This document shows positions 1-64,000 of a stretch of 64,000 bases of DNA, one piece after another; the stretch's first letter is position 1, and each line of letters opens with the position of its first letter. The notes beneath the pieces were generated by a model. The model worked only from the letters and a program-made list of their open reading frames with translations, searched no databases and was not told the origin of the DNA. The stretch spans positions 372,001-436,000 of the forward strand of contig NZ_QJOW01000002.1 of NCBI RefSeq assembly GCF_009184545.1. The letters run 5' to 3'. This stretch comes from Halosegnis rubeus. Its GTDB lineage: Archaea > Halobacteriota > Halobacteria > Halobacteriales > Haloarculaceae. A program made the translations under genes and the position numbers.

Positions 1-229
1 CCTCGTCGAGGTCGCGGTACTCCCCGGTGTGGTGGTAGGGAATGACCATCGCGTGGCCCGGGTTGTACGGGTAGTTGTTGAGAATGACGAACGCGTGGTC
101 GTTGCGCGCGAGGATGCGGGAGTCGCGGTCGTCGTCGCGGTCGGGCAACACGCAGAACGGACACCCGTCGATGTCGGTCTCCTCGCGCTCGATCCAGTCG
201 ATGCGCCACGGGGCGAACAGTTGGTCCAT
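1..229 (-). CDS. HIT-family (histidine triad) nucleotide hydrolase/transferase, partial
   Basis: The first 76 residues are visible before the window edge; the C-terminal part lies outside. A zinc-type CPFC pair sits near residues 23-26, and the HIT-fold strand GHAMVIPYHH near residues 59-68. The catalytic H-x-H-x-H triad would lie beyond position 1, so activity cannot be confirmed. Family members hydrolyse or transfer nucleoside phosphates (Ap4A hydrolase-like or GalT-like). The ATG at 229 opens with MDQLFAPWRI, a common start for this family. The gene is divergent from the HD-domain gene and shares its 90-bp upstream region. Confidence 0.85.
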   Translation of the reverse strand, partial: MDQLFAPWRIDWIEREETDIDGCPFCVLPDRDDDRDSRILARNDHAFVILNNYPYNPGHAMVIPYHHTGEYRDLDE

Positions 230-319
230 ACCCGACGTGTGCGCCCCGCGGGTAAAATAGCCGCCCGCTGTCGCGTCGACCGAAGCAAAGTCAACACTCC
301 CCGGCTCGTTTTCGCTACG

Positions 320-853
320 ATGCGCGATGCGACCGAAGACGAGGAAATCGAGCGAGCGCTTCAGTATCTGGTCCACGCCTTCGAGAGCTCGGGCGACAAC
401 CCGAAGCCGGTGATTCTCCACAGCACGCGCGTGGGGATGGACCTCTACGAGCGGGGGTACGAGGAGTCTGTCGTCGTCGCCGGCTTCCTCCATGACCTCA
501 TCGAGGATACGGACGTGACCGCCGACGAGATTCGGTCGTGGTTCGGCACGGCAGTCGCCGATATCGTGGAAGCGGCCAGCTTTGACCCGAGCATCGACGA
601 GTATCTCGAACGCCACTACGACATCTACGACAGCTGCTTTGCGGTGGGGCGGCCCGCGGTCCTCGTCAAGGCCGCAGACATTCTCGACAACAGCGACTAC
701 TACGGGCTGGCAGACTCGGACGAACTGGCACAGCAGCTCCTCGCGAAGATGGCGTACTTCATCGAGGAATCGGAGCCGTACATCGGCGAGACGGACCTCT
801 ATCGAGACCTCACGGAGAAGCGTCCCGCCGTACGAGAACGAATCAACGGGTGA
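320..853 (+). CDS. HD-domain (RelA/SpoT-like HDc) phosphohydrolase, 177 aa
   Basis: A compact metal-dependent phosphohydrolase domain. A His near residue 34 is followed by the HD pair in AGFLHDLIEDTD (about residues 56-67) and a later Asp in VKAADILDN (about residues 115-123). This spacing resembles the hydrolase half of RelA/SpoT proteins. No synthetase, TGS or ACT domain is present, so it is a single-domain HD protein; a small-alarmone hydrolase or another nucleotide phosphatase are both possible. The ATG at 320 is chosen because upstream codons in frame translate to arginine- and valine-rich text and overlap the divergent HIT gene. It ends 4 bp from the convergent J-ferredoxin gene. Confidence 0.8.
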   Translation: MRDATEDEEIERALQYLVHAFESSGDNPKPVILHSTRVGMDLYERGYEESVVVAGFLHDLIEDTDVTADEIRSWFGTAVADIVEAASFDPSIDEYLERHYDIYDSCFAVGRPAVLVKAADILDNSDYYGLADSDELAQQLLAKMAYFIEESEPYIGETDLYRDLTEKRPAVRERING

Positions 854-857
854 GCGC

Positions 858-1595
858 TCAGTCCATCCTCGCACTCGAAAAGCGGCTCGGACGCAAAATA
901 AGCTCCTCCAGTCCGGGTAACTGCTTCACGTTGTAGACGACCTTCGCGGACTCGGTGACGGGCGCGGAGAGACACGACAGCCGGATGCCGCGGTCGAGCC
1001 ACTCCTCGGTGAGGATGTGGCCCGCGGGGGTGGGCATCTCTCCTTCGACGAGCGCGACGGCGCAGTTCGAGCAGGCTCCGCCGCGACAGGAGTACGGCCA
1101 GGCGAAGCCGCGGTTCTCGGCAGCTTCGAGTAAGGTCTCGTTTTGCTGGACGAGCAGGCGGCCGTAGTCATCGGGGGCCAAGTCGGCGTCGCTGGCCTTC
1201 TCGAAGAGGTCGTCGTCGGTGAGTTCCCAGCCGTGGTCGTCGAACACCTCGTAGTTGAGATACTCGACGCGGCTCTTGTCGAGCGTCGAGTCGATGTCGG
1301 CCGGCTCCTCATCGTCCGGGCTGGTGCGCCGGCGTGCCCCGCGTCGCTCGCCGGGACCGGTGGGCTCGGCGTCGTCGCCGTCCTCGTCCGTCGTGGCAGG
1401 TGTATCGGGTTCCTCGGCCGTCGCGGGGAGGTCGTCGGCCTGAATCGTCTCGTACGCGGCACGCACCCGGCGGAACTCCTCCATATCGCCGCCGTGGTCG
1501 GGGTGTGCGCTCTTGATGCGCTCGCGGTAGGCGGTCTCGACGGTCGCCTCGCCGGCGTCCGACTCGACGCCAAGCACCTCGTACGGATTCTCCAC
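858..1595 (-). CDS. J-domain/[2Fe-2S] ferredoxin fusion protein, 245 aa
   Basis: Residues 1-50 form a J domain with the HPD signature at 31-33. Residues 55-110 are an acidic, proline-rich linker. Residues 115-245 are a plant-type [2Fe-2S] ferredoxin with cluster ligands Cys170, Cys175, Cys178 (the C-x4-C-x2-C loop) and Cys208. J domains stimulate Hsp70 (DnaK), so the fusion suggests an electron carrier tethered to the chaperone, possibly during iron-sulfur handling; that is inference. Such fusions are known in haloarchaea. All catalytic and cluster residues are present, so it should be functional. Confidence 0.88.
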   Translation of the reverse strand: MENPYEVLGVESDAGEATVETAYRERIKSAHPDHGGDMEEFRRVRAAYETIQADDLPATAEEPDTPATTDEDGDDAEPTGPGERRGARRRTSPDDEEPADIDSTLDKSRVEYLNYEVFDDHGWELTDDDLFEKASDADLAPDDYGRLLVQQNETLLEAAENRGFAWPYSCRGGACSNCAVALVEGEMPTPAGHILTEEWLDRGIRLSCLSAPVTESAKVVYNVKQLPGLEELILRPSRFSSARMD

Positions 1596-1649
1596 ACCAC
1601 TCGTACGGTTCGGGGGTGTAAATCCCCTCGGCCTCCGACAATCTGCGCG

Positions 1650-2558
1650 CTAGCTCGTCGTCACCTCACACCCGTCCTCGGTGACGATAATCGTGTGTTC
1701 ACGCTGGGCGACGAGACACCCCTCATCCTCCTGTAGGACGGGGTAGCCGTGGACCACGTCCTGCCGTTCGAGCCGGCGGAGGGCCATCTTCGCACGCGAC
1801 GTGTCGAGCCACCGACGCGCGAACGGGAGCGTTTTGAACTCCTCGACAATCTGTTCGAGCGCCTGTCGCGCCTGTCGGTTGCGGACCGACGCCTCCTGCT
1901 CGAGCGAGTAGATCTCCTCCTGTTGGCCCTGTGTGACCTTTCCGCCGCCGTCGGTGGCGAACGGTTCGATGGCGACGGTGTCGCCCACTTCGAGCTCGGT
2001 CCCGCTATCGACCGCGCGATTCGGGATGTTCGGCGCGGTGTGTTGGTCCCAGTGGCCGAGCCCGTGGCCCGTCAGGTTCACGACGGGATTGTAGCCGTAG
2101 CCGTCGATGACCGACTCGATTTCCGCGCCGACCTCCCCGGTGTGGACGCCCGGTTCCACGAGGTCGAGGGCTGCATCGAGCGCCTGCTCTGCGGCCTCGA
2201 CCAACTTGGTCTCGCCGGTAAAATCGACGGTGACGGCGGTGTCGGCCAGCCAGCCGTCGATGTGGACGCCGATGTCGAGTTTCACCATCTCCTCGCCGAT
2301 GGTGCGGTCGTCGTCGGGCGCGGCGGCCCCGTGGGCGGCCTCGTGGTCGACGCTGACGTTCACCGGGAAGGCGGGCTTTGCGTCGACGCCCTTCTGTTCG
2401 CCGAGCTCGCGGATGCGGTCTTCGGCCCACTCTGAGATTTCGAGGTAGCCGGTGCCGATTTCCGTTCGCTCGGCGGCCTCATCCCGCACCTGGCCGAGAA
2501 TCTCGCCGGCCTGTCGGTGTTTCTCGTACTTCGCCGCGTCGAGGTCGATATCGCTCAT
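1650..2558 (-). CDS. map: Methionine aminopeptidase, type II
   Basis: Removes the N-terminal methionine from nascent proteins in the cytoplasm. All expected residues of the pita-bread fold are present: His76 (substrate binding), metal ligands Asp95 and Asp106 (DIGVHIDGWLAD), His165 in TGHGLGH, Glu198 in IEPFA and Glu287 in REHTIIV. The length of 302 residues and the helical insert after residue 205 mark the type II (archaeal/eukaryotic) class. The ATG start at 2558 gives MSDIDLDAAK. The gene stands alone, followed upstream by a hairpin-rich spacer of about 290-450 bp. Confidence 0.95.
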   Translation of the reverse strand: MSDIDLDAAKYEKHRQAGEILGQVRDEAAERTEIGTGYLEISEWAEDRIRELGEQKGVDAKPAFPVNVSVDHEAAHGAAAPDDDRTIGEEMVKLDIGVHIDGWLADTAVTVDFTGETKLVEAAEQALDAALDLVEPGVHTGEVGAEIESVIDGYGYNPVVNLTGHGLGHWDQHTAPNIPNRAVDSGTELEVGDTVAIEPFATDGGGKVTQGQQEEIYSLEQEASVRNRQARQALEQIVEEFKTLPFARRWLDTSRAKMALRRLERQDVVHGYPVLQEDEGCLVAQREHTIIVTEDGCEVTTS

Positions 2559-2696
2559 ACCTCGACTCGGAGTGGACTCCTCAAGGGGCTTTCCGTCCGG
2601 CGCGACGGCCGTGCGATTGCTGTGCTGGTGTGGTGCGGTCGTGGTGTGTCGCTGTGCTGTTGTGGTCGCTGTCGAGGTTGCGGTCAGTTCAGTGTA

Positions 2697-2850
2697 CGCC
2701 GACCAGTGGGAGGCGTTTCGCTGCGGCGAGCAGAGCGAGCCGCAGGACCGAGGGCCGACTACCGCTGGCCTCCGGCCAGCGACTGGAGGCCCGACGTGTC
2801 TTTTTCATGAACGTTTTTGCCGGCGGGTCGCAGACCCGCCGTGGAAAAAG
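2697..2850. repeat. Hairpin-rich intergenic element between map and the KaiC-like gene
   Basis: This non-coding spacer holds three perfect stems: CTGCGGC (2721-2727) with GCCGCAG (2739-2745); GCTGGCC (2764-2770) with GGCCAGC (2774-2780); and GGCGGGTC (2822-2829) with GACCCGCC (2833-2840). Two T5 tracts lie at 2801-2805 and 2814-2818, and an A5 tract follows the last stem, which extends it. The order (GAGGCGTTTC, hairpin, two T tracts, TTTTTGCCG) recurs at 50905-51040 upstream of tRNA-Leu. It probably ends transcription of the KaiC-like gene and may be a dispersed element. The rest of the spacer (2559-2696) shows nothing recognisable. Confidence 0.55.
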
Positions 2851-2852
2851 GT

Positions 2853-4013
2853 TCAGAAGATGTTCGCCTGCTGGTACACCGAAATCCCGTCGTCGGTAAT
2901 CTCGTACGGCTTCGTCTCGCGCGAGTGGTTCGCGTTTCGTATCTTCTGAATCTCGACGGCCAGTCGGGTCTCCTGAAACTCCGAGCGGACGTACTGGAGG
3001 ACGAACACCGCGTCGGTCAGGTACTCGATGATGCCGTGGCGAGAGACGTACGGGTTGTCCTCGCTCCCCTCGGAGGTGAGCATCGTCGTCACGCCGGCCT
3101 TCTTGAGCGACTTGGTGAAATCGAACACCTCGGTCCGCCGTTTCGCCTGGTCGTCGTACATCATCTCCAGCAGGGACACGGAGTCGAGCACCAGCCGTTC
3201 GGCCCCGAAATCGTCGATGAGCCGGGGCAGGTCATTTCGGATGGAGGACAGCGAATTCGCCATCTCGATGGGGTCGAAATCGACGATAGCGAGATCGTCG
3301 TCCGCGGCGTACTGCTCGAAGCCCCAGCCCTTCTCGCTGGCGGCGGCGATGACGGCGTCGCGGGTCTCCTCCAGCGTGATGTACACCGCCTTCTCCCCTT
3401 TCTCCAGCCCGCGATTGGCGAACTGGAGCCCGAACGTCGTCTTCCCGGTCCCGGCAGACCCCATGACGACCATGAGCGAGCGGGCGGGCACGCCGCCCTG
3501 AATCATCTGGTCGAGCCCGGTGACACCGATGTCGATGCGGGGGATCTCGGACTCGAACTCCTCGTCGAACTCCGTGCCGCCCGTCGCCTCCAGTGACTCT
3601 TCGGTGTCGTCGCCGTCGTCCTCGGCGAACGGGTCGTCCATCTCCTCGTCGCTCGGCATCTCCGGTGCGCCGAACTCCCCGCCGAAGAACTCCGAACTAC
3701 CGAGCCCACCGGAGTCGTCGTCGGGCTCGGCGGAATCGTCGCTGCCCGTCGGCTCTGGGGTCGCCGGTTCGGCGTCCTGCTCCAGCGACTCATCGCCGGC
3801 GTCGGTGGCGAACTCGGCGTCCGATACGTCGTCGAAGCCGGCGGTCAACGAGCCGCCGTCAGCGTCGCTCGCTTCCTCGGGTTTGTCTGACGGCTCGGTC
3901 GACTCCTCGCCGTCCGAGTCGTCGGTCTCCCAGTCATGCCAGTCGAGTTCGTCCGACTCGTCGTCGCCCGAGTCGGACTCGAACCAGTCGTCCTCCTCGG
4001 CGTCTTCGCTCAC
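2853..4013 (-). CDS. KaiC-like RecA-superfamily ATPase with long acidic N-terminus
   Basis: The C-terminal 220 residues form a KaiC/RadA-type ATPase: Walker A GSAGTGKTT near residues 185-193, a Walker B strand RLVLDS near 270, and a KaiC-type beta-hairpin end. The first 155 residues are almost entirely Asp, Glu, Ser and Gly and are probably disordered. In archaea such single-domain KaiC-like proteins are linked to signal transduction; no kinase or receptor gene lies nearby. Two starts are possible. GTG 4013 has GGAGG 7 bases upstream and begins MSEDAEEDDW. GTG 4034 sits 27 bases from a TATA-like box and would be leaderless, adding 7 residues. The ribosome-binding site decided the choice. Confidence 0.82.
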   Translation of the reverse strand: MSEDAEEDDWFESDSGDDESDELDWHDWETDDSDGEESTEPSDKPEEASDADGGSLTAGFDDVSDAEFATDAGDESLEQDAEPATPEPTGSDDSAEPDDDSGGLGSSEFFGGEFGAPEMPSDEEMDDPFAEDDGDDTEESLEATGGTEFDEEFESEIPRIDIGVTGLDQMIQGGVPARSLMVVMGSAGTGKTTFGLQFANRGLEKGEKAVYITLEETRDAVIAAASEKGWGFEQYAADDDLAIVDFDPIEMANSLSSIRNDLPRLIDDFGAERLVLDSVSLLEMMYDDQAKRRTEVFDFTKSLKKAGVTTMLTSEGSEDNPYVSRHGIIEYLTDAVFVLQYVRSEFQETRLAVEIQKIRNANHSRETKPYEITDDGISVYQQANIF

Positions 4014-4057
4014 GTTCCCCCCTCCTGTCCGCACATATCTCTCTGTTCCCGACGCAG

Positions 4058-4094
4058 AGAGATAAGTGTGGCCTCGGGGCCGTGACGCTTATCG
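4058..4094. promoter_or_regulatory. Divergent promoter region, KaiC-like gene and nadK
   Basis: On the + strand CTTATC (4088-4093) is centred 27 bases before the nadK ATG, the spacing expected of a leaderless archaeal gene. On the - strand the complement of GATAAG (4061-4066) lies 27-32 bases before GTG 4034 and about 50 before GTG 4013. The two boxes are only 22 bases apart, so binding of TBP at one may affect the other. Confidence 0.45.
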
Positions 4095-4117
4095 GCGGGC
4101 CGGGCGAACCGCCGACG

Positions 4118-4930
4118 ATGCACGTTGGTGTCGTCGCGCAACGCGGCAACGACCGAGCGGTCCGGCTCGCCGCCGACCTCGACAGTCTCCTCGATGCGAC
4201 CGTCCGATTCGACACGGAGACGGCGAGCGCACTCGACCGGGACGGCGTCGAGCCATCGGCGATGTGCGAGTACGACCTCGTCGTCTCCATCGGCGGCGAC
4301 GGGACCTTCCTCTACACCGCTCGGACCACCGACGGCGCGCCGATACTGGGCGTGAATCTCGGCGAAGTCGGCTTCCTCAACCCCCTCGCTCCCGAGGAAG
4401 CGCCGGCGGTCGTCGCAGAGACGGTCGCGGCGATTCGCGCTGGTGAGGCGAGCTACCGGGAACTGCGGCGGGTGCAGGCCGCCGGCGAGGGCATCGACCT
4501 GCCGCCGGCGCTCAACGAGGTGTCGGTGCTCGGCCCACAGCGCGGCCACGGCCACGGAGTCGACATCGAAGTGCGACTCGACGGGGAGACGTACTCCGAG
4601 GCACACGCCGACGGACTCATCGTCGCGACGCCGACGGGGTCGTCCGCGTACAACCTCTCTGAGGGCGGTCCGGTGGTCCACCCCCGGGCCGACGGGCTGG
4701 TCGTGACCGAGATGGCAGCCGACGGCGCGATGCCCCCGCTCGTTATCGACCCCAGCGACGAGATCTCCGTCCGGGTGTCGAACGCGGAGACGGCGTACGT
4801 CGTCGCCGACGGACGGTCCCGGGTGAAACTGGAACCGCCCGCGGAGCTGACGGTTCAGACGGCACGGACGCCCACTCGAACCGTCGGTCCGGCGCTGGAT
4901 TTCTTCGCCGCCTTAGAGAAGCTGGAGTAG
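4118..4930 (+). CDS. nadK: NAD kinase
   Basis: Phosphorylates NAD to NADP. The catalytic GGDGT is at residues 59-63, followed by LGEVGFL (about 82-88), the NAD-binding NEVSV segment and the conserved TPTGSSAYNLSEGGP stretch. At 270 residues it is a standard single-domain enzyme with no fused phosphatase. The ATG at 4118 (MHVGVVAQRG) lies 27 bases after a TATA-like box, whereas upstream in-frame text is arginine-rich and antisense to the KaiC-like gene. Confidence 0.95.
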   Translation: MHVGVVAQRGNDRAVRLAADLDSLLDATVRFDTETASALDRDGVEPSAMCEYDLVVSIGGDGTFLYTARTTDGAPILGVNLGEVGFLNPLAPEEAPAVVAETVAAIRAGEASYRELRRVQAAGEGIDLPPALNEVSVLGPQRGHGHGVDIEVRLDGETYSEAHADGLIVATPTGSSAYNLSEGGPVVHPRADGLVVTEMAADGAMPPLVIDPSDEISVRVSNAETAYVVADGRSRVKLEPPAELTVQTARTPTRTVGPALDFFAALEKLE

Positions 4931-4996
4931 TCAGAAAACCCACAAACGAGTACGGGGGTAGAAACCCGTAAATGGGTCCCGTCCTTTGTTATCGCA

Positions 4997-5926
4997 ATGA
5001 GTCAGCAACTGCCGGACGTGCAGGCGTCGAGTCCGGACGTAAGCGTCGGCCTCAATCGGGTCGGCGTCACTGGGGTGGAGAAGCTCGTGAAGATCGACCG
5101 CGAACAGGAACGACCCATTGTCCTGATGGCGGAGTTCGAGGCGTACGTCGACTTGCCGAAGTGGCGGAAGGGAATCGACATGTCCCGCAACATGGAAGTC
5201 GTCGACGAGATGCTGGAGGAGGCGCTCGACCAGCCGGCCTACCGGGTCGAGGACGTGTGTGGGGACGTGGCGGAGCGACTGCTCGAGAAACACGACTACA
5301 CCTCCCGCGCGGAGGTCAACATGGAAGCCGAGTACGTTATCCGCGAGGAGACGCCGGCATCGGGCCGCCAGACCCAGGCGACCGCCGACATCATCGCCGG
5401 TGCGACGGCCGACGAGGACGGTACCCACGAGGAGATCGGCTGTCACGTCGTCGGGATGACGGTCTGTCCGTGCTCACAGGGGATGAGCGAGGTGCGCGCC
5501 CGCGAGACGCTCGACAGGATGGGCGTCGATGGCGAGGTCATCGAGCAGTTCCTCGATGAGGTGCCACAGCCGGGCCACAGCCAGCGCGGCCACGCTACCC
5601 TCACCGTCGAGACGCCGGGGACGCCCGACATCGAACTCCACGATCTCATCGACATCGCCCGGGACTCGATGTCGGCGCGCATCTACAACTACGCCAAGCG
5701 CCCCGACGAGGACCACATGACGTATGAGTCCCACGCGAACGCGAAGTTCGTCGAGGACTGCGTGCGCTCGCTCGCCGAGCTCTCGGTCGACCGGCTCGAC
5801 CTCCCCGACGATACCGTCTTGACGATGGTGCAGTCGAACGACGAGTCTATCCACCAGCACAACGCCCACGCGGAGCGGGTCGCCGAGTTCGGCCAGCTTC
5901 GCGCGGAGCTGAACGGCGACGACTGA
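4997..5926 (+). CDS. mptA: GTP cyclohydrolase MptA (FolE2/GCYH-IB type)
   Basis: Opens the guanine ring of GTP at the start of pterin synthesis; in haloarchaea the family supports both folate and archaeosine (modified tRNA base). The 309-residue protein carries the family core: the metal-ligand cysteine in VCPCSQGM near residues 155-162, the [13 protein letters not shown] histidine segment near 190-202, and the C-terminal [14 protein letters not shown] stretch. The ATG at 4997 follows TTGTTATC, a likely TATA box. A T5 run follows the stop. Confidence 0.94.
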
Positions 5927-5944
5927 CGAGACACACACGCAGTC

Positions 5945-5949
5945 TTTTT
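5945..5949 (+). terminator. T-tract terminator after mptA
   Basis: A TCTTTTTC run 19 bases after the mptA stop fits the short oligo-T terminators of archaea. No stable hairpin precedes it. Confidence 0.4.
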
Positions 5950-5979
5950 CACTCGCTCTCTCGTCGAATAAATTAGCAC

Positions 5980-6892
5980 CTGCCACGAGACGAGTCGGGG
6001 CCGGCTGTCGCTGTCGTCGGAGCCGGCATCGGCGGCGCGTCGCTGGCGTGGTTTCTGCGCGAGCGGGCCGACGTAGCGCGCGCCGACGTGTACGAGGCGA
6101 GCGAACGCGTCGGCGGCCGGCTCCGTGCCGTCTCCGTCGGCGGTCGACGGTTCGAGGCCGGCGGGAAACACATCCACGAGCGGAACCGCTGTATCGACTC
6201 CTTCGTCGACCGCTTCGGCTTCCAGCGCCGGCCCGTGAGCCGCGGAGCCGAGCGCACCGGCGTCTGGGACGGGCGTCGGTTTCCGCTCACGACGGCAGGA
6301 ACGGAGCCGGTGACGCTGTTTCGACTCCTCACTCGATACGGGCTCTCGCCACGCAGAGCGCGCGCCGAGGCGGTCGCCGATCGGTTCGACGCCATCTACG
6401 ACCACGCCGAGACGGCCTTCGAGACGCCCGAACGCCTGTTCGAGGCGGTCGGCCTGGGCGAGGTGTGCACACAGTCCGGCCGCGAGTTTCTGATCGACCA
6501 CGGTGTCGGCTCCCAGTTCGTCGACGAACTCGTCGCCGGGACGACCCGCACTATCTACGGACAGGACCCGACGCTGAACGCTCTCGCCTGTCTGGTCGCG
6601 CTGACGGGGATGGGCAGCGGGACCTACACGCTCGACGTGGCGAACGCCGACCTGTGCCGGCGACTGCTCGCCGACGCCGACGCTGCTGGAGTCGCTGTTC
6701 GCGTCCGTCGACGAAATGGAGGAAGTGAGTTGGCGGGCGTTCCCGCGATTAGACCCGGAGACGCCGACACCGCCGTTTCGACTCGCCGACGGGCTCTACT
6801 ACGTGAACGCGATGGAGTCGGTGGCGTCGACGATGGAGACGCAAGCGATCGCGGGCCGGACGGTCGCGAATCTGGTCGCGCGCGACACCTAA
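5980..6892 (+). pseudogene. Decayed FAD-dependent amine oxidase/protoporphyrinogen oxidase-like protein
   Basis: The 5' part encodes a dinucleotide-binding fold: GAGIGGAS directly after the start region, then YEASERVGGRLRAVS and an FAD-oxidoreductase body to about position 6690. Three defects are visible. No ATG, GTG or TTG occurs between the in-frame TAG at 5974 and the GAGIGG codons; only CTG 5980 is possible. The body then runs into a different frame near 6680-6700, where the C-terminal text SWRAFPRLDPE and LYYVNAMESVASTMETQA continues to the stop at 6890-6892. About 100 residues expected in between are missing. Together this indicates an inactive gene with an internal deletion. It ends overlapping the TrmB-type gene by 4 bp. 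Confidence 0.75.
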
Positions 6893-7695
6893 ATGGAGAG
6901 TGGGTCGGCCTCCGTCCACCGGGGTTCGAAGGTGTCGGCGAGCGAGCCGGCGAACTCGCGGTCCGTCAGGTCGATCACGCCGAAGGTCGCCGACCGGTCG
7001 AGCGGATGTGGCACCTCCACGACCGTCTCGACGGCGTCGACGAAAGTGAACGTCCCCGTGATGTCGTCGCTGGTCCGGACCTGAAACCGGTCGTGGTCGG
7101 AAAGCGACTCGCGGTAGCGCACGCCGATTGCCTCCGGTAGCGCCGGCACGAGATTCCGGCGGAGCAAGAGCCTGACGGTCGCGCCTCGGTCGAGCGCGGC
7201 GACGAGTTCATCGAGGACGGTCTCGCCGTAGCGGTCGATGTCGAACAGCTGTGGGGTCTGTGAGGAGAGACACATCACGATTTCCTCGCTCGCGGAGCCG
7301 AGCCGTTCGACGAGAAGCTCGGCCGTCTCCTCTGTCCCGACGGCTGCCGTCCAGAACGTCTCGTCGGGCGTGTCGGTGGTTTCGAGTTCGCCCTGTAGCT
7401 CGCCGACGATGGACTCGTACTGCTCGCGCTGGGCGGCGAGCTCCGACTTCTTGGCGTCGAGCAGGCGGTCGAGCGCAGTCTGTGGCTCGACGGGAGCGTA
7501 CTTCTTGGGGCGGCTCGCGGTCTGTGACCGGACGAGACTCTGCTGGTCGAGGCTGTTCAACACGTCGTAGATGCGCCCCATCGGTACGTCGCTCGTCGCC
7601 GACAACTCCTTTGCCGTTGTCGGCCCGGCGTCGAGCAGCGACCGGTAGGCGCGCTCTTCGTAGTCGGAGAGGCCCAAATCCCGCAGGGTTGCCAT
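6889..7695 (-). CDS. TrmB-family transcriptional regulator, 268 aa
   Basis: Residues 1-75 are a winged helix-turn-helix of the TrmB type (LGLSDYEERAYRSLL, then a GRIYDVLNSL recognition helix). Residues 85-120 look like a coiled coil (KKSELAAQREQYE). The C-terminal half is the phospholipase-D-like effector domain common in TrmB regulators, which often bind sugars or other metabolites. The ATG at 7695 (MATLRDLGLS) starts exactly at the conserved domain; the longer upstream frame is not conserved-looking. The neighbouring oxidoreductase is broken, so the regulator's target is unclear. Confidence 0.85.
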   Translation of the reverse strand: MATLRDLGLSDYEERAYRSLLDAGPTTAKELSATSDVPMGRIYDVLNSLDQQSLVRSQTASRPKKYAPVEPQTALDRLLDAKKSELAAQREQYESIVGELQGELETTDTPDETFWTAAVGTEETAELLVERLGSASEEIVMCLSSQTPQLFDIDRYGETVLDELVAALDRGATVRLLLRRNLVPALPEAIGVRYRESLSDHDRFQVRTSDDITGTFTFVDAVETVVEVPHPLDRSATFGVIDLTDREFAGSLADTFEPRWTEADPLSI

Positions 7696-7744
7696 TGTCC
7701 GGTATTCCCCTCCGAGGAGAAAAACACTCGCCTCGTTTACCTGC

Positions 7745-9370
7745 TTACTCGCCGAGGACGGACTCCGGACGCGTCTCGCTGGCTCGTTCCAGCAGTTCAT
7801 CGGGCGTGACCGCCGGCTCCGAGCGCTCGCCGCCGCGCACGACCACGGCGTCAGACCGGCCGCTCGGGACGACCACCTTCTCGTGGTCGGCTACGCGCCA
7901 CGCCGCGCGGTGGAGGTCGCTTCCCGCTTCGGGCGTCTCGATGACGAGCGGGTCGTAGACGTGACGGGCACAGACGGCACCGTACTCGGCTACGTCCGCG
8001 CCCATGCGCTCTGTTGCGCCGGCGAAGGCCTCGAGCGTCTCGCCGGCCGTCTCGCGGTACGACGCCTCGCCGGTCAGCACCGCGAGGTCGATGAGCGCGT
8101 TCGCCAACTCGATGTTCGCGTCGAGGGGACGCAGCGGGCGGTCGAGTAGTCCGATACCCGTCGCCGGGCCGTCGAGGAAGGCACCGTCGTCGGCCTGCCG
8201 GGCCCGAAGCGCGTCGGCGATTTCGCGTGCGGTGTCGAGATACGACGCCTCGCCGGTGGCCTGCGTGCCGGCGGTCAACCCGAGCAGGACGCGCGCCCCG
8301 TCGAGCAGGAGACCGGACTCGGCGTCCGGTCCGTCGAAGTGGGCGACGACGCCGTCCGAGACGAGGGTGTCGGTGACGTGCTCGATAGCGCGTTCGGCGT
8401 AGGTGCGGGCGCGCTCGTCGTCGGTGTAGCCGGCGAATCGGAACAGCGCGTTGGCGGCCAGCCCGTTCCGGTCGGCGTAGACCGTCTCGTCGACGGCCGG
8501 CGGGTCGGCCTCCTCGCGCTCGGCGGGACCGAGGGTGTAGTAGTCGCCGCCGGCCTGTGACCCGGCGAAGGCGTCGCCGGTCCAGAGGTCGGTCGTCAGA
8601 TACTCGATGGTGCCGCGGGCGGTGTCGCGGTACGACTCCTCGCCGGTGTGGAGATAGCCGGTCGCGAAGGCTCGCACGAGCGCGGCGTTCTCGTCGGTGA
8701 GCTTCTCGCGGTGGATTTCGCCCGCCCAGTTTCGGTTGGTGGCGTAGCGGTAGAAGCCGCCGGCGTAGGTGTCGTACAGATGCGCTTGAATCGCCTGGAG
8801 GGTGCGACTCGCACGCTCGGTGTCGCGCTTGGCGGCGAACTCGACGGTGCGGGGGAGCGGGAACTTCGCGTCCGTGCCCCAGCCGCCGAACTCACCGTCG
8901 AACGCCTCGGCGACCTGCTCGACGAAGTGCGCCTCGATTTCGGCGGTCACCGCTCCGCGCGGCGGGTCGGGATTCTGGAGCGCGCGGGGAATGCGGCCGG
9001 CCTCGGTCCCTTTGGCGTCCCACGTCTCCCGGACGGTGTCGATTGCCTGCCGCAGCCCGTCGGCCGAGAGGTAGCCAGCGCCGGTGATAATCTCTCCTTC
9101 GGGGGTACAGAACACGGTGGAGGGGAACCCACCCATGTTGTACCGCTCGCGGGCGCGAGGCTGGCGGTCCACGTCCACGCGCACGGGGACGAAGCTCTCC
9201 TTCAGGTGGCCCGCGAGTCGCGGGTCGGCGTACGTCGTGCGGTCCATCTCGTCGCAGGCGACACACCACGACGCCGACAGCGAGAGCAACAGCGGCTTCG
9301 ACTGCGCCCTGGCTTCGGCGAACGCTTCCTCGCCCCACTCGCGCCACTCCACGAGCGTCTCGTCTCTCAT
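7745..9370 (-). CDS. DUF255 protein: thioredoxin-like domain plus (alpha/alpha)6 barrel, 541 aa
   Basis: Residues 1-120 form a thioredoxin-like domain with a WCVACDEM redox pair near 35-42 and the cis-proline strand GGFPSTVF near 79-86. The remainder has repeated pairs of helices typical of the six-hairpin glycosidase fold (FDGEFGGWGTDAKFP, YDTYAGGFYRYA). This architecture is the YyaL/spermatogenesis-associated protein 20 family, shorter here than the roughly 650-700 residues of bacterial forms. Its reaction is not established. It stands alone and is divergent from the next membrane protein. Confidence 0.85.
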   Translation of the reverse strand: MRDETLVEWREWGEEAFAEARAQSKPLLLSLSASWCVACDEMDRTTYADPRLAGHLKESFVPVRVDVDRQPRARERYNMGGFPSTVFCTPEGEIITGAGYLSADGLRQAIDTVRETWDAKGTEAGRIPRALQNPDPPRGAVTAEIEAHFVEQVAEAFDGEFGGWGTDAKFPLPRTVEFAAKRDTERASRTLQAIQAHLYDTYAGGFYRYATNRNWAGEIHREKLTDENAALVRAFATGYLHTGEESYRDTARGTIEYLTTDLWTGDAFAGSQAGGDYYTLGPAEREEADPPAVDETVYADRNGLAANALFRFAGYTDDERARTYAERAIEHVTDTLVSDGVVAHFDGPDAESGLLLDGARVLLGLTAGTQATGEASYLDTAREIADALRARQADDGAFLDGPATGIGLLDRPLRPLDANIELANALIDLAVLTGEASYRETAGETLEAFAGATERMGADVAEYGAVCARHVYDPLVIETPEAGSDLHRAAWRVADHEKVVVPSGRSDAVVVRGGERSEPAVTPDELLERASETRPESVLGE

Positions 9371-9457
9371 TACCGTCTCTCACGCGCCCACCGGCAAAGC
9401 GTCGGCGTTCCCGGCACGACGGCGAACACTTTTGTCCGTCCCCGTGTCCGTGGCGAT

Positions 9458-9952
9458 ATGTCACACGACGAACCGGCAGACCGGCGCGAGTCAGCACCCG
9501 ACGCGGGCAGCGACATCCCGATTCGACCCCGACCGCTCGCCGTCATCCTCGCCGTCTTCGCCATCCTCGGAGTCGGTATCGGACTGACCGGCTATCTGAT
9601 GATCGGCGCGCTCGGCGGCGGCGACAGCCAACTGTTCTCCGGGCTGTTCGTGCTCGTCGTCATCCTGTTTGCCGCGCTCGTCGGGCCGGTGGTCGCCGTC
9701 GCCGTCACGCTCCACGTCGACGAGTCGCTCGGGGACGCAATCGGTCCGGCAAGCGCGACGGCCGCGGTCGGGAACTTCGTCGGCTTTCTCGTGATGGGGC
9801 TGCTCGTCGTGCTCATCCTGAGCCTCCGGCTGTCAGGTGGTGGCGGCGGTGGCTCGCTCGACGTGGGTAGCTACGTCCCCACGCTAGTACAGGCCGGCTT
9901 CCCGTCGCTGCTCGTCGCAGTCGCGGTGACGGCGCTGACCCGTCGGACGTGA
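9458..9952 (+). CDS. Conserved hypothetical membrane protein, 164 aa
   Basis: After about 28 charged, acidic residues there are four hydrophobic segments (about residues 29-50, 61-83, 100-125 and 140-160), so it is an integral membrane protein. A run of glycines (SGGGGGGS) joins segments three and four. No catalytic motif is recognised. The ATG at 9458 is preceded by CACTTTTGTCC, a possible TATA box 31 bases upstream. The next small membrane protein follows 37 bp later. Confidence 0.7.
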   Translation: MSHDEPADRRESAPDAGSDIPIRPRPLAVILAVFAILGVGIGLTGYLMIGALGGGDSQLFSGLFVLVVILFAALVGPVVAVAVTLHVDESLGDAIGPASATAAVGNFVGFLVMGLLVVLILSLRLSGGGGGGSLDVGSYVPTLVQAGFPSLLVAVAVTALTRRT

Positions 9953-9989
9953 GCGGAGCACCCAAACCCCTCCCACCCGTACCCGAGGT

Positions 9990-10304
9990 ATGGTTTCGGC
10001 CGTCGATATCGTCGGGTTGTTCATCATTCTCGGGGTGAACAGCGTCGTCGCGGCGCTGCTCACTCGGTTCTTCCGCGTCCAACTCAACACCCAGTGGGGA
10101 CCAATCGTCTACTCCGTGCTGTTGACGCCGCTCGTGCTCGTCATCCTCGTGCTCGTGATGGGCGGCGCGGGCCTCGGACCGAATCTCGGGAGCGCGGCGA
10201 CGGTGCTCGGACTCACCGTCTTGGTGCCCCTCGCGCTCGGGATGTCGTTCGACTACTTCTGGCAACCATCCCCCGACGAAGTGGAGGTGCCCGACAACCT
10301 GTGA
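9990..10304 (+). CDS. Small membrane protein, 104 aa
   Basis: Three hydrophobic segments (about residues 5-25, 40-60, 68-88) and a short acidic tail ending [12 protein letters not shown]. No family can be named. Its TGA overlaps the GTG of the Nudix gene (GTGA), so the two are probably translated together. Confidence 0.7.
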   Translation: MVSAVDIVGLFIILGVNSVVAALLTRFFRVQLNTQWGPIVYSVLLTPLVLVILVLVMGGAGLGPNLGSAATVLGLTVLVPLALGMSFDYFWQPSPDEVEVPDNL

Positions 10305-10780
10305 GGGACGCGCCCAGACAGCCACAGACGCTCCGGCTCCCCGCGTCGCGACTCGCCGAACTGGAATCGTGGGCCGTCGAGGGAACCGGACGAGCGGCCG
10401 CGGCACGGGTCCGCGATTCAGCGGGCCGGCTCGCGCTCGTCAGAAACGAGTGGGCAGACGGGTGGTTTCTCCCCGGTGGTGGTGTCGAAGCCGGCGAGAC
10501 GGCGCGCGCGGCCGCACGCAGGGAGGTGCGTGAGGAGACGGGACTGGACGCCGAGGTCGGCGAGCCGCTCGTGGTGCTCGACCAGCAGTACTGCGGTGAG
10601 GACGGAGACAAGTGGTTCACCGCCGAGTACGCCGTCTTCGATGCCCGTGCCGACGGGGAAATCACCGGCGCAGACGCGCTCGGCGTCCACGACGGGGAGA
10701 TTCTCGACGCGCGGTGGTTCGAGTCGCTGCCCGAGCAGTTTCACGAGCGCGAGCTGCTCGCGCCGTATCTACAGGAGTGA
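10301..10780 (+). CDS. Nudix hydrolase, 159 aa
   Basis: Hydrolyses nucleoside diphosphates linked to another group. The Nudix box begins GGVEAGE at about residue 66 and ends [10 protein letters not shown]; all conserved G, E, RE and EE positions are present. The GTG at 10301 overlaps the preceding stop by 4 bases, which decides the start. Substrate cannot be predicted from the box. The 3' end overlaps the convergent thymidylate kinase by 12 bp. Confidence 0.87.
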
Positions 10781-11347
10781 CTCCAGCACGTCCTCGGTCG
10801 CGTCGATGACAGCTTCTGGCGACCGGGTAGCGTCGATGCGGTGGAACCGCTGTGGGTCGCGGTCGATGAGTCGCTCGTAGTTTTCGTGTACGTCCGCGAG
10901 GAAGTCGGCGTGTTCGAGCTTGTTGGTCGCGCCGGCGCGCTCTGCGCCTGTCTCGGGGTCGATGTCGTAGTAAATCGTCGCGTCCGGCATCCGCGTGAAC
11001 GCGGTGTGAATTCCGCGGATGTACTCCATCGGACGGGGAACCTCTCCGTTGAGGGCCGCGCCCTGATAGGCGATACGCGAGTCGACGTATCGGTCGGAGA
11101 TGACGAGCTCGCCGGCATCCAGTGCCGGCTCGACGACCCGCGACAGGTGGTCTGCGTGGTCGGCGATGAACAGGAACAGCTCCGCCAGCGAGTCGGAGTC
11201 GGGCGAGGAGATGGAGCGGTCGACGGCGTCGCCGTACCACGAGGTGGTCGGCTCCCGCGTGGTACAGGCCTCGGGATGACTGTCGGAGAGGGCTTCGAGG
11301 ACCGTCGTCTTCCCCGCGCCGTCGATTCCTTCGAGCGTGATGAGCAT
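10769..11347 (-). CDS. tmk: Thymidylate kinase
   Basis: Phosphorylates dTMP to dTDP. The P-loop GIDGAGKTT is at residues 7-15, the DR pair is in ISDRYVDS near 84-91, and the lid region follows YYDIDPETG. At 192 residues it has the usual length. The ATG at 11347 ([10 protein letters not shown]) starts at the first beta strand; the longer frame upstream runs into the promoter of the next, divergent gene. Confidence 0.94.
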
Positions 11348-11435
11348 ACCTGGTGGTCGTCGGCCCGACACATCAACACCGGGGAACCGCGTCGACGGGC
11401 GAGTCTTTAGGTTCCGTTCGCGCGTACGGGGGAGT

Positions 11436-12419
11436 ATGCACGTACTGGTAACTGGTGGCACCGGCTTCGTCGGCTCGTATCTCTGTGACACCCTCGCGGC
11501 TCGCGGCCACGAGGTAACCGCGTTAGCACGCAATCCCCGCGAGGCCGACTTCGACGGCGACGTGGCGACGGTACAGGGTGACGTGACCGACTACGACTCC
11601 ATCGAACCGCACTTCGAGGGCGTCGACTGCGTGGTGCAGTTGGTCGCGCTGTCGCCGTTGTTCAAGCCGGACGGCGGCGACGAGGTGCACTTTGAGGTGC
11701 ACCTCCGCGGTACCGAAAACGCAGTCAAGGCCGCAGAAGCACACGACGTGTCGCGATTCGTCCAGCTGTCGGCTCTCGGCGCGGACCCCGACGGGCCGAC
11801 TGCGTACATCCAGTCGAAGGGACAAGCCGAGGAGGTCATCAAGGGGTCGACCCGCGACTGGGTCATCTACCGACCGTCGGTCGTCTTCGGCGACGGCGGC
11901 GAGTTCGTCCCGTTCACGCGGAAGCTAGCGACGCCGTACCTGACGCCGCTGCCGGGTGCCGGCAAGACCCGCTTCCAGCCCATCTTCGTCGAGGAGTTAG
12001 TCGAGATGATCGCCGACGGCGTCGAAGGGACGATGACGGGGCCGAACGCCGAGGACGACGAAGACGAAGTCGTGCAGGCAATCGTCCGCGTCGGCGAGTC
12101 CGACGACGACCCCCACGCCGGTCGCACCTACGAGATCGGCGGTCCCGAGAAGCTGACGCTGGCGGAGGTTGCCGAGTTGGCGTGGGCGGCCAAGAACAAG
12201 CCCGTCTCCGTCCTGCCCGTGCCGATGGCGCTTGCCGGCATCGGGCTGTCGATGCTGGATTTGGTCCCGGGTGCACCGATGGGGTCTGACCAGTATCGGT
12301 CGCTGAAGTTCGACAACACGACACAGGACAACGACGTGGACACGTTCGGCTGGGAGGTCTCGGAGCTGACGACGCTCCAGTCGTATCTCGGCGTCTCCGA
12401 CGCCGACCTCGAAGAATAA
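11436..12419 (+). CDS. NAD(P)-binding protein of the complex I NDUFA9 type (extended SDR)
   Basis: A Rossmann-fold protein with [11 protein letters not shown] at residues 6-16 and the atypical extended-SDR pattern seen in NDUFA9-like proteins. Instead of the classical YxxxK it has YIQSKGQAE near 128, which retains Tyr and Lys. The middle contains an acidic insert (EDDEDEVV). The role may be reductive metabolism or assembly; haloarchaeal annotations use the NDUFA9 name by similarity only. The ATG at 11436 lies 27 bases after TCTTTAGG. It precedes cetZ1 by 101 bp. Confidence 0.82.
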
Positions 12420-12520
12420 TCGCCGGGTGTGACGGGTATGGCGGTGTCTGAAACCGTCTATCGACCCTCGCTCTCGGGCGAAAGCTTATCAAGTGCGCGA
12501 GTCCGGGTATAGCCAAGAGA

Positions 12521-13699
12521 ATGAAACTCGCAATGATTGGCTTCGGGCAAGCCGGCGGAAAAGTACTCGACAAGTTCCTCGAGTACGACAAGCGCTCGGG
12601 CAGCGATATCGTCCGGGCGGCTGTGGCCGTCAACAGCGCGAAGGCCGACCTCATGGGACTCGAACACGTCCCGAAGGAAAACCGGGTTCTCATCGGACAG
12701 GCCCGAGTAAAAGGGCACGGCGTCGGGGCCGACAACGAACTCGGGGCCGAGATTGCCGAGGAGGACATCGACGAGGTACAGGGCGCTATCGACTCGATTC
12801 CCGTCCACGAGGTCGACGCGTTCCTCGTGCTCGCGGGTCTGGGCGGTGGAACCGGGTCGGGCGGTGCCCCGGTTCTCTCGAAGTATCTCCAGCGCATCTA
12901 CACCGAACCTGTTTACGGTCTCGGCATCCTGCCGAGCCAGGACGAGGGAGGCATCTACACGCTCAACGCGGCCCGCTCGTTCCAGACGTTCGTCCGCGAG
13001 GTTGACAACCTCATGGTGTTCGACAACGACGCCTGGCGCAAGACGGGCCAGTCCGTCGAGAGCGGCTACGACGAAATCAACGAAGAGATCGTCAAGCGGT
13101 TCGGCATCCTATTCGGTGCGGGTGAAATCGAGCCGGGCGGTGAGGTCGCCGAGTCGGTCGTCGACTCCTCGGAGATTATCAACACGCTCTCTGGCGGCGG
13201 CGTCTCGACGGTCGGCTACGCCGCCGAGGAGGTCGAAAACCAGTCTTCCAGTGGACTGCTCTCACGCCTCAAAGGCGGCGGCGACGAGGACGACCTCGAC
13301 GTCGCCAACACCACGAACCGCATCACGTCGCTCGTTCGGAAGGCTGCACTCGGGCGGCTCACGCTCCCGTGTGAAATCGACGGCACGGAGCGTGCGCTGC
13401 TCGTCATGTCCGGTCCGCCGAAGTACCTCAACCGAAAGGGCATAGAGCGGGGGCGGAAGTGGCTCGAGGAGCAGACCGGCTCGATGGAGGTGCGGGGCGG
13501 CGACTACCCCGTCTCGGAGTCGGGGTTCGTCGCGGGCGTCATCCTACTGTCGGGTGTGACTGACGTACCGCGCATCAAGCAGCTCCAGCAGGTCGCAATC
13601 GAGGCACAGGATAACATCGAGGAGATCAAAAACGAGAGCGAAGAGAACTTATACGGACTCGTCGAAGACGACGAAGATGAACTTGAGCCGCTATTCTAG
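12521..13699 (+). CDS. cetZ1: CetZ tubulin-like GTPase, probably CetZ1
   Basis: A tubulin/FtsZ-superfamily cytomotive protein that controls cell shape in haloarchaea. The nucleotide-binding glycine loop GGGTGSG is at residues 108-114 and the N-terminal GFGQAGGKV at 7-15. The C-terminal domain ends in an acidic tail (EDDEDELEPLF). The 392-residue length and the downstream cofC-cofG neighbourhood match the CetZ1 locus as known in Haloferax, which is why CetZ1 rather than another paralogue is proposed. The last 23 bases overlap the start of the next gene, suggesting coupled translation. Confidence 0.92.
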   Translation: MKLAMIGFGQAGGKVLDKFLEYDKRSGSDIVRAAVAVNSAKADLMGLEHVPKENRVLIGQARVKGHGVGADNELGAEIAEEDIDEVQGAIDSIPVHEVDAFLVLAGLGGGTGSGGAPVLSKYLQRIYTEPVYGLGILPSQDEGGIYTLNAARSFQTFVREVDNLMVFDNDAWRKTGQSVESGYDEINEEIVKRFGILFGAGEIEPGGEVAESVVDSSEIINTLSGGGVSTVGYAAEEVENQSSSGLLSRLKGGGDEDDLDVANTTNRITSLVRKAALGRLTLPCEIDGTERALLVMSGPPKYLNRKGIERGRKWLEEQTGSMEVRGGDYPVSESGFVAGVILLSGVTDVPRIKQLQQVAIEAQDNIEEIKNESEENLYGLVEDDEDELEPLF

Positions 13700-14456
13700 C
13701 GCGGTCGTCGCCGCGCTGGTCGTCCTCTCTGTCGCCGTCGGCGCGGTGGCGGCGGTCGAGACTACCAGCGATGGCGTCCCACAGGAGACCGAGGTCGGCA
13801 CCGAGGTGACGGCCACCTACACGTTCACGGAGCTGTACACCGACTACGAGTCGTGGACGCTCAACGGACAGACGAATCTCACGAGCGTCACGTGGACGGT
13901 GACGAAGTACAACCAAGCCGGCAACCAAATCGATCAGCAGTCGTACGACGGCAGCGAGTTCGACGCGAGCATCGACATCGACTCCGGCTCCGCGGAGACG
14001 AACAGCGTCACCGTCGAGGTACAGGGCACGACGCCCGCGGTCGAGACCTACCAGTTCGACCCCGCAGAGACGTACACGCTTGCGCAGTTCCGGCTCGTCC
14101 GCTCGGGCGGTACAAGCCAGGCGCTTTCCAGCAGCTCGGTCCACCACTTCACGCCCGACTCACAGGAGGCGCGTGAGGCGATCGAGACCGCACAGGAAAC
14201 CATCGAGGGGACCGACGCCGGGAACGAAGCGCAGACGACTCTCGAAAACGCCATCGAGGCGTACAACAACGAAGAGTTCGGTTCTGCCGTGACGTTCGCG
14301 AACAACGCCGAACAGCAGGCCCAACAGGACCAGAGCACCGAGAACCGTAACCAGCTCATCCTCTACGGGGTGGCCGGACTCGTCGTAATCGGACTGCTCG
14401 TCGGTGGCGTCCTCTACTGGCGCTCCCAGCAGGACAGCTACGACAAGCTCGGATAG
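13677..14456 (+). CDS. Secreted/membrane-anchored protein with N-terminal signal and C-terminal TM, 259 aa
   Basis: Residues 1-27 form a signal peptide (MNLSRYSSAVVAALVV, then small residues AVAAVE). The mature part is rich in Thr, Ser, Gln and Glu with several beta-like stretches, then a helical segment (AREAIETAQETIEG). A transmembrane helix at about 222-246 is followed by a short charged tail, giving a type I orientation with the body outside. The start overlaps cetZ1 by 23 bases and the stop abuts cofC, so it is co-transcribed with both. No function is assigned; a link to cell-shape control is conceivable but untested. Confidence 0.78.
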   Translation: MNLSRYSSAVVAALVVLSVAVGAVAAVETTSDGVPQETEVGTEVTATYTFTELYTDYESWTLNGQTNLTSVTWTVTKYNQAGNQIDQQSYDGSEFDASIDIDSGSAETNSVTVEVQGTTPAVETYQFDPAETYTLAQFRLVRSGGTSQALSSSSVHHFTPDSQEAREAIETAQETIEGTDAGNEAQTTLENAIEAYNNEEFGSAVTFANNAEQQAQQDQSTENRNQLILYGVAGLVVIGLLVGGVLYWRSQQDSYDKLG

Positions 14457-15065
14457 ATGCGCGTGCTCGTCCCGTTCGGGGCGAGAGACCCGAAAAGCCG
14501 GCTCTCTTCGCTCTTCTCGCCCGCAGAGCGTCGTACTCTCGCTGAGACGATGCTCGCCGACGTGCTTGGGGCCCTCTCCGACCACGAACCGGTCGTCGTC
14601 GCGAACGCGCCGGTCGAGACGCCCGTTCCGACACAGATCGACCAACGGCCGCTCACGACGGCCGTGAACGCACGACTCGGCGATGAACCCACCGCGGTCG
14701 TGATGGCTGACCTGCCGCTCGTGCGCCGTGAGACGATCGCGCGACTGCTCAACACCGACGCGGACGTCGTCGTCGCACCCGGGCTCGGTGGCGGAACCAA
14801 CGCGCTCGTCGTGCGCGACGGCGACTTCGAAACCGACTATCACGGCGTCTCGGTGCGCGACCACCGCGAGCGAGCGCGCGCCGTCGGCGCGACGGTTGCA
14901 ACGGTCGATTCCTACCGGCTGGGCGTCGATATCGACGAGCCGGCGGACCTCGTCGAGGTGCTCCTGCACGGCGAGAGGGAGACGCCAGCGTGGCTTCGTG
15001 ACCGCGGCGGTCGAGCCGAGACCACCGACGGACGGACGCAGTTCCGTCTGGACGGCCGGGACTGA
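14457..15065 (+). CDS. cofC: 2-phospho-L-lactate guanylyltransferase
   Basis: Activates 2-phospholactate (or phosphoenolpyruvate) with GTP for coenzyme F420 synthesis. It has the nucleotidyltransferase start VPFGARDPKSRLS, a VVMADLPLV strand near 80-88, the GLGGGTNAL loop near 108-116 and GVDIDEP near 159-165. The 202-residue length is typical. It starts one base after the preceding stop and is followed, after 190 bp, by cofG. Confidence 0.93.
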   Translation: MRVLVPFGARDPKSRLSSLFSPAERRTLAETMLADVLGALSDHEPVVVANAPVETPVPTQIDQRPLTTAVNARLGDEPTAVVMADLPLVRRETIARLLNTDADVVVAPGLGGGTNALVVRDGDFETDYHGVSVRDHRERARAVGATVATVDSYRLGVDIDEPADLVEVLLHGERETPAWLRDRGGRAETTDGRTQFRLDGRD

Positions 15066-15254
15066 TACCACGTAGGGAGTAACCATTTTACCGTAGCACG
15101 CCGTACCTACAAGTGCGCGAGTCCCGCTCGCGCTGGTCGCGCTGATCCGGAACTGCCGGTCGAGGGCACCCTGACTGTCACTGGTTCGGTGCGTCCATTT
15201 CCTCGTTCCGCACGCATCCGCACACTTTTGCTCACAGAGGCGTCACCATCTGTC

Positions 15255-16340
15255 GTGATTTCCGGCCTCGACGAGTACGACGTGACGGTCGATATCGACC
15301 CGACCGCGGTCGAGTCGCTGCTCGCGACGACGCCGGATGACGTAGCGAGCGCGCCAGAACTCACCTTCGCGCGCAACGTGTTCCTCCCGCTAACGACGGC
15401 GTGTCGCTACACCTGCACGTACTGCACCTACTACGACGCGCCCGGACAGGCGACGCTGCTGTCGCTGGAAGAGGTACGCGACATCTGTGAACGCGGTGCC
15501 GGCGCCGGCTGTACCGAGGCGCTGTTCACCTTCGGCGACGACCCCGACGACCGCTACACCGAGATTCACGACCAGCTCGATGCGTGGGGGTACGACTCCA
15601 TCCACGCGTATCTGCGCGCCGCCTGTGAGGTGGCACTCGATGCCGGCTTGCTCCCGCACGCGAACCCCGGCGACCAGACGTACGAGCAGATGGAGCTGGT
15701 CGCGGACCTGAACGCCTCGATGGGCGTGATGTTGGAGACGACGGCCGACGTACAGGCACACGGTGGCCCCCGTGCGAAGTCGCCGGGCCAGCGGCTCAAC
15801 ACGCTCCGTGTCGCCGGCGAACTGGGCGTGCCGTTCACGACCGGCATCCTCGTCGGCATCGGGGAGACGCGCCGCGACCGCGCGGAGAGTCTGCTCGCAA
15901 TCCGTGACCTCCACGAGCAGTACGGCCACATTCAGGAGATAATCGTCCAGCCGGTGACGCCGAACGAGCGGTGGAGCGACCCCGCGCCCGCACTGGACAT
16001 CATGCGCGAGACGACGGCGATGGCACGGGCGTGTCTCCCCGAGGCGGTGAGCATCCAGTCGCCGCCGAACCTCGCGCCGGTCGCGAAGCTCCTCGACTGC
16101 GGCATCGACGACCTCGGCGGCGTCTCGCCGGTGACCGACGACCACATCAACCCCGACTACGCGTGGCCGGCGCTGCGCGAACTCGAATCCGTGGCCGACG
16201 CCGGCGGTGTCCCACTCCGCGAGCGGCTCCCGGTGTACGAGCGATTCATCGACGACGGCTGGCTCTCCCCTCGCATCGAGTCAGAACTCGCCGCCGACAC
16301 CGCCGCCGGCGACCGCTATCGAACCGTTCTCGGTAGCTAA
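15255..16340 (+). CDS. cofG: 7,8-didemethyl-8-hydroxy-5-deazariboflavin synthase subunit CofG
   Basis: Radical SAM enzyme that with CofH builds the deazaflavin Fo from a ribityl-uracil and tyrosine. The iron-sulfur ligands C-x3-C-x2-C are Cys50, Cys54 and Cys57 (CRYTCTYC). GTG 15255 is preferred because ACACTTTTGC lies about 28 bases upstream; an earlier GTG at 15189 would add 22 residues with no family resemblance. The 190-bp gap to cofC holds that promoter and nothing else recognisable. cofH lies downstream, convergent. Confidence 0.92.
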   Translation: MISGLDEYDVTVDIDPTAVESLLATTPDDVASAPELTFARNVFLPLTTACRYTCTYCTYYDAPGQATLLSLEEVRDICERGAGAGCTEALFTFGDDPDDRYTEIHDQLDAWGYDSIHAYLRAACEVALDAGLLPHANPGDQTYEQMELVADLNASMGVMLETTADVQAHGGPRAKSPGQRLNTLRVAGELGVPFTTGILVGIGETRRDRAESLLAIRDLHEQYGHIQEIIVQPVTPNERWSDPAPALDIMRETTAMARACLPEAVSIQSPPNLAPVAKLLDCGIDDLGGVSPVTDDHINPDYAWPALRELESVADAGGVPLRERLPVYERFIDDGWLSPRIESELAADTAAGDRYRTVLGS

Positions 16341-16439
16341 CAGGCGACCTGCTCTTCTCGCGCGGTCGGTCACACACCCGCCTCGGCGCGCGCGAGTCGA
16401 CTCCGTTACATGCGCCGGCTGGTGCGTGATCGTATATAA

Positions 16440-17813
16440 TCAGTCGTCGGCGTTTGCACCCGACGCCGCAGTCGTACTTCCGGTATCGAGTATCGGCGTT
16501 CCGTCGGCGCGTGGACCGAGCTTCGGCCCGTACGGTCCCGTCTCTGGAAGGCGTCGGCGCTGTTCGTAATCCGTCGACCGTTCGACGGGCGTGCGGCCGA
16601 CCGCGCGAATCATCTCGACGTAGTCCGCGAACGAGCGGAATTCGCCGTGGTCGCCGCCGGCGCGTTTCGTGATCTCCTCGGAGAGAATCGTCCCCATGAA
16701 GTCGTCTGCGCCACACGAGAGCATCTTCAACCCCTGCGTGTCGCCGTACTTCACCCACGAAGACTGGATGTGGTCGATGTTGTCGAGGAAGAGCCGCGAG
16801 ACCGCGATCATTAGCTCGTCTTCGCTGGTGGAGGCTCCTCCGTCGACGATGCCCCGCTCGTACAGGGGAGTCGTCTCGTGGACAAAAGAGAGCGGGACGA
16901 ACTCGGTGATGTTGCCGGTTCGGTCCTGTAGGTCACGCACGCGCTTCAGGTGGAGGGCACGATGTGCTTCGTTCTCGATGTGGCCGTACATGATGGTGGC
17001 CGTCGTCGAGAGTCCGGCGTCGTCGGCTCCCTGCATCGCATCGAGCCACGCGCGCGTGTCCATCTTGCCCGGACAGAGCACCTCGCGCACCTCGTCGACG
17101 AGTATTTCGGCGGCGGTGCCGGGCGCGGAGGCGAGTCCCGCCTCCCTGAGCTCGGCGTAGGCGTCGGCGTAGGACCACTCGGTTCCGCGGACGGCGTGGT
17201 ACACCTCCTCGGGCGTCATCGAGTGGAGGTGTGCGCCGCCGACGCTCATCGCCTCCATCTGCTCGACGTAGGTACCGGGGTCGGTGTCGTAGCGTTCCGG
17301 CGGCTTGTAGTTCACCTCGCTGTCGGGCTTCTCGTAGCTCCGGAGGATTTCGTGGTGCTCCTCGTTCAGCGCAAAGGCCGGATGGAGCCCGGAGACGGAA
17401 GTGACCTCGTAGACGCCGCGGTCGAGGGCGGCCTCGACGGCGGCGCGTGACTCTGCCGGCGTCTTGGTGAAGCCGGCGTGGTCGGCGTTCGAGTCGGTCT
17501 CGAAGTTCGCGGCGGTGTCCTTGAAGTTACAGAAGAGACAGCCGGTGTTGCAGGCGGTGGTGACGTTGTTGTTGAGGTTGGCGACGAAGGTGACCTCCTC
17601 GCCGACCATCTCGCGGCGACGATGGTCTGCGGCTTCGAGCACCTGTTCCTTCCGGCGCGGGTCGATACCCTCGGTAGCGGAGCCGGTGGTGAACAGTTCG
17701 ATGGCGTCGTCGACGTTGAGTCGGTCGCCCGAACGCGCCTTCGCGAGCGCGTTCTCGAACGACTGTTCCGACGTGGGAAGGTGTTCGAAGTCGAACTCGT
17801 CGCCGCTGTCCAT
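16440..17813 (-). CDS. cofH: Fo synthase subunit CofH
   Basis: The second radical SAM partner of deazaflavin (Fo) synthesis. Ligands Cys88, Cys92 and Cys95 form CNTGCLFC, followed by conserved SVSGLHPAF and YGHIENE segments. The protein is 457 residues, somewhat long because of an N-terminal extension of about 60 residues and a C-terminal tail. The ATG at 17813 follows TTTTAAT by about 25 bases. It is transcribed toward cofG. Confidence 0.93.
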   Translation of the reverse strand: MDSGDEFDFEHLPTSEQSFENALAKARSGDRLNVDDAIELFTTGSATEGIDPRRKEQVLEAADHRRREMVGEEVTFVANLNNNVTTACNTGCLFCNFKDTAANFETDSNADHAGFTKTPAESRAAVEAALDRGVYEVTSVSGLHPAFALNEEHHEILRSYEKPDSEVNYKPPERYDTDPGTYVEQMEAMSVGGAHLHSMTPEEVYHAVRGTEWSYADAYAELREAGLASAPGTAAEILVDEVREVLCPGKMDTRAWLDAMQGADDAGLSTTATIMYGHIENEAHRALHLKRVRDLQDRTGNITEFVPLSFVHETTPLYERGIVDGGASTSEDELMIAVSRLFLDNIDHIQSSWVKYGDTQGLKMLSCGADDFMGTILSEEITKRAGGDHGEFRSFADYVEMIRAVGRTPVERSTDYEQRRRLPETGPYGPKLGPRADGTPILDTGSTTAASGANADD

Positions 17814-17834
17814 ACTCGACCTGACGCGGCCGGG

Positions 17835-17843
17835 ATTAAAACC
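17835..17843. promoter_or_regulatory. Shared A/T box between cofH and the Get3-like gene
   Basis: GATTAAAAC is the only A/T-rich box in the 87-bp divergent spacer. Read on the - strand (TTTTAAT) it is about 25 bases before the cofH ATG; read on the + strand it is about 25 bases before ATG 17862 of the Get3-like frame. Confidence 0.45.
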
Positions 17844-17900
17844 GTGCCGGCCACGCGTCCGATGGACAAGGCCCATGTCCTGTGCCCACCGACCGCGGGT

Positions 17901-18941
17901 ATGAGCGAAATCGACGTTGAGGCGGTCGAGTCGGTGACGCCGACGGTCGATGCCCCCGAATACGTCCTCTACGGCGGCAAAGGCGGCGTCGGCAAGACGA
18001 CGATGGCCGCCGCGACGGCGCTCTCCTCGGCGCGTGAGGGAACCGCAACGCTGTGCGTCTCCACTGACCCGGCCCACTCCCTCTCGGATGCGCTGGGCCG
18101 TGAGGTACCCGCCACGCCGGGCCGTATCGACGACGAACATCCGCTGTACGGTGCAGAAATCGACCCCGACAATCTGGAGGGCGGTCCATTCGGCGGCGCG
18201 GGTGCGGACGGCGCTGGCGGCATGGGCGGGATGGGCGGACTCGGCGAACTGCTCGGCGGCGAGAACCCGATGCAGCCCGGCTCGATGCCGGGTGCCGACG
18301 AGGCCGCTGCGTTCCAACTCCTCTTGCAGTACATGGACGACGACCGCTTCGAGCGCGTGGTCGTCGATACCGCTCCCACGGGCCACACCCTCCGACTGCT
18401 CGAACTGCCGGACGTGATGGATTCGATGGTCGGCAAGCTGCTGTCGCTGCGCGAGCGTATGTCCGGGATGATGGGGTCCATCACGGGGATGTTCGGCGGC
18501 GACGGCCCGAGCGAGGCCGAGATGGAACAGGGGATGGACAGCCTGCGTGACCTCTCGGCGAAAGTCGAACGGCTCCGCGGCGTGCTCACTGACCCGGCGA
18601 AGACGGACTTCCGCGTCGTCATGATTCCCGAGTCGATGAGCGTCACCGAGTCGAAGCGGCTCGTCTCGCAGTTGGGCGAGTTCGACATCCCGGTCGGCAC
18701 GGTCGTCGTGAACCGCGTGATGCAGCCACTCACGGACGTGGCCGACACCGACGCCGAGTGGTTCGTCGCACCGGACCTCAACAACTGCGAGTTCTGTCAG
18801 CGCCGTTGGGAGGTCCAGCGTGGCGCGCTCTCGGAGGCACAAGAACTGTTCCGCGGGCACGACGTGAAGCGGGTGCCGCTGTTCGCACAAGAGGTCCACG
18901 GCGAGGCCCCGCTTCGCGTCGTCGCGGCCTGTCTCGACTAA
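17901..18941 (+). CDS. ArsA/Get3-family ATPase
   Basis: A deviant-Walker P-loop ATPase of the Get3/ArsA class with GGKGGVGKTT at residues 25-34, switch I DPAHSLSDAL near 52-61 and VVDTAPTGHTLRLLELPD near 150. A CEFC pair near the C-terminus is the zinc-clamp seen in Get3 dimers. The insert at about residues 96-128 is rich in Gly and Met (GGMGGMGGLGELL), reminiscent of methionine-rich client-binding grooves. No arsenic genes are nearby, so tail-anchored protein targeting is the likelier role. An in-frame ATG at 17862 sits at the right distance from the A/T box and would add 13 residues; the start is ambiguous. Confidence 0.88.
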   Translation: MSEIDVEAVESVTPTVDAPEYVLYGGKGGVGKTTMAAATALSSAREGTATLCVSTDPAHSLSDALGREVPATPGRIDDEHPLYGAEIDPDNLEGGPFGGAGADGAGGMGGMGGLGELLGGENPMQPGSMPGADEAAAFQLLLQYMDDDRFERVVVDTAPTGHTLRLLELPDVMDSMVGKLLSLRERMSGMMGSITGMFGGDGPSEAEMEQGMDSLRDLSAKVERLRGVLTDPAKTDFRVVMIPESMSVTESKRLVSQLGEFDIPVGTVVVNRVMQPLTDVADTDAEWFVAPDLNNCEFCQRRWEVQRGALSEAQELFRGHDVKRVPLFAQEVHGEAPLRVVAACLD

Positions 18942-19123
18942 TCCCGTCGCTTGACGACACGCCCGACCGTCACGCCCAGCCCGGCGACGAGAATCGACAT
19001 CAGGACCGGGGCGACGGCACTCAGCGGGTCACCGGTCGTCTGGTAGTTGCCGACCGCAACTCCGAGCAAGACGACACAGACGAGCCCGTGAATCGCGTAC
19101 GTCGCGGTGACTGCCGTGTTCAT
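18938..19123 (-). CDS. Small membrane protein, 61 aa
   Basis: Two hydrophobic helices (about residues 5-25 and 33-54) and a basic tail VKRRD. The start overlaps the stop of the upstream dehydrogenase by 4 bases (ATGA) and the stop overlaps the end of the Get3-like gene by 4 bases. This tight packing supports it as a real gene. No family is recognised. Confidence 0.65.
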   Translation of the reverse strand: MNTAVTATYAIHGLVCVVLLGVAVGNYQTTGDPLSAVAPVLMSILVAGLGVTVGRVVKRRD

Positions 19124-19932
19124 AGTTTTCTGAACAGCGCACTGGCGCGGTCACGGAGCCCGTCAGGGAGGAACCGACTCAACAACAGGGCCTTGGCGAA
19201 TCCACCGACGGCGTACCGCGCCTTCGGGTTCGTGGAGACGCCGGCCTCCAGAACCGTCGCGGCCACTTCCTCGGGCGTGGCGGCGAACGGCGATTCCGAC
19301 CCCGAGAGCAGCCCCGCGTCCTCCTGCATCTCGTACACCCACTCGTAGTCGTCGGTGCGCGCGAGCGCGTCGAGTTCCTGATCGACGCGGTCGCGGAACG
19401 GCGTCTCCACCGGTCCCGGCTCGACGAGCGTCACGTCGACGCCGAGCCCGGCGACCTCGTTGCGGAGCGTGTCGGAGTAGCCTTCGAGCGCGAACTTCGA
19501 GGCGGCGTACGCGCCGGCGCCCGGCGGGGCGACCCGGCCGGCGACCGACGAGACGTTGACGATAGTTCCCTCCTCGGCGGCGCGCATGTGCGGGAGCACG
19601 GCGCGCACGAGCCGGTGGGGACCGACGAGGTTCACGTCGAGTTGGTCGGTGAGCTGGTCGGTCGTCACGTCCTCCAGCGGGCCGTACTGGCCGTAGCCGG
19701 CGTTGTTGACGAGACAGTCGATGCGGCCGGTTTCCTCGATAACGCGGTCGACGACGCGCTCTACGTCCGCGTCGTCGGTCACGTCAAGCGCCGCGGTCTC
19801 GGCGTCGAGACCGGCGAGATCAGCGTCGTCGCGCGCGGTCGCGTAGACGGTCCAGCCCTCCTCGCTGAAGGCCTCGGCCGTCGCCCGCCCGATACCGGAC
19901 GAACAACCCGTCACGAGTGCGGTGCGTTCCAT
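19120..19932 (-). CDS. Short-chain dehydrogenase/reductase (SDR), 270 aa
   Basis: Classical SDR with the cofactor loop TGCSSGIG at residues 8-15, NNAGYGQYG near 78-86, catalytic Ser in VSSVAG near 133, and the YAASK Tyr/Lys pair near 149-153. An acidic ARDDADL after strand two gives Arg, as in NADP users, but preference is uncertain. Substrate unknown. The downstream 61-residue membrane protein overlaps it. Confidence 0.88.
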   Translation of the reverse strand: MERTALVTGCSSGIGRATAEAFSEEGWTVYATARDDADLAGLDAETAALDVTDDADVERVVDRVIEETGRIDCLVNNAGYGQYGPLEDVTTDQLTDQLDVNLVGPHRLVRAVLPHMRAAEEGTIVNVSSVAGRVAPPGAGAYAASKFALEGYSDTLRNEVAGLGVDVTLVEPGPVETPFRDRVDQELDALARTDDYEWVYEMQEDAGLLSGSESPFAATPEEVAATVLEAGVSTNPKARYAVGGFAKALLLSRFLPDGLRDRASALFRKL

Positions 19933-19956
19933 ACCGGTTTGTCTCTCGCCCCGATG

Positions 19957-20697
19957 TTAGGCGTTTGTATCTGTGTACTCGCGTTTGAGCTCGTCGGCGT
20001 AGGCGTCTGCACGGCGCGTCGGCTTCGGGAGCTTGTACTCGCCCCCGCACGCGGCGACGAACTCGACCGCGGTCTCGGCGCTCACGCGGTGACCCGGAGA
20101 GACGTAGAGCGGATTGATGCGCCCGGAGTCGAACTGCCGGCTCTGGTAGGCGTACCCGACCACCTCGTCCGTCGGCATCCGGTCGTCGCCGTCGATGGGG
20201 ACGCGTTCGCCCTCGGGTAACTCATCGACCGACGCCCGCGGCTCCCCACACAGCAGACTCTTGGCGACACCGACGCTCGGGGTGTCGGTGATGACACCAA
20301 CGTGGGTCGCAAGGCCGGCCTCGCGGTAGTGGATACGGCCCGAGCCGTCGAACAGAAACAGGTCCGGCTCACAGTCGAGTGTGTCGACCGCGGCGAGAAT
20401 CGGCCCGCCCTCCCGGAATGCGAGCAAGCCTGGGATGTACGGTATCGACAGCCCTGTCACGGCGTGAGTGCGTTCGACGACCTCGCCGCCGCGTGAGACG
20501 ATGACGGCCGAGACCGCTCGCTCGGGCTCCTCGTCGAGGAGAAACGCCTGGTCGACACCGGCGACGAGTGCGTCGCCTTCCGTTACGTCTCCCGGTGTGA
20601 GGTCGATAGCATCCACGAAGGTGGCTTCGGCTGCGATTTCGCGTTGAATCGATTCCATCTCCGCTCGCGAGCGTTCGGGGTCGGGCGTAAAGTCCAT
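19957..20697 (-). CDS. nfi: Endonuclease V
   Basis: Cuts DNA one base beyond deaminated adenine (hypoxanthine). Conserved residues are present: Asp49 in AGVDQAF, the damage-wedge PYIPGLLAFRE at 86-96 with Glu96, and Asp117 in DGSGRIH, followed by GVAKSLL. At 246 residues it is slightly longer than bacterial enzymes. It overlaps the upstream rhomboid gene by ATGA, indicating coupled expression. Confidence 0.92.
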   Translation of the reverse strand: MDFTPDPERSRAEMESIQREIAAEATFVDAIDLTPGDVTEGDALVAGVDQAFLLDEEPERAVSAVIVSRGGEVVERTHAVTGLSIPYIPGLLAFREGGPILAAVDTLDCEPDLFLFDGSGRIHYREAGLATHVGVITDTPSVGVAKSLLCGEPRASVDELPEGERVPIDGDDRMPTDEVVGYAYQSRQFDSGRINPLYVSPGHRVSAETAVEFVAACGGEYKLPKPTRRADAYADELKREYTDTNA

Positions 20698-21629
20698 CAG
20701 AACCGCCGGCGACCGCCGCCGCCCATTCCGCCCATCCCGCCGCCTCCACCGCCGCCGAACTGGAACTGGTTCGGCAGCGACACCTCGTCCTCAATGCGCT
20801 TGCCGTACGCGAAGCCGATGACGAGCCCGAGCAGGTGGGCCATGTGGGCGATACCCCCGCCGAGCGTGCCGAACGCGCCGAACACCGAGATGACCGCGTA
20901 GCCGAGCGTCAGCCCCCAGATGGGCATCGGGATGAAGAAGAACAGCAACACCTTGATATCCGGGTTCAACACCGTGAGCAGCGCCATGACGGCCATGATG
21001 GCACCGCTGGCCCCGAGCACGCCGGTGAAGTCACCGGCAGCGAGTCCGAGCGCGATCTGGCCGAGCCCGGCGAGAATTCCCGACGCGAGAAACAGCGCGG
21101 TGAAGCGCTTCGAGCCGATGTACCGCTCGACGATGGGCCCGAAGAAGAACAGCGCGATGCCGTTGCCGAACAGGTGCGTGAAGCCACCGTGTGAGAACAC
21201 CGACGTGAGCCACGTCCAGACGTACTCCGGGTGTTCTGCCGTCAGAACGAAGCTCGCACGCCACACCGGATGGCCCGGGTCGCCCGGGAACGCAGTCCCC
21301 GGCGCGCGAAAGCCGAGGGCCGGATAGACGATGTACTGGAACGCGAAGACGATGACCATAATCCCCAAGAAGAGATACGAGACGTTCCCCTTTAGATACG
21401 AGAGCGGACCGCCCCGCGAGGTGAGCGAATCGAACAGTCCGCTGCCGGCCCGTCCGGTCTGTTTGCTGTCCATCTCGGACTCGAAGACGCCCTCCGGGTC
21501 GTTCCACTCGTTCAAGCCGGGACAGGAGTGGTTCTCGGGAAGGCGGTGTTCCGCACAGAAGTCACCGCCACAGCGGCGACACTCGTAGGGCATATCGACA
21601 TGCCGGCCGCACACGTCACATTCCGCCAT
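20697..21629 (-). CDS. Rhomboid-family intramembrane serine protease with N-terminal zinc finger, 310 aa
   Basis: Residues 1-45 form an AN1-like zinc finger (MAECDVCGRH, CRRCGGDFCAEHRLPENHSC). Six or seven membrane segments follow. Catalytic Ser is in GASGAIM, the catalytic His in HMAHLLGL of the last helix, and the HGGFTHLFGN segment is the conserved HxxxN region. The tail is a Gly/Met run ending GGGRRRF. The start MAECDVCG at 21629 is preferred over a longer frame. Substrates are unknown; the zinc finger may recruit them. Confidence 0.9.
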   Translation of the reverse strand: MAECDVCGRHVDMPYECRRCGGDFCAEHRLPENHSCPGLNEWNDPEGVFESEMDSKQTGRAGSGLFDSLTSRGGPLSYLKGNVSYLFLGIMVIVFAFQYIVYPALGFRAPGTAFPGDPGHPVWRASFVLTAEHPEYVWTWLTSVFSHGGFTHLFGNGIALFFFGPIVERYIGSKRFTALFLASGILAGLGQIALGLAAGDFTGVLGASGAIMAVMALLTVLNPDIKVLLFFFIPMPIWGLTLGYAVISVFGAFGTLGGGIAHMAHLLGLVIGFAYGKRIEDEVSLPNQFQFGGGGGGGMGGMGGGGRRRF

Positions 21630-21674
21630 TACCTCGGCTACGGGGGTGCCCCGCAAAGGGGTTTGGGTCGGCTC

Positions 21675-23042
21675 TCAGCCCCGGACCGACTTGACGGTCT
21701 CCGCGAGTCGCGCGAACAGCTGCCGGAGCGCGTTCCGCCGGTAGACGAACAGTACGAACGCAAACAGCATGTACGCGACCGCATAGCCCAACAGGAGTTC
21801 GCGACTCGTGAACGGAATCGCGAAGTCTCGGATGATGAGGAACTCTAACACGACCTGTGAGAGGAACAACACCAGCAGGACGACCGCCTCGCGGATGCTG
21901 ATGTTGAAGTTGATGAGGATGGCCAGCGCGAACAGCGACTGGGCGGCCGTAATCCAGATTTCGGCCGATTGCTTCGCGTCGAACGGGAGATGTTCGTAGC
22001 CGCCCGACGCGATGGAGAAGACAACGACGAGCGTCCCGATGAGCAGCGTCCACTGGTTCAGCTTCGAGGAGATGAGCGCGTTGAAGCCGGCCGTCGAGCG
22101 CGCCTTGTTGACGAGATACGCGACGACGATGAGTTCCGGCGACTCCGAGGCGAGTGGCGCCACCCACTGAATCATGAAGAAGGACGGAATTCCGAACTGC
22201 TGGCCGAGCGACTCCAACCCGTGAGCGAACGGCTCGACCGCGGTGAAGATGAGAATCCCGGAGTAGGTAAACAGGGTGAGGACGACGGGTATCCGGACGT
22301 GTCGCGCCTTCGCCTGGAAGTACGCCGGCACGCCGACCTGGTGGTCGTCGTCGTCCACGTCACCCTTCAGGATGATGCCGATGTAGATGACGTACAGCCC
22401 GACGAGCACGGCCATATCGAGGATGTCGATACCGCCACCGAGCGGGACGAAGAAGGCCCATACGGTCGCGAAAAAGAGGAACGCGATTTCCGTAGAGATG
22501 CTCGGGTCGAGGTTCACGCGGTCCGCGAGGAATCCCTCACGCGACTCCACGGCGGGGTCCGCACTACGGCCCGCCCGGAAGAGCGTGAACATGGCGATGC
22601 CCGACCAGCCGAGCCCGATGAGGATGCGGTTTGCCCCGGTCATGTTCGCGACGGCGAGATTCGCGTTGTGACACGCCGACGCGAGGTCGTTGATCTCGTT
22701 TTCGATCTGTGTGGTGGTGAACTGTGCACACGCTTCGGCGGTCGCGCCGCCGCTGCCGGCCTGCCACGCGTACAGCGCGTCGACGGCGTACTCGGGGGCG
22801 ACAGCGAGCACGGCGAGGACGGCAATCGCAAAGGCGCGGGGAACATCTTTCTCTGCTGTCTCTGCGCCCCACGCGAGGAGGAACGATGCACCGAGGACGG
22901 CGAGACCGGCGACGGCGACTACCGTCAGCTCCGAGAAGCCGTCGGCAGCGCCCGTGAGATCGGAGACGACCCACGGGAGCGTCAAGCCGACGGCGAGGAA
23001 GACCGGAATCAGCGGATGCCGGAATCGGTCGGTAAAGCCCAT
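21675..23042 (-). CDS. Sodium/calcium exchanger-superfamily membrane transporter, 455 aa
   Basis: About 11-12 hydrophobic segments in two halves. The ion-binding repeats of the CaCA superfamily are recognisable: APEYAVD near residues 81-87 in the first half and ASESPELIVV near 296-305 in the second, each with an acidic residue in a helix break. A central hydrophilic loop contains DVDDDDHQV. The predicted role is cation/proton or cation/sodium exchange; the ion is not certain. Divergent from aroE. Confidence 0.82.
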   Translation of the reverse strand: MGFTDRFRHPLIPVFLAVGLTLPWVVSDLTGAADGFSELTVVAVAGLAVLGASFLLAWGAETAEKDVPRAFAIAVLAVLAVAPEYAVDALYAWQAGSGGATAEACAQFTTTQIENEINDLASACHNANLAVANMTGANRILIGLGWSGIAMFTLFRAGRSADPAVESREGFLADRVNLDPSISTEIAFLFFATVWAFFVPLGGGIDILDMAVLVGLYVIYIGIILKGDVDDDDHQVGVPAYFQAKARHVRIPVVLTLFTYSGILIFTAVEPFAHGLESLGQQFGIPSFFMIQWVAPLASESPELIVVAYLVNKARSTAGFNALISSKLNQWTLLIGTLVVVFSIASGGYEHLPFDAKQSAEIWITAAQSLFALAILINFNISIREAVVLLVLFLSQVVLEFLIIRDFAIPFTSRELLLGYAVAYMLFAFVLFVYRRNALRQLFARLAETVKSVRG

Positions 23043-23091
23043 TTCGTAGATAGCCGGCAGGGGCGGACCTATCTCTTTTGCTCTCGGCCGA

Positions 23092-23102
23092 CCATTTTAT
23101 CG
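23092..23102 (+). promoter_or_regulatory. TATA-like box of aroE
   Basis: CATTTTATCGG is centred about 27 bases before the aroE ATG at 23125, the position expected for a leaderless haloarchaeal transcript. Confidence 0.5.
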
Positions 23103-23124
23103 GCGGCGACCGAGGAAAAGCGGT

Positions 23125-23925
23125 ATGCACGTCTTCGGACTGCTCGGCAACCCGGTCGAGCACTCGCTGTCGCCGCCCATGCACGAGGCCGCCTACGCCG
23201 AGCGCGACCTCGATGCCCGGTACGTCACCTTCGAGCCGACGAGCGAGACGCTCCCGCAGGCACTCGACGGGGCCGACGCGCTCGGCATTCGCGGGCTGAA
23301 CGTCACCATCCCGTTCAAACAGCAGGCGTTCGATCTCGTGGAGCCGGACGACCTCGCGGCCCGCATCGGTGCGGTCAACACCATCGATTTCTCCGGCGAG
23401 GCGGCCACCGGCCACAACACCGACGCCGCCGGCGCGGTGCGCGCGTTCGAACACCACGACGTGGAGCTATCCGGGACGGCCGTCGTCGTCGGTGCCGGTG
23501 GTGCGGGTCGCGCTGTCGCCTTCGGTCTCGCCGACGCGGGGATGAACGTCGAAATCGCGAACCGGACCGTCGAGACGGCCTGTGAGTTGGCCGAAGAGAT
23601 TCCGGGCGCGAGCGGTCACGGACTCCCAGACCTCCCGCGGCTCATCGAGGAGGCAAGCGCACTCGTCAACTGCACCAGCGTCGGGATGGACGACCGCGAG
23701 CAGACCATCGTGCCGGGCGACGCGCTCCACGCCGACCTCGCCGTCCTTGATGCGGTGTACACCCCACTCGACACGCGACTGCTCCGCGAGGCCGACGCGG
23801 CGGGCGCAACGACCGTCGACGGCGCGTGGATGCTCCTGTTTCAGGGGGTCGAGGCGTTCGAACGCTGGACCGGCGAGGACGCTCCGGTCGGGAGCATGAA
23901 CCGCGCGCTCCGGGACCGGGTTTAA
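23125..23925 (+). CDS. aroE: Shikimate dehydrogenase
   Basis: Reduces 3-dehydroshikimate with NADPH in aromatic amino acid synthesis. It has the substrate loop [12 protein letters not shown] at residues 12-23, catalytic Lys in NVTIPFKQ near 65, GHNTDAAGA near 93-101 and the nucleotide loop GAGGAGRAV near 123-131. The 266-residue length is standard. trpE and trpG lie downstream, so aromatic synthesis genes are loosely grouped. Confidence 0.95.
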
Positions 23926-23950
23926 GTCAGGTGCGCGAGTACGTCCGGAT

Positions 23951-24421
23951 ATGGGTCTGTTGGACACGATTAAATCCGTACTGGGGCTCGGCTCTGCGCG
24001 CGACACGGAGCCACAGCCGGACGCGAGCAGCGAGCACGCCGTCAAATCGCCGGCGAGTGAGAAAGAAGACGACGAGGCCGTCGCTCACAGGGAGGGGTCG
24101 GCCGCGGTGACGGAGGAACCGCCCGAAGACCACGTGGCGGAGCCGGCCGAAGCGACCGAGGTCACCGACCACGCCGGCACCGAGACGTCCGCCGCAGAGC
24201 CGGCCGAGGCTGCCGGGCCGGTCCCCGAAGAGCCGACAGACGGAAGCCCGCACGTCGAATCTATCAACGGTATCGGCCCGGCGTACGCCAAGCGGCTGGA
24301 GGAGGCCGGCGTCGAGTCGGTCGCCGACCTCGCGGACGCCGACGCCGACTGGCTCGCCGACGAGACCGGCATCTCGGCGAAGCGACTGACCGACTGGATT
24401 GCTCGCGCCGGCGAGCAGTAG
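23951..24421 (+). CDS. Helix-hairpin-helix domain protein with acidic linker, 156 aa
   Basis: A short N-terminal MGLLDTIKSVLGLG helix is followed by about 85 residues of low-complexity Glu, Ala, Pro and Thr. Residues 100-155 form a helix-hairpin-helix of the kind that binds DNA non-specifically (INGIGPAYAKRLEEAGVES). Similar HhH modules occur beside unrelated haloarchaeal genes. It lies 25 bp after aroE and 39 bp before trpE, so it may be in their transcript. Function unknown. Confidence 0.78.
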   Translation: MGLLDTIKSVLGLGSARDTEPQPDASSEHAVKSPASEKEDDEAVAHREGSAAVTEEPPEDHVAEPAEATEVTDHAGTETSAAEPAEAAGPVPEEPTDGSPHVESINGIGPAYAKRLEEAGVESVADLADADADWLADETGISAKRLTDWIARAGEQ

Positions 24422-24460
24422 AACCGAAACCCCGTTACCGATCGCGGCGCTGTTTTCCAC

Positions 24461-25927
24461 ATGGTTCGGGTCGCCACCGACGAGACCACATTTCGGACGC
24501 TGGCAGCCGACGCGTCCCCCGGGGCGCGCATCCCCGTCGAGGCGCGCGTCGTGGCCGACCCCTTCGACGCTTATCGCCGCGTGCGCGGCGAGCACGGCGT
24601 CTTCTACGAGACCACCGGCGGACAGGACGGGTGGGGGTACTTCGCGACCGACCCCGAGACGGTCGTGGGCGTCGGGCCGGAGGCGTCTGCGTTCGACACG
24701 CTCCGCGAGGCGGCCGCCGACGAACGACTCGTCCGCGGTGACTGTCCTGTTCCGTACCCCTGTGGCTTGTTCGGCTGGCTCTCCTACGACGCGGTGCGGG
24801 AACTCGAGACGCTACCCGACGAGACGGTCGATGATCGCGGTCTTCCCCGCGTGCAGTTCGGTCACTTCGACAGCGTCGTGGCGTGGGAGGCTGCCGACGC
24901 GCGCGACGGCGACCCGACGCTCCGGGTGTGTGTCTGTCCCCGCGTCGACGGTGGTGTCGACCCCGAAGCCGTCTACGAGCAGGCGCGCGACCGGGCCGAA
25001 ACGCTCGCGAGCGACCTGACGACGGGCGAGCCGTCGCTGCCTGCCCCACCGGTTGAAACCGGCTCCGTGGAGTTCGTCGGGGACGCCACGCGCGCCGAGT
25101 TCGCCGACCGGGTGCGCCGGGTGAAAGAGTTGATTCGCGCCGGCGACACCTTCCAGACGAACGTGAGCCAGCGGCTCACCGCGCCCGCGGCCGTCCATCC
25201 CGTGGCCGCGTACGACGCCCTCCGGCGGGTGAATCCGGCCCCCTACTCCGGGCTGGTGGAGCTTCCGGGCGTGGATTTGGTGAGCGCTTCGCCCGAACTC
25301 CTGCTCGATGTCGACGACGGACGACTGCTGACGGAGCCGATTGCCGGCACCCGTCCCCGGGGTAGCGACGACGAGACCGACGCCGCGCTCGAACGCGAAC
25401 TCACCGAGGACGCGAAGGAGCGGGCCGAACACGCCATGCTCGTCGACCTCGAACGCAACGACCTCGGGAAGGTGTCGCAGTTCGGGAGCGTCGAAGTCGA
25501 CGCGTACCGCCGGGTAGACCGCTACTCCGAGGTGATGCATCTCGTCTCGCTCGTGGCCGGCGAACTTCGCCCGGAGTTCGACACCGTCGATGCGATTGCG
25601 GCGGCGTTTCCCGGCGGGACCATCACCGGCGCGCCCAAGCCCCGGACGATGGAGATCATCGAGGAGGTGGAGGCGACGAAGCGGGGGCCGTACACGGGGT
25701 CGATGTTCGCGCTCGGCTTCGACGGGCGCGCCACCCTCAACATCGTCATCCGGACGCTCGTCCACACCGGCGACGAGTACCGCCTTCGGGTCGGTGCAGG
25801 TATCGTCCACGATTCGGACCCCGACGCCGAGTACGAGGAGACGCTGGACAAGGGCCGCGCGCTCATCACCGCCCTCGATACCGCGCTCGAAACACGGCTC
25901 TCCGTGGAGGGTGATGGCGATGTGTAG
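24461..25927 (+). CDS. trpE: Anthranilate synthase component I
   Basis: Converts chorismate to anthranilate with ammonia from TrpG. The 488-residue protein has the chorismate-enzyme core: [10 protein letters not shown] (about 261-270), [10 protein letters not shown] (about 294-303), VDLERNDLG near 330 and [15 protein letters not shown] near 386-400. The feedback pocket region near the N-terminus is present. In many haloarchaea trpG overlaps trpE directly; here 357 bp of non-coding repeat DNA separates them. Confidence 0.94.
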
Positions 25928-26284
25928 CTCCGAGTCTCATCCTCCTTTTGCGGTGGCGTGGTCCGAGCGCGTCCCGTGCGCGCGAGTCAGCGCGAGGGAC
26001 GAGCGACCGCAGGGAGCGAGTCGGTTGGGGAGGCTCGTGGGCGGTGCGGTCCCTCGGCGGACTCGAAGGGCGAGCGCGCTCCGGGACGACGCGCACGAGC
26101 AAGCACCGCAGGTGGTCGCGCGACAGCGCGACCCCGAGGCGCGCAGCCGGCGCATCGACCGGAGCAAGCGCGAGGGATTCGGAAGGTGTGACGCCCGGGT
26201 CAGCGACTCCAGCACAAGCAGACGCGAGGGCTTCGGAGGGCGTGAACCCCACGAACGAATCTCGACAGATGGAGGAACTGAAGA
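25928..26284 (-). repeat. Inverted partial copy (copy C) of the long intergenic repeat, between trpE and trpG
   Basis: No gene is supported in this spacer. Positions 25950-26070 match, in reverse orientation, 48292-48463 of copy B and 43780-43893 of copy A; shared landmarks include GCGGTGGCGTGG, GCGAGTCAGCGCGAGG and GGGGAGG followed by GGGCGGT. The second part, 26150-26245, holds two imperfect tandem units starting GCGAGGGATTCGGAAGG and GCGAGGGCTTCGGAGGG, about 57 bases apart. The left and right end motifs of copies A and B are missing, so this copy is truncated. Confidence 0.65.
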
Positions 26285-26899
26285 ATGAACCCCATCCTCG
26301 TCGTCGACAACTACGACTCGTTCGCGTACAATCTCGTCCAGTACGTCGGGGAAGCACTCCTCGCGCGAGGCTACACCAACGAGCAAGTGCGCGAGAAAAT
26401 CGAGGTCAGGCGCAACGACGCCGTCACGACGAGCGACATCGAACGAATGGACCCGAGCGCAATCGTCGTTTCGCCGGGACCGGGCACGCCCGAACAGGCG
26501 GGCGTCTCGCTCCCGCTCTTTCGCGACCTCGCGTACCCGACCCTCGGGGTCTGTCTCGGGCATCAGGCGCTGTGTGCGGCAAACGGCGTCCCGGTCGGAC
26601 AGGCCGACGAGGTGGTCCACGGGAAGCCGTCGGTCGTCAGCCACGACGGCCGGGGCGTCTTCGCCGCGCTCCCCGTCGAACTGCGCGTCGGCCGGTATCA
26701 CTCGCTGGCGGTCGACCGCGAGGACCTGACCGACACGCTCGCCGAGACAGCGCGAACCGAGGACGAGCGCGGGGTCGTGATGGGGGTGCGCCACGCTGAC
26801 CGTCCACACGTCGGCGTGCAGTTCCACCCCGAATCTATCCTCACCGAGCACGGGCGACAGATGGTCCGGAGCTTCCTCGAGGGCGCGGACTCAGGGTAG
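26285..26899 (+). CDS. trpG: Anthranilate synthase component II (glutamine amidotransferase)
   Basis: Supplies ammonia from glutamine to TrpE. Class I amidotransferase with the nucleophile Cys90 in GVCLGHQ and the His/Glu partners in FHPES near residues 179-183. The start motif VVDNYDSFAYNL is typical. The ATG at 26285 is separated from trpE by repeat DNA, so it may depend on a separate promoter or on read-through. The 3' end overlaps the convergent SOUL gene by 9 bp. Confidence 0.94.
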   Translation: MNPILVVDNYDSFAYNLVQYVGEALLARGYTNEQVREKIEVRRNDAVTTSDIERMDPSAIVVSPGPGTPEQAGVSLPLFRDLAYPTLGVCLGHQALCAANGVPVGQADEVVHGKPSVVSHDGRGVFAALPVELRVGRYHSLAVDREDLTDTLAETARTEDERGVVMGVRHADRPHVGVQFHPESILTEHGRQMVRSFLEGADSG

Positions 26900-27550
26900 C
26901 GCGACGACCATCTCGTTGCGCCGGAGCGGCGGCAGGGTGTACGGTGCGTCGTAGCCCAGATAGAACGGCTCGCCGGCGACGAGCACGTCGTTGCGAGCGA
27001 GCGTCTCGAGCAGTTGCTCGCTCGCGGTCGTCTTCTCTCCGGCGGTCGCGCGCCCGGAGAAGGTGTACACGGCGAGGGTGCGTGCCGGCTCGGTCACGAG
27101 TCGCACGTCGTCGTCCGTCGGCCGCGGCGCGCTCTCTCCGTCGTACTCCGCGGGGAGATAGAAGGCCATCCGAACGCCCGACTCCTCGCGTTCGACCTCG
27201 ACGGGTGCCGTCATCGGAAGTTCGGTGCTGGCCGACTCCTCGTCCGACTCGGCCACCGTCTCGTCGTCAACCTCGACGGGTGCCGTCATCGGAAGCTCCG
27301 TTGCACCCTCGTTCCCGCCGTCGATGTACCCGAACAGCCGGCGGAAGGCCCGTCGCTCGCTCTTTGCCGTCGTCTCGACGCGGACCGTCTCGGGATACTG
27401 TCGAAGCTCTACGTCCTCGATCTGTCCAAGCATCGTGTACGACGGCTCCGTTACGGAGCGACGGTCTCGCAGCGTCTTGACCGCGCTCGCCCCGATCGCG
27501 ACTGCTCCCGCACCGAGTCCCCCAGCGACCGCGAGCTTCGTGTTGACCAT
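26891..27550 (-). CDS. SOUL-family heme-binding-like protein, membrane anchored, 219 aa
   Basis: Residues 6-25 are a hydrophobic Gly/Ala segment that could be an anchor or uncleaved signal. The rest is a SOUL/HBP domain: EVRQYPETV-like start (ELRQYPETV near 48-56), two copies of TELPMTAPVEV (near 83 and 108), and MAFYLPAEY near 128. The paired MTAPV motif is a normal family feature, not a recent duplication. Heme binding is known for some relatives only. Function in archaea is unknown. Confidence 0.85.
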   Translation of the reverse strand: MVNTKLAVAGGLGAGAVAIGASAVKTLRDRRSVTEPSYTMLGQIEDVELRQYPETVRVETTAKSERRAFRRLFGYIDGGNEGATELPMTAPVEVDDETVAESDEESASTELPMTAPVEVEREESGVRMAFYLPAEYDGESAPRPTDDDVRLVTEPARTLAVYTFSGRATAGEKTTASEQLLETLARNDVLVAGEPFYLGYDAPYTLPPLRRNEMVVALP

Positions 27551-27627
27551 GCGTTCACGAGGGCAGCGTCGTGGATAAGGATAGCTGCGCCAGGAAGCTT
27601 TTAGCCGTGTGCACTGTCACCACGCTC

Positions 27628-27966
27628 ATGGATACCGACGACATCGGTGCCGAGACCGAGGCGGTCGACGACGTGTTCTTAGCCCAGATGGCGAGCGGCG
27701 AGAAGACCAGCGTCCAGCATTTCCGCATCGAAGCGGGCGCGACGGTCCCGAAACACGACCACCACCACGAGCAGGCCGGCTTCATCTATCAGGGCGAGGG
27801 CACGTTCATTCTCGAAGACGGCGAGGAGATCACGCTCGGTCCCGGCGACTCGTACGTGCTCGAGGGATACGAGGTCCACGGCGTCGAAAACCGCGGTGAC
27901 GAGCCGTTCCTCGGCGTGGATATCTTCTCGCCGCCGCGGACGAATCCGGACTGGGGCGACGAGTAG
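27628..27966 (+). CDS. Cupin-domain protein, 112 aa
   Basis: A single small beta-barrel cupin. Motif 1 is HDHHHEQAGFIYQGEG (about residues 41-56, possible metal ligands His and Glu) and motif 2 is GPGDSYVLEGYEVHGVEN (about 74-91, with His). The ATG at 27628 follows GCTTTTAGC by 27 bases, which decides the start over an upstream in-frame ATG at 27571. Substrate unknown. Confidence 0.85.
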   Translation: MDTDDIGAETEAVDDVFLAQMASGEKTSVQHFRIEAGATVPKHDHHHEQAGFIYQGEGTFILEDGEEITLGPGDSYVLEGYEVHGVENRGDEPFLGVDIFSPPRTNPDWGDE

Positions 27967-27972
27967 CGCTCG

Positions 27973-28028
27973 TTTTTCAGATTCCCTTCTCCACGGCAGA
28001 GCCGCGGCTATCGAGTCTGAAAGAAGTA
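27973..28028. terminator. Terminator region between the cupin and icd genes
   Basis: A T5 run (27973-27977) follows the cupin stop by 7 bases. The A-rich GAAAGAAGTAAAAC at 28019-28032 provides T-rich sequence for the converging icd transcript. Both genes probably end in this 80-bp gap. Confidence 0.4.
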
Positions 28029-28046
28029 AAACGCGAGTTCTGGACT

Positions 28047-29309
28047 CTATGAGAGTCGCTCGATGTGCTCGATGATGCCGTCTGCGAACTCGGAGGTGGC
28101 GAGCTTCTCGCCGCCGTCGATCTGTCGCTCGATGTCGTACGTGACCTCGCCGGAGGAAATCTGGGCCTCGACGGCGTCACGGACGAGCAGTGCGGCGTCC
28201 TCCCAGCCCAGCTGTTCGAGCATGAGTCGACCGGAGAGAATCATCGCGCTCGGGTTCACCTTGTCTTGGCCGGCGTACTTCGGCGCGGAGCCGTGGACCG
28301 GCTCTGCGAGCACGCGACCCTCTCCGAGGTTCGCGCCCGGTGCGATGCCGAGCCCGCCGATCTGTGCGCCGGCGGCGTCGGAGAGGTAGTCGCCGTTCAG
28401 GTTCGGCATGGCGAGCACGTCGTACTGCTCCGTGCGGGTGAGCAGCTGCTGGAGCATGTTGTCGGCGATGCGGTCTTTGACGACGACGACGTCCTCGGGG
28501 GCCTCGCCGTCGTACTCCTCCCAGAGCGTGTCCTCGTCGATGGTCTGTTCAGGGTACTCCTCCTCGGCGAGTTCGTAGCCCCAGTCCCGGAACGCGCCCT
28601 CGGTGAACTTCATGATGTTCCCCTTGTGGATGAGGGTGACAGAGTCGCGGTTGTTCTCGATGGCGTACTCGATTGCGCGCCGGACGAGTCGCTTCGTCCC
28701 GAACTCGGTGATCGACTTGATGCCGATGCCAACCGGACCGTCGTGGATGGTGGAGTCGAAGCCCATCTCGCCTTCGACGAACTCCCTGACCTGCTGGACC
28801 TCGTCGGTGCCGGCCTCGAACTCGATGCCGGCGTAGACGTCCTCCGTGTTCTCACGGAAGTTGACCATGTCCATCTTCTCCGGCTCCTTGACGGGCGACG
28901 GGACGCCGTCGAGGTGGTAGGTCGGGCGGACGTTCGCGTAGAGGTCGAGCTTCTTGCGGAGCGCGACGTTCAGGCTGCGGAAGCCGGCACCGACCGGCGT
29001 CGTGAGCGGACCCTTGATCGAGACGCGGAACTGCTTCATCGCCTCGACGGTGTCGTCGGGAAGGTTCTCGCCGTACTTGTCACGGGCGGACTCGCCGGCG
29101 TAGACGCGCATCCAGTTGATTTCGCGACCGGTCGCCTCGGCAGCGGCGTTGAGTACCTTCTGTGCGGCCGGACCAACGTCCGTCCCGATTCCGTCCCCGT
29201 GGATAATCGGAATGATGGGGTCGTCCGGGACGACGAGCTCGTCGTTCTCGTCTACGTCGATGGTCGAGCCGTTCTCCGGTACATCAACCTGCTCGTACTC
29301 GTGTGACAT
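28047..29309 (-). CDS. icd: Isocitrate dehydrogenase, NADP-dependent type
   Basis: Oxidative decarboxylation of isocitrate in the citric acid cycle. 420 residues with the isocitrate-binding serine loop SIKGPLTTPVGAGFRSLN, the NFRENTEDVYAG segment, IHKGNIMK with the catalytic Lys, and PNLNGDYLSD with the metal Asp residues. GLGIAPGANLG and HGSAPKYAG form the cofactor region. The ATG at 29309 (MSHEYEQVDV) matches the known haloarchaeal start. Upstream DNA (29310-29538) is unusually A/T-rich for this genome and probably carries the promoters of icd and the divergent peptidase gene. Confidence 0.95.
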   Translation of the reverse strand: MSHEYEQVDVPENGSTIDVDENDELVVPDDPIIPIIHGDGIGTDVGPAAQKVLNAAAEATGREINWMRVYAGESARDKYGENLPDDTVEAMKQFRVSIKGPLTTPVGAGFRSLNVALRKKLDLYANVRPTYHLDGVPSPVKEPEKMDMVNFRENTEDVYAGIEFEAGTDEVQQVREFVEGEMGFDSTIHDGPVGIGIKSITEFGTKRLVRRAIEYAIENNRDSVTLIHKGNIMKFTEGAFRDWGYELAEEEYPEQTIDEDTLWEEYDGEAPEDVVVVKDRIADNMLQQLLTRTEQYDVLAMPNLNGDYLSDAAGAQIGGLGIAPGANLGEGRVLAEPVHGSAPKYAGQDKVNPSAMILSGRLMLEQLGWEDAALLVRDAVEAQISSGEVTYDIERQIDGGEKLATSEFADGIIEHIERLS

Positions 29310-29538
29310 TACACCGATTTCAAAGCCAGTACGGAAAGGCGTACCGTTATTCGTGCGAACCGATATGTACAATAATGATGATTGCACGCGTCGATTTCAG
29401 CGGCAAAACCAACAGACAGCGCCCGGTATCATCGTGTCAAGTTTTGGTACAGAGACGAGGTGTATCATGAACTATACTCTGTTTTCGGCGATACTCGCGA
29501 GGCGAGATGACTAAACGGATCGGCTCACAGGAGCGAGT

Positions 29539-30396
29539 ATGAACATCATCGTCCACGGTGGCGCGGGGTCGCCACCCGAGGAACCGCCCGAGCGACAGGC
29601 CGTTCTCGACGAGGCCGCAGAAACCGGCGTCGCGACCGACTCCGTCACCGACGCGGTGTGTGCAGCCGTCTCCGTCCTCGAATCGGACCCGCGATTCAAC
29701 GCTGGCGTCGGCGGGACGGTCCAGTCTGACGGCATCATCCGCACCGACGCGGGACTGATGACGGACGACCGCGAGGTCGGTGCCGTCTCGTCGATGCCGG
29801 GCGTCGAACACGCCCTCGACGCTGCCCGCGTCGTGAAAGAGGAGACGCCACACGTCCTCGTTTCGGGCGTCCACGCCGTCGACCTCGCCGACGAGTTCGG
29901 CGTCGAGACCGAGGTCGACCTCTGGACGGACCGCCGGCGCGAACAGTGGCAAGAACTCGACGCGCGGCCCGACCCGACGGACAAACGCGAACAGCTCGAC
30001 TGGCTGCGCGAGCAGTTCGGAGGAAGTGATACCGTGGGCGCTGTCGCCCGCGACCAGGACCGTATCGCCGCGGCCACCTCGACGGGCGGTCGGTGGCTCG
30101 CGCTCGCGGGCCGGGTCGGCGACGTGCCGCAGGTCGGTTCGGGCTTTTACGCGACCCGTGCCGGTGGTGCGAGTGCGACCGGGGCGGGCGAGGACATCGC
30201 GCGCGTCACGCTCGCGCGGCGCGCGGTCGACCACCTGGAGATGGGCCGTACCGCGAGCGACGCGGCCGACCTCGCGATGGAGGAGTTCGCCGACCTCACC
30301 GGCTCGACGGCCGGTGTCATCGTCGCCGACAACAAAGGCGGGACCGGCGAGGCGTTCAACTCCGAGGCGATGCAGACCGCCGTCACAGAGGAGTAG
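29539..30396 (+). CDS. Isoaspartyl peptidase/L-asparaginase (Ntn hydrolase), 285 aa
   Basis: Plant-type asparaginase family. The enzyme self-cleaves before the Thr of DTVGAVARD (about residue 164), which becomes the nucleophile. Substrate residues lie in GRVGDVPQVGSGFYA near 192-206 and the GGASATGAGE loop. IVHGGAG at 4-10 and FNAGVGGTVQSDG near 53-65 are conserved. It may clear damaged isoaspartyl dipeptides or asparagine. Complete length for the proenzyme. Confidence 0.92.
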   Translation: MNIIVHGGAGSPPEEPPERQAVLDEAAETGVATDSVTDAVCAAVSVLESDPRFNAGVGGTVQSDGIIRTDAGLMTDDREVGAVSSMPGVEHALDAARVVKEETPHVLVSGVHAVDLADEFGVETEVDLWTDRRREQWQELDARPDPTDKREQLDWLREQFGGSDTVGAVARDQDRIAAATSTGGRWLALAGRVGDVPQVGSGFYATRAGGASATGAGEDIARVTLARRAVDHLEMGRTASDAADLAMEEFADLTGSTAGVIVADNKGGTGEAFNSEAMQTAVTEE

Positions 30397-30429
30397 TCTG
30401 TAACGCTTCGTTCTGGTCGCCTTCCGCGT

Positions 30430-30750
30430 TCAGTAGAGACCGCCACCGAGAGGGACGTCTTTCGTGGGCGTGACGAGCACCGGATTCCCGTCCTCGCCCG
30501 GAACGCCGACGGTGAGGACCTCCGAGGTGTAGCCGGCGATGTTCACCGTCCCGAGGTCGGTCACGCACAGAACACGCGTCCCGGGAAGCTCGTCGATGTC
30601 GTGGTGATACAGCAGCTGAGCCGCCGACTGTGCCGTCTCCGTTCCGAGATCGACTTCGAGTTTCGCGAGCTTCGGCTTCCGGGCGTCTTCGAACGCCTCG
30701 GCCGACTCGATTTTCCCGACCACGACCTCGTTGTCGAGTGGACTCTCCAT
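30430..30750 (-). CDS. tRNA-binding (EMAP/CsaA-like) OB-fold protein, 106 aa
   Basis: A stand-alone OB-fold like the C-terminal domain of methionyl-tRNA synthetase or bacterial CsaA. It has VVVGKIESAEAFEDARKP at about 9-26 and the long conserved GTETAQSAAQL and LCVTDLGTVNIAGYTSE segments. Such proteins bind tRNA or act as chaperones. The ATG at 30750 (MESPLDNEVV) starts at the domain. Confidence 0.83.
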   Translation of the reverse strand: MESPLDNEVVVGKIESAEAFEDARKPKLAKLEVDLGTETAQSAAQLLYHHDIDELPGTRVLCVTDLGTVNIAGYTSEVLTVGVPGEDGNPVLVTPTKDVPLGGGLY

Positions 30751-30846
30751 ACCTTTCCCTCGCGAGTCGGTCACATAGCCCGTCGGGGAGCCGGCAAGAC
30801 GGGCCGATTCTTCGCTCTTCTTGCGGCGGGCGAGCGTACTCCCGGT

Positions 30847-31266
30847 ATGGCACTCGACACCGACGCCGCCGAACTGGTGACCGACGCCCCGTACGTGGCC
30901 CACGTCGCCACCACGACGGCCGACGAACCGCGGGTATCGCCCGTCTGGTATGCCTACGACCCCGAGCGGGGAGTGCTGGAGTTCCTGGGCAAGGGCCAGA
31001 AGGTGGCCGACCTCCGCGAGAATCCGAAGGTCGCGCTCTCGGTTCGCAACCCCGAGGAGCAGTGGCACGTCTCGATTCGCGGGACGGCCACCGTCATCGG
31101 GGACGTGGCCGAAATCAACGACGCGACCCGCCGCATCTTCCCCGAGTACCTCGACGGCGACGACCCCGAGGAGTGGGGTGTCTCGGGTCAGAAACTCACC
31201 TTCGACCCCGACGACGTGCTCGTGCGCGTCGAGGTGAGGACGCTGACGGCGCGCGACTCCCGATAA
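30847..31266 (+). CDS. Pyridoxamine 5'-phosphate oxidase-like FMN-binding protein, 139 aa
   Basis: A split-barrel flavin domain: AHVATTTADEPRVSPVWYAYD (beta strands 1-3, written in part), then KVADLRENPKVALSV and a WHVSIRGTATVI strand. The combination is typical of PPOX-class F420/FMN reductases as well as PNPOx, so the cofactor could be F420, which this organism makes. The start ATG at 30847 lies in the short spacer from the divergent tRNA-binding gene. Confidence 0.82.
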   Translation: MALDTDAAELVTDAPYVAHVATTTADEPRVSPVWYAYDPERGVLEFLGKGQKVADLRENPKVALSVRNPEEQWHVSIRGTATVIGDVAEINDATRRIFPEYLDGDDPEEWGVSGQKLTFDPDDVLVRVEVRTLTARDSR

Positions 31267-31965
31267 CTACTCCTCGACGGCGTCCAGCCCGTCGCCCGTA
31301 ATCCTGAACCGAGCCGTCTCGCCGGCGGGCTTCGACCGGTGTTTCTCGAGGGTTGCGCGGCGAATCCCGCCGCGGAACCGCTCGACTCGGAGGACGACCC
31401 CCGACCAGTGGGTGAGAGTATTTCCGCCGAGGGGTTTCACGCGGTCGGAGTCGCTGTCGGGGTCGGTGAACACCTGATTCGTCGCCACGACCGCGATGTC
31501 GTGTTTGCGCGCCAGCGAGAGCAGATGCGTAATCTGGCGGGCCACGGTCCGGAGCGTCTCCCCGCCGTCGTCGCGGTCGCGTTCGAGCCGGTAGAAGCCG
31601 GTCGCGGAATCGAGCACGATGAGATCGACCTGGTCGGCGAAGGCCTCGGCGTCGCGGACGGCCTCCTCCTGCTCCTGAAAATCGAGCGCGTCGGAGATGA
31701 TGACCCGACCGGCGGTGTCCTCGACGGTCTGGCCGTCGCGGGCGTGGGCCGACGCGAGCTGCTCGAACCGGTCGAGTGAGACGCCTTCGGTGTCGATGTA
31801 GAGACTCTTCGCGCCCCCGGCAGCAACCTCGGCGGCGGCGGCGAGTGCGAGATTCGTCTTCCCGGCCGCGGGGGGACCGTACACCTGCGTGACGGCTCCG
31901 CGCTCGAACCCCCCGCCCAGCAGGTCGTCGATGCTCGCACACCCCGTCGGAATCGGCTCGCTCAC
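31267..31965 (-). CDS. radB: DNA repair and recombination protein RadB
   Basis: A RadA paralogue that assists homologous recombination. The 232-residue protein has only the ATPase core, with Walker A GPPAAGKTN at about 30-38 and Walker B DLIVLDSATG near 113-122, and lacks the N-terminal HhH domain of RadA. VVATNQVF is the typical RecA-family L2 strand. The ATG at 31965 is divergent from the next gene, 77 bp away. Confidence 0.93.
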   Translation of the reverse strand: MSEPIPTGCASIDDLLGGGFERGAVTQVYGPPAAGKTNLALAAAAEVAAGGAKSLYIDTEGVSLDRFEQLASAHARDGQTVEDTAGRVIISDALDFQEQEEAVRDAEAFADQVDLIVLDSATGFYRLERDRDDGGETLRTVARQITHLLSLARKHDIAVVATNQVFTDPDSDSDRVKPLGGNTLTHWSGVVLRVERFRGGIRRATLEKHRSKPAGETARFRITGDGLDAVEE

Positions 31966-32041
31966 ACGCCTGCTTCGACGGCATCCCGGAAAAACACCCG
32001 CTTCCCGCGGCGCTTTTCATCGCGGGTCCCGTATCTCGGCT

Positions 32042-32773
32042 GTGCTCGTCGTCGCCACGACGGATTTCGAACTGTACCACGGGCTGGTGGGTGAACTCGA
32101 CGCCCGCAACGTCACCTTCACCACCGTCGACCCCGCGACGGACGAGGTTCCGGAGTGTGAGGTCATCATCACGGGGAGCAACGACACCGTCCCCGACGTT
32201 GCTCCGATTGTCCGCGCGACGGCAGACGCCCCGCGCCGCGGGGTCGAGGAGGCGCTCGCTTTCCTCCGGGCCGACGACGGCCGCACGGTCGTCGGCATCG
32301 ACCCCGGCGACCGGCCCGGCATCGCCGTTCTCGTCGGTGACACCGTCGTCGCCGCGTTCCACGTCCCGCTCGATCGCGTCGCCGAGACAATCACGCAGGA
32401 ACTCGACGGCGTGGACGACCCCCTAATTCGGGTCGGCGACGGGTCGCGACTCCAGAGTGCACGCATCATCGACGCGCTCGAAGGCTACACCGTCGAACTC
32501 GTCGACGAGACGGGGACGACGCCCGCGCTCGGCACCGGCGCACGCGGAATGGATGACGTGCTCGCGGCCGTCAACATCGCCCGCATCGCCGGCGACGAGA
32601 CCGAAGCGCGCGATATCGAACCCACGGCCGGCGAGATTCAACAGGTCAAGCGTCGCTCGCGCGAGCAGAGCGACAACGGCCGGACCATCGACGACAGTCT
32701 CGCTCGCCGCGTCGCGCGCGGTGACCTCACGCTCGAGGCCGCGCTCGCAGAACACGAACGAGACGGGACCTAG
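32042..32773 (+). CDS. Conserved haloarchaeal protein with a possible RNase H-like core, 243 aa
   Basis: The N-terminal 75 residues look like a Rossmann-type or receiver-like subdomain (VLVVATTDFELYHGLVG). From about residue 78 the strand VVGIDPGDRPGIAVL resembles the first acidic strand of RuvC/RNase H-fold enzymes. It is followed by IRVGDGS, VELVDETGTT and GMDDVLAAVNIARI, which could supply further acidic residues. Fold and function are inference. GTG 32042 lies 27 bases after CTTTTCATC, consistent with a leaderless start. It is divergent from radB and overlaps larC tail to tail by 4 bp. Confidence 0.75.
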   Translation: MLVVATTDFELYHGLVGELDARNVTFTTVDPATDEVPECEVIITGSNDTVPDVAPIVRATADAPRRGVEEALAFLRADDGRTVVGIDPGDRPGIAVLVGDTVVAAFHVPLDRVAETITQELDGVDDPLIRVGDGSRLQSARIIDALEGYTVELVDETGTTPALGTGARGMDDVLAAVNIARIAGDETEARDIEPTAGEIQQVKRRSREQSDNGRTIDDSLARRVARGDLTLEAALAEHERDGT

Positions 32774-34146
32774 CGAATCTGCTCTTCGGCGCGGCGAATC
32801 ACCTCACGCACCGACAGCCCCGTCGTCTCCGCGACGGCGTCGGCATCGTCGAACTCCGCGCTCACGTCGTACACCTGCCCGTCGGCGTCGCTTGCCACCT
32901 TCACGCTCACGCCGTAGGTCTCGCCGTCGACACCGAGTTCGGCCGTCTCGAACGCGCGGGTCGCGACCCACCGGTGGCCCGCGCCCGTCTCTCTGACGCC
33001 GAGGGTGCCGGTCTCCTCGGCGAGTCGCCGCGCCACCGCCTGCACGTCCGGCGGGCGCACGATGACCTTCACCAGATGGCCGGGGCGGCCTTTCTTCATC
33101 GTCACCGGGACGATGCTCACGTCGCGGGCGCCCGCCTCCTTCAGCGAGCGCTGGAGACTCCCCAGCAGTTCGGGGCTGGCGTCGTCGAGATTCGTCTCCA
33201 GCACGCGTATCTCGTCGCGAACGAGTCCCGAATGGGCTTCGCCGACGACTGCACGGACGACGTTCGGCCGGTCGGAAAGCGAGAGCGTCCCCGCACCGTA
33301 CCCCGAATCCGTCACCGACATCGGCGGGAGCGACTCCGCGCCCTCGGCGAGTTCGGCTAAAATCGCCGCACCGGTCGGCGTCAACAGCTCCTCGTCGACC
33401 GGCCCGCCACGAAGCTCCCAGTCGGCCTCGCTCGCAATTTCGACGACGGCGGGGGCAGGCACTGGATAGGTGCCGTGTGCCATCGCCGTCTCGCCGCCGC
33501 CGGCGAAGACGGGCGTCGTCACGACCGCCTCGGGGTTGAGGTCCGCGACGAGGAGCGCGACGCCGACGATGTCGGCGATGGCGTCGTCGGCTCCGACCTC
33601 GTGGAATGCGGTCGAATCGAGGTCGGTGTCGTGGACCGTCGCCTCGGCCTCGCCCAGTCGCCGGAACGCCCCGAGCGCGATGGATTCGGCACGCTCGCCG
33701 AGCTGCAGCGACTCAACGATGTCGACCACCTCGGGATAGGTGCGGGTGACGCCGTGACCCTCGGCGTGGGTGTGGCCGTCGGGGCCGTGCGTGTGGCCGT
33801 CAGGACCGTGGCTGTGGTCGTGGCCGTCGTCGTCGTGTTCGTGCGTGTGGTCCTCATCGCCGTGTTCGTGTGTGTGACTATCTCCCTCGTCGTCGTGGCT
33901 GTGCCCGTGTCCACCAGCTTTGTCCAGCGACGGGGAGCCGTCGTCTCGGTTTCCCTCGTCGGTCAAGAGCACGTCGACGGTGGTGGCGGACACTCCGTGT
34001 TCGTCTCGGCGGTCGATACGGTACTCGACGGGGAGCGCGTCGGTGACGGGAGCGAGTGCGTCGGCGTCAGCACCGGCCGCGAGAAGGGCGGCCAGGAGCA
34101 TATCGCCGGCCGCACCCGTTCGGCCGTCGAAGGCGAGCGTTCGCAT
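32770..34146 (-). CDS. larC: Nickel pincer cofactor synthesis protein LarC (DUF111 family)
   Basis: LarC inserts nickel into the pyridinium dithiocarboxylate of the lactate-racemase cofactor. The protein has the family start FDGRTGAAGDMLLAAL, the FHEVGADDAIADIVG segment near 185, and LETNLDDASPELLG near 315. Between about residues 78 and 135 lies a His/Asp/Glu-rich stretch (repeats of HTHEH and HGPDGHTH), far richer than neighbours and a probable metal store. larB, larE and larA are not in this window. ATG 34146 is preferred; GTG 34152 would add two residues. Confidence 0.9.
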   Translation of the reverse strand: MRTLAFDGRTGAAGDMLLAALLAAGADADALAPVTDALPVEYRIDRRDEHGVSATTVDVLLTDEGNRDDGSPSLDKAGGHGHSHDDEGDSHTHEHGDEDHTHEHDDDGHDHSHGPDGHTHGPDGHTHAEGHGVTRTYPEVVDIVESLQLGERAESIALGAFRRLGEAEATVHDTDLDSTAFHEVGADDAIADIVGVALLVADLNPEAVVTTPVFAGGGETAMAHGTYPVPAPAVVEIASEADWELRGGPVDEELLTPTGAAILAELAEGAESLPPMSVTDSGYGAGTLSLSDRPNVVRAVVGEAHSGLVRDEIRVLETNLDDASPELLGSLQRSLKEAGARDVSIVPVTMKKGRPGHLVKVIVRPPDVQAVARRLAEETGTLGVRETGAGHRWVATRAFETAELGVDGETYGVSVKVASDADGQVYDVSAEFDDADAVAETTGLSVREVIRRAEEQIR

Positions 34147-34226
34147 ACTCACAGACCGGCCGCGCCGGCGAAAAGCGGTTCGACCGTGAGCGACACAGCC
34201 AAGTCGCCCGCTCGTCAGGGTCAGAT

Positions 34227-35150
34227 ATGTCCCGTGCGGCCTCGCTGCGACGCGTCGGGCTCGTCATCCTCGTCGCGAATCTCGGACTATTCGCCGTCAA
34301 GGCGGTCGTCTGGCGGACGACCGGGAGCCTCGCCGTCGGCTCCGAAGCCGCAAACAGCCTCTCCGACAGCGCCTACTCCGCGGTCGTGCTCGCCGGCCTG
34401 TATCTCACCACCCAGCCGGCCGACGACGACCACCCGCACGGCCACGAGCGCATCGAGCCGTTCGTCTCGCTCGTCGTCGCCGGCGGTATCTTCCTCGCGG
34501 GCGGTGCCGTCGCGTACAACGCCATCACGACGCTGCTCTCCGGGTCGATTACCGTCTCACGCGGACCGGCAGCCGCCGTCGTGCTCGCCGTCGGTGCGCT
34601 CGCGAAGTTTGGTCTCTACCGGTACGTCCTCCGGGTCGCGAACCGGGAGCAGTCGCCCGCGCTGCGCGCGACCGCCCTCGACAACCGCAACGACATCCTC
34701 GCGGGTGGAGCCGCCCTCGCTGGCGTCCTCGGCGCGCAGGCCGGTCTCCCGCTGCTCGACCCCGTCGCCGCACTCGTCGTCAGCGTGGCAATCGGCTACA
34801 CCGGCGTCGAGGTCGTCCGCGACAACCTCACCTATCTCGTCGGCGGCGCGCCGTCCGATGAACTCCGTGCCGAGATTCTCCGGCGCACGCTCGACCATCC
34901 CGACGTGGCCGGTGCACACGACGTGGTCGCTCACTACGTCGGTCCCGAGGTCGACGTGTCGCTCCACATCGAAATCGAAGGAGCGACGACGGTCCGGGAG
35001 GCCCACGACATCGAGACGGCCGTCGTCCAGTCGGTCCGTGCGATTCCGGAGGTGGACGACGTGTTCGTCCACGTCGACCCGAAGGAACTGGACGAGTGGA
35101 AACACGACAGCGAGGTGGACCGCCTCGCCGCCTTCGAGGAAGAGCAGTGA
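34227..35150 (+). CDS. Cation diffusion facilitator (CDF) metal transporter, 307 aa
   Basis: Exports divalent metals by proton exchange. It has six hydrophobic segments, HPHGHERIEP between segments II and III, LDNRNDILAGG in segment V, and the cytoplasmic metal-binding domain with DVVAHYVGPEVDVSLHIEIE. In the second transmembrane segment the pair SEAANSLSDS replaces the more usual metal-site Asp/His, so ion specificity is open. The gene lies divergent from the His-rich larC, 81 bp apart, suggesting a metal theme. Confidence 0.9.
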   Translation: MSRAASLRRVGLVILVANLGLFAVKAVVWRTTGSLAVGSEAANSLSDSAYSAVVLAGLYLTTQPADDDHPHGHERIEPFVSLVVAGGIFLAGGAVAYNAITTLLSGSITVSRGPAAAVVLAVGALAKFGLYRYVLRVANREQSPALRATALDNRNDILAGGAALAGVLGAQAGLPLLDPVAALVVSVAIGYTGVEVVRDNLTYLVGGAPSDELRAEILRRTLDHPDVAGAHDVVAHYVGPEVDVSLHIEIEGATTVREAHDIETAVVQSVRAIPEVDDVFVHVDPKELDEWKHDSEVDRLAAFEEEQ

Positions 35151-35153
35151 CGC

Positions 35154-36077
35154 TCAGACTCTGACGCCCAGATACGCCGTCACGACGACGGTCTGATTGA
35201 CGACTTCGCTCACCTTCAAATCGACAGCGGTCGAACAGAGCATGTACGCCTGCTCGCGGGTGAGGGCCGTCTCGTCGACGAGCAGGGCAATCATCTCACG
35301 GACCGCTTCGCGGGAAGCCTCGTTCACGTCCTCGCCGAGGCCGGCGACGGCACGCACGTCGGTCTCGCCGTCGGCGTGGCCGGCCGGCGCGAACGGCCCG
35401 CTCGTCTCTACCTGTGGGCTGTCCACGTCGCGGTCAGCTAGCCGGAGCCGAACCGTCACCGTGCCGGGTATCTCGACGGCGGTGATACACACCTCGCCGT
35501 CGCCCTGCGCGGCGTGGAGGTCACCGACGGAGAAGAGTCCGCCCGCCACTTCGACGGGGAGATACAGCGTCGACCCGGGGGTGAGATGCTTGATGTCGAG
35601 ATTCCCACCCACGTCGCGGGGCGGAATCGTGGAGTGAGGTCCCGGCTCTGCGGGCGCGAGTCCGAGGTTCCCGGGGAACGGGTGGAGCGGCACCTCGATG
35701 CCGTGGAAGTAGCCCACGTCGCCGTCGAGGTCCCACGTGTGGACGGCGAAGTCGGGGAACTCCTCGGGGAGAAAGCCCGCACCCGGCGCGACGTAGGTCC
35801 AGCCGATTCCCTCGTGGTTCACGTCCAAGATTTCGACGGCGAGGGTGTCGCCCGGCTCGGCCCCCTCGATTTCGATTGGACCGGTCATCGGGTGGCCCGG
35901 TGCGTCGACGGCGCGTACGTCTTCGGGTGCGGCGTCCGGCGGGAGCTGCCCGTCGCCGGCGTCGACACACCCCACCGCTACTGTATCCCCCGAATCGACG
36001 GTCAACACGGGGTCGCGGTCGCGGTCGAAGTCGTAATGGACGTGCTCGTCCTCGCGTGAGAGCTCGTGGTCGGCCAT
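35154..36077 (-). CDS. Acetamidase/formamidase family protein, 307 aa
   Basis: Hydrolyses short amides to ammonia and acids in characterised relatives. Conserved segments include PMTGPIEIEGAEPGDTLAVEIL near 72-93 (in part) and PRDVGGNLDIKHLTPG near 164-179, which carries metal residues. GGLFSVGDLHAAQGDGEVC near 190-208 is the family signature. The ATG at 36077 (MADHELSRED) is preferred to a longer frame beginning at 36104. Confidence 0.88.
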   Translation of the reverse strand: MADHELSREDEHVHYDFDRDRDPVLTVDSGDTVAVGCVDAGDGQLPPDAAPEDVRAVDAPGHPMTGPIEIEGAEPGDTLAVEILDVNHEGIGWTYVAPGAGFLPEEFPDFAVHTWDLDGDVGYFHGIEVPLHPFPGNLGLAPAEPGPHSTIPPRDVGGNLDIKHLTPGSTLYLPVEVAGGLFSVGDLHAAQGDGEVCITAVEIPGTVTVRLRLADRDVDSPQVETSGPFAPAGHADGETDVRAVAGLGEDVNEASREAVREMIALLVDETALTREQAYMLCSTAVDLKVSEVVNQTVVVTAYLGVRV

Positions 36078-36113
36078 ACGTCCGGCTCCGATGCCCGGTG
36101 ACAAAAATCAACC

Positions 36114-37394
36114 TCAGTCAGCTACTGCGAGGTCCTCGTCGGATTCGGAGGTCGCCACGGGGGTGGCGAACGCGTAGACGGACTGTGCGCCCGTCACCTC
36201 GACGGTGAGGAAGTCGCCGGGTTCGACGCCGTGGTCGCTCGCGTGCTGGACGATGAGCTGTCGGTAGGCCCCGTCGCGACACTTCACCGAGTCGCCGGTC
36301 CCCTCCTCGACGACGAGCACCTCGTGGCGCTCGCCCACCATCGACTGGTACGCCTCCCCGACCACGTCCATCTTCAGTTCGGACATCGCCTTCGAGCGGT
36401 CCTTCTTCGTCTGCCCTCCCAACCCCTTCATCTCGGCGGCGTCGGTTCCCGGCCGCTTCGAGAACCGCGTGACGTTGATCTTCTCCGGACGCACCTCGTC
36501 CAGTAGCTCCATCGACTGCTCGTGGTCGGCGTCCGTCTCGGTCGGGAAGCCGACGATGAAATCCGTCGACAGGGTCCAATGCGCCAGTCGGTCGTCGAAC
36601 GTCTCCACGACCTCGCGGAACTTCTCGACGCGGTGCTGGCGGCGCATCTCTTCGAGCACGTCGTCGGACCCGGACTGGACAGGGAGGTGGATGAAGTTGT
36701 ACAGCTTCTCGTTGTCGGCGAACACCTCGGCCAGTTCCTCGTGGATGCCGTGAACCCCGCCGGGGTTCGCCATCCCGAGTCGGACGCGGAAGTCGCCCTC
36801 GATGGCACAGATGCGGTCGAGCAGCTCCGGAAGTTTGCGTTCCCCCTCGTCCCAGCCGTAGACGCCCGTGTCCTGGCCGGTGACGCGAATCTCGCTCGCG
36901 CCGGCGTGGACCAGCGCGCGCGCCTTCTCGACGTTTTCGGCGACGGGCGGTGAGTCGATGCGTCCGGTCGCGAACTTCGTGATGCAGTACGAGCAGTTCG
37001 ACATGCAGCCACGGGCAATCGGGAGAATCCCGATTTCGCCGTCGAGAATCGGCTCGGCGTCGGGGGTCGTCGTCGGACACTCCCCGTTGGTGACGGCCGT
37101 CGGCACCTCCTCCCAGTGGAGCACCTGTGCGTCGATGTCGGCGAACTCGCCCCCCTGTGCCAGCGCCATGCAGCCGGTGACGATGAGGTCCGCCACCTCG
37201 GATTCGAGTTCTTCGGCCCGGCGGAGCATGTTGCGCTCGGTCTTCTCGACGACGGTACAGGTGTTCAGGATGGCCACGTCAGCTTCCTCAAGGTCGGCGC
37301 GGTGGTGGCCCGCGTCGCGGAGCCGCCGCTCGATTTCGCGGCTCTCGCCGCGGTTCGAGGTACAGCCGTACGTCTCGATGTGATAGCGGGCCAT
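36114..37394 (-). CDS. MtaB-type tRNA (t6A) methylthiotransferase
   Basis: Radical SAM enzyme that adds methylthio to t6A37 of tRNA (archaeal/CDKAL1 branch). The N-terminal auxiliary cluster cysteines are Cys11 (YGCTSN), Cys46 (NTCTV) and Cys75 (TGCMA). The radical SAM ligands Cys130, Cys134 and Cys137 form CMSNCSYC. A TRAM domain occupies about residues 355-420. All six cysteines are present at 426 residues. It ends 50 bp from the deoC end on the same strand. Confidence 0.92.
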   Translation of the reverse strand: MARYHIETYGCTSNRGESREIERRLRDAGHHRADLEEADVAILNTCTVVEKTERNMLRRAEELESEVADLIVTGCMALAQGGEFADIDAQVLHWEEVPTAVTNGECPTTTPDAEPILDGEIGILPIARGCMSNCSYCITKFATGRIDSPPVAENVEKARALVHAGASEIRVTGQDTGVYGWDEGERKLPELLDRICAIEGDFRVRLGMANPGGVHGIHEELAEVFADNEKLYNFIHLPVQSGSDDVLEEMRRQHRVEKFREVVETFDDRLAHWTLSTDFIVGFPTETDADHEQSMELLDEVRPEKINVTRFSKRPGTDAAEMKGLGGQTKKDRSKAMSELKMDVVGEAYQSMVGERHEVLVVEEGTGDSVKCRDGAYRQLIVQHASDHGVEPGDFLTVEVTGAQSVYAFATPVATSESDEDLAVAD

Positions 37395-37444
37395 TCGTAC
37401 GCGTACAAACGGACGCGCGAGCAAAAACGCGACGCTTCGGTGAC

Positions 37445-38080
37445 TCAGTCCTCGTACCCGTTGACGATCGCGACGCCCGAGGACGCGCCGAGACGCTCCG
37501 CGCCGGCGTCGAGCATCGCCAGCGCGTCCTCGTAGCTCCCGATGCCGCCGGAGGCCTTCACGGGGAGATACTCGGACAGCAGCTCCACGTCCGCGACGGT
37601 CGCGCCGCCGTCGGCGAAGCCGGTCGACGTTTTGACCATCTCAGCGCCGGCGTCACGAGCCGCCTCGCAGGCGCGGTGTTTCTCCGCCTCGCTCAGGAGC
37701 GCCGTCTCGATGATGACTTTCACCGGGATGGGGACGGTCGCGACGACGGCCTCCAGTTCCGCCTGGACGGCTTCGTCGTCGCCGGCGCGGAGTCTGCCGA
37801 CGTTGATGACGATGTCGAGTTCGTCCGCGCCGGCCTCCCACGCGAGCTCGGCCTCGCGCTCTTTCGCCGCGGGCGCGTGCTGGCCGTGCGGGAAGCCGAT
37901 GACCGTCGCGAGGGTCACCTCCGGGGCGTACTCGCTCGCCTCGGCGACGTAACACGGCGGGATGCACGCGTTCATCCCGTACTCTGCGGCCTCGTCGAGG
38001 ACGGTCTCCACGTCGGCGAGCGTAGTCTCCGGGCCGAGGATGGTGTGGTCGATGCTGGCGGCGAGTGCCTCGCGGTTCAT
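37445..38080 (-). CDS. deoC: Deoxyribose-phosphate aldolase
   Basis: Cleaves 2-deoxyribose 5-phosphate in deoxynucleoside breakdown. TIM-barrel with [12 protein letters not shown] near 95-106, the Schiff-base strand [10 protein letters not shown] near 124, and VKTSTGF near 153 with a second Lys. 211 residues is a standard length. ATG 38080 ([13 protein letters not shown]) is chosen; GTG 38089 would add three residues. Confidence 0.94.
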
Positions 38081-38122
38081 ATTCGACACTCGAAAGCCGT
38101 GATAGAAAACGTCCCGGTCGCG

Positions 38123-38509
38123 CTACAGCAGGGTCACGATGCCGTAGACGAGGGTCGTCGTGACCGCGCCCCCGGCGATGCCGAGCACGGTGAACTTCAG
38201 CCCGGCCGCGCGGTCGGTCCGTCGCGCGTCGGGGTCGGCCACCTGCCTGCGCTCGTCGTCGAAGGCGTACTCGCCCGAGAGCGCGAGGCTCGCACAGAAG
38301 GCTTGGCGGGCCTGCAGCGCCATCTCGAAGCCGATAGCGAGTGGAACGAAGAGGCCGACGAGCAGCAGCGTCGGGAGCGAACTCACGAGCACGACGACCA
38401 GATACACTATGGCGACAGCAACGGCGACCGCTGCATAGCGCCGTCGCCGCCGTCGCTCGCTTCCGCCGATGTTACAGACGCCGGCTTCGTACTGCGAACT
38501 CCCTGACAC
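38123..38509 (-). CDS. Small membrane protein, 128 aa
   Basis: After a short leader with a basic RRRRRRY stretch there are two close hydrophobic helices (about residues 26-50 and 52-70). A third lies near the C-terminus (about 103-125). GTG 38509 is supported by GTTATCA about 27 bases upstream on the - strand. No family recognised. Divergent from the DUF63-type gene. Confidence 0.65.
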   Translation of the reverse strand: MSGSSQYEAGVCNIGGSERRRRRRYAAVAVAVAIVYLVVVLVSSLPTLLLVGLFVPLAIGFEMALQARQAFCASLALSGEYAFDDERRQVADPDARRTDRAAGLKFTVLGIAGGAVTTTLVYGIVTLL

Positions 38510-38594
38510 AACTGTCGTTCTTGCTCGACGCTGATAACGGCCAGACCAGCGGCAAGTCCACAACGCTTTCACTCGCGGGGGTGACCCCACGAGT

Positions 38595-39410
38595 ATGTCA
38601 CCGCTGTTGCCCGCCGGCACGGCGCTCCCGCCGCTGCCGTATCTACTCGCCGTCCTCGTCGGTCTCGGAGCCGTCGGGCTCGGTCTCCGCCGGCGGCGGC
38701 CCACGGTTACGCCGGCAGTCGCCGGCGGGTTCGCACCCTGGATGGCGACCGGCGCGGCCGGCTACGCGCTGTACCAGGCCGAGGCCGTCCCCGACGCTGT
38801 CGCCCCGCTGTTCGGCAATCCGACCGTGTACGCGACGACGTTCGTGGTCGCCGGCGTGCTCTGGCTCGCCGTCGCCGACCGCCCCGCAGATGCGTGGTCG
38901 CTCACCGGCGTTCCGGGTGTGCTCGCGCTCGCCGGCAGCGTCTGTTTCGCGGTTCTCGTCGGTGTGGGGATTCGACACGCCCTCGCCACGGGGACCGTGA
39001 CGCCCGCCGGCCCGGTGCGCGCGCTGGCGCTGTCGGTCGTGGTCACGGGTAGCGTCTGGCTCACCGTTCGCTCACGCGTCGGTGTTACTGGTCTCCCGGG
39101 CGTGCTCGCGCTGTTCGGCCACGTCCTCGACGGTCTCTCGACTGCACAGGGCATCGCGCTCGGCTTCGGCGAACAGACGCCGCTGTCGGCCGCGCTCATC
39201 GAGGCCGGCCACGGACTCCCGCCCGCAGCGGTGTTCGGCGAGGCGTGGCTGTTCGTCCTCGTGAAAGCCGTCGTCGCGACGCTCGTCCTGTTTGCCTTCC
39301 GGGGCTACGTCCGCGATGAACCGGGCGAGGGGTCGCTGTTCCTCGGTCTGGTGGCCGCCGTCGGCTTCGGACCCGGCGTCCACAATCTCGTCTTGTTCAC
39401 CATCGCGTGA
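38595..39410 (+). CDS. DUF63-type multi-spanning membrane protein, 271 aa
   Basis: About seven or eight hydrophobic segments. The HVLDGLSTAQGIALGFGEQTPLS stretch (only part quoted) and the late GPGVHNLVLF resemble the archaeal DUF63 family. Function is unknown. The PfkB kinase follows 52 bp later on the same strand. Confidence 0.72.
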   Translation: MSPLLPAGTALPPLPYLLAVLVGLGAVGLGLRRRRPTVTPAVAGGFAPWMATGAAGYALYQAEAVPDAVAPLFGNPTVYATTFVVAGVLWLAVADRPADAWSLTGVPGVLALAGSVCFAVLVGVGIRHALATGTVTPAGPVRALALSVVVTGSVWLTVRSRVGVTGLPGVLALFGHVLDGLSTAQGIALGFGEQTPLSAALIEAGHGLPPAAVFGEAWLFVLVKAVVATLVLFAFRGYVRDEPGEGSLFLGLVAAVGFGPGVHNLVLFTIA

Positions 39411-39462
39411 GCCGTCGGCCGGAACCGCGAGATTTTCACCGCGACCGGCGTGAGAGGGAGAC

Positions 39463-40323
39463 ATGTCTCGGGTCTGTTGTGTCGGCCACGTCAACTGGGA
39501 CGTGACGCTCCGACTCGACGCGCTCCCCGACCCCGACGCCGAGGCGGTCGTCCGCGAGACGAGCCAGACTGGCGGCGGCTCCGCGGCCAACGTCGCCGTC
39601 GGTCTCGCCGGGCTCGACTGTGCGGTCACGCTCGTCGGGAGCGTCGGCGACGACGAACACGGGCTGCTCGCGCGCCGCGACCTCGACCGCGCCGGCGTCG
39701 ACCTCTCCCGACTCCGCACCGTCGACGGCGAGACGACGACGAAGTACCTGCTCGTCGACGACACTGGGGAGGTGTCGGTGCTCGCGACGCCGGGCGTGAA
39801 CGAGGCGCTCGGCCCCCACGACATCGACCCGGAGCCGATTCGCGCCGCCGACCACGTCCACGTGACGGCTCACCGACCCGACACCGTCGCCCGCGTGGCC
39901 GACATCGCGACCGACGCCGGAGTCCCGCTCTCTATCGACCCCGGGCGACGCGTTGAGTCCCGCGAGTACGGTCCCGTGCTTGAGGCCGCGGACCTGCTGT
40001 TCGTCAACGACCGCGAGGCCGATTGTCTCGACGCGCCCACCCCACCAGTGGTCGTCAGGAAGTGCGGAACCGACGGCGCGGTCGTGGAGACGCCCGAGTC
40101 GCGGTACGTCCACGACGGCTACCGCCCGCCGGCGGTCGATACCACGGGTGCGGGCGACGCCTTCGCGGCCGGCTACATCGCGAGTCGACTCCGCGACCGA
40201 GACCACCCCGAAGCGCTCGCGACGGCCAACGCGGCCGGCGCGCTCGCCACCGAATCGAAGGGGCCGAAGACGGACCTCGGGTGGGAGCGACTCGACGCGA
40301 TTCAGACGGGCGAACGCGAGTGA
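39463..40323 (+). CDS. PfkB-family carbohydrate/nucleoside kinase, 286 aa
   Basis: Ribokinase-superfamily sugar or nucleoside kinase. Residues GHVNWDVTLRLD mark the substrate strand and TGGGSAANVAVGLAGL near 36-51 the glycine-rich substrate motif. PPAVDTTGAGDAFAAGYI near 223-240 contains the catalytic Asp of DTTGAGDAF. Substrate is not deducible. A membrane protein follows 57 bp downstream. Confidence 0.88.
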   Translation: MSRVCCVGHVNWDVTLRLDALPDPDAEAVVRETSQTGGGSAANVAVGLAGLDCAVTLVGSVGDDEHGLLARRDLDRAGVDLSRLRTVDGETTTKYLLVDDTGEVSVLATPGVNEALGPHDIDPEPIRAADHVHVTAHRPDTVARVADIATDAGVPLSIDPGRRVESREYGPVLEAADLLFVNDREADCLDAPTPPVVVRKCGTDGAVVETPESRYVHDGYRPPAVDTTGAGDAFAAGYIASRLRDRDHPEALATANAAGALATESKGPKTDLGWERLDAIQTGERE

Positions 40324-40380
40324 GCGAATACGACGGAGAGAACGCGAGTGATTTTGTCGCTGGAGCGCACGTCTCTACCC

Positions 40381-40893
40381 GTGTTCACCTTCGACGTGTT
40401 CCTGCACAGTCCGGCGTTGACGACCTCGACGGTGTACGTGCTCGGGGCGGTCGCCGGCCTGCTCGCCGCAATCGTCTCGAACGTGCCGATGCACCGGCTC
40501 CCGGAGGGGTCGACCCCGCCGTTCGTCGCGGCCGGGGTCCTCACCGGGAGCGACCCCGAGGGAGTCGATCCGACGCTCGCCTCCGGGCTTCACTACGCGG
40601 CCGGCATCCTCGCGGGCGTGTTCTACACCGCCGTCGAGTACGGTATCGAGGGCCTCACGCCGCCGCCGGAGCTGTACGTCGGCGGGACACAGCTCCCGCT
40701 GTTGACGCATCTGCTCGCGCTGTTGGTGACGTTCGTCTTCCTCGTCGGTTTCTTCTCGTACGTCGTCCTGCCGCGATTCGACTCGCTGTCGGGCAGCTAC
40801 CGTCAGATTCGCCGCGATTGGCTCGTCACGGCCACGACCTACGTGCTCGGACTGGGGGTCTTCGTCCCCGGATTCCTCCGGCTGCTCATCTGA
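40381..40893 (+). CDS. Conserved membrane protein, 170 aa
   Basis: Four to five hydrophobic segments with a GLHYAAGILAGVFYTAVEYG stretch. No family name can be given. GTG 40381 is preferred because ATTTTGTC lies about 27 bases upstream; an in-frame GTG at 40348 would add 11 residues. The 3' end overlaps the convergent zinc-ribbon regulator by 8 bp. Confidence 0.65.
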   Translation: MFTFDVFLHSPALTTSTVYVLGAVAGLLAAIVSNVPMHRLPEGSTPPFVAAGVLTGSDPEGVDPTLASGLHYAAGILAGVFYTAVEYGIEGLTPPPELYVGGTQLPLLTHLLALLVTFVFLVGFFSYVVLPRFDSLSGSYRQIRRDWLVTATTYVLGLGVFVPGFLRLLI

Positions 40894-41170
40894 TAGTGAA
40901 GGCGGGTTCGGTGAGTGACTCGCTTTTGCACTCGGGACACCGCGACGGGCGATTGATCAGGTCGTTGAAGTCGTCGAAGCCGCAGTCGTTGCAGGTAGGG
41001 GGTGCAGCGAGCAGTTCCTCGTCCGTGCCGTCGAGGGACTTGGCGATGTGGTCGACGTGTGACAGCGCCGCATTCGTCGTAATCTCGAACTCGTTTGCGA
41101 GCGTGCCGGCCTCGGCCGACTGCTCGCGCAGGTGGTCGGCAATCCGCTCGCGGGTCGTTCGCTCGGCCAT
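40886..41170 (-). CDS. Small HTH/zinc-ribbon regulator-like protein, 94 aa
   Basis: Residues 1-45 can form a winged helix (MAERTTRERIADHLREQS, then ITTNAALSHVDHIAKSL). Residues 58-85 hold two CxxC pairs (CNDCG and CPECK), forming a zinc ribbon. Such proteins are typical of archaeal transcription regulators. Target unknown. Its ATG at 41170 is divergent from the DUF5789-like gene. Confidence 0.78.
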   Translation of the reverse strand: MAERTTRERIADHLREQSAEAGTLANEFEITTNAALSHVDHIAKSLDGTDEELLAAPPTCNDCGFDDFNDLINRPSRCPECKSESLTEPAFTIR

Positions 41171-41261
41171 ACGCGTGATACCGCCGGCCGGCGAATACGT
41201 CTTCTGCTCGCCGTCTCCGCCGGTCCGCAACGATTAACCGCCGGCCACCGGAACCGATGGT

Positions 41262-41546
41262 ATGGCTGACGACGACGAGGAACCCGAGGAACCGGCTGTC
41301 GAACTTGGCGAGGGGCCGGACGTGGCCGGCGTCCCGCTCGCACAGGTCACCTCGCGACTCCACTTCGGTATCGAGGTGAGCGAAATCGTGCGCCGCGAGG
41401 GCGACACCGAGATTCGCACCCCCGACGGTCCCCGCGAACTCGGCGAGCTACTCGACGCGAGCGACGAGACCTACTTCCCGACCCGACAGGAGTTCGAGCA
41501 GGCGGTCCGTGCCGTCGCCGGGACCGGCCCGGTCGCGACCGAGTAA
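41262..41546 (+). CDS. DUF5789-like haloarchaeal protein, 94 aa
   Basis: Very acidic N-terminus, then VAGVPLAQVTSRLHFG and RTPDGPRELGELLD, ending YFPTRQEFEQAV. This pattern fits the DUF5789 haloarchaeal family. Function unknown. Cytoplasmic; no cysteines or membrane segment. Confidence 0.7.
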   Translation: MADDDEEPEEPAVELGEGPDVAGVPLAQVTSRLHFGIEVSEIVRREGDTEIRTPDGPRELGELLDASDETYFPTRQEFEQAVRAVAGTGPVATE

Positions 41547-41588
41547 CGCGACGCGTACGCTTTTGTCTCCGCGCCCGAACCCGTAGCT

Positions 41589-42035
41589 ATGCTTCCGTTC
41601 GACCCCGCGACACTGGACCCCGAAGACATCGGCGAGCACCGCGCAGTCTTGGAGATGGACCACGACGAAGCCATCGAACACGTCCGTGGGGTGTTCACCG
41701 ACGCCGGCTTCGGCGTGCCAGTCGAGTTTTCCCCGTCGGAGATGCTCAACGAGAAGGTCGACGCCGACCGCGACCCCTACTACGTGCTCGGGGCCTGCAA
41801 TCCGACGATGGCCGACCGTGCGCTCGACGCCTCGGACAAGAAGCTGGGCGCGCTGTTCCCGTGTAACGTCGTCGTGTGGGAGGAGTCCCCCGGCCGGCAG
41901 GTCGTCTATCACGTCTCCATCATGAAGATTGCGCGCCTCTCGGGGGTCGCACCCGACGACGACGCGATGGCCGATATCGTCGCCGACACGGGCGAACTGG
42001 TGAGCGAGGCGTGGGCGAACCTCGACGCGGCTTAA
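41589..42035 (+). CDS. DUF302-family protein, 148 aa
   Basis: The DUF302 fold is indicated by AIEHVRGVFTDAGFGV, YYVLGACNPTMADRAL and FPCNVVVWE. Two cysteines (ACNP and FPCN) are conserved in this family and may bind a metal or cofactor. It may belong to the same transcript as the DUF5789-like gene, 42 bp upstream. Confidence 0.85.
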   Translation: MLPFDPATLDPEDIGEHRAVLEMDHDEAIEHVRGVFTDAGFGVPVEFSPSEMLNEKVDADRDPYYVLGACNPTMADRALDASDKKLGALFPCNVVVWEESPGRQVVYHVSIMKIARLSGVAPDDDAMADIVADTGELVSEAWANLDAA

Positions 42036-42166
42036 TGCTGCTCGTCAGGCTCGGACTCGAACGCTTCCAGCATCCGCCACGCCGCGACGGAGATAATCAG
42101 TAGCGGAAGCCCGAGCACGACGACGACGACATCGAGCGTGCTAAACGCCTGTGGCGGCGCGAGCAT
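42032..42166 (-). CDS. Membrane microprotein, 44 aa
   Basis: MLAPPQAFSTLDVVVVVLG begins the protein; one transmembrane helix (about residues 11-32) is followed by an acidic tail (EAFESEPDEQH). ATG 42166 is exactly 27 bases from the complement of ATTTATC (42191-42197), a strong sign of a leaderless microprotein; ATG 42184 would be too close to that box. The stop overlaps the DUF302 stop by 4 bases. Confidence 0.55.
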   Translation of the reverse strand: MLAPPQAFSTLDVVVVVLGLPLLIISVAAWRMLEAFESEPDEQH

Positions 42167-42203
42167 ACTGACGGCTTGACGCATAGACGGATTTATCGCT
42201 TGT

Positions 42204-43469
42204 TCATCGACTGAAATCCGCGAGACTCGCCTGGACGCCCGCCACGAGCTCCGAGTTGCGCCGCAGCGTGTCGATGTCGACGGGCCACCGCGGCGTGAGT
42301 TCACGCACCGCGTCGTGGAGCGTCTCCGCCTCGCCGGCTTCGCCCTCTTCGAAGGCGTTTCTGACCGTCTCGCGCACCTGCCAGACGCCCGCCGGGCCCC
42401 AGTAGTCGGGGGTGACGTGGCGGACGACGAGCACCTTCGCCTGTCGGCCGCGGTCGGCGAGGTTCTCTAACGCGCCGAGCTTGGCGGCGTAGTAGGCTCC
42501 CGCCGTCTCGTTCGCATAGCTCGTCCGGCCCTCGAACCCCTCGTAGTCGCTGGTGACGTTGTAGCCGCGGCCCGCCGGGTTCCAGACGGAGCCGGGCGCT
42601 TTCAGCTCCACGAGTTCGAACTCGAAGTCGCCGGGCGCGAGAATCACCCAGAAGCGATTGCCCAGATACTCGTTGTACCACACCTCCGTCGCGTCGACGC
42701 TCGGCCGGTTGTGAATCTGCCCGCGCAGGAAGTTACAGATGGTGTCGTCGACGGCCGTAATCGACCAGCGCGTCGGTACGAGCTTCCGACTTTGCGTCTC
42801 GCCGAGCGCTCCCGCCGCGAGCACGTTCTCGATTTGGTACACGTCGAGACCACGGTTGTACAGGTAGGTCATCGCGCCCTCGGCCTTCCAGTCGTCGTCA
42901 GAGAGGGTGTACTCGACGGGCTTTGGAACGTGTGGATTCTCCGCGAGGTCGACGTACTCGGCCGTCGCGCGCGGCCCCGTCGGCGTCGAGATGTCGTCGA
43001 CGGAGAGGTCCATGTCGACCTCGGGACGGCCGTCGAGTCCGAGTTCCACGTCGACGGGTCGGTCAGCGATGGCGACCTCTCGTTGGACGCCGGTGAAGCC
43101 GTCCCACTCGTCGGCGACGTGGACGTTCGTCCGTTTCGCGGAGTTGAGGAGATTCGTCCGCGACTGGAACACGTCGTCGATGGTGTAGCCCCGGCGATAC
43201 CAGTGTGGCCCGGTCTCGAACTCGGCGGCGCGGTCGGGTTCGCTGACCGGCGCGAGCACGCCCGCTGACACGTCTGGATACGAGGCGCTCCCGACGAAGA
43301 TGCCCGGTGCCGTCGACCCGAACAGGGCGTCGTCTTGGAGGGTTTCGTCGATCGACTGCTCGACGTCTTCGAGATACTCGGTTATCTCGTAGGATTTCTC
43401 CTTCGCGAGCTGGCGACGCCGCGCCTCCTCGTCCTCGCCGAGCCCGTCGATGTAGTCGTCGAGCTGCAT
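42204..43469 (-). CDS. nreA: NreA DNA repair protein with PCNA-binding tail
   Basis: The Nre family (DUF650/DUF651) is an archaeal DNA-repair family known to act with PCNA. At 421 residues, the conserved regions include GIFVGSASYPDVSAGVLAPV near 56-75 (in part), QSRTNLLNSAKRTNV and the LENVLAAGALGETQSRKLVPTRWSITAVDD region. The C-terminal QASLADFSR matches a PIP box (Q-x-x-L-x-x-F). The N-terminal zinc finger of NreB-type members is absent, so NreA is proposed. Upstream of the ATG at 43469 lies copy A of the long repeat. Confidence 0.9.
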   Translation of the reverse strand: MQLDDYIDGLGEDEEARRRQLAKEKSYEITEYLEDVEQSIDETLQDDALFGSTAPGIFVGSASYPDVSAGVLAPVSEPDRAAEFETGPHWYRRGYTIDDVFQSRTNLLNSAKRTNVHVADEWDGFTGVQREVAIADRPVDVELGLDGRPEVDMDLSVDDISTPTGPRATAEYVDLAENPHVPKPVEYTLSDDDWKAEGAMTYLYNRGLDVYQIENVLAAGALGETQSRKLVPTRWSITAVDDTICNFLRGQIHNRPSVDATEVWYNEYLGNRFWVILAPGDFEFELVELKAPGSVWNPAGRGYNVTSDYEGFEGRTSYANETAGAYYAAKLGALENLADRGRQAKVLVVRHVTPDYWGPAGVWQVRETVRNAFEEGEAGEAETLHDAVRELTPRWPVDIDTLRRNSELVAGVQASLADFSR

Positions 43470-43589
43470 TCGTCCGGTTGTTCTCTTTTCTCGGTCTTGA
43501 AGTGTTCGCCTGGTTCTGGACTAGCTTTCGATTGTTATGTTGCCCCTTCTGATTGCTCTGCTGGGGAGTGTCTGAAACTCTCAGATGTA

Positions 43590-44150
43590 TGTCTCTCTGA
43601 CTACTCTGTTACTTCCAACTTGAAAGCCCCGGACGTGTCGCTTGGTGACCGCAACTACGTTGGTGAGTACGGCTTGAAAGCCCCGGGCGTGTCGCGGTCG
43701 CTCCGTGACATATCGGTCGCTCACTGCGTTCGCTCCCGATTGTGGTCACGGAACCGACCACGCACGCGCGACACGCCCGCCCCTTTCAGTCCCCCCGAAC
43801 CGCCCACACGCCTCCCCAGCCGACTCGTTCGTTTCACTCACTCGTCCCTCGCGACGACGGGCGCGCACGAGGCGCGCCGGCTCACGCCACCGCACCGCGT
43901 CGCTCGATTGAGCAACCGAGGCGGTGGCCTACCGCACCGCGCCTCTGGCGCGTGTGCGGTGTGGGGAAAGGTTGGTGCGGTGCGATTGCGGGGCTGTTGG
44001 GTGGGAATGAAAGGGGCCGTGCCGGTACGGGACGCCCGGCGACGCAAGCACTGGAGCGAGCGCAGTGAGCGAAGCGCGCAGCGAGACGCGCGACCGTAGC
44101 GGCGCGGGGGCTTTCGAGGTTGTATCGAAGCAGTAGACGACCCGAGCGAA
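43590..44150 (+). repeat. Long intergenic repeat, copy A
   Basis: The 785-bp gap between nreA and purC contains no convincing gene; this repeat fills most of it. At its left end are two units of TTGAAAGCCCCGG-CGTGTCGC (43620 and 43674). Its core holds CACGCCTCCCCAGCCGA, a hairpin at 43931-43960 (ACCGCACCGCGCC with GGCGCGTGTGCGGT), GGCCGTGCCGGTACGGGACG and CAAGCACTGGAGCGAGCGCA. The right end is GGCGCGGGGGCTTTCGAGG, whose inverted form resembles the left units, then CAGTAGACGAC. The outer part of the gap (44151-44254) holds the purC promoter. Origin is unknown. Confidence 0.8.
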
Positions 44151-44225
44151 CACTTCCGAGACGATGTCGAAGACGCCGAGGAACTGTTCGAAACACAATC
44201 ACCACCAAACAAACGAGAGGAAACG

Positions 44226-44233
44226 ACTATACA
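44226..44233 (+). promoter_or_regulatory. TATA-like box of purC
   Basis: ACTATACA is centred 26 bases before the purC ATG at 44255 in otherwise GC-rich surroundings, consistent with a leaderless start. Confidence 0.5.
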
Positions 44234-44254
44234 ACGCCGCCAGAACGGAGAGGT

Positions 44255-45283
44255 ATGACGAGCGTCAAGGAGTTCCGGGTCGCGGAGGAGGCGACTTCGG
44301 CACGACTGGGCCGAGGCGCGTTCGTGTTCACCGACGACTACTCCGTCTTCGATTGGGGGAAGATGCCCGACGAGGTTCCACAGAAGGGCCGGAGCCTCTG
44401 TGCGATGGGGGCCGCGAACTTCGAGGCGCTCGAAGCCGAGGGCATCTCGACGCATTACCGTGGCGTCGTCACCGACGACGGCGACGAGCCGATTCCGCTC
44501 GCCGACGCCGAGGAACCGCCACGCGAGATGGCGATCGACCTGACGCAGGTACCCGACCTCCCGCACGAGGGCCGCGAGTACGACTACGACGCGTTCCACG
44601 CCGACGCCGGCCGGAACTACCTGATTCCGCTCGAAATCGTCTTCCGGAACACGGTGCCGGTCGGGTCGTCGCTCCGGTCGCGGAGCGAGCCACGCGAGCA
44701 CGGACTCGACGTGGACTCGTGGCCCGACGAGTCGGTCGACCTCTCCGAAGCCGTCATCGAATTCTCGACCAAGTACGAGGAGTCAGACCGATATCTCACT
44801 CGTGAGGAAGCCGACGACATCGCAGGGGAAGCCGACATCGATGCCCTCGAAACCATTGCGCGCGAGGTGAACGACCTCGTGACGGGGAACGCCGCCCGCG
44901 CGGGACTCGTCCACGAGGACGGCAAAATCGAGTGCTGTTACTCCGACAGCGAGATTCTGGTGGCCGACGTGGTCGGAACGTTCGACGAGAATCGCTTCTC
45001 GTACGACGGCCAACAGCTCTCGAAGGAGGTCATCAGACAGTACCACAAGCGCGAGCAGGCGGCGTGGGTCGAGGCGGTGAGCGAGGCGAAGGAGCGCGCG
45101 AAGAAACAGGACGTAGCTGACTGGCGGGAACTGTGCGAGCACGAACCCGAGCCGCTTCCCGAGACCGTACTGGAGACGGCAAGCGAGATGTACCGTGCGG
45201 GCGCGAACGCGTATCTCGGCCGCGAGCTGTTCGACGCGCCACCGCTCTCAGAGGCGGTCGAGGCGGTACGCGACCTGGGTTAG
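44255..45283 (+). CDS. purC: Phosphoribosylaminoimidazole-succinocarboxamide synthase (SAICAR synthase)
   Basis: Joins CAIR and aspartate in purine synthesis. FVFTDDYSVFDWGKMPD near residues 23-39 and LIPLEIVFRNTVPVGSSL near 129-146 (partial) are the nucleotide and substrate regions; EFSTKYEESDR near 168 follows. At 342 residues it is the longer archaeal form with an extra C-terminal helical part. Start supported by the TATA-like box. The stop overlaps the purU stop by 4 bases, tail to tail. Confidence 0.92.
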   Translation: MTSVKEFRVAEEATSARLGRGAFVFTDDYSVFDWGKMPDEVPQKGRSLCAMGAANFEALEAEGISTHYRGVVTDDGDEPIPLADAEEPPREMAIDLTQVPDLPHEGREYDYDAFHADAGRNYLIPLEIVFRNTVPVGSSLRSRSEPREHGLDVDSWPDESVDLSEAVIEFSTKYEESDRYLTREEADDIAGEADIDALETIAREVNDLVTGNAARAGLVHEDGKIECCYSDSEILVADVVGTFDENRFSYDGQQLSKEVIRQYHKREQAAWVEAVSEAKERAKKQDVADWRELCEHEPEPLPETVLETASEMYRAGANAYLGRELFDAPPLSEAVEAVRDLG

Positions 45284-46218
45284 AGCGGCTCGCCGTCGAC
45301 CGGGACCGAGGGATTCCAGTCGCGCACCTTCTCGGGTAAGCCGAGCTGGTAGTCTCCGGTCTCGATACCGTCACGAAGCTCCACGCGACCCTGGTGGACG
45401 TAGACTGCGTCGTCCAGATGGAGCCGAACCGCTTCGAGAAGCGCTGAGGCTTCGAGCGGTTGCCCCCGTCGTTCGAGTTCGTCGACGGTGGCGTCGGCGG
45501 GCACGTCGAAGGCGCGCTGGGCGATGATGGGACCTTGATCGAGGTCGGTCGTGACGTAGTGGGCGGTGACGCCGCCGACGCGAACGCCCTCCTGTCGAGC
45601 CTGCTGGTAGGCACGCGCGCCGGGGAAGGAGGGGAGCAGGCTCGGGTGGATGTTGATGATGCGGTCCTCGTACCGGAAGACGACCTCCGGACCGATGATG
45701 CGCATGTATCGTGCGAGCACGATGAGGTCGGCGTCGTACTCTTCCAGGAGAGTGAGCAGTTCGTCCTCGTCGGGAGTTCCCTTCTCGTCGCCGATATCGT
45801 GAAACGGCACGTCGTAGTCGGCGGCGAGTCCGTCGAGTTCGCTGTGGTTCGAGATGAGGACGGAAATATCGGCGTCGAGAGTCCCTTCCTCGTGGGCCGC
45901 AAACAGGGCCTCGGGGGCGTGGGTCTCCTTCGTTGCGAGAACGGCGATGGTCTGTGTGTCGCGGTCGTCGGGGAACCGGATTCGGACTTCGTGACCGATT
46001 TCCTCGCCCAGCTCGTCGAGCGCCTCGCGAAGCTCCGCCTGCGAGCAGGTCATCTCGCTCGTGTCGACGTGGAGAGTCATCCGGAACAGCCCCTCGCGGA
46101 CGGCCTGGTCGAGGTCCTCGATGTTGATAGCGCGGTCGTACAGGAGGGTGGTGACGCGGGCGATGATACCCGTCGTGTCCTCGCCGATGACGGTTATCTG
46201 GGTGTACTCGCGGGTCAT
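45280..46218 (-). CDS. purU: Formyltetrahydrofolate deformylase
   Basis: Releases formate from 10-formyl-THF. Residues 1-80 are an ACT regulatory domain (ITVIGEDTTGIIARVTTLL, partly). The hydrolase half has VLISNHSELDGLAADYDVP near 127-145, then NIHPSLLPSFPGARAY near 206-221 and GGVTAHYVT with the catalytic His and Asp nearby (DLDQGPII). 312 residues. With purS and purQ starting on the other strand 120 bp away, the locus is a purine cluster; formate could feed the formate-dependent step. Confidence 0.92.
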   Translation of the reverse strand: MTREYTQITVIGEDTTGIIARVTTLLYDRAINIEDLDQAVREGLFRMTLHVDTSEMTCSQAELREALDELGEEIGHEVRIRFPDDRDTQTIAVLATKETHAPEALFAAHEEGTLDADISVLISNHSELDGLAADYDVPFHDIGDEKGTPDEDELLTLLEEYDADLIVLARYMRIIGPEVVFRYEDRIINIHPSLLPSFPGARAYQQARQEGVRVGGVTAHYVTTDLDQGPIIAQRAFDVPADATVDELERRGQPLEASALLEAVRLHLDDAVYVHQGRVELRDGIETGDYQLGLPEKVRDWNPSVPVDGEPL

Positions 46219-46338
46219 ACCGGCCAACGTTCACCGGCGGGCAAAAGCCGCGCGCTCCGTGCAAGCATCGCTGTGCATCCCTGTGTACAGGCCACCGAAC
46301 CCGGAACCGTTTTCATCCACGGATACGCACCCTCGCGT

Positions 46339-46593
46339 ATGACAGCCTACACCGCGACGGTGACGGTCCGGCTCAAACACGGGGTGCTCGACCCCGAGGC
46401 CGACCAGACGCGCAAGGCGCTCGAACGGCTCGGCTTCGACCTCGACGGGCTTCGCAGTGCCGACCGCTTCGACATCGACCTCGACGCCGACGACGCGAGA
46501 AGCGCCCGCGAGCGCGCCGACGAGATGGCCGAACGCCTCCTCGCGAACCCCACCATCCACGACTACGACGTGGACGTGGTCGAGGCGGAATGA
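46339..46593 (+). CDS. purS: Phosphoribosylformylglycinamidine synthase subunit PurS
   Basis: The small bridging subunit of the archaeal/Gram-positive FGAM synthase, joining PurQ and PurL. 84 residues with the family pattern TATVTVRLKHGVLDPEA and MAERLLANPTIHDYDV. ATG 46339 follows TTTTCATCC by 27 bases. purQ follows after 52 bp. Confidence 0.92.
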   Translation: MTAYTATVTVRLKHGVLDPEADQTRKALERLGFDLDGLRSADRFDIDLDADDARSARERADEMAERLLANPTIHDYDVDVVEAE

Positions 46594-46645
46594 CGGTCTC
46601 GATCTCTGTGACGGAGCCGGCCGCCCGCTACACGAGGTGGCGGCC

Positions 46646-47335
46646 GTGACCGTCTCTATCGTCCGCTTTGGCGGCTCGAACTGCGACCGCGACGCCGCGC
46701 TCGCACTCGGCTCGCTCGACATCGACGCCGAAATCGTCTGGCACGAGGACGGTCTGCCGGAGGCGACCGACGGCATCGTTATCCCCGGCGGATTCTCTTA
46801 CGGCGATTATCTCCGTGCCGGCGCGATGGCCGCTCGCTCGCCCATCATGGACGAGGTGCGCGCCCTCGCTGAGGATGGTGTTCCCGTGCTCGGCGTGTGC
46901 AACGGCGCGCAAATCGGCTCCGAGTCCGGCCTGACACCCGGGGCGTTCACGACCAACCGGTCGGCGCGCTTCCAGTGTGAACACGTCCACCTGCGCGTCG
47001 AGAACGCCGACACGCCCTTTACCAGCGCCTTCACCGAGGGCGAGGTCATCTCGCTTCCCATCGCGCACGGCGAGGGGCGGTTCGAAATCGAGCCGCGAAA
47101 ACTGGACGCCATTCGCAGCGACGACCGCGTGTTGTTCCGCTACTGTGAGGCCGACGGCACCGTCACCGACGTGGCGAATCCAAACGGCTCGACGGACAAC
47201 GTCGCGGGCGTACTCGGCGAGCGCGAGACGGTCGCCGTGTTGATGCCCCATCCCGAGCGCGCCACGCTCGACGATATCGGCGCGTCGAACGGTGCCGGGA
47301 CGGACGGTGCCGGCGTCCTGCGGGCTTTCGAGTAA
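46646..47335 (+). CDS. purQ: Phosphoribosylformylglycinamidine synthase subunit PurQ (glutaminase)
   Basis: Provides ammonia from glutamine to PurL. Class I amidotransferase with IVRFGGSNCDRD at the start, nucleophile Cys85 in GVCNGAQIG, and the His/Glu pair in MPHPER near residue 201. GTG 46646 is preferred as it matches the family start; another GTG 9 bases upstream is possible. purL itself is not in this window. Confidence 0.93.
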   Translation: MTVSIVRFGGSNCDRDAALALGSLDIDAEIVWHEDGLPEATDGIVIPGGFSYGDYLRAGAMAARSPIMDEVRALAEDGVPVLGVCNGAQIGSESGLTPGAFTTNRSARFQCEHVHLRVENADTPFTSAFTEGEVISLPIAHGEGRFEIEPRKLDAIRSDDRVLFRYCEADGTVTDVANPNGSTDNVAGVLGERETVAVLMPHPERATLDDIGASNGAGTDGAGVLRAFE

Positions 47336-47350
47336 TCGACGCTCGCGGGC

Positions 47351-47869
47351 TTACTCGACGTAGCGGGCTGGCTTCTCTAGTCCGAACTCCTCGACGCTGT
47401 CGGCGACGATTCCCTTCGCCGTGTAGATGTCCGGCTTGTAGTAACACGGCTCCGTGACGCCGTGGTGCTCGCGGAGGTGCTCGCGCACCCGGTGTACGTC
47501 GTCGGTGTCGACGTAGTTCGGCGTGTACACCGTGAGCACGTACTCGTCGTACATCTCCAGCGCACCGAAGCCGAATCCCGTCATCGCCTTCACCGCCCAG
47601 AGGGTCTGGGATTCGACGCTCGCGACGACATCGGGCCACAGCGCGTCGATGCGGTCGGCCGACCCCATCACCTGCCACTTGCCGATGAACTTCTGTTCGT
47701 CGAGGGCGCCCCGGTCGATTCGCGCGACGGGCTCTTCGTCCGTCGGCGGGAGGTCGGCTTTCGTCGTCTCCTCGGGACGGAGTACGTCGTGGTCGTCGAA
47801 GCACGCGTCCGTTCCAGTGGCCGCGTCGGTGACCGCACTCGCCCGGAGCCAGTACGTCTCGTCTGTCAT
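47351..47869 (-). CDS. Haloarchaeal DUF1917-like protein, 172 aa
   Basis: The N-terminal YWLRASAV motif and GKWQVMGSADRIDALW near 66-81 resemble DUF1917 (BLES03-fold; also annotated as putative phosphothreonine-lyase-domain proteins). The rest has PNYVDTDDVHRVREHL and PCYYKPDIYTAKGI. Activity is unproven. ATG 47869 is taken; ATG 47890 would add seven residues. It converges on purQ. Confidence 0.72.
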   Translation of the reverse strand: MTDETYWLRASAVTDAATGTDACFDDHDVLRPEETTKADLPPTDEEPVARIDRGALDEQKFIGKWQVMGSADRIDALWPDVVASVESQTLWAVKAMTGFGFGALEMYDEYVLTVYTPNYVDTDDVHRVREHLREHHGVTEPCYYKPDIYTAKGIVADSVEEFGLEKPARYVE

Positions 47870-47969
47870 GATTGTGCTCGGTGACTGCATGGTTTCTGCT
47901 GGAGCGTTGACGGTAAGGGTGCTCGCCAAGCGTGGTGAAAGTGGTCTGGATTTGCCTGCATTCATGTGG

Positions 47970-48785
47970 TCTTCGCTGACCGCGTTCTCGTTACTTCCAG
48001 CCTGACAGCCCCGGACGTGTCGCTTGGTGACTGCTCTAATTCTGGCTGATTCGCTGATTTCGCTGTTACTTCTGGGTTGAAAGCCCCGGACGTGTCGCGG
48101 TCTTGCCGGTGGTTGCACCGCCGGCTGCTTGGGAGAGCGTCGCTCTCCCGCTGTCCCCGTAATATATCGGGGGCGAGCGTAGCGACCGACCGATAGTAGT
48201 CACGGAACCGACCAAACACGTGCGACACGCCCGTCTCTGCAAGACGCTGCGCGTCGTGCTGACCCTGAAGTCTGCCATGGCAGACTTCAGGACCCCTTTC
48301 GGTCCGCCCGATAGCACCGCCCACACGCCTCCCCAGCCGATTCGCTCCCTCCGGTCGCTCATCCACTGTCAGAGCACGCGCTGACAAGCCGTCGCTCGGT
48401 GCCCTCGCGACGACCTCGCGCTGACTCGCGCGCCGATGCGCGCTCGGACCACGCCACTGCACCGACTGAATAGGCAACCGTGGCGGTGGCCTACCGCACC
48501 GCGCCCGCGGCGCGTGTGCGGTCCGGGGGAGGGTTGGGGGAGCGGCCGGAGGCCGCGGGCCAGCGAGCGGGAGCGAAGCGACACGCGAGCGCGCGGTGCG
48601 GCCGGGGGGAGTGAAAAGGGCCGTGCCGGTACGGGACGCCCGCCGACGCAAGCACTGGAGCGAGCGCAGCGAGGGGAGCAACCGTAGCGGCGCGGGGGCT
48701 TTCGAGGTACTGTCGAGAGAGTCGGAAGCTCAAGCGGGGGATTTCAAGATAGTATCCAAAGGGTAGACGACTTAAGCGAGGACGT
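47970..48785 (+). repeat. Long intergenic repeat, copy B
   Basis: The gap of about 1.06 kb between the DUF1917-like gene and the GTPase gene holds no supported gene. Copy B follows the same order as copy A: two left units (48003 and 48077), CACGCCTCCCCAGCCGA, the core hairpin (48493-48522), GGCCGTGCCGGTACGGGACG, CAAGCACTGGAGCGAGCGCA and GGCGCGGGGGCTTTCGAGG at the right, then GGTAGACGAC. Unlike A it carries five extra hairpins between 48105 and 48291, including a 28-base perfect palindrome. The flanks 47870-47969 and 48786-48926 show nothing else apart from a TATA-like box at 48896-48903. Confidence 0.8.
48105..48291. repeat. Array of five hairpins inside copy B
   Basis: Successive stems: GCCGGTGG/CCGCCGGC (48105-48125, one G-T pair), GGGAGAGC/GCTCTCCC (48131-48149), CCCCG/CGGGG around an A/T loop (48155-48172), GACGC/GCGTC (48243-48255), and a perfect palindrome 48264-48291 centred on CCATGG. 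Copy A has only a simple sequence at the matching place. Confidence 0.75.
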
Positions 48786-48926
48786 TCGGGTGGTGTCGAA
48801 GCAGATACACCGAGCAAGACGTACGGATTCATCTCTCACATCTCCCTAAACACCAGTCCATGACAACACATACCACTGGACGGCGCGGCAACAACATTGA
48901 AATACGCGAATCGCCGGAGACAGATA

Positions 48927-50117
48927 GTGAGCTACACCATCGGTCTCGTGGGGAAGCCGTCGGTCGGCAAATCCACGTTCTTCAACGCGGCGACGATGAA
49001 CGACGTGCCAGAGGGCGCGTACCCGTTCACGACAATCGACCCGTCCGTGGGCGAGGCGTACGTGCGCGTTGACTGCGCGGCCCCCGAGTTCGACACCGAA
49101 TGTACCCCGAGCGTCGGCTACTGTGATGAGGGAACGCGATTCGTCCCCGTCCGACTGCTCGACGTGGCCGGACTCGTCCCCGGCGCACACGAAGGGAAGG
49201 GGCTGGGCAATCAGTTCCTCACCGACCTGAACGAGGCCGACGCGCTTGTCCACGTCGTCGACTTCTCGGGGACGACCGACGCCGAGGGCGAACGCACGGA
49301 GGGCCACGACCCCCGCGAGGATATCGACTTCCTCGAGGACGAACTCGACCAGTGGTATCTGGAGATTCTCGGCAAGGGCCTCGACAAGTACGCCGACGCC
49401 TACGACAAGGAAAACACCGACGTAGAGGTCGTGCTCGCGGAACAGATGTCGGCGTTCCGCACCAACAAAGACGAGATCAAGAAGCTCATACTTCGGTGTG
49501 ACCTCTCGCTCGAACCCGAGGCGTGGGACGACGAGGACACGTTCGAACTGGCCCGCGAGATTCGCAAGGAGACGAAGCCCATCCTCATCGCGGCCAACAA
49601 GATGGACACGCCGGAGGCACAGGCAAACTGGGCGGAGGTCACGACGGACGACGACTACGACCACCTCACCTTTGTCCCGACGAGCGCACACGCCGAGAAG
49701 GCACTCAAGAACGCCGCGGAGGGCGGCGTCGTCGACTACACGCCCGGCGACGCCGAGTTCGATATCGTCGGCGACATCTCCGACGAGCAGGAACAGGGGC
49801 TGGAGGCGATTGCCGACTTCACGAGCGAGTACGACGGCACCGGCGTCCAGGGTGCAATCGAGCGCGCGCTGTTCGACGTGCTCGGCGTCATGCCCGTCTT
49901 CCCGGGGAGCGCCAACGGGAAGGCCGACGAGGAGGGTGAGTTCCGCGACTGCTTCCTCCTTCCCCGCGGGTCGACCACCTCCGATTTCGCCTACCACATC
50001 CACTCCGACATCGGCGACGGGCTGCTCCACGGCATTGACTGCCGGACCGAGCGACAGGTCGGCGGCGACCACGTCCTCGACGAGCGCGACGTCATCGAAC
50101 TGATCACGACGGCCTGA
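48927..50117 (+). CDS. OBG/YchF/DRG-type P-loop GTPase with TGS domain, 396 aa
   Basis: TRAFAC-class NTPase: G1 GKPSVGKST near residues 9-17, G3 LLDVAGLVPGAHEGKGLG near 80, and G4 NKMD near 221. An internal helical insert follows GEFD-like EGHDPREDI. The C-terminal 80 residues (EEGEFRDCFLLPRGSTT to the end) form a TGS domain. YchF-like members bind ATP, but the NKMD here favours GTP. They act on ribosomes in other organisms. GTG 48927 is 27 bases after TTGAAATAC. Confidence 0.88.
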   Translation: MSYTIGLVGKPSVGKSTFFNAATMNDVPEGAYPFTTIDPSVGEAYVRVDCAAPEFDTECTPSVGYCDEGTRFVPVRLLDVAGLVPGAHEGKGLGNQFLTDLNEADALVHVVDFSGTTDAEGERTEGHDPREDIDFLEDELDQWYLEILGKGLDKYADAYDKENTDVEVVLAEQMSAFRTNKDEIKKLILRCDLSLEPEAWDDEDTFELAREIRKETKPILIAANKMDTPEAQANWAEVTTDDDYDHLTFVPTSAHAEKALKNAAEGGVVDYTPGDAEFDIVGDISDEQEQGLEAIADFTSEYDGTGVQGAIERALFDVLGVMPVFPGSANGKADEEGEFRDCFLLPRGSTTSDFAYHIHSDIGDGLLHGIDCRTERQVGGDHVLDERDVIELITTA

Positions 50118-50158
50118 TTCGGCAGACAGTTCAAGCGGATCCGGACCGTACTGGTGGT

Positions 50159-50350
50159 ATGAGCGATGACGAGCTGCCGCTTCGAGAGACAGACCGAGCG
50201 ATACCACCACAGTCGCCGGCAATCGCGCGACAGCTCGCAGCCACCGATCGCGAGTTGTGTCACTGTCTCAACTGTGGCCGACAGCTCGTCGCGATCAGAC
50301 ACGGCGATAGCTGTCTGTTTTGCGGGTCGAAGGCGGTCGTTATCGAGTAG
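50159..50350 (+). CDS. Zinc-ribbon microprotein, 63 aa
   Basis: Two CxxC pairs (CLNCG near residues 36-40 and CLFCG near 52-56) form a compact zinc ribbon after a charged N-terminal region with a helical segment. No partner domain is present. It starts 42 bp after the GTPase stop and may be in the same transcript. Function unknown. Confidence 0.7.
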   Translation: MSDDELPLRETDRAIPPQSPAIARQLAATDRELCHCLNCGRQLVAIRHGDSCLFCGSKAVVIE

Positions 50351-50848
50351 CTACAGCGGGGTACCGGTGCCGTCGCCCTGACTCGCCGACGCGAGCAGTG
50401 AGTCGACTGGGTCGGTGTAGTCGAAGCCGGGGACGACACCCTCCATGTAGGTGCCTTCGACGTACTCGGCGAGCGCCTTCGCAACCGCGGGCGCGCGGTC
50501 GGCGTTTCCCCACGTGAATTCGAAGACGACGACCGCGTCGCCGAGCTCCTCGTGGACGTCGAGTCGGTCCAGCTCCAGATTATCGCGGATGGCATCGGGA
50601 GCATCCTCCATCCGGAGCGCGAGGGTGTCGAACCAGCCGGCCTCGAGATCCGGGCCGACCTCGCCGTCTACGACCGACGACAGCATCGGCGCGCGGACGA
50701 CGACGGTGTACTCGTGTGCCCAGTTGTCGGTTTCGCTCGCCTTGACGCGGCTCTCGAAGGTGATAGTCGTCAGTTCGTACTCGTCGCCGTCGCGGTCGTA
50801 GGCATCGTGTGCGTCGAACGCGCGCTCGGCACTCTCGGGAATCGTCAT
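50351..50848 (-). CDS. DUF5813-like haloarchaeal protein, 165 aa
   Basis: Starts TIPESAERAFDAHDAY, then shows alternating beta strands (ELTTITFESRVKA, EYTVVVRAPML) and DAVVVFEFTWGNADRAP. It resembles the DUF5813 family known only from haloarchaea. ATG 50848. It abuts the zinc-ribbon gene stop, tail to tail. Confidence 0.68.
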   Translation of the reverse strand: MTIPESAERAFDAHDAYDRDGDEYELTTITFESRVKASETDNWAHEYTVVVRAPMLSSVVDGEVGPDLEAGWFDTLALRMEDAPDAIRDNLELDRLDVHEELGDAVVVFEFTWGNADRAPAVAKALAEYVEGTYMEGVVPGFDYTDPVDSLLASASQGDGTGTPL

Positions 50849-50904
50849 CACGAGCGATTGGCGAGACAGGAACAAAAGTCGCACGTTGCCGTACTCCAGT
50901 GCAT

Positions 50905-51035
50905 ACGCCGAGCGAAGCGAGGCGTTTCACCGCGCCGACCGGCGGGAGGCGCGGCTACGGTTTTTATTGCAGGTTTTTGCCGCGAGCGGCTCCCACAGCG
51001 CGCCGAAGGCGCGCGAGGAAGCCCGAGTCGGCAAA
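50905..51035. repeat. Hairpin and T-tract element next to tRNA-Leu
   Basis: GAGGCGTTTC is followed by the stem CCGCGCC (50930-50936)/GGCGCGG (50948-50954), T5 tracts at 50961-50965 and 50974-50978, TTTTTGCCG and a stem GCGCGCC (50998-51004)/GGCGCGC (51008-51014). The order matches the element at 2697-2850. Confidence 0.5.
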
Positions 51036-51038
51036 AAA
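51033..51038 (-). terminator. Oligo-T terminator of tRNA-Leu
   Basis: Six T residues on the - strand start two bases after the tRNA discriminator base, a typical archaeal terminator. Confidence 0.55.
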
Positions 51039-51039
51039 G

Positions 51040-51124
51040 TGCGGGGAGAGGGATTCGAACCCACGAACTCCTACGAGAGCGGATCTTAAGTCCGCCGCCT
51101 TTGGCCAGACTCAGCCATCCCCGC
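51040..51124 (-). tRNA. tRNA-Leu, anticodon UAA
   Basis: An 85-base class II tRNA. The acceptor stem GCGGGGA/TCCCCGC is perfect, and the anticodon stem GCGGA/TCCGC encloses CTTAAGA with anticodon TAA. A long variable arm (TCTCGTAGGAG) follows, as expected for leucine. The T loop is TTCGAAT. The T stem GTGGG/CCCTC contains one U-U mismatch. Discriminator A is present, CCA is not encoded, and no intron is seen. Likely promoter: GTCGAAAAGCCG at 51148-51159 on the - strand. Confidence 0.95.
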
Positions 51125-51276
51125 CTACCACTCTGTCGTCGCGCGCGTCGAAAAGCCGTTACGGTCGCCATTTAATACCGAAGACGTACCAGTCCCGTCG
51201 ATGTAACGACGTAGCCCCGGGCCGCCACGGCGGGAGCGTGACCCACGGTCCGGGACAGCGGGGGGTCGCCTGTTCG

Positions 51277-51618
51277 CTACCAGTCGACGGAGAGCGTGCC
51301 GTCTCCCTCTGGGTCAGGGGCGATCTCCTTGTTCGTTCGGCGATCGATGACGTGGATGACGCCGCGGTCCTTCTTTGCCGGACACACCTCCGCGGCGCGG
51401 ACGTTGTGGTCGAGGTCCTCCTCGCCGAAGAAGTAGGTGTTCGGCTTTGCAATCCCGGTGGAAAGCTCCATCTCCCAGTTGGTCGAGACCTCGGCACATT
51501 TCCCCGCGGCGATACACTTGTTGGCCTCGAAGACGAGTTTGTACGGTGCCTCGTCGACGGGCGGAGCGTCTGTCTCGCCGATTTCGCTCGGGTCAATCGT
51601 CTGGGCGTCGTCTGCCAT
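51277..51618 (-). CDS. Single-cluster ferredoxin-like protein, 113 aa
   Basis: The cluster cysteines are in NKCIAAGKCAE (two of them) and AEVCPAKKD; the missing fourth position and the spacing leave a [3Fe-4S] or unusual [4Fe-4S] cluster. N-terminal acidic extension of about 25 residues. Low-potential electron carrier of the cytoplasm. Reductase partner is not in the window. The ATG at 51618 is followed upstream by the broken TrkA-C gene. Confidence 0.75.
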   Translation of the reverse strand: MADDAQTIDPSEIGETDAPPVDEAPYKLVFEANKCIAAGKCAEVSTNWEMELSTGIAKPNTYFFGEEDLDHNVRAAEVCPAKKDRGVIHVIDRRTNKEIAPDPEGDGTLSVDW

Positions 51619-51641
51619 ACGGGTACGTGGAGCCGACGGGA

Positions 51642-52641
51642 TTAGTCGGTGTCGGCTCCGGTGGCTGCGGCCTCAACCCGCCGGACCGCGTCGGGCTTGG
51701 CGATGATGTACAGTGTCTCTCCGGCCGCGAGCGTCCGCGTATCGGGGACGAGCGGCTCGGTCCCAGCCTGGCTGTGGACCGCGACGACCGTCACGTCGAG
51801 GGAACCGACCGCCTGACCGACGAGCGGCGACTCGGCCGCCAACGTGACCGTGGTGACCCTTCGGGGTCGCTCTTCCTGCCAGATCGTGCGCTGACGAGCG
51901 TCCCCTCGATGGCCGCCTCGCTCGTGTGGAGCGTGACGATATCACCCCGCGCCAGCCGGTCGGGACGAGCGCGTCGACGGAGACGGCTCGCTTGCCGGCG
52001 GGAATCCGTTTCGAGAGCGCTGACACGGGCGGCGCGGCGGCGACAGTCGCCTTCCCCTGCGCATCGATGGTGACCGCCGCGTCCGCGAGGTCGAACTCCG
52101 TTCGGAGTCGCTCTCTGAACCGCGCTTCCAACTCCTCCAGCCCGAGATCGGCGGGAAGCTTCCACGTCTCCGTCTTGATGCTGGCGCGGATATCGTCGGA
52201 AAGCGGCGGGTACGCTTCCATGTCGGCGATATCGCCGACAATTTCGAGCGCTACCTGTCCGCGCCCGCCGACGAACTCGACCACGTCGTTTGAGAGCGTC
52301 TGGGCCCGAAGCGCGGAGAGCGTAAATCGCCGCGGGAACGTTGCCCCCAGCGCGTCGCCCTTGGCGTGGGCGTACAGCGACAACATCAGAATGACGAGAA
52401 TCGGGGTGATGATGACCGGACCCGTCGCTGACTGCGTGATGGTCTGGTCGGTGAGCGCGAGCAGTCCGCCGTTGACGCCAGCGAGCGCGAGCGACAATAC
52501 GACGACACCGAAGCCGGGGATGCTCACGCCGGTGATGTACTTGAATCCGAAACCGAGACTAAACGCGACCAGCGTCGGCAACAGTCCGGTGAGGATACCG
52601 AGATAGACGCCTTGGAGTATCTCGGCGGGAAGCGCAGCCAT
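51642..52641 (-). pseudogene. TrkA-C domain membrane protein with two frameshifts
   Basis: The N-terminal half (four hydrophobic segments, then a PhoU/TrkA-like linker) reads well to ALVPTG. There a one-base loss shifts the frame; the next frame gives ARGDIVTLHTSEAAIEGTLVSAR, written in part. A second one-base loss shifts again to WQEERPRRVTTVTLAAES and the TrkA-C end TLYIIAKPDAVRRVE. Restoring one base at each site would give a single gene of about 333 residues ending at 51642. It could be a real decay or two assembly errors. The adjacent divergent gene is a potassium channel, so it probably served as an accessory membrane regulator. Confidence 0.75.
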
Positions 52642-52712
52642 ACCCGCCACTCACGCGCGACCCAAATACAGCTATCGGACGGTTTATCCCGATTCCCGCG
52701 GTTCCAGCGGGT

Positions 52713-53939
52713 ATGAGCGAGGGAGACGCATCGACGACACGACCGAAGCGGCTGGCACGCGTCCTCGGTGCCCAGGCTGCGCTGTGGCTCCCCGCACTCG
52801 TCGCCGTCCTCTCCGTCGTCACCGGCATCGTCAACATCGGTTCGATGAACGTCTCCGGACCGCTCGCACCGTACGTCTCGCCGACGGTCGAACAGACGGT
52901 CGGGTTCACCGGCGTGCTCACCGGCTTCCTGATGATGGCAGCCGCGTACGGGCTCCGAAACCAACTGCGTGTGGCGTGGATTCTCACGGTCATCCTGCTG
53001 CCCGTCACCGCTGTTCAGGGGCTGGCGCAGGCGAGTCAGTACTCCTATCCACTGGTCGTGGTTTCGCTCGTCTCCATTCCGACGGTGCTCGCGAATCATC
53101 GGCTGTTCGACCGGGAGTTCGACCTCTCGACGGCACAGCTCGCGTCGCTGCTCGCCGTCGTCGGCACGCAGGCGTACGGCACCATCGGCTCGTACGTGCT
53201 CCGCGAGGAGTTCACCGGCATCCAGTCGGTCACCGACGCCTTCTACTTCACGCTGGTCACTTCCTCAACGGTCGGCTACGGTGACGCCATCCCCGCTACC
53301 GCCTCCCCCGAAGCGCGGCTGTTCACGATGTCCGTCATCGTCCTCGGCGTCGCTAGCTTCGGTGTCGCACTCACCACCCTCGTCGGGCCGGCGATCGAGG
53401 CCCGCTTCACGAACGCACTCGGAATCATGAACGACTCTACACTCGACATCCTCGACAACCACATCATCGTGGTCGGGGTCTCAGACCTCACCGAACCGGT
53501 TATCGAAGAACTCGCCGCTGCCGCGACGCCCCCGCAGTTCGTCGTTATCACGCGCTCGTCCGAACGGGCACAGGAGTTTCGGGCCAAGGACATCGAAGTG
53601 GTCGTCGCCGACCCCTCCGACGAGGAGCCGCTCTCCCGGGTCGGTGTCGAGCGTGCCCGCGCGCTGGTGGCCGCCACCGACGACGACGCACAGGACGCGC
53701 TCGCGATACTCACAGCCCGCGAACTCAGCCCCGAACTGAACATCGTGGCGGCCGCCACCGAACGCGAGAACGCAAAGAAGCTCCGGCGAGCCGGTGCCGA
53801 TACGGTCATCTCGCCGGCTGTCATCGGCGGGCATCTCCTCGTCCAAAGCGCGATGGAGACGGGCGACATGGAGTCGCTCGCCGCACAGATAATGGATGTG
53901 CCGGACGAAGACCAAATCGAGGTGGACGAAGATGGATAA
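52713..53939 (+). CDS. Potassium channel with RCK (TrkA-N) domain, 408 aa
   Basis: Hydrophobic helices span about residues 20-45, 60-80, 88-108, 112-130 and 143-162, with a pore loop and the potassium filter TVGYGD at 186-191 followed by the inner helix. From about 248 a Rossmann RCK domain follows (IIVVGVSDLTEPVIEEL, then VVVADPSDEEPL). This is a ligand-gated potassium channel. The small gene downstream overlaps its stop. The neighbouring divergent TrkA-C gene is broken. Confidence 0.92.
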   Translation: MSEGDASTTRPKRLARVLGAQAALWLPALVAVLSVVTGIVNIGSMNVSGPLAPYVSPTVEQTVGFTGVLTGFLMMAAAYGLRNQLRVAWILTVILLPVTAVQGLAQASQYSYPLVVVSLVSIPTVLANHRLFDREFDLSTAQLASLLAVVGTQAYGTIGSYVLREEFTGIQSVTDAFYFTLVTSSTVGYGDAIPATASPEARLFTMSVIVLGVASFGVALTTLVGPAIEARFTNALGIMNDSTLDILDNHIIVVGVSDLTEPVIEELAAAATPPQFVVITRSSERAQEFRAKDIEVVVADPSDEEPLSRVGVERARALVAATDDDAQDALAILTARELSPELNIVAAATERENAKKLRRAGADTVISPAVIGGHLLVQSAMETGDMESLAAQIMDVPDEDQIEVDEDG

Positions 53940-54276
53940 ACTCACCATCGGCGACCGGACCTTCGACCCCGACGATATCACCGACGCGCACATCTCCCAC
54001 GGTCGCCGTGACTTCCGTCCGCTCGTCGCCGGAATGAGTCTCATCCTCCTCGCCGTGCTCGTCCCGACAGTCGGCGTCGCCGCTGGTGTCGACTTCTGGA
54101 CGATAGCACCGGTCGGCGCCGGGCTGTTCGTGCTGTCGCCGGCCGCGTTCTATCTGTGGCTCCGGTCCTCGAAGGAAGTGCTCGTCGTCGTTGCCGACGA
54201 CGAACTGTACCGGTTTGCCGTCGAGAACGTCGGCCAACACCGCGTGAACGAACTCACCGAGGAGTTCAGTAAATAA
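53932..54276 (+). CDS. Small membrane protein, 114 aa
   Basis: A charged N-terminus (MDKLTIGDRTFDPDDI), two hydrophobic helices (about residues 33-53 and 61-79) and a C-terminal soluble tail with ELYRFAVENVG. It overlaps the channel gene by 8 bases and is probably a partner subunit or co-expressed protein, which is inference. Its end overlaps phoU by 11 bp, tail to tail. Confidence 0.7.
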   Translation: MDKLTIGDRTFDPDDITDAHISHGRRDFRPLVAGMSLILLAVLVPTVGVAAGVDFWTIAPVGAGLFVLSPAAFYLWLRSSKEVLVVVADDELYRFAVENVGQHRVNELTEEFSK

Positions 54277-54946
54277 GCTCGTCGTCGGACTCGACCATGT
54301 AGAGAGTCCGACCCGCGATGTTGACGGCGTGGTCACCGACGCGTTCAAGATCGCGCACGGTGAGCAGGAACCGCGACACGTCGGCCATCAGCGCCTCGAT
54401 CTCGGCATCGTCGCTGTCGGCTTCGATCTCCGTCTCGATGAGGTCGCGCACGACGACCGTGGAGGCGCGCTCACACAACTCGTCGATCTCGTCGTCGCGC
54501 TCTGCGACCTCGAACGTGCGGTCTGCGTCCTCGTCGTCGTACGCACCCATCGCGTCTTCCACCATCTCGATGACGGCATCGCCGATTGCCTGGATATCCA
54601 CGTCCGGATAGCGGTCCTGCTCTGCGTCGAGGGTGTACTCCCCCAGATTTGTCGCGAGGTCACCGATGCGTTCGAGGTCGGTGATGATCTTGAACGATGC
54701 CGCGATGAATCGCAGGTCGCCGGCCACCGGCTGCTGGAGACTCAACAGGTCGATACAGTCGCTCTCTAAGTCGAGATACAGCTGATTGATCTCGCCGTCT
54801 CCTTCGATGACCTCCCACGCCAGCTCATCGTCCTTCTCTTCGAGCGCCGATAGCCCCGTGCGAAGTCGCTCGAGCACGAGCTCGCTCATGTACAGTACGT
54901 CCTCTTGAAGCTCGCCGAGCTTCGCCTGATACCCCTCTCGTGCCAT
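54266..54946 (-). CDS. phoU: PhoU-family phosphate-signalling protein, 226 aa
   Basis: Two PhoU helical bundles. The metal-binding motifs are present: ITDLERIGDLATN near residues 86-98 in the first bundle and VRDLERVGDHAVNIA near 195-209 in the second. In known systems PhoU restrains the phosphate transporter. No pst genes lie in this window. The ATG at 54946 (MAREGYQAKL) is typical. The upstream spacer of 269 bp is shared with an AbrB-PhoU gene. Confidence 0.9.
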   Translation of the reverse strand: MAREGYQAKLGELQEDVLYMSELVLERLRTGLSALEEKDDELAWEVIEGDGEINQLYLDLESDCIDLLSLQQPVAGDLRFIAASFKIITDLERIGDLATNLGEYTLDAEQDRYPDVDIQAIGDAVIEMVEDAMGAYDDEDADRTFEVAERDDEIDELCERASTVVVRDLIETEIEADSDDAEIEALMADVSRFLLTVRDLERVGDHAVNIAGRTLYMVESDDELIY

Positions 54947-55215
54947 ATTCGTACGACTGCAGCGGAAGGAAAATACCTTTGGGTATGTCAATATATATGT
55001 TAGTATCTTGCGGCGGCTGCTGGTCTCAGGCGACCACGACGTCACGCCGCCACGCCGCAAACACGCGGACTCTACGTGAATCTGCACCGATGTGGATAAA
55101 AAGCGTTGCTCTGTGCTCTTGATATTTGACTATTCTACCGGGTATCTGTGAGTACTGCTAACTTTGACTATATAGTACGCACACGACTTATGGTTGTGCC
55201 CCGTGGACTCGTGGT
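54947..55215. promoter_or_regulatory. Divergent regulatory region phoU / abrB-phoU
   Basis: The spacer is unusually A/T-rich for this genome. TTTGACTAT occurs twice (55125-55133 and 55163-55171), 38 bases apart, in front of the abrB-phoU gene. A TATA-like ACTTATGG at 55187-55194 is 27 bases before ATG 55216. For phoU, AAGG and CCTT flank AAAATA at 54966-54979, and an ATATATAT run at 54991-54998 could be its TATA box with a short leader. Confidence 0.5.
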
Positions 55216-56211
55216 ATGGAGACACGGAAGGTGCAGGTGACGGGCGGATCGACGTACACGGTGAGTCTTCCCAAGGAGTGGGCGACGACCAACGGCATCA
55301 GTGGCGGGAGTGTCGTCGAGTTCCATCCCGAAGAGGGGTCGCTGTTGCTCACCCCTCGCAACGAGGAGGAACGCACCGAGGGAACCCTCGACATCACCGG
55401 GCTGACCGACGACCAACTGACGCGCGCGGTGATGATGATGTACGTGAGCGGCTTCGACGTCATCACCCTCGAAACGCCGCGTATCACCGCCGACCAGCGC
55501 CGGACGATCCGCCGGGCCGCACAGGGGCTGGTCGGGCTGGAGGTCATCGGTGAGACGAGCGAACACGTCCAGCTTCGGGACCTGTTGGACTCCTCGGAGC
55601 TGTCGATTCACAACGCCGTCACCCGGATGCGGCTCGTCGCGACGACGATGCTCTCTGACGCGGTCGACGCGCTCGTCGAGGACGACGCCGACCTCGCGAC
55701 CGACGTGACACAGCGCGACGACGACGTGAACCGACTCTACTACATGGTGTCGCGCGTCTTCCGGTCGGTGCTGCGTGACCCGTCTGCGGCCGCCGAAATC
55801 GGCTTCGACCGCGAGACGACCTTCGATTACCACTCGTGTGCCCGCCAGCTCGAACGCGTGGCCGACCACGCCTCGAAGATCGCCGCCAACGCACAGACGC
55901 TCGACGCCCCGCCCGAAGACGTGGCGAGCGAACTCCAACAGCTCCACGAGGCCGCCGACACCGTCATCGAGCAGGCGATGGACGCCATGCTCGCCGACGA
56001 CTCCGAGGAGGCGACCCGCATCGCGACCGAGGCCCACGAGGCCGTCACCGCCGTCGACGACCACGTCCGCGAGGCGGACACGCTCCTCCTCGATTTGGAG
56101 CCGCAGCAGGCGCAGCTGCTCGGACTCGTCGTTGACTCGCTGTCGCGGGCGGGCGACTACGGTGGCAACATCGCCGAGTCCGCACTCCAGAAGGCCGCGC
56201 CGAAGCCGTAG
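55216..56211 (+). CDS. AbrB/SpoVT-PhoU fusion regulator, 331 aa
   Basis: Residues 1-45 form an AbrB/SpoVT DNA-binding domain (QVTGGSTYTVSLPKEWA, then GSVVEFHPEEGSLLL). Residues 100-325 carry a PhoU domain with ARQLERVADHASKI near 209-222 and SLSRAGDYGGNIAE near 307-320. This archaeal fusion combines a phosphate sensor with direct DNA binding and may control the divergent phoU. 331 residues is the usual length. Confidence 0.9.
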   Translation: METRKVQVTGGSTYTVSLPKEWATTNGISGGSVVEFHPEEGSLLLTPRNEEERTEGTLDITGLTDDQLTRAVMMMYVSGFDVITLETPRITADQRRTIRRAAQGLVGLEVIGETSEHVQLRDLLDSSELSIHNAVTRMRLVATTMLSDAVDALVEDDADLATDVTQRDDDVNRLYYMVSRVFRSVLRDPSAAAEIGFDRETTFDYHSCARQLERVADHASKIAANAQTLDAPPEDVASELQQLHEAADTVIEQAMDAMLADDSEEATRIATEAHEAVTAVDDHVREADTLLLDLEPQQAQLLGLVVDSLSRAGDYGGNIAESALQKAAPKP

Positions 56212-56241
56212 CTCACCGGCGCAAAAACAGGAGAACCGGAG

Positions 56242-56616
56242 TTACTCGACGAGAACGGCGTTGACCTGTCCGTCCTGTCCCGGGCGGGATGTGACGCGGG
56301 CGTCGCCCTCCGGCGTCTCGATGACGGCACCCTTCGTGATGATGTTCCGTCGGACGTAGTTCGGGTCGGCGTCGTTCTCGGCGACGTTCTCGATGGTGGT
56401 CGAGACGGTCTCGCCGTCGCCGGTCGCGACGGTCGCGGTGTCGCTCTCGATGGCACGGACCTTGGTGTTGCCGCCGCGCGTCTCGACGACCTTCAGCTTC
56501 TTGTCGCCGACGGTCGTCTCCGTCGGGGAGTTGCCGAGTTCGTGTTTTCGCTTCTTGTGGGTCGTGCGTCGCCGTCCGCCGGTTCGCTTCGTCGTGGAAC
56601 GTCCGTGGCTCTTCAT
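56242..56616 (-). CDS. rps8e: 30S ribosomal protein S8e
   Basis: Archaeal/eukaryotic small-subunit protein. HGRSTTKRTGGRRR at residues 4-17 and HKKRKHELG near 20-28 are the family start; ITKGAVIETPEGDARVTSRP follows. 124 residues is standard, and the acidic middle is a halophile adaptation. ATG 56616. Confidence 0.95.
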   Translation of the reverse strand: MKSHGRSTTKRTGGRRRTTHKKRKHELGNSPTETTVGDKKLKVVETRGGNTKVRAIESDTATVATGDGETVSTTIENVAENDADPNYVRRNIITKGAVIETPEGDARVTSRPGQDGQVNAVLVE

Positions 56617-56705
56617 ACCCGAATCTCGCCACTCGCAGACTTGAATCGTTCGACTCACACTCCGACAGCGACGGGAATAAAACGGCTCGCCATCTCTGGG
56701 CGGAC

Positions 56706-57146
56706 ATGAGCCTCCGTATCGCCGTCGCCGCCCCGTTCCTCGCGGCCGGTTCACGGTCGATGCCAGAGAGCAGTTTCGTCGTCGACTTGTCGCTTGACCG
56801 CGACTGGTTCTCGCCGGACCAGGCCAAGCGACTCGTCGATGTCGCCACCGGCGAGGGACTCCTCTCTCGCGAGGACGGCGAGCTACGCCCGACGTTCGAC
56901 CCCGAGACCGTCGCCGTCCCCGACGGCTTCCACCCCGACGAGTCCATCCTCCAACAGCGGTCCGTCTTCGAGACCGTCCTCGACCGGTGTCTCGACCACG
57001 GCATCGAAAAACAGACCGCCGTCGCCGGCATCAACAAGCTCCAGGCGAATCTCGCGGTCACCATCGAGGCCGCGGCGGTCCTCTTTGCCCACAAGCGGGG
57101 TATCGACGTGCGGTCGGAGGCCGAGACCGCACTGGAGGAACTCTGA
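56706..57146 (+). CDS. DUF2240-family protein, 146 aa
   Basis: An archaeal family with a helical N-terminal part (RIAVAAPFLAAGSRSMP) and a FDPETVAVPDGFHPDESIL central stretch. It commonly sits beside S8e in haloarchaea. Function unknown. Its stop shares one base with the next ATG (TGATG), implying coupled translation. Confidence 0.8.
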   Translation: MSLRIAVAAPFLAAGSRSMPESSFVVDLSLDRDWFSPDQAKRLVDVATGEGLLSREDGELRPTFDPETVAVPDGFHPDESILQQRSVFETVLDRCLDHGIEKQTAVAGINKLQANLAVTIEAAAVLFAHKRGIDVRSEAETALEEL

Positions 57147-57514
57147 TGGTCGAAGACCGCACCACGGACGGCACCCGCATCGCCGAACTGCTCTCCTCGG
57201 AGATTCACGGTCGGGAATCGGGGGCGCTCGGTTCGCTTTCCGTTACGGACGCCGACCGCGAGGTCGACCCGCGCGAGGACAGCGCGTACGTGTTCACGGT
57301 CTCGCGGGACGACGGGTCGGTCGCGACGGTCCACGTCCACCCGGACCGTATCCACCTCGAAGTCGCCACGACACCCGACCGCGTGGCCGAACTGGCCGGT
57401 GACCTCGGTCTGCGTGCCCGGCCGAAGGCCGTCGACCCGCCCCAGACGCTCGTCTTCATCGAGGACGGCGCAGAAGTCAAACGCGCGACCGACCTGCTCG
57501 CCGCGCTCGCGTAA
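57146..57514 (+). CDS. Conserved hypothetical protein, 122 aa
   Basis: Alpha/beta pattern without cysteines or membrane segments (AELLSSEIHGRESG, DDGSVATVHVHPDRIHLEVA partly). It is co-translated with the DUF2240 gene. No family assigned. The IS608-like element begins 16 bases after its stop. Confidence 0.7.
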   Translation: MVEDRTTDGTRIAELLSSEIHGRESGALGSLSVTDADREVDPREDSAYVFTVSRDDGSVATVHVHPDRIHLEVATTPDRVAELAGDLGLRARPKAVDPPQTLVFIEDGAEVKRATDLLAALA

Positions 57515-57540
57515 CGCCAACGGATTTACGCAAGTACGAG

Positions 57541-57567
57541 GAGAAAGCCCCGTGGTTTAGCGCGGGG
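57541..57567 (+). repeat. Left-end hairpin of the IS608-like element
   Basis: Seven-pair stem CCCCGTG/CGCGGGG (one G-T pair) with loop GTTTAG, preceded by GAGAAAG. Confidence 0.8.
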
Positions 57568-57867
57568 ATGAATCCGACACCTCTCCCACAAACCACGTCC
57601 GACGTGCTGAACGGATGTGTTAAGCAAGTAGTCACCGTACTACCAGTCAACCGAGGCGGCCGGCCCGCCCTGCTAATCGGACAGTATCGGGATTCTCCGA
57701 TTCCACGCAAAAGCATCCCGTTCTGTTGTGGATTTCGGGATGCAGGCAGTAAACGTATCTCTAAATCCCATGCCGTCATAGGAGTACCGGCTGGTTGGCA
57801 CAGCCAGTAGTTGTCTTTTGAGGCGACTACAAACCGTAAACATCCCAACCCAGCGGTGCGGTGCCGT

Positions 57868-57903
57868 GGGAATCCTCGTGCTTCAGCGCGGGGAGGATGT
57901 CAA
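57868..57903 (+). repeat. Right-end hairpin of the IS608-like element
   Basis: Seven-pair stem CCTCGTG/CGCGGGG with loop CTTCAG, preceded by GGGAAT and followed by AGGATGTCAA. Its stem is nearly the same as that of the left end. Confidence 0.82.
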
Positions 57904-57927
57904 GCGTGGTTCCTGTACGGATACGGT

Positions 57928-58503
57928 ATGCTGTCACAAGCTACGCCCGAGTCGGCTGCCGACTCCGCCACGCGGACGGCCTTCGTCGAGTTTCTCGACG
58001 GACTGGTCGGCGCGATTCCTCACATCCTCTCGGGTCTCGTCTTCCTCGTCGGCTCGTATCTCGTTATCAAACCCGCGTTGACCGTCACCCGATTCGTCCT
58101 CAGTCGGCTGTTGCCCGCCGAGCAGAAACTCATCGTTGACCTCTCGGTCGCGGTCGTCGGCCTGTTTCTGTGGTTCGGGGCCGCACTCGCCCTGCTCAAA
58201 ATCGTCGGCTTGGGCGATATCGCGGCCAGTCTCGGCACCGCGGCGGGGTTCATCGGCTTGGGGGTCGCCTTCGCGCTCAAGGAGATGATCGCCGACACGG
58301 TCGCGGGCGTGTATCTGCTTCGTGACTCGGATTTCAACCACGGCGATGCCGTCACCACCGCCTCCGTCACCGGCACCATCGTCGATATCGACCTGCGGAA
58401 GACGCGGATTCGGGCCGACAACGGCGACCTCGTCGTCGTCGCGAACCGCGACGTGGAAAAGAAGTGGACGAACCAGACCGCCTCGACGAAGCCGGCCGAG
58501 TGA
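57928..58503 (+). CDS. MscS-like small mechanosensitive channel protein, 191 aa
   Basis: Three hydrophobic segments (about residues 33-55, 68-92 and 98-118), then an MscS-type beta domain (GDAVTTASVTGTIVDIDLRKTRI partly, ADNGDLVVVANRDVEKKWT). It lacks the large C-terminal vestibule of MscS, so it is a short form. The ATG at 57928 lies 25 bases after the end of the IS608-like element; the usual TATA box may now be on the far side of that element. Confidence 0.8.
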   Translation: MLSQATPESAADSATRTAFVEFLDGLVGAIPHILSGLVFLVGSYLVIKPALTVTRFVLSRLLPAEQKLIVDLSVAVVGLFLWFGAALALLKIVGLGDIAASLGTAAGFIGLGVAFALKEMIADTVAGVYLLRDSDFNHGDAVTTASVTGTIVDIDLRKTRIRADNGDLVVVANRDVEKKWTNQTASTKPAE

Positions 58504-58551
58504 GCCGCCACGCAACGCAACGTTGTAGTAGTCGCCTCGCGCGCTCTCGAT

Positions 58552-59349
58552 ATGGCGTTCTTCGACGAGTTGGCCGCGCGTATCGAGACGACAGACAGCG
58601 TCGTCTCCGTCGGTCTCGACCCCGACCCGGACCGGCTTCCCGACTTCCTCGACGGCGACCTCCCGCGGTGGGGGTTCAATCGTCGCGTCATCGACGCGAC
58701 CCACGAGCACGCGGCGTGTTACAAACCCAACGCCGCCTTCTACGAGGACCCCGACGGCTGGCGTGCGCTCGAAGAGACTGTCGCGTACGCCCACGGGAAG
58801 GGCGTCCCCGTCCTACTCGACGCCAAGCGCGGCGACATCGGGAACACCGCGCGCCAGTACGCCGGCGTCCTCGATACCGTCGACGCGATTACGGTCAATC
58901 CGTATCTCGGTGAGGACTCGCTCCAGCCGTTCCTCTCCCGTCGGGATGCGGGCGTGTTCGTGCTCGCGCGCACGTCCAACCCGGGTGCGCGCGACTTCCA
59001 GAATCTCGAAGTCGGCAACGACAAGCGACTCTACGAGTACGTCGCTCAACGCGCCGCCGAGTGGAGCGACGGTAACGTCGGACTCGTCGTCGGCGCGACT
59101 GCACCAGAAGAACTCGAAGCGGTGCGCGAACTCGTCCCCGACCTGCCCTTCCTCGTGCCGGGGGTCGGCGCACAGGGCGGGGACGCCGAGGCCGCCGTCG
59201 AGCACGGACTCGCCGGCGGGGTCGGGCTGGTGAACTCCTCGCGCGGCATCATCTTCGCCGGCGAGGAGGCGGGCGAGGAGTCGGCGTACTTCGATGCGGC
59301 CGGTGACGCTGCACGCCGGCTCAAGCGCCGGCTCAACGAGTACCGCTAG
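58552..59349 (+). CDS. pyrF: Orotidine 5'-phosphate decarboxylase (PyrF type 2)
   Basis: Makes UMP in pyrimidine synthesis. TIM barrel with the catalytic Asp90, Lys92 and Asp95 in LDAKRGDIG, plus VGLDPDP near 20-26 and GVGAQGGDAEAAV near 203-215. The 265-residue length and NTARQYAG segment mark the type 2 class. Its stop overlaps the convergent zinc-finger gene by 4 bases. Confidence 0.95.
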   Translation: MAFFDELAARIETTDSVVSVGLDPDPDRLPDFLDGDLPRWGFNRRVIDATHEHAACYKPNAAFYEDPDGWRALEETVAYAHGKGVPVLLDAKRGDIGNTARQYAGVLDTVDAITVNPYLGEDSLQPFLSRRDAGVFVLARTSNPGARDFQNLEVGNDKRLYEYVAQRAAEWSDGNVGLVVGATAPEELEAVRELVPDLPFLVPGVGAQGGDAEAAVEHGLAGGVGLVNSSRGIIFAGEEAGEESAYFDAAGDAARRLKRRLNEYR

Positions 59350-59558
59350 TCGACGCGGTAGGTGTCGACGCCGTCGTCGAAGCCGTCGTCGTCGCGCTCT
59401 TCGACGGGGTCGTGTGGACGACGAAGCTCCGCGGCGCACTCGGTGCAGTAACCGGAGTCGCGGTCGTAGTGCTCGTCACAGACGAGCTTGCCACAGCGGT
59501 CACAGCCGAACGATGCGTCACCGGTCGTGCACAGCTCACAGCCACCGGAGATGCTCAT
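59346..59558 (-). CDS. Small zinc-finger protein, 70 aa
   Basis: Eight potential zinc ligands in MSISGGCELC, CDRCGKLVCDEHY and YCTEC, followed by an acidic tail. The pattern of CxxC and C-x4-C-x2-H resembles a B-box or AN1-like two-zinc fold. Function unknown; haloarchaea carry many such microproteins. ATG 59558. Confidence 0.72.
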   Translation of the reverse strand: MSISGGCELCTTGDASFGCDRCGKLVCDEHYDRDSGYCTECAAELRRPHDPVEERDDDGFDDGVDTYRVD

Positions 59559-59634
59559 ACTGGCGTTACACCGTGTGCGGGCAAAAGTGTAGGGCGGGTG
59601 AGCCGGGCGAGTGACTTACCACACCCACGGCCGT

Positions 59635-60204
59635 ATGGAGGGTGTGAATCGCTCGTCGCTCGTCGTCGGGCTCATGGGTGTCTTCGCCGGTATGACCGTC
59701 GTCATGGTCCTGCTCGCGTTGACGCTAGGGAGTCCGGTCGTCTTCATCTTCGCGACCCCGTTTGCCGCGGCGACGTATCTGTTCTACCAGCAGGCGTCGG
59801 GAAAGATGCGCGAGCGCATCGAACAGCAGGCGCGACAGGCCCGAATGGCGAACGAACAGCGCCGCCGACAGGGTGGGGGGACACAGCCCGGCGAACAGGG
59901 GCGGACGCGCGGGGAGACCGGTGGGTTCGGTGCCGGTCCGCGCTTTGGCGACGCCAACACCCGGTTCGGTCGCCAGTCCGGCGCGGGCGGCCGGACGCGA
60001 CAGGGCCAACGCATCGACTCTTCGACGCCTTCCGGCCCCTCGCGCACCGAGGCGGCAGACATCCTCGGGGTCGCGCCCGACGCCGACGAACAGGCCATCA
60101 AGCGAGCCTACCGCGAGGCCGTAAAGGAGAAACACCCCGACCGCGGCGGCGACGAGGAGGAGTTCAAGGACGTGACCGAGGCGTACGACCGCTTGACGGA
60201 GTAG
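59635..60204 (+). CDS. Membrane-anchored J-domain protein, 189 aa
   Basis: Two hydrophobic helices near residues 8-30 and 33-52, a Gln/Arg/Gly-rich flexible middle (80-135), and a C-terminal J domain with HPD in KEKHPDRGG (about 166-174). It would recruit Hsp70 (DnaK) to the membrane. The ATG at 59635 gives MEGVNRSSLVV; an upstream in-frame ATG at 59611 is less likely as it precedes the TATA-like box region. Confidence 0.85.
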   Translation: MEGVNRSSLVVGLMGVFAGMTVVMVLLALTLGSPVVFIFATPFAAATYLFYQQASGKMRERIEQQARQARMANEQRRRQGGGTQPGEQGRTRGETGGFGAGPRFGDANTRFGRQSGAGGRTRQGQRIDSSTPSGPSRTEAADILGVAPDADEQAIKRAYREAVKEKHPDRGGDEEEFKDVTEAYDRLTE

Positions 60205-60233
60205 CTTTTGTTGCTCCCGGTGTGAGCGAACGC

Positions 60234-60926
60234 ATGCGCCCCCTCGCTGTCGATATCGACGGGACTCTCACCAGAACACACGACGACGTGGGGCTTGACC
60301 CGCGGGTGTTCGACGCACTGCGCGCCTATCACGACCACGCGCCGGTCGTCATCGCCACGGGGAAGGCGTTCCCGTTTCCGACCGCACTGTGTCGATACCT
60401 GAACCTCCCCAACCGCGTCATCGCCGAGAACGGCGGTGTCACGCTGTGTGAGTCGGCCGGTATCACCCACAACGGCGACCCCGAGGCCGCGCGTGCCGTC
60501 GCCGACGCCTACCGCGCGGCCGGCTACGATCTCGGGTGGGGGACTCCCGACCTCACGAACTACTGGCGCGAGACGGAGGTGGCCGTCGCGCTCGAGCAAC
60601 CGTTCGAACCCCTCCAATCGCTCGCGACCGAACACGGACTGGAGGTCGTCGACACGGGCTACGCCTACCACGTTAAGGCTCCGGACGTCGACAAGGGTAC
60701 CGGCCTGGAGACGATAGCCGCGGACCTCGGCTACGAACCGAGTGAGTTTCTCGCTATCGGCGACAGCGAGAACGACGCCGAACTGTTCGACATCGCCGGC
60801 GAGTCGTACGCCGTCGCCAACGCCGACGACACCGCGAGGGCGGCCGCCGACACCGTCACCGAGGCGGGCTTTGCCGACGGCTTCTTGGAGGCACTGGACG
60901 AGGCCTCGGTCGATGCCGCTCCGTGA
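60234..60926 (+). CDS. pgp: Phosphoglycolate phosphatase, archaeal HAD type
   Basis: HAD-superfamily phosphatase of the Cof/TA0175-like branch. Motif I DIDGTLT at residues 7-13, a Thr/Lys pair near 42-44 (IATGKAFP), Lys near 148 in VKAPDVDKGTGL, and motif IV GDSENDAELF near 179-188. 230 residues. Start ATG 60234 is 27 bases after CTTTTG. The transporter gene overlaps its end by 14 bases. Confidence 0.87.
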   Translation: MRPLAVDIDGTLTRTHDDVGLDPRVFDALRAYHDHAPVVIATGKAFPFPTALCRYLNLPNRVIAENGGVTLCESAGITHNGDPEAARAVADAYRAAGYDLGWGTPDLTNYWRETEVAVALEQPFEPLQSLATEHGLEVVDTGYAYHVKAPDVDKGTGLETIAADLGYEPSEFLAIGDSENDAELFDIAGESYAVANADDTARAAADTVTEAGFADGFLEALDEASVDAAP

Positions 60927-61800
60927 CTCCCCGCTGCTCGCGCCGCTTTTGGCCGCGAGCATCTGGGGTGGGATGTACGTCGTCTCCAAGTGGGGGTTCG
61001 CCCAGATTCCGCCGCTGACGCTCGTGACGATGCGGGCAGTCCTCGGCGCGGCGGTCCTGCTCCCGCTCGTCTGGGTCGTGAAGCCGTCGCGTTCCTTCTC
61101 CCGGCGGGACTGGCGCGGCTTCGCCGGGCTGGCCGCCCTGCTGGCGGTGTCGCTCGCGGCCCAGTTTCTCGGGACCGACCTCACGACCGCGGCACAGGGG
61201 TCGCTCATCACCGTTCTGACACCCGTGTTCACCGTCGCGCTCGGGGTGGCGGTGCTTGGTGAATCCCTCGGCTCGCGGAAGGCCGTCGGCATCCTGCTCG
61301 CGACCGTCGGGACGGGGGTCGTCCTCGCTGGCCGGTACACGCTGGCGGACCTCGCCTCCGACGCGCTCGTCGGTCCCACGCTTCTTGTCGTCGCTGCCGC
61401 CACGTTCGCCGGCTACACGGCCTTCGGCAAGCGACTGATTCGGACCTACTCGGCGCTGGAGACGGCGACGTACGCGACTGCGCTTGCCGTCCCGCTGTTC
61501 GCGCTCGGTGCGCTCGCGGAGCTGACGCTCACGGACGCCTCGCTCGGCGCTATCGCGTGGTCGCCGGCGCTGGTCGCGGCGGTCGCGTACCTCGGCGTCG
61601 TCTCGACCGCGCTGGCGTGGTATCTGTGGTACAAGGGCATTGAGCGGGCGGCCGCCTCGACCACCGCGGTCGCGTTCTTCGCACAGCCGGTCGTCGGTAT
61701 CGCGCTCGGTGGGCTACTCCTGAACGAGGCCATCGGGCCGGCACTCGTCGCAGGCGGGGTTGTCCTCGCGGTCGGCGTCGGGCTTGTTTCGACAGCCTGA
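60913..61800 (+). CDS. EamA/DMT-family transporter, 295 aa
   Basis: Ten hydrophobic helices in two repeats of the EamA domain (ASIWGGMYVVSKWGF in the first and AAATFAGYTAFGKRLI in the second), typical of drug/metabolite exporters. Substrate unknown. It is translationally coupled with the phosphatase by a 14-base overlap. Confidence 0.88.
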   Translation: MPLRDSPLLAPLLAASIWGGMYVVSKWGFAQIPPLTLVTMRAVLGAAVLLPLVWVVKPSRSFSRRDWRGFAGLAALLAVSLAAQFLGTDLTTAAQGSLITVLTPVFTVALGVAVLGESLGSRKAVGILLATVGTGVVLAGRYTLADLASDALVGPTLLVVAAATFAGYTAFGKRLIRTYSALETATYATALAVPLFALGALAELTLTDASLGAIAWSPALVAAVAYLGVVSTALAWYLWYKGIERAAASTTAVAFFAQPVVGIALGGLLLNEAIGPALVAGGVVLAVGVGLVSTA

Positions 61801-61844
61801 GGCCCGAGGAAGGCTTTAGTCCCGGCGGACGCTACCAGTTATCA

Positions 61845-63461
61845 ATGAGCGCGGACCGCGGCACGCTTGATTTCGCCCTCGAACACGGTGAACGCGAGGA
61901 CGGAAGCGTGGAGTTCAAACAGCGACTCACCCGCGGCGTCCACCTCGCCGACGGCCGCATGGAGTCACTCGCCGCACAGCTTCGCCACCGCGTCCTCTCG
62001 GGCGACGGCGAGGCAACCTACGCCGTCGGCGTCACCGACGACGGCGGTATCGCGGGCATCGACCCCGACGCCTTCTCCGAGACGATGGACGTGCTCTCGG
62101 TCCTCGCCGAGGAGGCCGGCGCACACATCGACGACGTACAGACGTGGAGCGCCGGCGACGCCGACGACAGCGACACCGAGGGTCTCATCGGCGTCGCGAC
62201 TCTCAAAGAAGGGGCTGTCTTCGACAGCGACGACGACCACATCGTCGTCGGGACGGCCGGCCACGTCGACCACGGGAAGTCGACGCTCGTCGGCTCGCTG
62301 GTCACCGGCGACCCCGACGACGGGCAGGGCGGTACGCGGTCGTTTCTCGACGTGCAGCCCCACGAGATGGAACGCGGGCTGTCTGCGGACCTCTCGTATG
62401 GCGTCTACGGCTTCGACGAGCAGGGGATGGCCGTCCGGATGGACAACCCCGACCGCAAGAGCGACCGCGCGGGCGTCGTCGAGGAGGCGGAACGGCTCGT
62501 CTCCTTCGTCGACACCGTGGGCCACGAGCCGTGGCTCCGAACTACGATTCGGGGGCTCGTGGGACAGAAGCTCGACTACGGACTACTCGTGGTCGCGGCC
62601 GACGACGGCCCGACCAAGACCACCCGCGAGCATCTCGGCATCCTGCTAGCCACCGACTTGCCGACGATGGTCGCGATTACGAAGACGGATATGGTGTCAG
62701 ACGAGCGGGTCGCCGAGGTGGAACGCGAGGTGGAGCGACTGCTCCGCAACGCCGAGAAGACGCCGCTGTCGGTCGAGCGCCACGGCGTCGACGCCGCCGT
62801 CGAGGAGATCTCTCCGCAGGTCGTCCCGGTGGTCAAAACGAGCGCCGTCACGATGGACGGACTTCCCCTGCTCGATGAGCTCTTCGAGCGACTCCCGAAG
62901 ACCGTCCAAACCGCCGGCGACTTCTCGATGTACATCGACCGGAGCTACTCGGTCACGGGCGTGGGGGCCGTCGCCTCCGGCACCGTCCGCTCCGGCACCG
63001 TCGAGGTCGGCGACAAACTCCTCCTCGGGCCGATGGCCGACGGCCAGTTTCGCGAGGTCGAAGCCAGAAGCATCGAGATGCACTACCACGAGGTCGAGGA
63101 GGCGCAGGCCGGCCGCATCGTCGGCATCGCACTCTCGAACGTGAAGGAAGAAGAAATCGAGCGCGGGATGGTGCTCGTCCCCCGCGAGAGCGCGCCGACG
63201 CCCGTCCGTGAGTTCGAGGCCGACGTGATGGTGCTCAACCATCCGACGCGCATCGACGACGGCTACGAGCCGGTCGTCCACCTCGAAACCGTGAGCGAGG
63301 CCGCCTCCATCCACCCGGAAGGCGGGCAACTACTCCCCGGGGATTCCGGCGAGGCGACGGTTCGATTCAAGTTCCGCCCGTATCTGGTCGAGGAAGGCCA
63401 ACGGTTCGTCTTCCGCGAGGGGTCGAGCAAGGGCGTCGGCACCGTCACCAGCGTCGAGTGA
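61845..63461 (+). CDS. GTPBP1/EF-Tu-like translational GTPase, 538 aa
   Basis: An N-terminal part of about 130 residues (EFKQRLTRGVHLADGRME) precedes a translation-factor GTPase: G1 GHVDHGKST at residues 139-147, G3 DTVGHE near 224-229, G4 TKTD near 272-275. Beta-barrel domains 2 and 3 follow (SYSVTGVGAVASGTV and VLNHPTRIDDGYEP). It matches the archaeal GTPBP1/2 class, whose role may be ribosome rescue or RNA surveillance. The stop overlaps the next ATG (TGATG). Confidence 0.88.
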   Translation: MSADRGTLDFALEHGEREDGSVEFKQRLTRGVHLADGRMESLAAQLRHRVLSGDGEATYAVGVTDDGGIAGIDPDAFSETMDVLSVLAEEAGAHIDDVQTWSAGDADDSDTEGLIGVATLKEGAVFDSDDDHIVVGTAGHVDHGKSTLVGSLVTGDPDDGQGGTRSFLDVQPHEMERGLSADLSYGVYGFDEQGMAVRMDNPDRKSDRAGVVEEAERLVSFVDTVGHEPWLRTTIRGLVGQKLDYGLLVVAADDGPTKTTREHLGILLATDLPTMVAITKTDMVSDERVAEVEREVERLLRNAEKTPLSVERHGVDAAVEEISPQVVPVVKTSAVTMDGLPLLDELFERLPKTVQTAGDFSMYIDRSYSVTGVGAVASGTVRSGTVEVGDKLLLGPMADGQFREVEARSIEMHYHEVEEAQAGRIVGIALSNVKEEEIERGMVLVPRESAPTPVREFEADVMVLNHPTRIDDGYEPVVHLETVSEAASIHPEGGQLLPGDSGEATVRFKFRPYLVEEGQRFVFREGSSKGVGTVTSVE

Positions 63462-64000
63462 TGGAGCGGGGTCCGGTCTGGCTGTTTGCCGCCCTCGCCA
63501 CGCTCGTGTTCTACGCGGCTGCGGCGGCGCTCGCGTGGGCTGCCCTCGCCGTGGTGTGGAGCCACCGGCCCGACCCCGTGGCGACCGTGCTCGTCGTCGC
63601 TGGCGTGACCATCGCCTTCGGCTACGGCTCCTATCGGTTCGGGACGCGCGCTATCGTGGAATCTCTCGGTGCAGAGCCGCTCGCTCCCCAATGCAGTCCC
63701 GAGCTTCACCGACGGGTCGCGCACCTCTCGAACCGACTCGACATCGAACCGCCGACGGTGTGTGTCGCCCGGATGGAGATGCCGAACGCGCTCGCGCTCG
63801 GGGGTCGACGCGACGGCGTGCTCGTCCTCGACGTGCGGCTCTTCCGGCTGCTCTCCGGGCCGGAGCTGGAGGGCATTCTCGCCCACGAACTCGCGCACCT
63901 CCGTGCCCGCGACGGACTCGTGGGGACACTCGGGGCGACGGCCACCTCGACGGTCGCCAGGCTGCTCGGACTCCTCCTGTTGCCGGCGGCCCTGCTCGCG
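63461..64000 (+). CDS. M48-family (HtpX-like) membrane metalloprotease, partial
   Basis: The first 180 residues are visible before the window edge. Two hydrophobic helices (about 8-32 and 41-60) are followed by a soluble part and the zinc-binding HELAH at residues 142-146 within GILAHELAHLRARD. A third hydrophobic segment begins near residue 160. It is co-translated with the upstream GTPase by an ATG that overlaps the stop. The C-terminal zinc ligand is not in the window. Confidence 0.88.
   Translation, partial: MERGPVWLFAALATLVFYAAAAALAWAALAVVWSHRPDPVATVLVVAGVTIAFGYGSYRFGTRAIVESLGAEPLAPQCSPELHRRVAHLSNRLDIEPPTVCVARMEMPNALALGGRRDGVLVLDVRLFRLLSGPELEGILAHELAHLRARDGLVGTLGATATSTVARLLGLLLLPAALLA

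Follow-up and report, generated by a model that had tools for sequence, protein, structure and literature searches.

A 374-bp transposase-free element of Halosegnis rubeus with a TnpB omegaRNA scaffold and a predicted pseudoknotted 5' RNA domain

A 374-bp sequence in the window (the whole 64,000-nucleotide stretch of Halosegnis rubeus DNA that we analysed) is a mobile, transposase-free element of the IS200/IS605 type (PATE). Its interior matches the omegaRNA scaffold of TnpB, preceded by a structured 5' RNA domain and a promoter-like box (Table 1). We put at roughly two in three the probability that this non-autonomous PATE is moved by TnpA in trans and supplies its own omegaRNA to TnpB in trans.

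Table 1. Features of the element and of its flanks, in window coordinates.
Feature	Position	Strand	Basis or remark
TTAC target tetranucleotide	57526..57529	+	left cleavage site, outside the element; in 34/34 aligned full-length copies
Complete PATE, 374 bp, no protein gene	57530..57903	+	empty site in congener; copies in own genome and in other haloarchaea
Left guide AAAG (IS608-type)	57544..57547	+	AGGAGAAAG kept in nearly all copies
Left-end hairpin, CCCCGTGG-TTTA-GCGCGGGG	57548..57567	+	paired in 34-copy alignment
TATA-like box TGTTAA (consensus TTTTAA)	57618..57623	+	predicted archaeal promoter of the RNA
5' RNA domain, ~97 nt, predicted pseudoknotted	57649..57745	+	paired changes, cross-family complementarity, model R1
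TnpB omegaRNA (sot/reRNA) scaffold	57753..57894	+	Rfam RF02656 sot0042, 58.2 bits, E=2.6e-14
Right guide GAAT (IS608-type)	57870..57873	+	kept in nearly all copies
Right-end hairpin, CCTCGTGC-TTCA-GCGCGGGG	57874..57893	+	doubles as last omegaRNA stem
TCAA right cleavage site	57900..57903	+	terminates 34/34 aligned full-length copies
Predicted 16-nt omegaRNA guide GCGTGGTTCCTGTACG	57904..57919	+	analogy with ISDra2 TnpB (PMC8612924)

Element ends, empty site and copies

IS608, of the IS200/IS605 family with a Y1 TnpA, has the cleavage sites TTAC and TCAA, the guides AAAG and GAAT, and subterminal hairpins; the present element shares all of these end signals and differs in carrying neither a tnpA nor a tnpB gene. 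The original prediction had recognised a MITE- or PATE-like mobile element by these signals, and a sequence check of the window found the four motifs exactly where they had first been named, with a linker of 14 nt between the element start and the left AAAG. The element has as neighbours a small gene that ends at 57514, itself preceded by a DUF2240 gene, and a gene with a mechanosensitive-channel domain that starts at 57928; at its length the element is too short for a transposase gene. An 80-aa frame of the window copy was rejected as coding, the frame being unconserved among copies: read from the homologous ATG it measures 7-80 aa or is absent, depending on the copy, and no conserved ORF was found across the aligned copies.

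In a congener (G004) the flanks are joined, with 90% identity across ~1030 bp covering both sides, and the junction reads CGGATTTAC directly followed by GCGTGGTCCCTGTACGG. This is an exact empty site, TTTAC being joined to the bases after TCAA, the kind of site for which the original prediction had proposed to look; TTAC is still present there, as a single copy and with no duplication in this one empty site examined. The element thus shows subterminal hairpins at both ends, no terminal inverted repeats and no target duplication, as PATEs do. Further copies, a search for which had likewise been proposed, occur in the host's own haloarchaeal assembly (2.66 Mb, 12 contigs) and in other haloarchaea. 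A second full copy in the own genome (C6:239379-239744, 82% identity) follows GATTAC and ends in TCAA, another (C9:96424-96773, 91% identity) lacks the right end, and the right half of the element is found at C9:89222-89403. The copy without a right end breaks off inside the right-end hairpin, and an amidohydrolase-like reading frame enters the broken end.

We aligned 34 distinct full-length copies from haloarchaeal genomes (365-377 bp; identity of the other copies to the window copy 76-86%), all of which start after TTAC and end in TCAA in unrelated flanks, the IS608-type substrate signals being conserved in position. Most loci in the genome contigs show the same picture, the remainder being truncated, diverged or at contig ends. 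The hairpins covary: in the left-end hairpin 97.1% of cells are paired over the 34 copies, with changes on both sides in 5/8 pairs (one pair is G-C in 23, C-G in 8 and A-U in 2 copies), and in the right-end hairpin 93% are paired, with both-side changes in 3/8 pairs (one is U-A in 17 and C-G in 15). Copies in Halorubrum yunnanense are 98.7-99.5% identical and lie at different sites, which indicates recent transposition there. Full-length copies are also present in further genomes of the same order and on plasmids, among them Halobacterium salinarum NRC-1 plasmid pNRC200, where a full copy lies at 267914-268286 (+ strand). A search of phage records for the element gave no match and the core motif was not found in viral contigs, leaving virus-borne spread unsupported.

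OmegaRNA scaffold, promoter-like box and 5' RNA domain

The original prediction had described the transposition ends only; it was right about them and overlooked the omegaRNA scaffold, the promoter-like box and the structured RNA domain between them. The sot0042 match spans the full model (positions 1-174), at a score below the RF02656 gathering score of 88; the own-genome matches above this cut-off reach 98-144 bits, and the other full PATE copy in the genome scores 77 bits. The window copy has a few broken pairs in the proposed structure, and the omegaRNA helices are kept in the 34 copies. The scaffold match stops at 57894, just ahead of the terminal TCAA, which places the 3' end of the omegaRNA at the right end of the transposon. 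As the scaffold ends in the right-end hairpin, the guide would be the 16 nt beyond TCAA, with TTAC as the TAM. The predicted guide equals the DNA to the right of TTAC in the empty site, where G004 matches it at 15/16 bases. In ISDra2 the TAM and the target site coincide, and TnpB cleaves the donor joint where target site and guide sequence adjoin (PMC8612924); by this rule the PATE RNA would target the element-less site, and by the same analogy TTAC is the likely TAM of the partner TnpB. No overlap of the omegaRNA with a tnpB 3' end was found: the element has no tnpB, and another RNA domain stands in its place.

All 34 copies have the TATA-like box, at a distance of 32 nt (31 nt in two copies) upstream of the CCGAGG with which the 5' domain begins and within a stretch that is otherwise variable. 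Its placement is as expected for an archaeal TATA box, with a predicted start site just before the domain. The domain itself comprises a GGCGG hairpin, a central hairpin with a putative H-type pseudoknot, and a segment complementary to the 5' stem of the omegaRNA; the window gave no Rfam match for it and no residual tnpB upstream of the scaffold.

Over the 34 copies, 94.5% of the cells of the whole proposed structure are paired, against 36-48% in slid controls, and 96 double-change cells compare with 33.6 after shuffling (0/500); for the 5' domain alone, 92.3% of cells are paired and the double-change cells number 42 against 16.5 (0/500). Under a tree-based null, an unbiased scan found no pair that clearly passes (best E ~0.07 with 34 sequences, 0.3 with 45), and the top-ranked pairs all lie within the proposed helices. 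Across divergent families, the main hairpin's loop varies in step with the downstream segment that it pairs with (permutation p=0.0002), e.g., CACCCC/GGGGTG, GGAATCC/GGATTCC and GGTATCC/GGATACC, among others. The GGGAUUC-type segment and the first omegaRNA stem covary less strongly than the pseudoknot, with p=0.0002 when only near-duplicates were removed and 0.005 and 0.02 under stricter thinning. The pseudoknot is absent from the nested minimum free energy fold of the window RNA alone (z=-2.9), and the evidence for the structure is therefore comparative. Two alternative topologies are suggested: the close family fits a local hairpin at columns 163-178 plus pairing of CCGA with columns 154-157, whereas other families point to columns 164-167 as the partner of CCGA and to the omegaRNA as that of the GGGAUUC segment. 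Taken from the pattern of changes, the core appears to be under selection at the RNA level, with no ORF.

Distribution of the 5' domain and candidate partner proteins

A covariance model (R1) built from the 5' domain and used for genome searches matched in 18/117 genomes of the order, and in a phylum-wide sample positives came only from that same haloarchaeal order. Most of the distant members examined lie in protein-free stretches, between a left-end-like hairpin on the upstream side and an omegaRNA with a right end on the downstream side. Several differ in their end signals (TCAC) and in their omegaRNA hairpins, and there are interrupted or decayed loci among them. Among 62 domain loci, a TnpB frame lies nearby in three, and in none (0/62) does it stand upstream of the RNA as in TnpB elements. 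Several distinct PATE families with TCAC or TCAA ends share the 5' RNA domain (loci L257-L268, L272-L276 and L279-L300) and differ in their omegaRNA hairpins. One genome (G043) has 11 matches to the domain. At two loci (L263 and L200) the domain adjoins a similar repeat-like sequence (CCCC..CTACTC..GGGGGCTTAGCGC), which at L263 lies near tnpA and tnpB genes; nested insertions are possible at both.

Mobilisation in trans, as originally predicted, is also our reading, with the qualification that the own genome yielded no TnpA whose ends match on both sides. Two TnpA elements there were examined as helpers: one (L154) reads TTCAC on the right side, so that its ends mismatch, and the other (L010) ends in TCAA on the right, with no TTAC seen on the left. 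The window copy may therefore be immobile now. As for genes with the same ends, for which the original prediction had suggested searching, the genome holds both tnpA and tnpB, and a TnpB element matches whereas neither tnpA does so at both ends.

TnpA elements ending in TTAC and TCAA were found in other haloarchaea only, so that the IS605-type elements that could supply TnpA, as expected for a PATE, are those of other genomes. The IS605 elements L242-L248 and L250 begin, directly after TTAC, with a stretch leading to GCGAAAGCC and a hairpin and finish with GAATCC, a hairpin and GAGGATGTCAA; the elements of the 126-aa TnpA type, to which these belong, start after TTAC with a stretch leading to AGGCGAAAGCC and a hairpin and end in the same way (GAATCC, hairpin, GAGGATGTCAA). 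Several of the PATE genomes (G122, G154, G187 and G202) have this 126-aa type. The group L242-L250 comprises widespread IS605 elements with a 126-aa TnpA, a TnpB of ~430 aa and the same end signals as those of the PATE, and their 34-nt right end is identical in nine genomes.

In the own genome about 14 of the tnpB matches are substantial, and there are fragments besides. One TnpB element (C6:299881-301353) combines TTAC and TCAA ends with a sot0042 omegaRNA and an intact TnpB of 424 aa, in which RuvC-I reads DLG, the third aspartate is present, and an alternative RuvC-II glutamate stands six residues before the first zinc-finger cysteine, at a position defined in PMC10711439. Inactivity of this TnpB, considered on account of Gly for Glu in RuvC-II, became less likely with the alternative position, and to judge by these residues the protein may well be an active nuclease. 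The clade of this gene (C6:300020-301291, L147) and its orthologues (L301-L306, L312) is a haloarchaeal IS1341-type TnpB in which Gly replaces the canonical RuvC-II glutamate, an alternative glutamate is placed as in Fanzor proteins (ExxxxxxCxxC) and RuvC-I has DLG, not DPG.

Orthologues of this TnpB (cut-off E<=1e-200) occur in 18/23 PATE genomes against 68/369 others (odds ratio 16, p=4e-9, uncorrected for relatedness), and the assemblies of 5/23 PATE genomes contain no full-length orthologue. A further region of the own genome (C9:39256-40474, L148) has a TTAC-flanked left end with an omegaRNA within ~60 bp and a second omegaRNA and right end ~1 kb further, as in composite or interrupted elements. 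Two contigs each terminate within a tnpB, in a partial frame 165 aa long (C7:141-338 and C10:112012-112209); the assembly is thus probably broken at tnpB repeats, and elements may be missing from it.

Proposed mechanism, alternatives and relation to known elements

We propose that a Y1 TnpA acting in trans would cut at TTAC and TCAA on single-stranded DNA, the enzyme being deduced from the ends, and that the element is then moved to new TTAC sites, a mobility that the empty site and the copies demonstrate. The element's own promoter, to judge by sequence conservation, would drive an RNA some 255 nt long, not counting the flank, in which the pseudoknotted 5' domain is followed by a TnpB-type omegaRNA. 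This omegaRNA would continue past the right end, and any DNA lying beyond TCAA would thus serve as the guide. A TnpB encoded at another locus would bind this RNA and cut TTAC plus guide, i.e., the element-less site; the likeliest candidate is the type at C6:299881-301353, which shares the ends and the omegaRNA type. Repair from the element-bearing copy would restore the element, and a gene-free element would thereby gain the homing and retention benefit of TnpB. Haloarchaea are often polyploid, which would make homing between chromosome copies effective. The 5' domain occupies the place that the tnpB coding sequence has in TnpB elements; it may serve to initiate, protect or regulate the RNA, for which pairing to the omegaRNA's first stem is one possible means. 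TnpA action in trans, transcription, TnpB loading and homing are all proposed here from sequence features.

If the PATE RNA were instead a decoy or regulator that loads or blocks TnpB, or acts on tnpA/tnpB mRNA, with no guided cleavage of its own, element-less sites would be spared. Complementarity of the 5' domain to one arm of the omegaRNA's first stem allows a pairing that could switch the scaffold off, and in Halobacterium salinarum TnpB proteins are low or undetected while omegaRNAs are expressed, a decoy role having been suggested for circular omegaRNA forms in that species (PMC12558985). The right end, TCAA and the guide position are strictly kept, which might seem to argue for guided cleavage, but TnpA needs them too and their conservation does not discriminate; on balance we regard a decoy as unlikely. 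We consider it improbable that the omegaRNA is a relic, the PATE being a deletion derivative of a TnpB element that is still moved by TnpA in trans around a core now without function: haloarchaeal PATEs are reported to arise from IS605-type elements by core deletion (PMC3119063), and the own genome also holds decayed copies, but a relic would be expected to lose its helices and keep the ends only, whereas here no residual tnpB is left and the structured domain and TATA-like box are kept across about six families with paired changes. Ordinary intergenic sequence with IS608-like motifs by chance, tetranucleotides and short hairpins being common individually, is already refuted by the empty site, the repeated copies and the identical boundaries.

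The closest known elements are the PATEs of Haloquadratum walsbyi described in 2011 (e.g., HqIRS46, 390 bp; PMC3119063), which are likewise non-coding, of similar length, with near-terminal palindromes, an IS605-type target oligonucleotide and strain-specific insertions. The description predates TnpB guide RNAs, and its available part gives no RNA structure, promoter or guide role (PMC3119063). A PATE of the virus HRTV-DL1, also found in its host Halorubrum lacusprofundi, is transcribed, with a strongly expressed end interpreted as ncRNA; it differs in its length of 489 bp, and in the accessible portion of the report the transcript is not linked to TnpB guides (PMC10544981). That paper also states, citing Gomes-Filho 2015, that a Halobacterium salinarum PATE is active as ncRNA (PMC10544981). 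We rejected the HRTV-DL1 PATE as a member of the present family, its region having no sot0042 match. In the first 8000 nt of our HRTV-DL1 record (L211:1-8000) we saw a weak HgcC match only (E=0.018), on the strand opposite to the reported main transcription.

Haloarchaeal sense overlapping transcripts were reportedly described by Gomes-Filho in 2015. These omegaRNAs (RF02656 sot0042; PMC12558985, which cites that work) share the scaffold and the right-end hairpin with the present element and overlap the 3' end of tnpB, whereas the PATE lacks tnpB and has a different structured domain on the 5' side of the scaffold. PATEs (PMC3119063), haloarchaeal omegaRNAs (PMC12558985) and a transcribed PATE (PMC10544981) are thus known separately. 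In the literature searched, which covers TnpB homing and sotRNAs in part, we found no paper that joins a PATE, a promoter-driven TnpB guide and a separate conserved 5' domain. Mobile elements that carry a guide RNA and no nuclease also include protein-less HEARO/IscB omegaRNA elements, and trans omegaRNAs are known. HEARO/IscB elements differ in using IscB, not TnpB, and in being bacterial, and they are not known to have such a 5' domain.

Returning to the trans-acting omegaRNA that we favour, we suggest, more tentatively and as somewhat less than an even chance, that the element represents a gene-free haloarchaeal class whose payload is a dedicated, independently promoted TnpB guide RNA with a new pseudoknotted 5' domain, possibly gating the scaffold, and which exploits the TnpB of other elements for homing in polyploid hosts. 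PATEs have so far been seen chiefly as passive parasites of TnpA. Should they carry TnpB guides of their own, non-autonomous elements would join RNA-guided homing, which would help to explain the persistence of gene-free copies, and haloarchaeal TnpBs would work in trans at many loci. The 5' domain would then be an independent answer to the problem of making an omegaRNA without a tnpB mRNA, and the interest of the element would lie as much in RNA-guided TnpB function as in TnpA.
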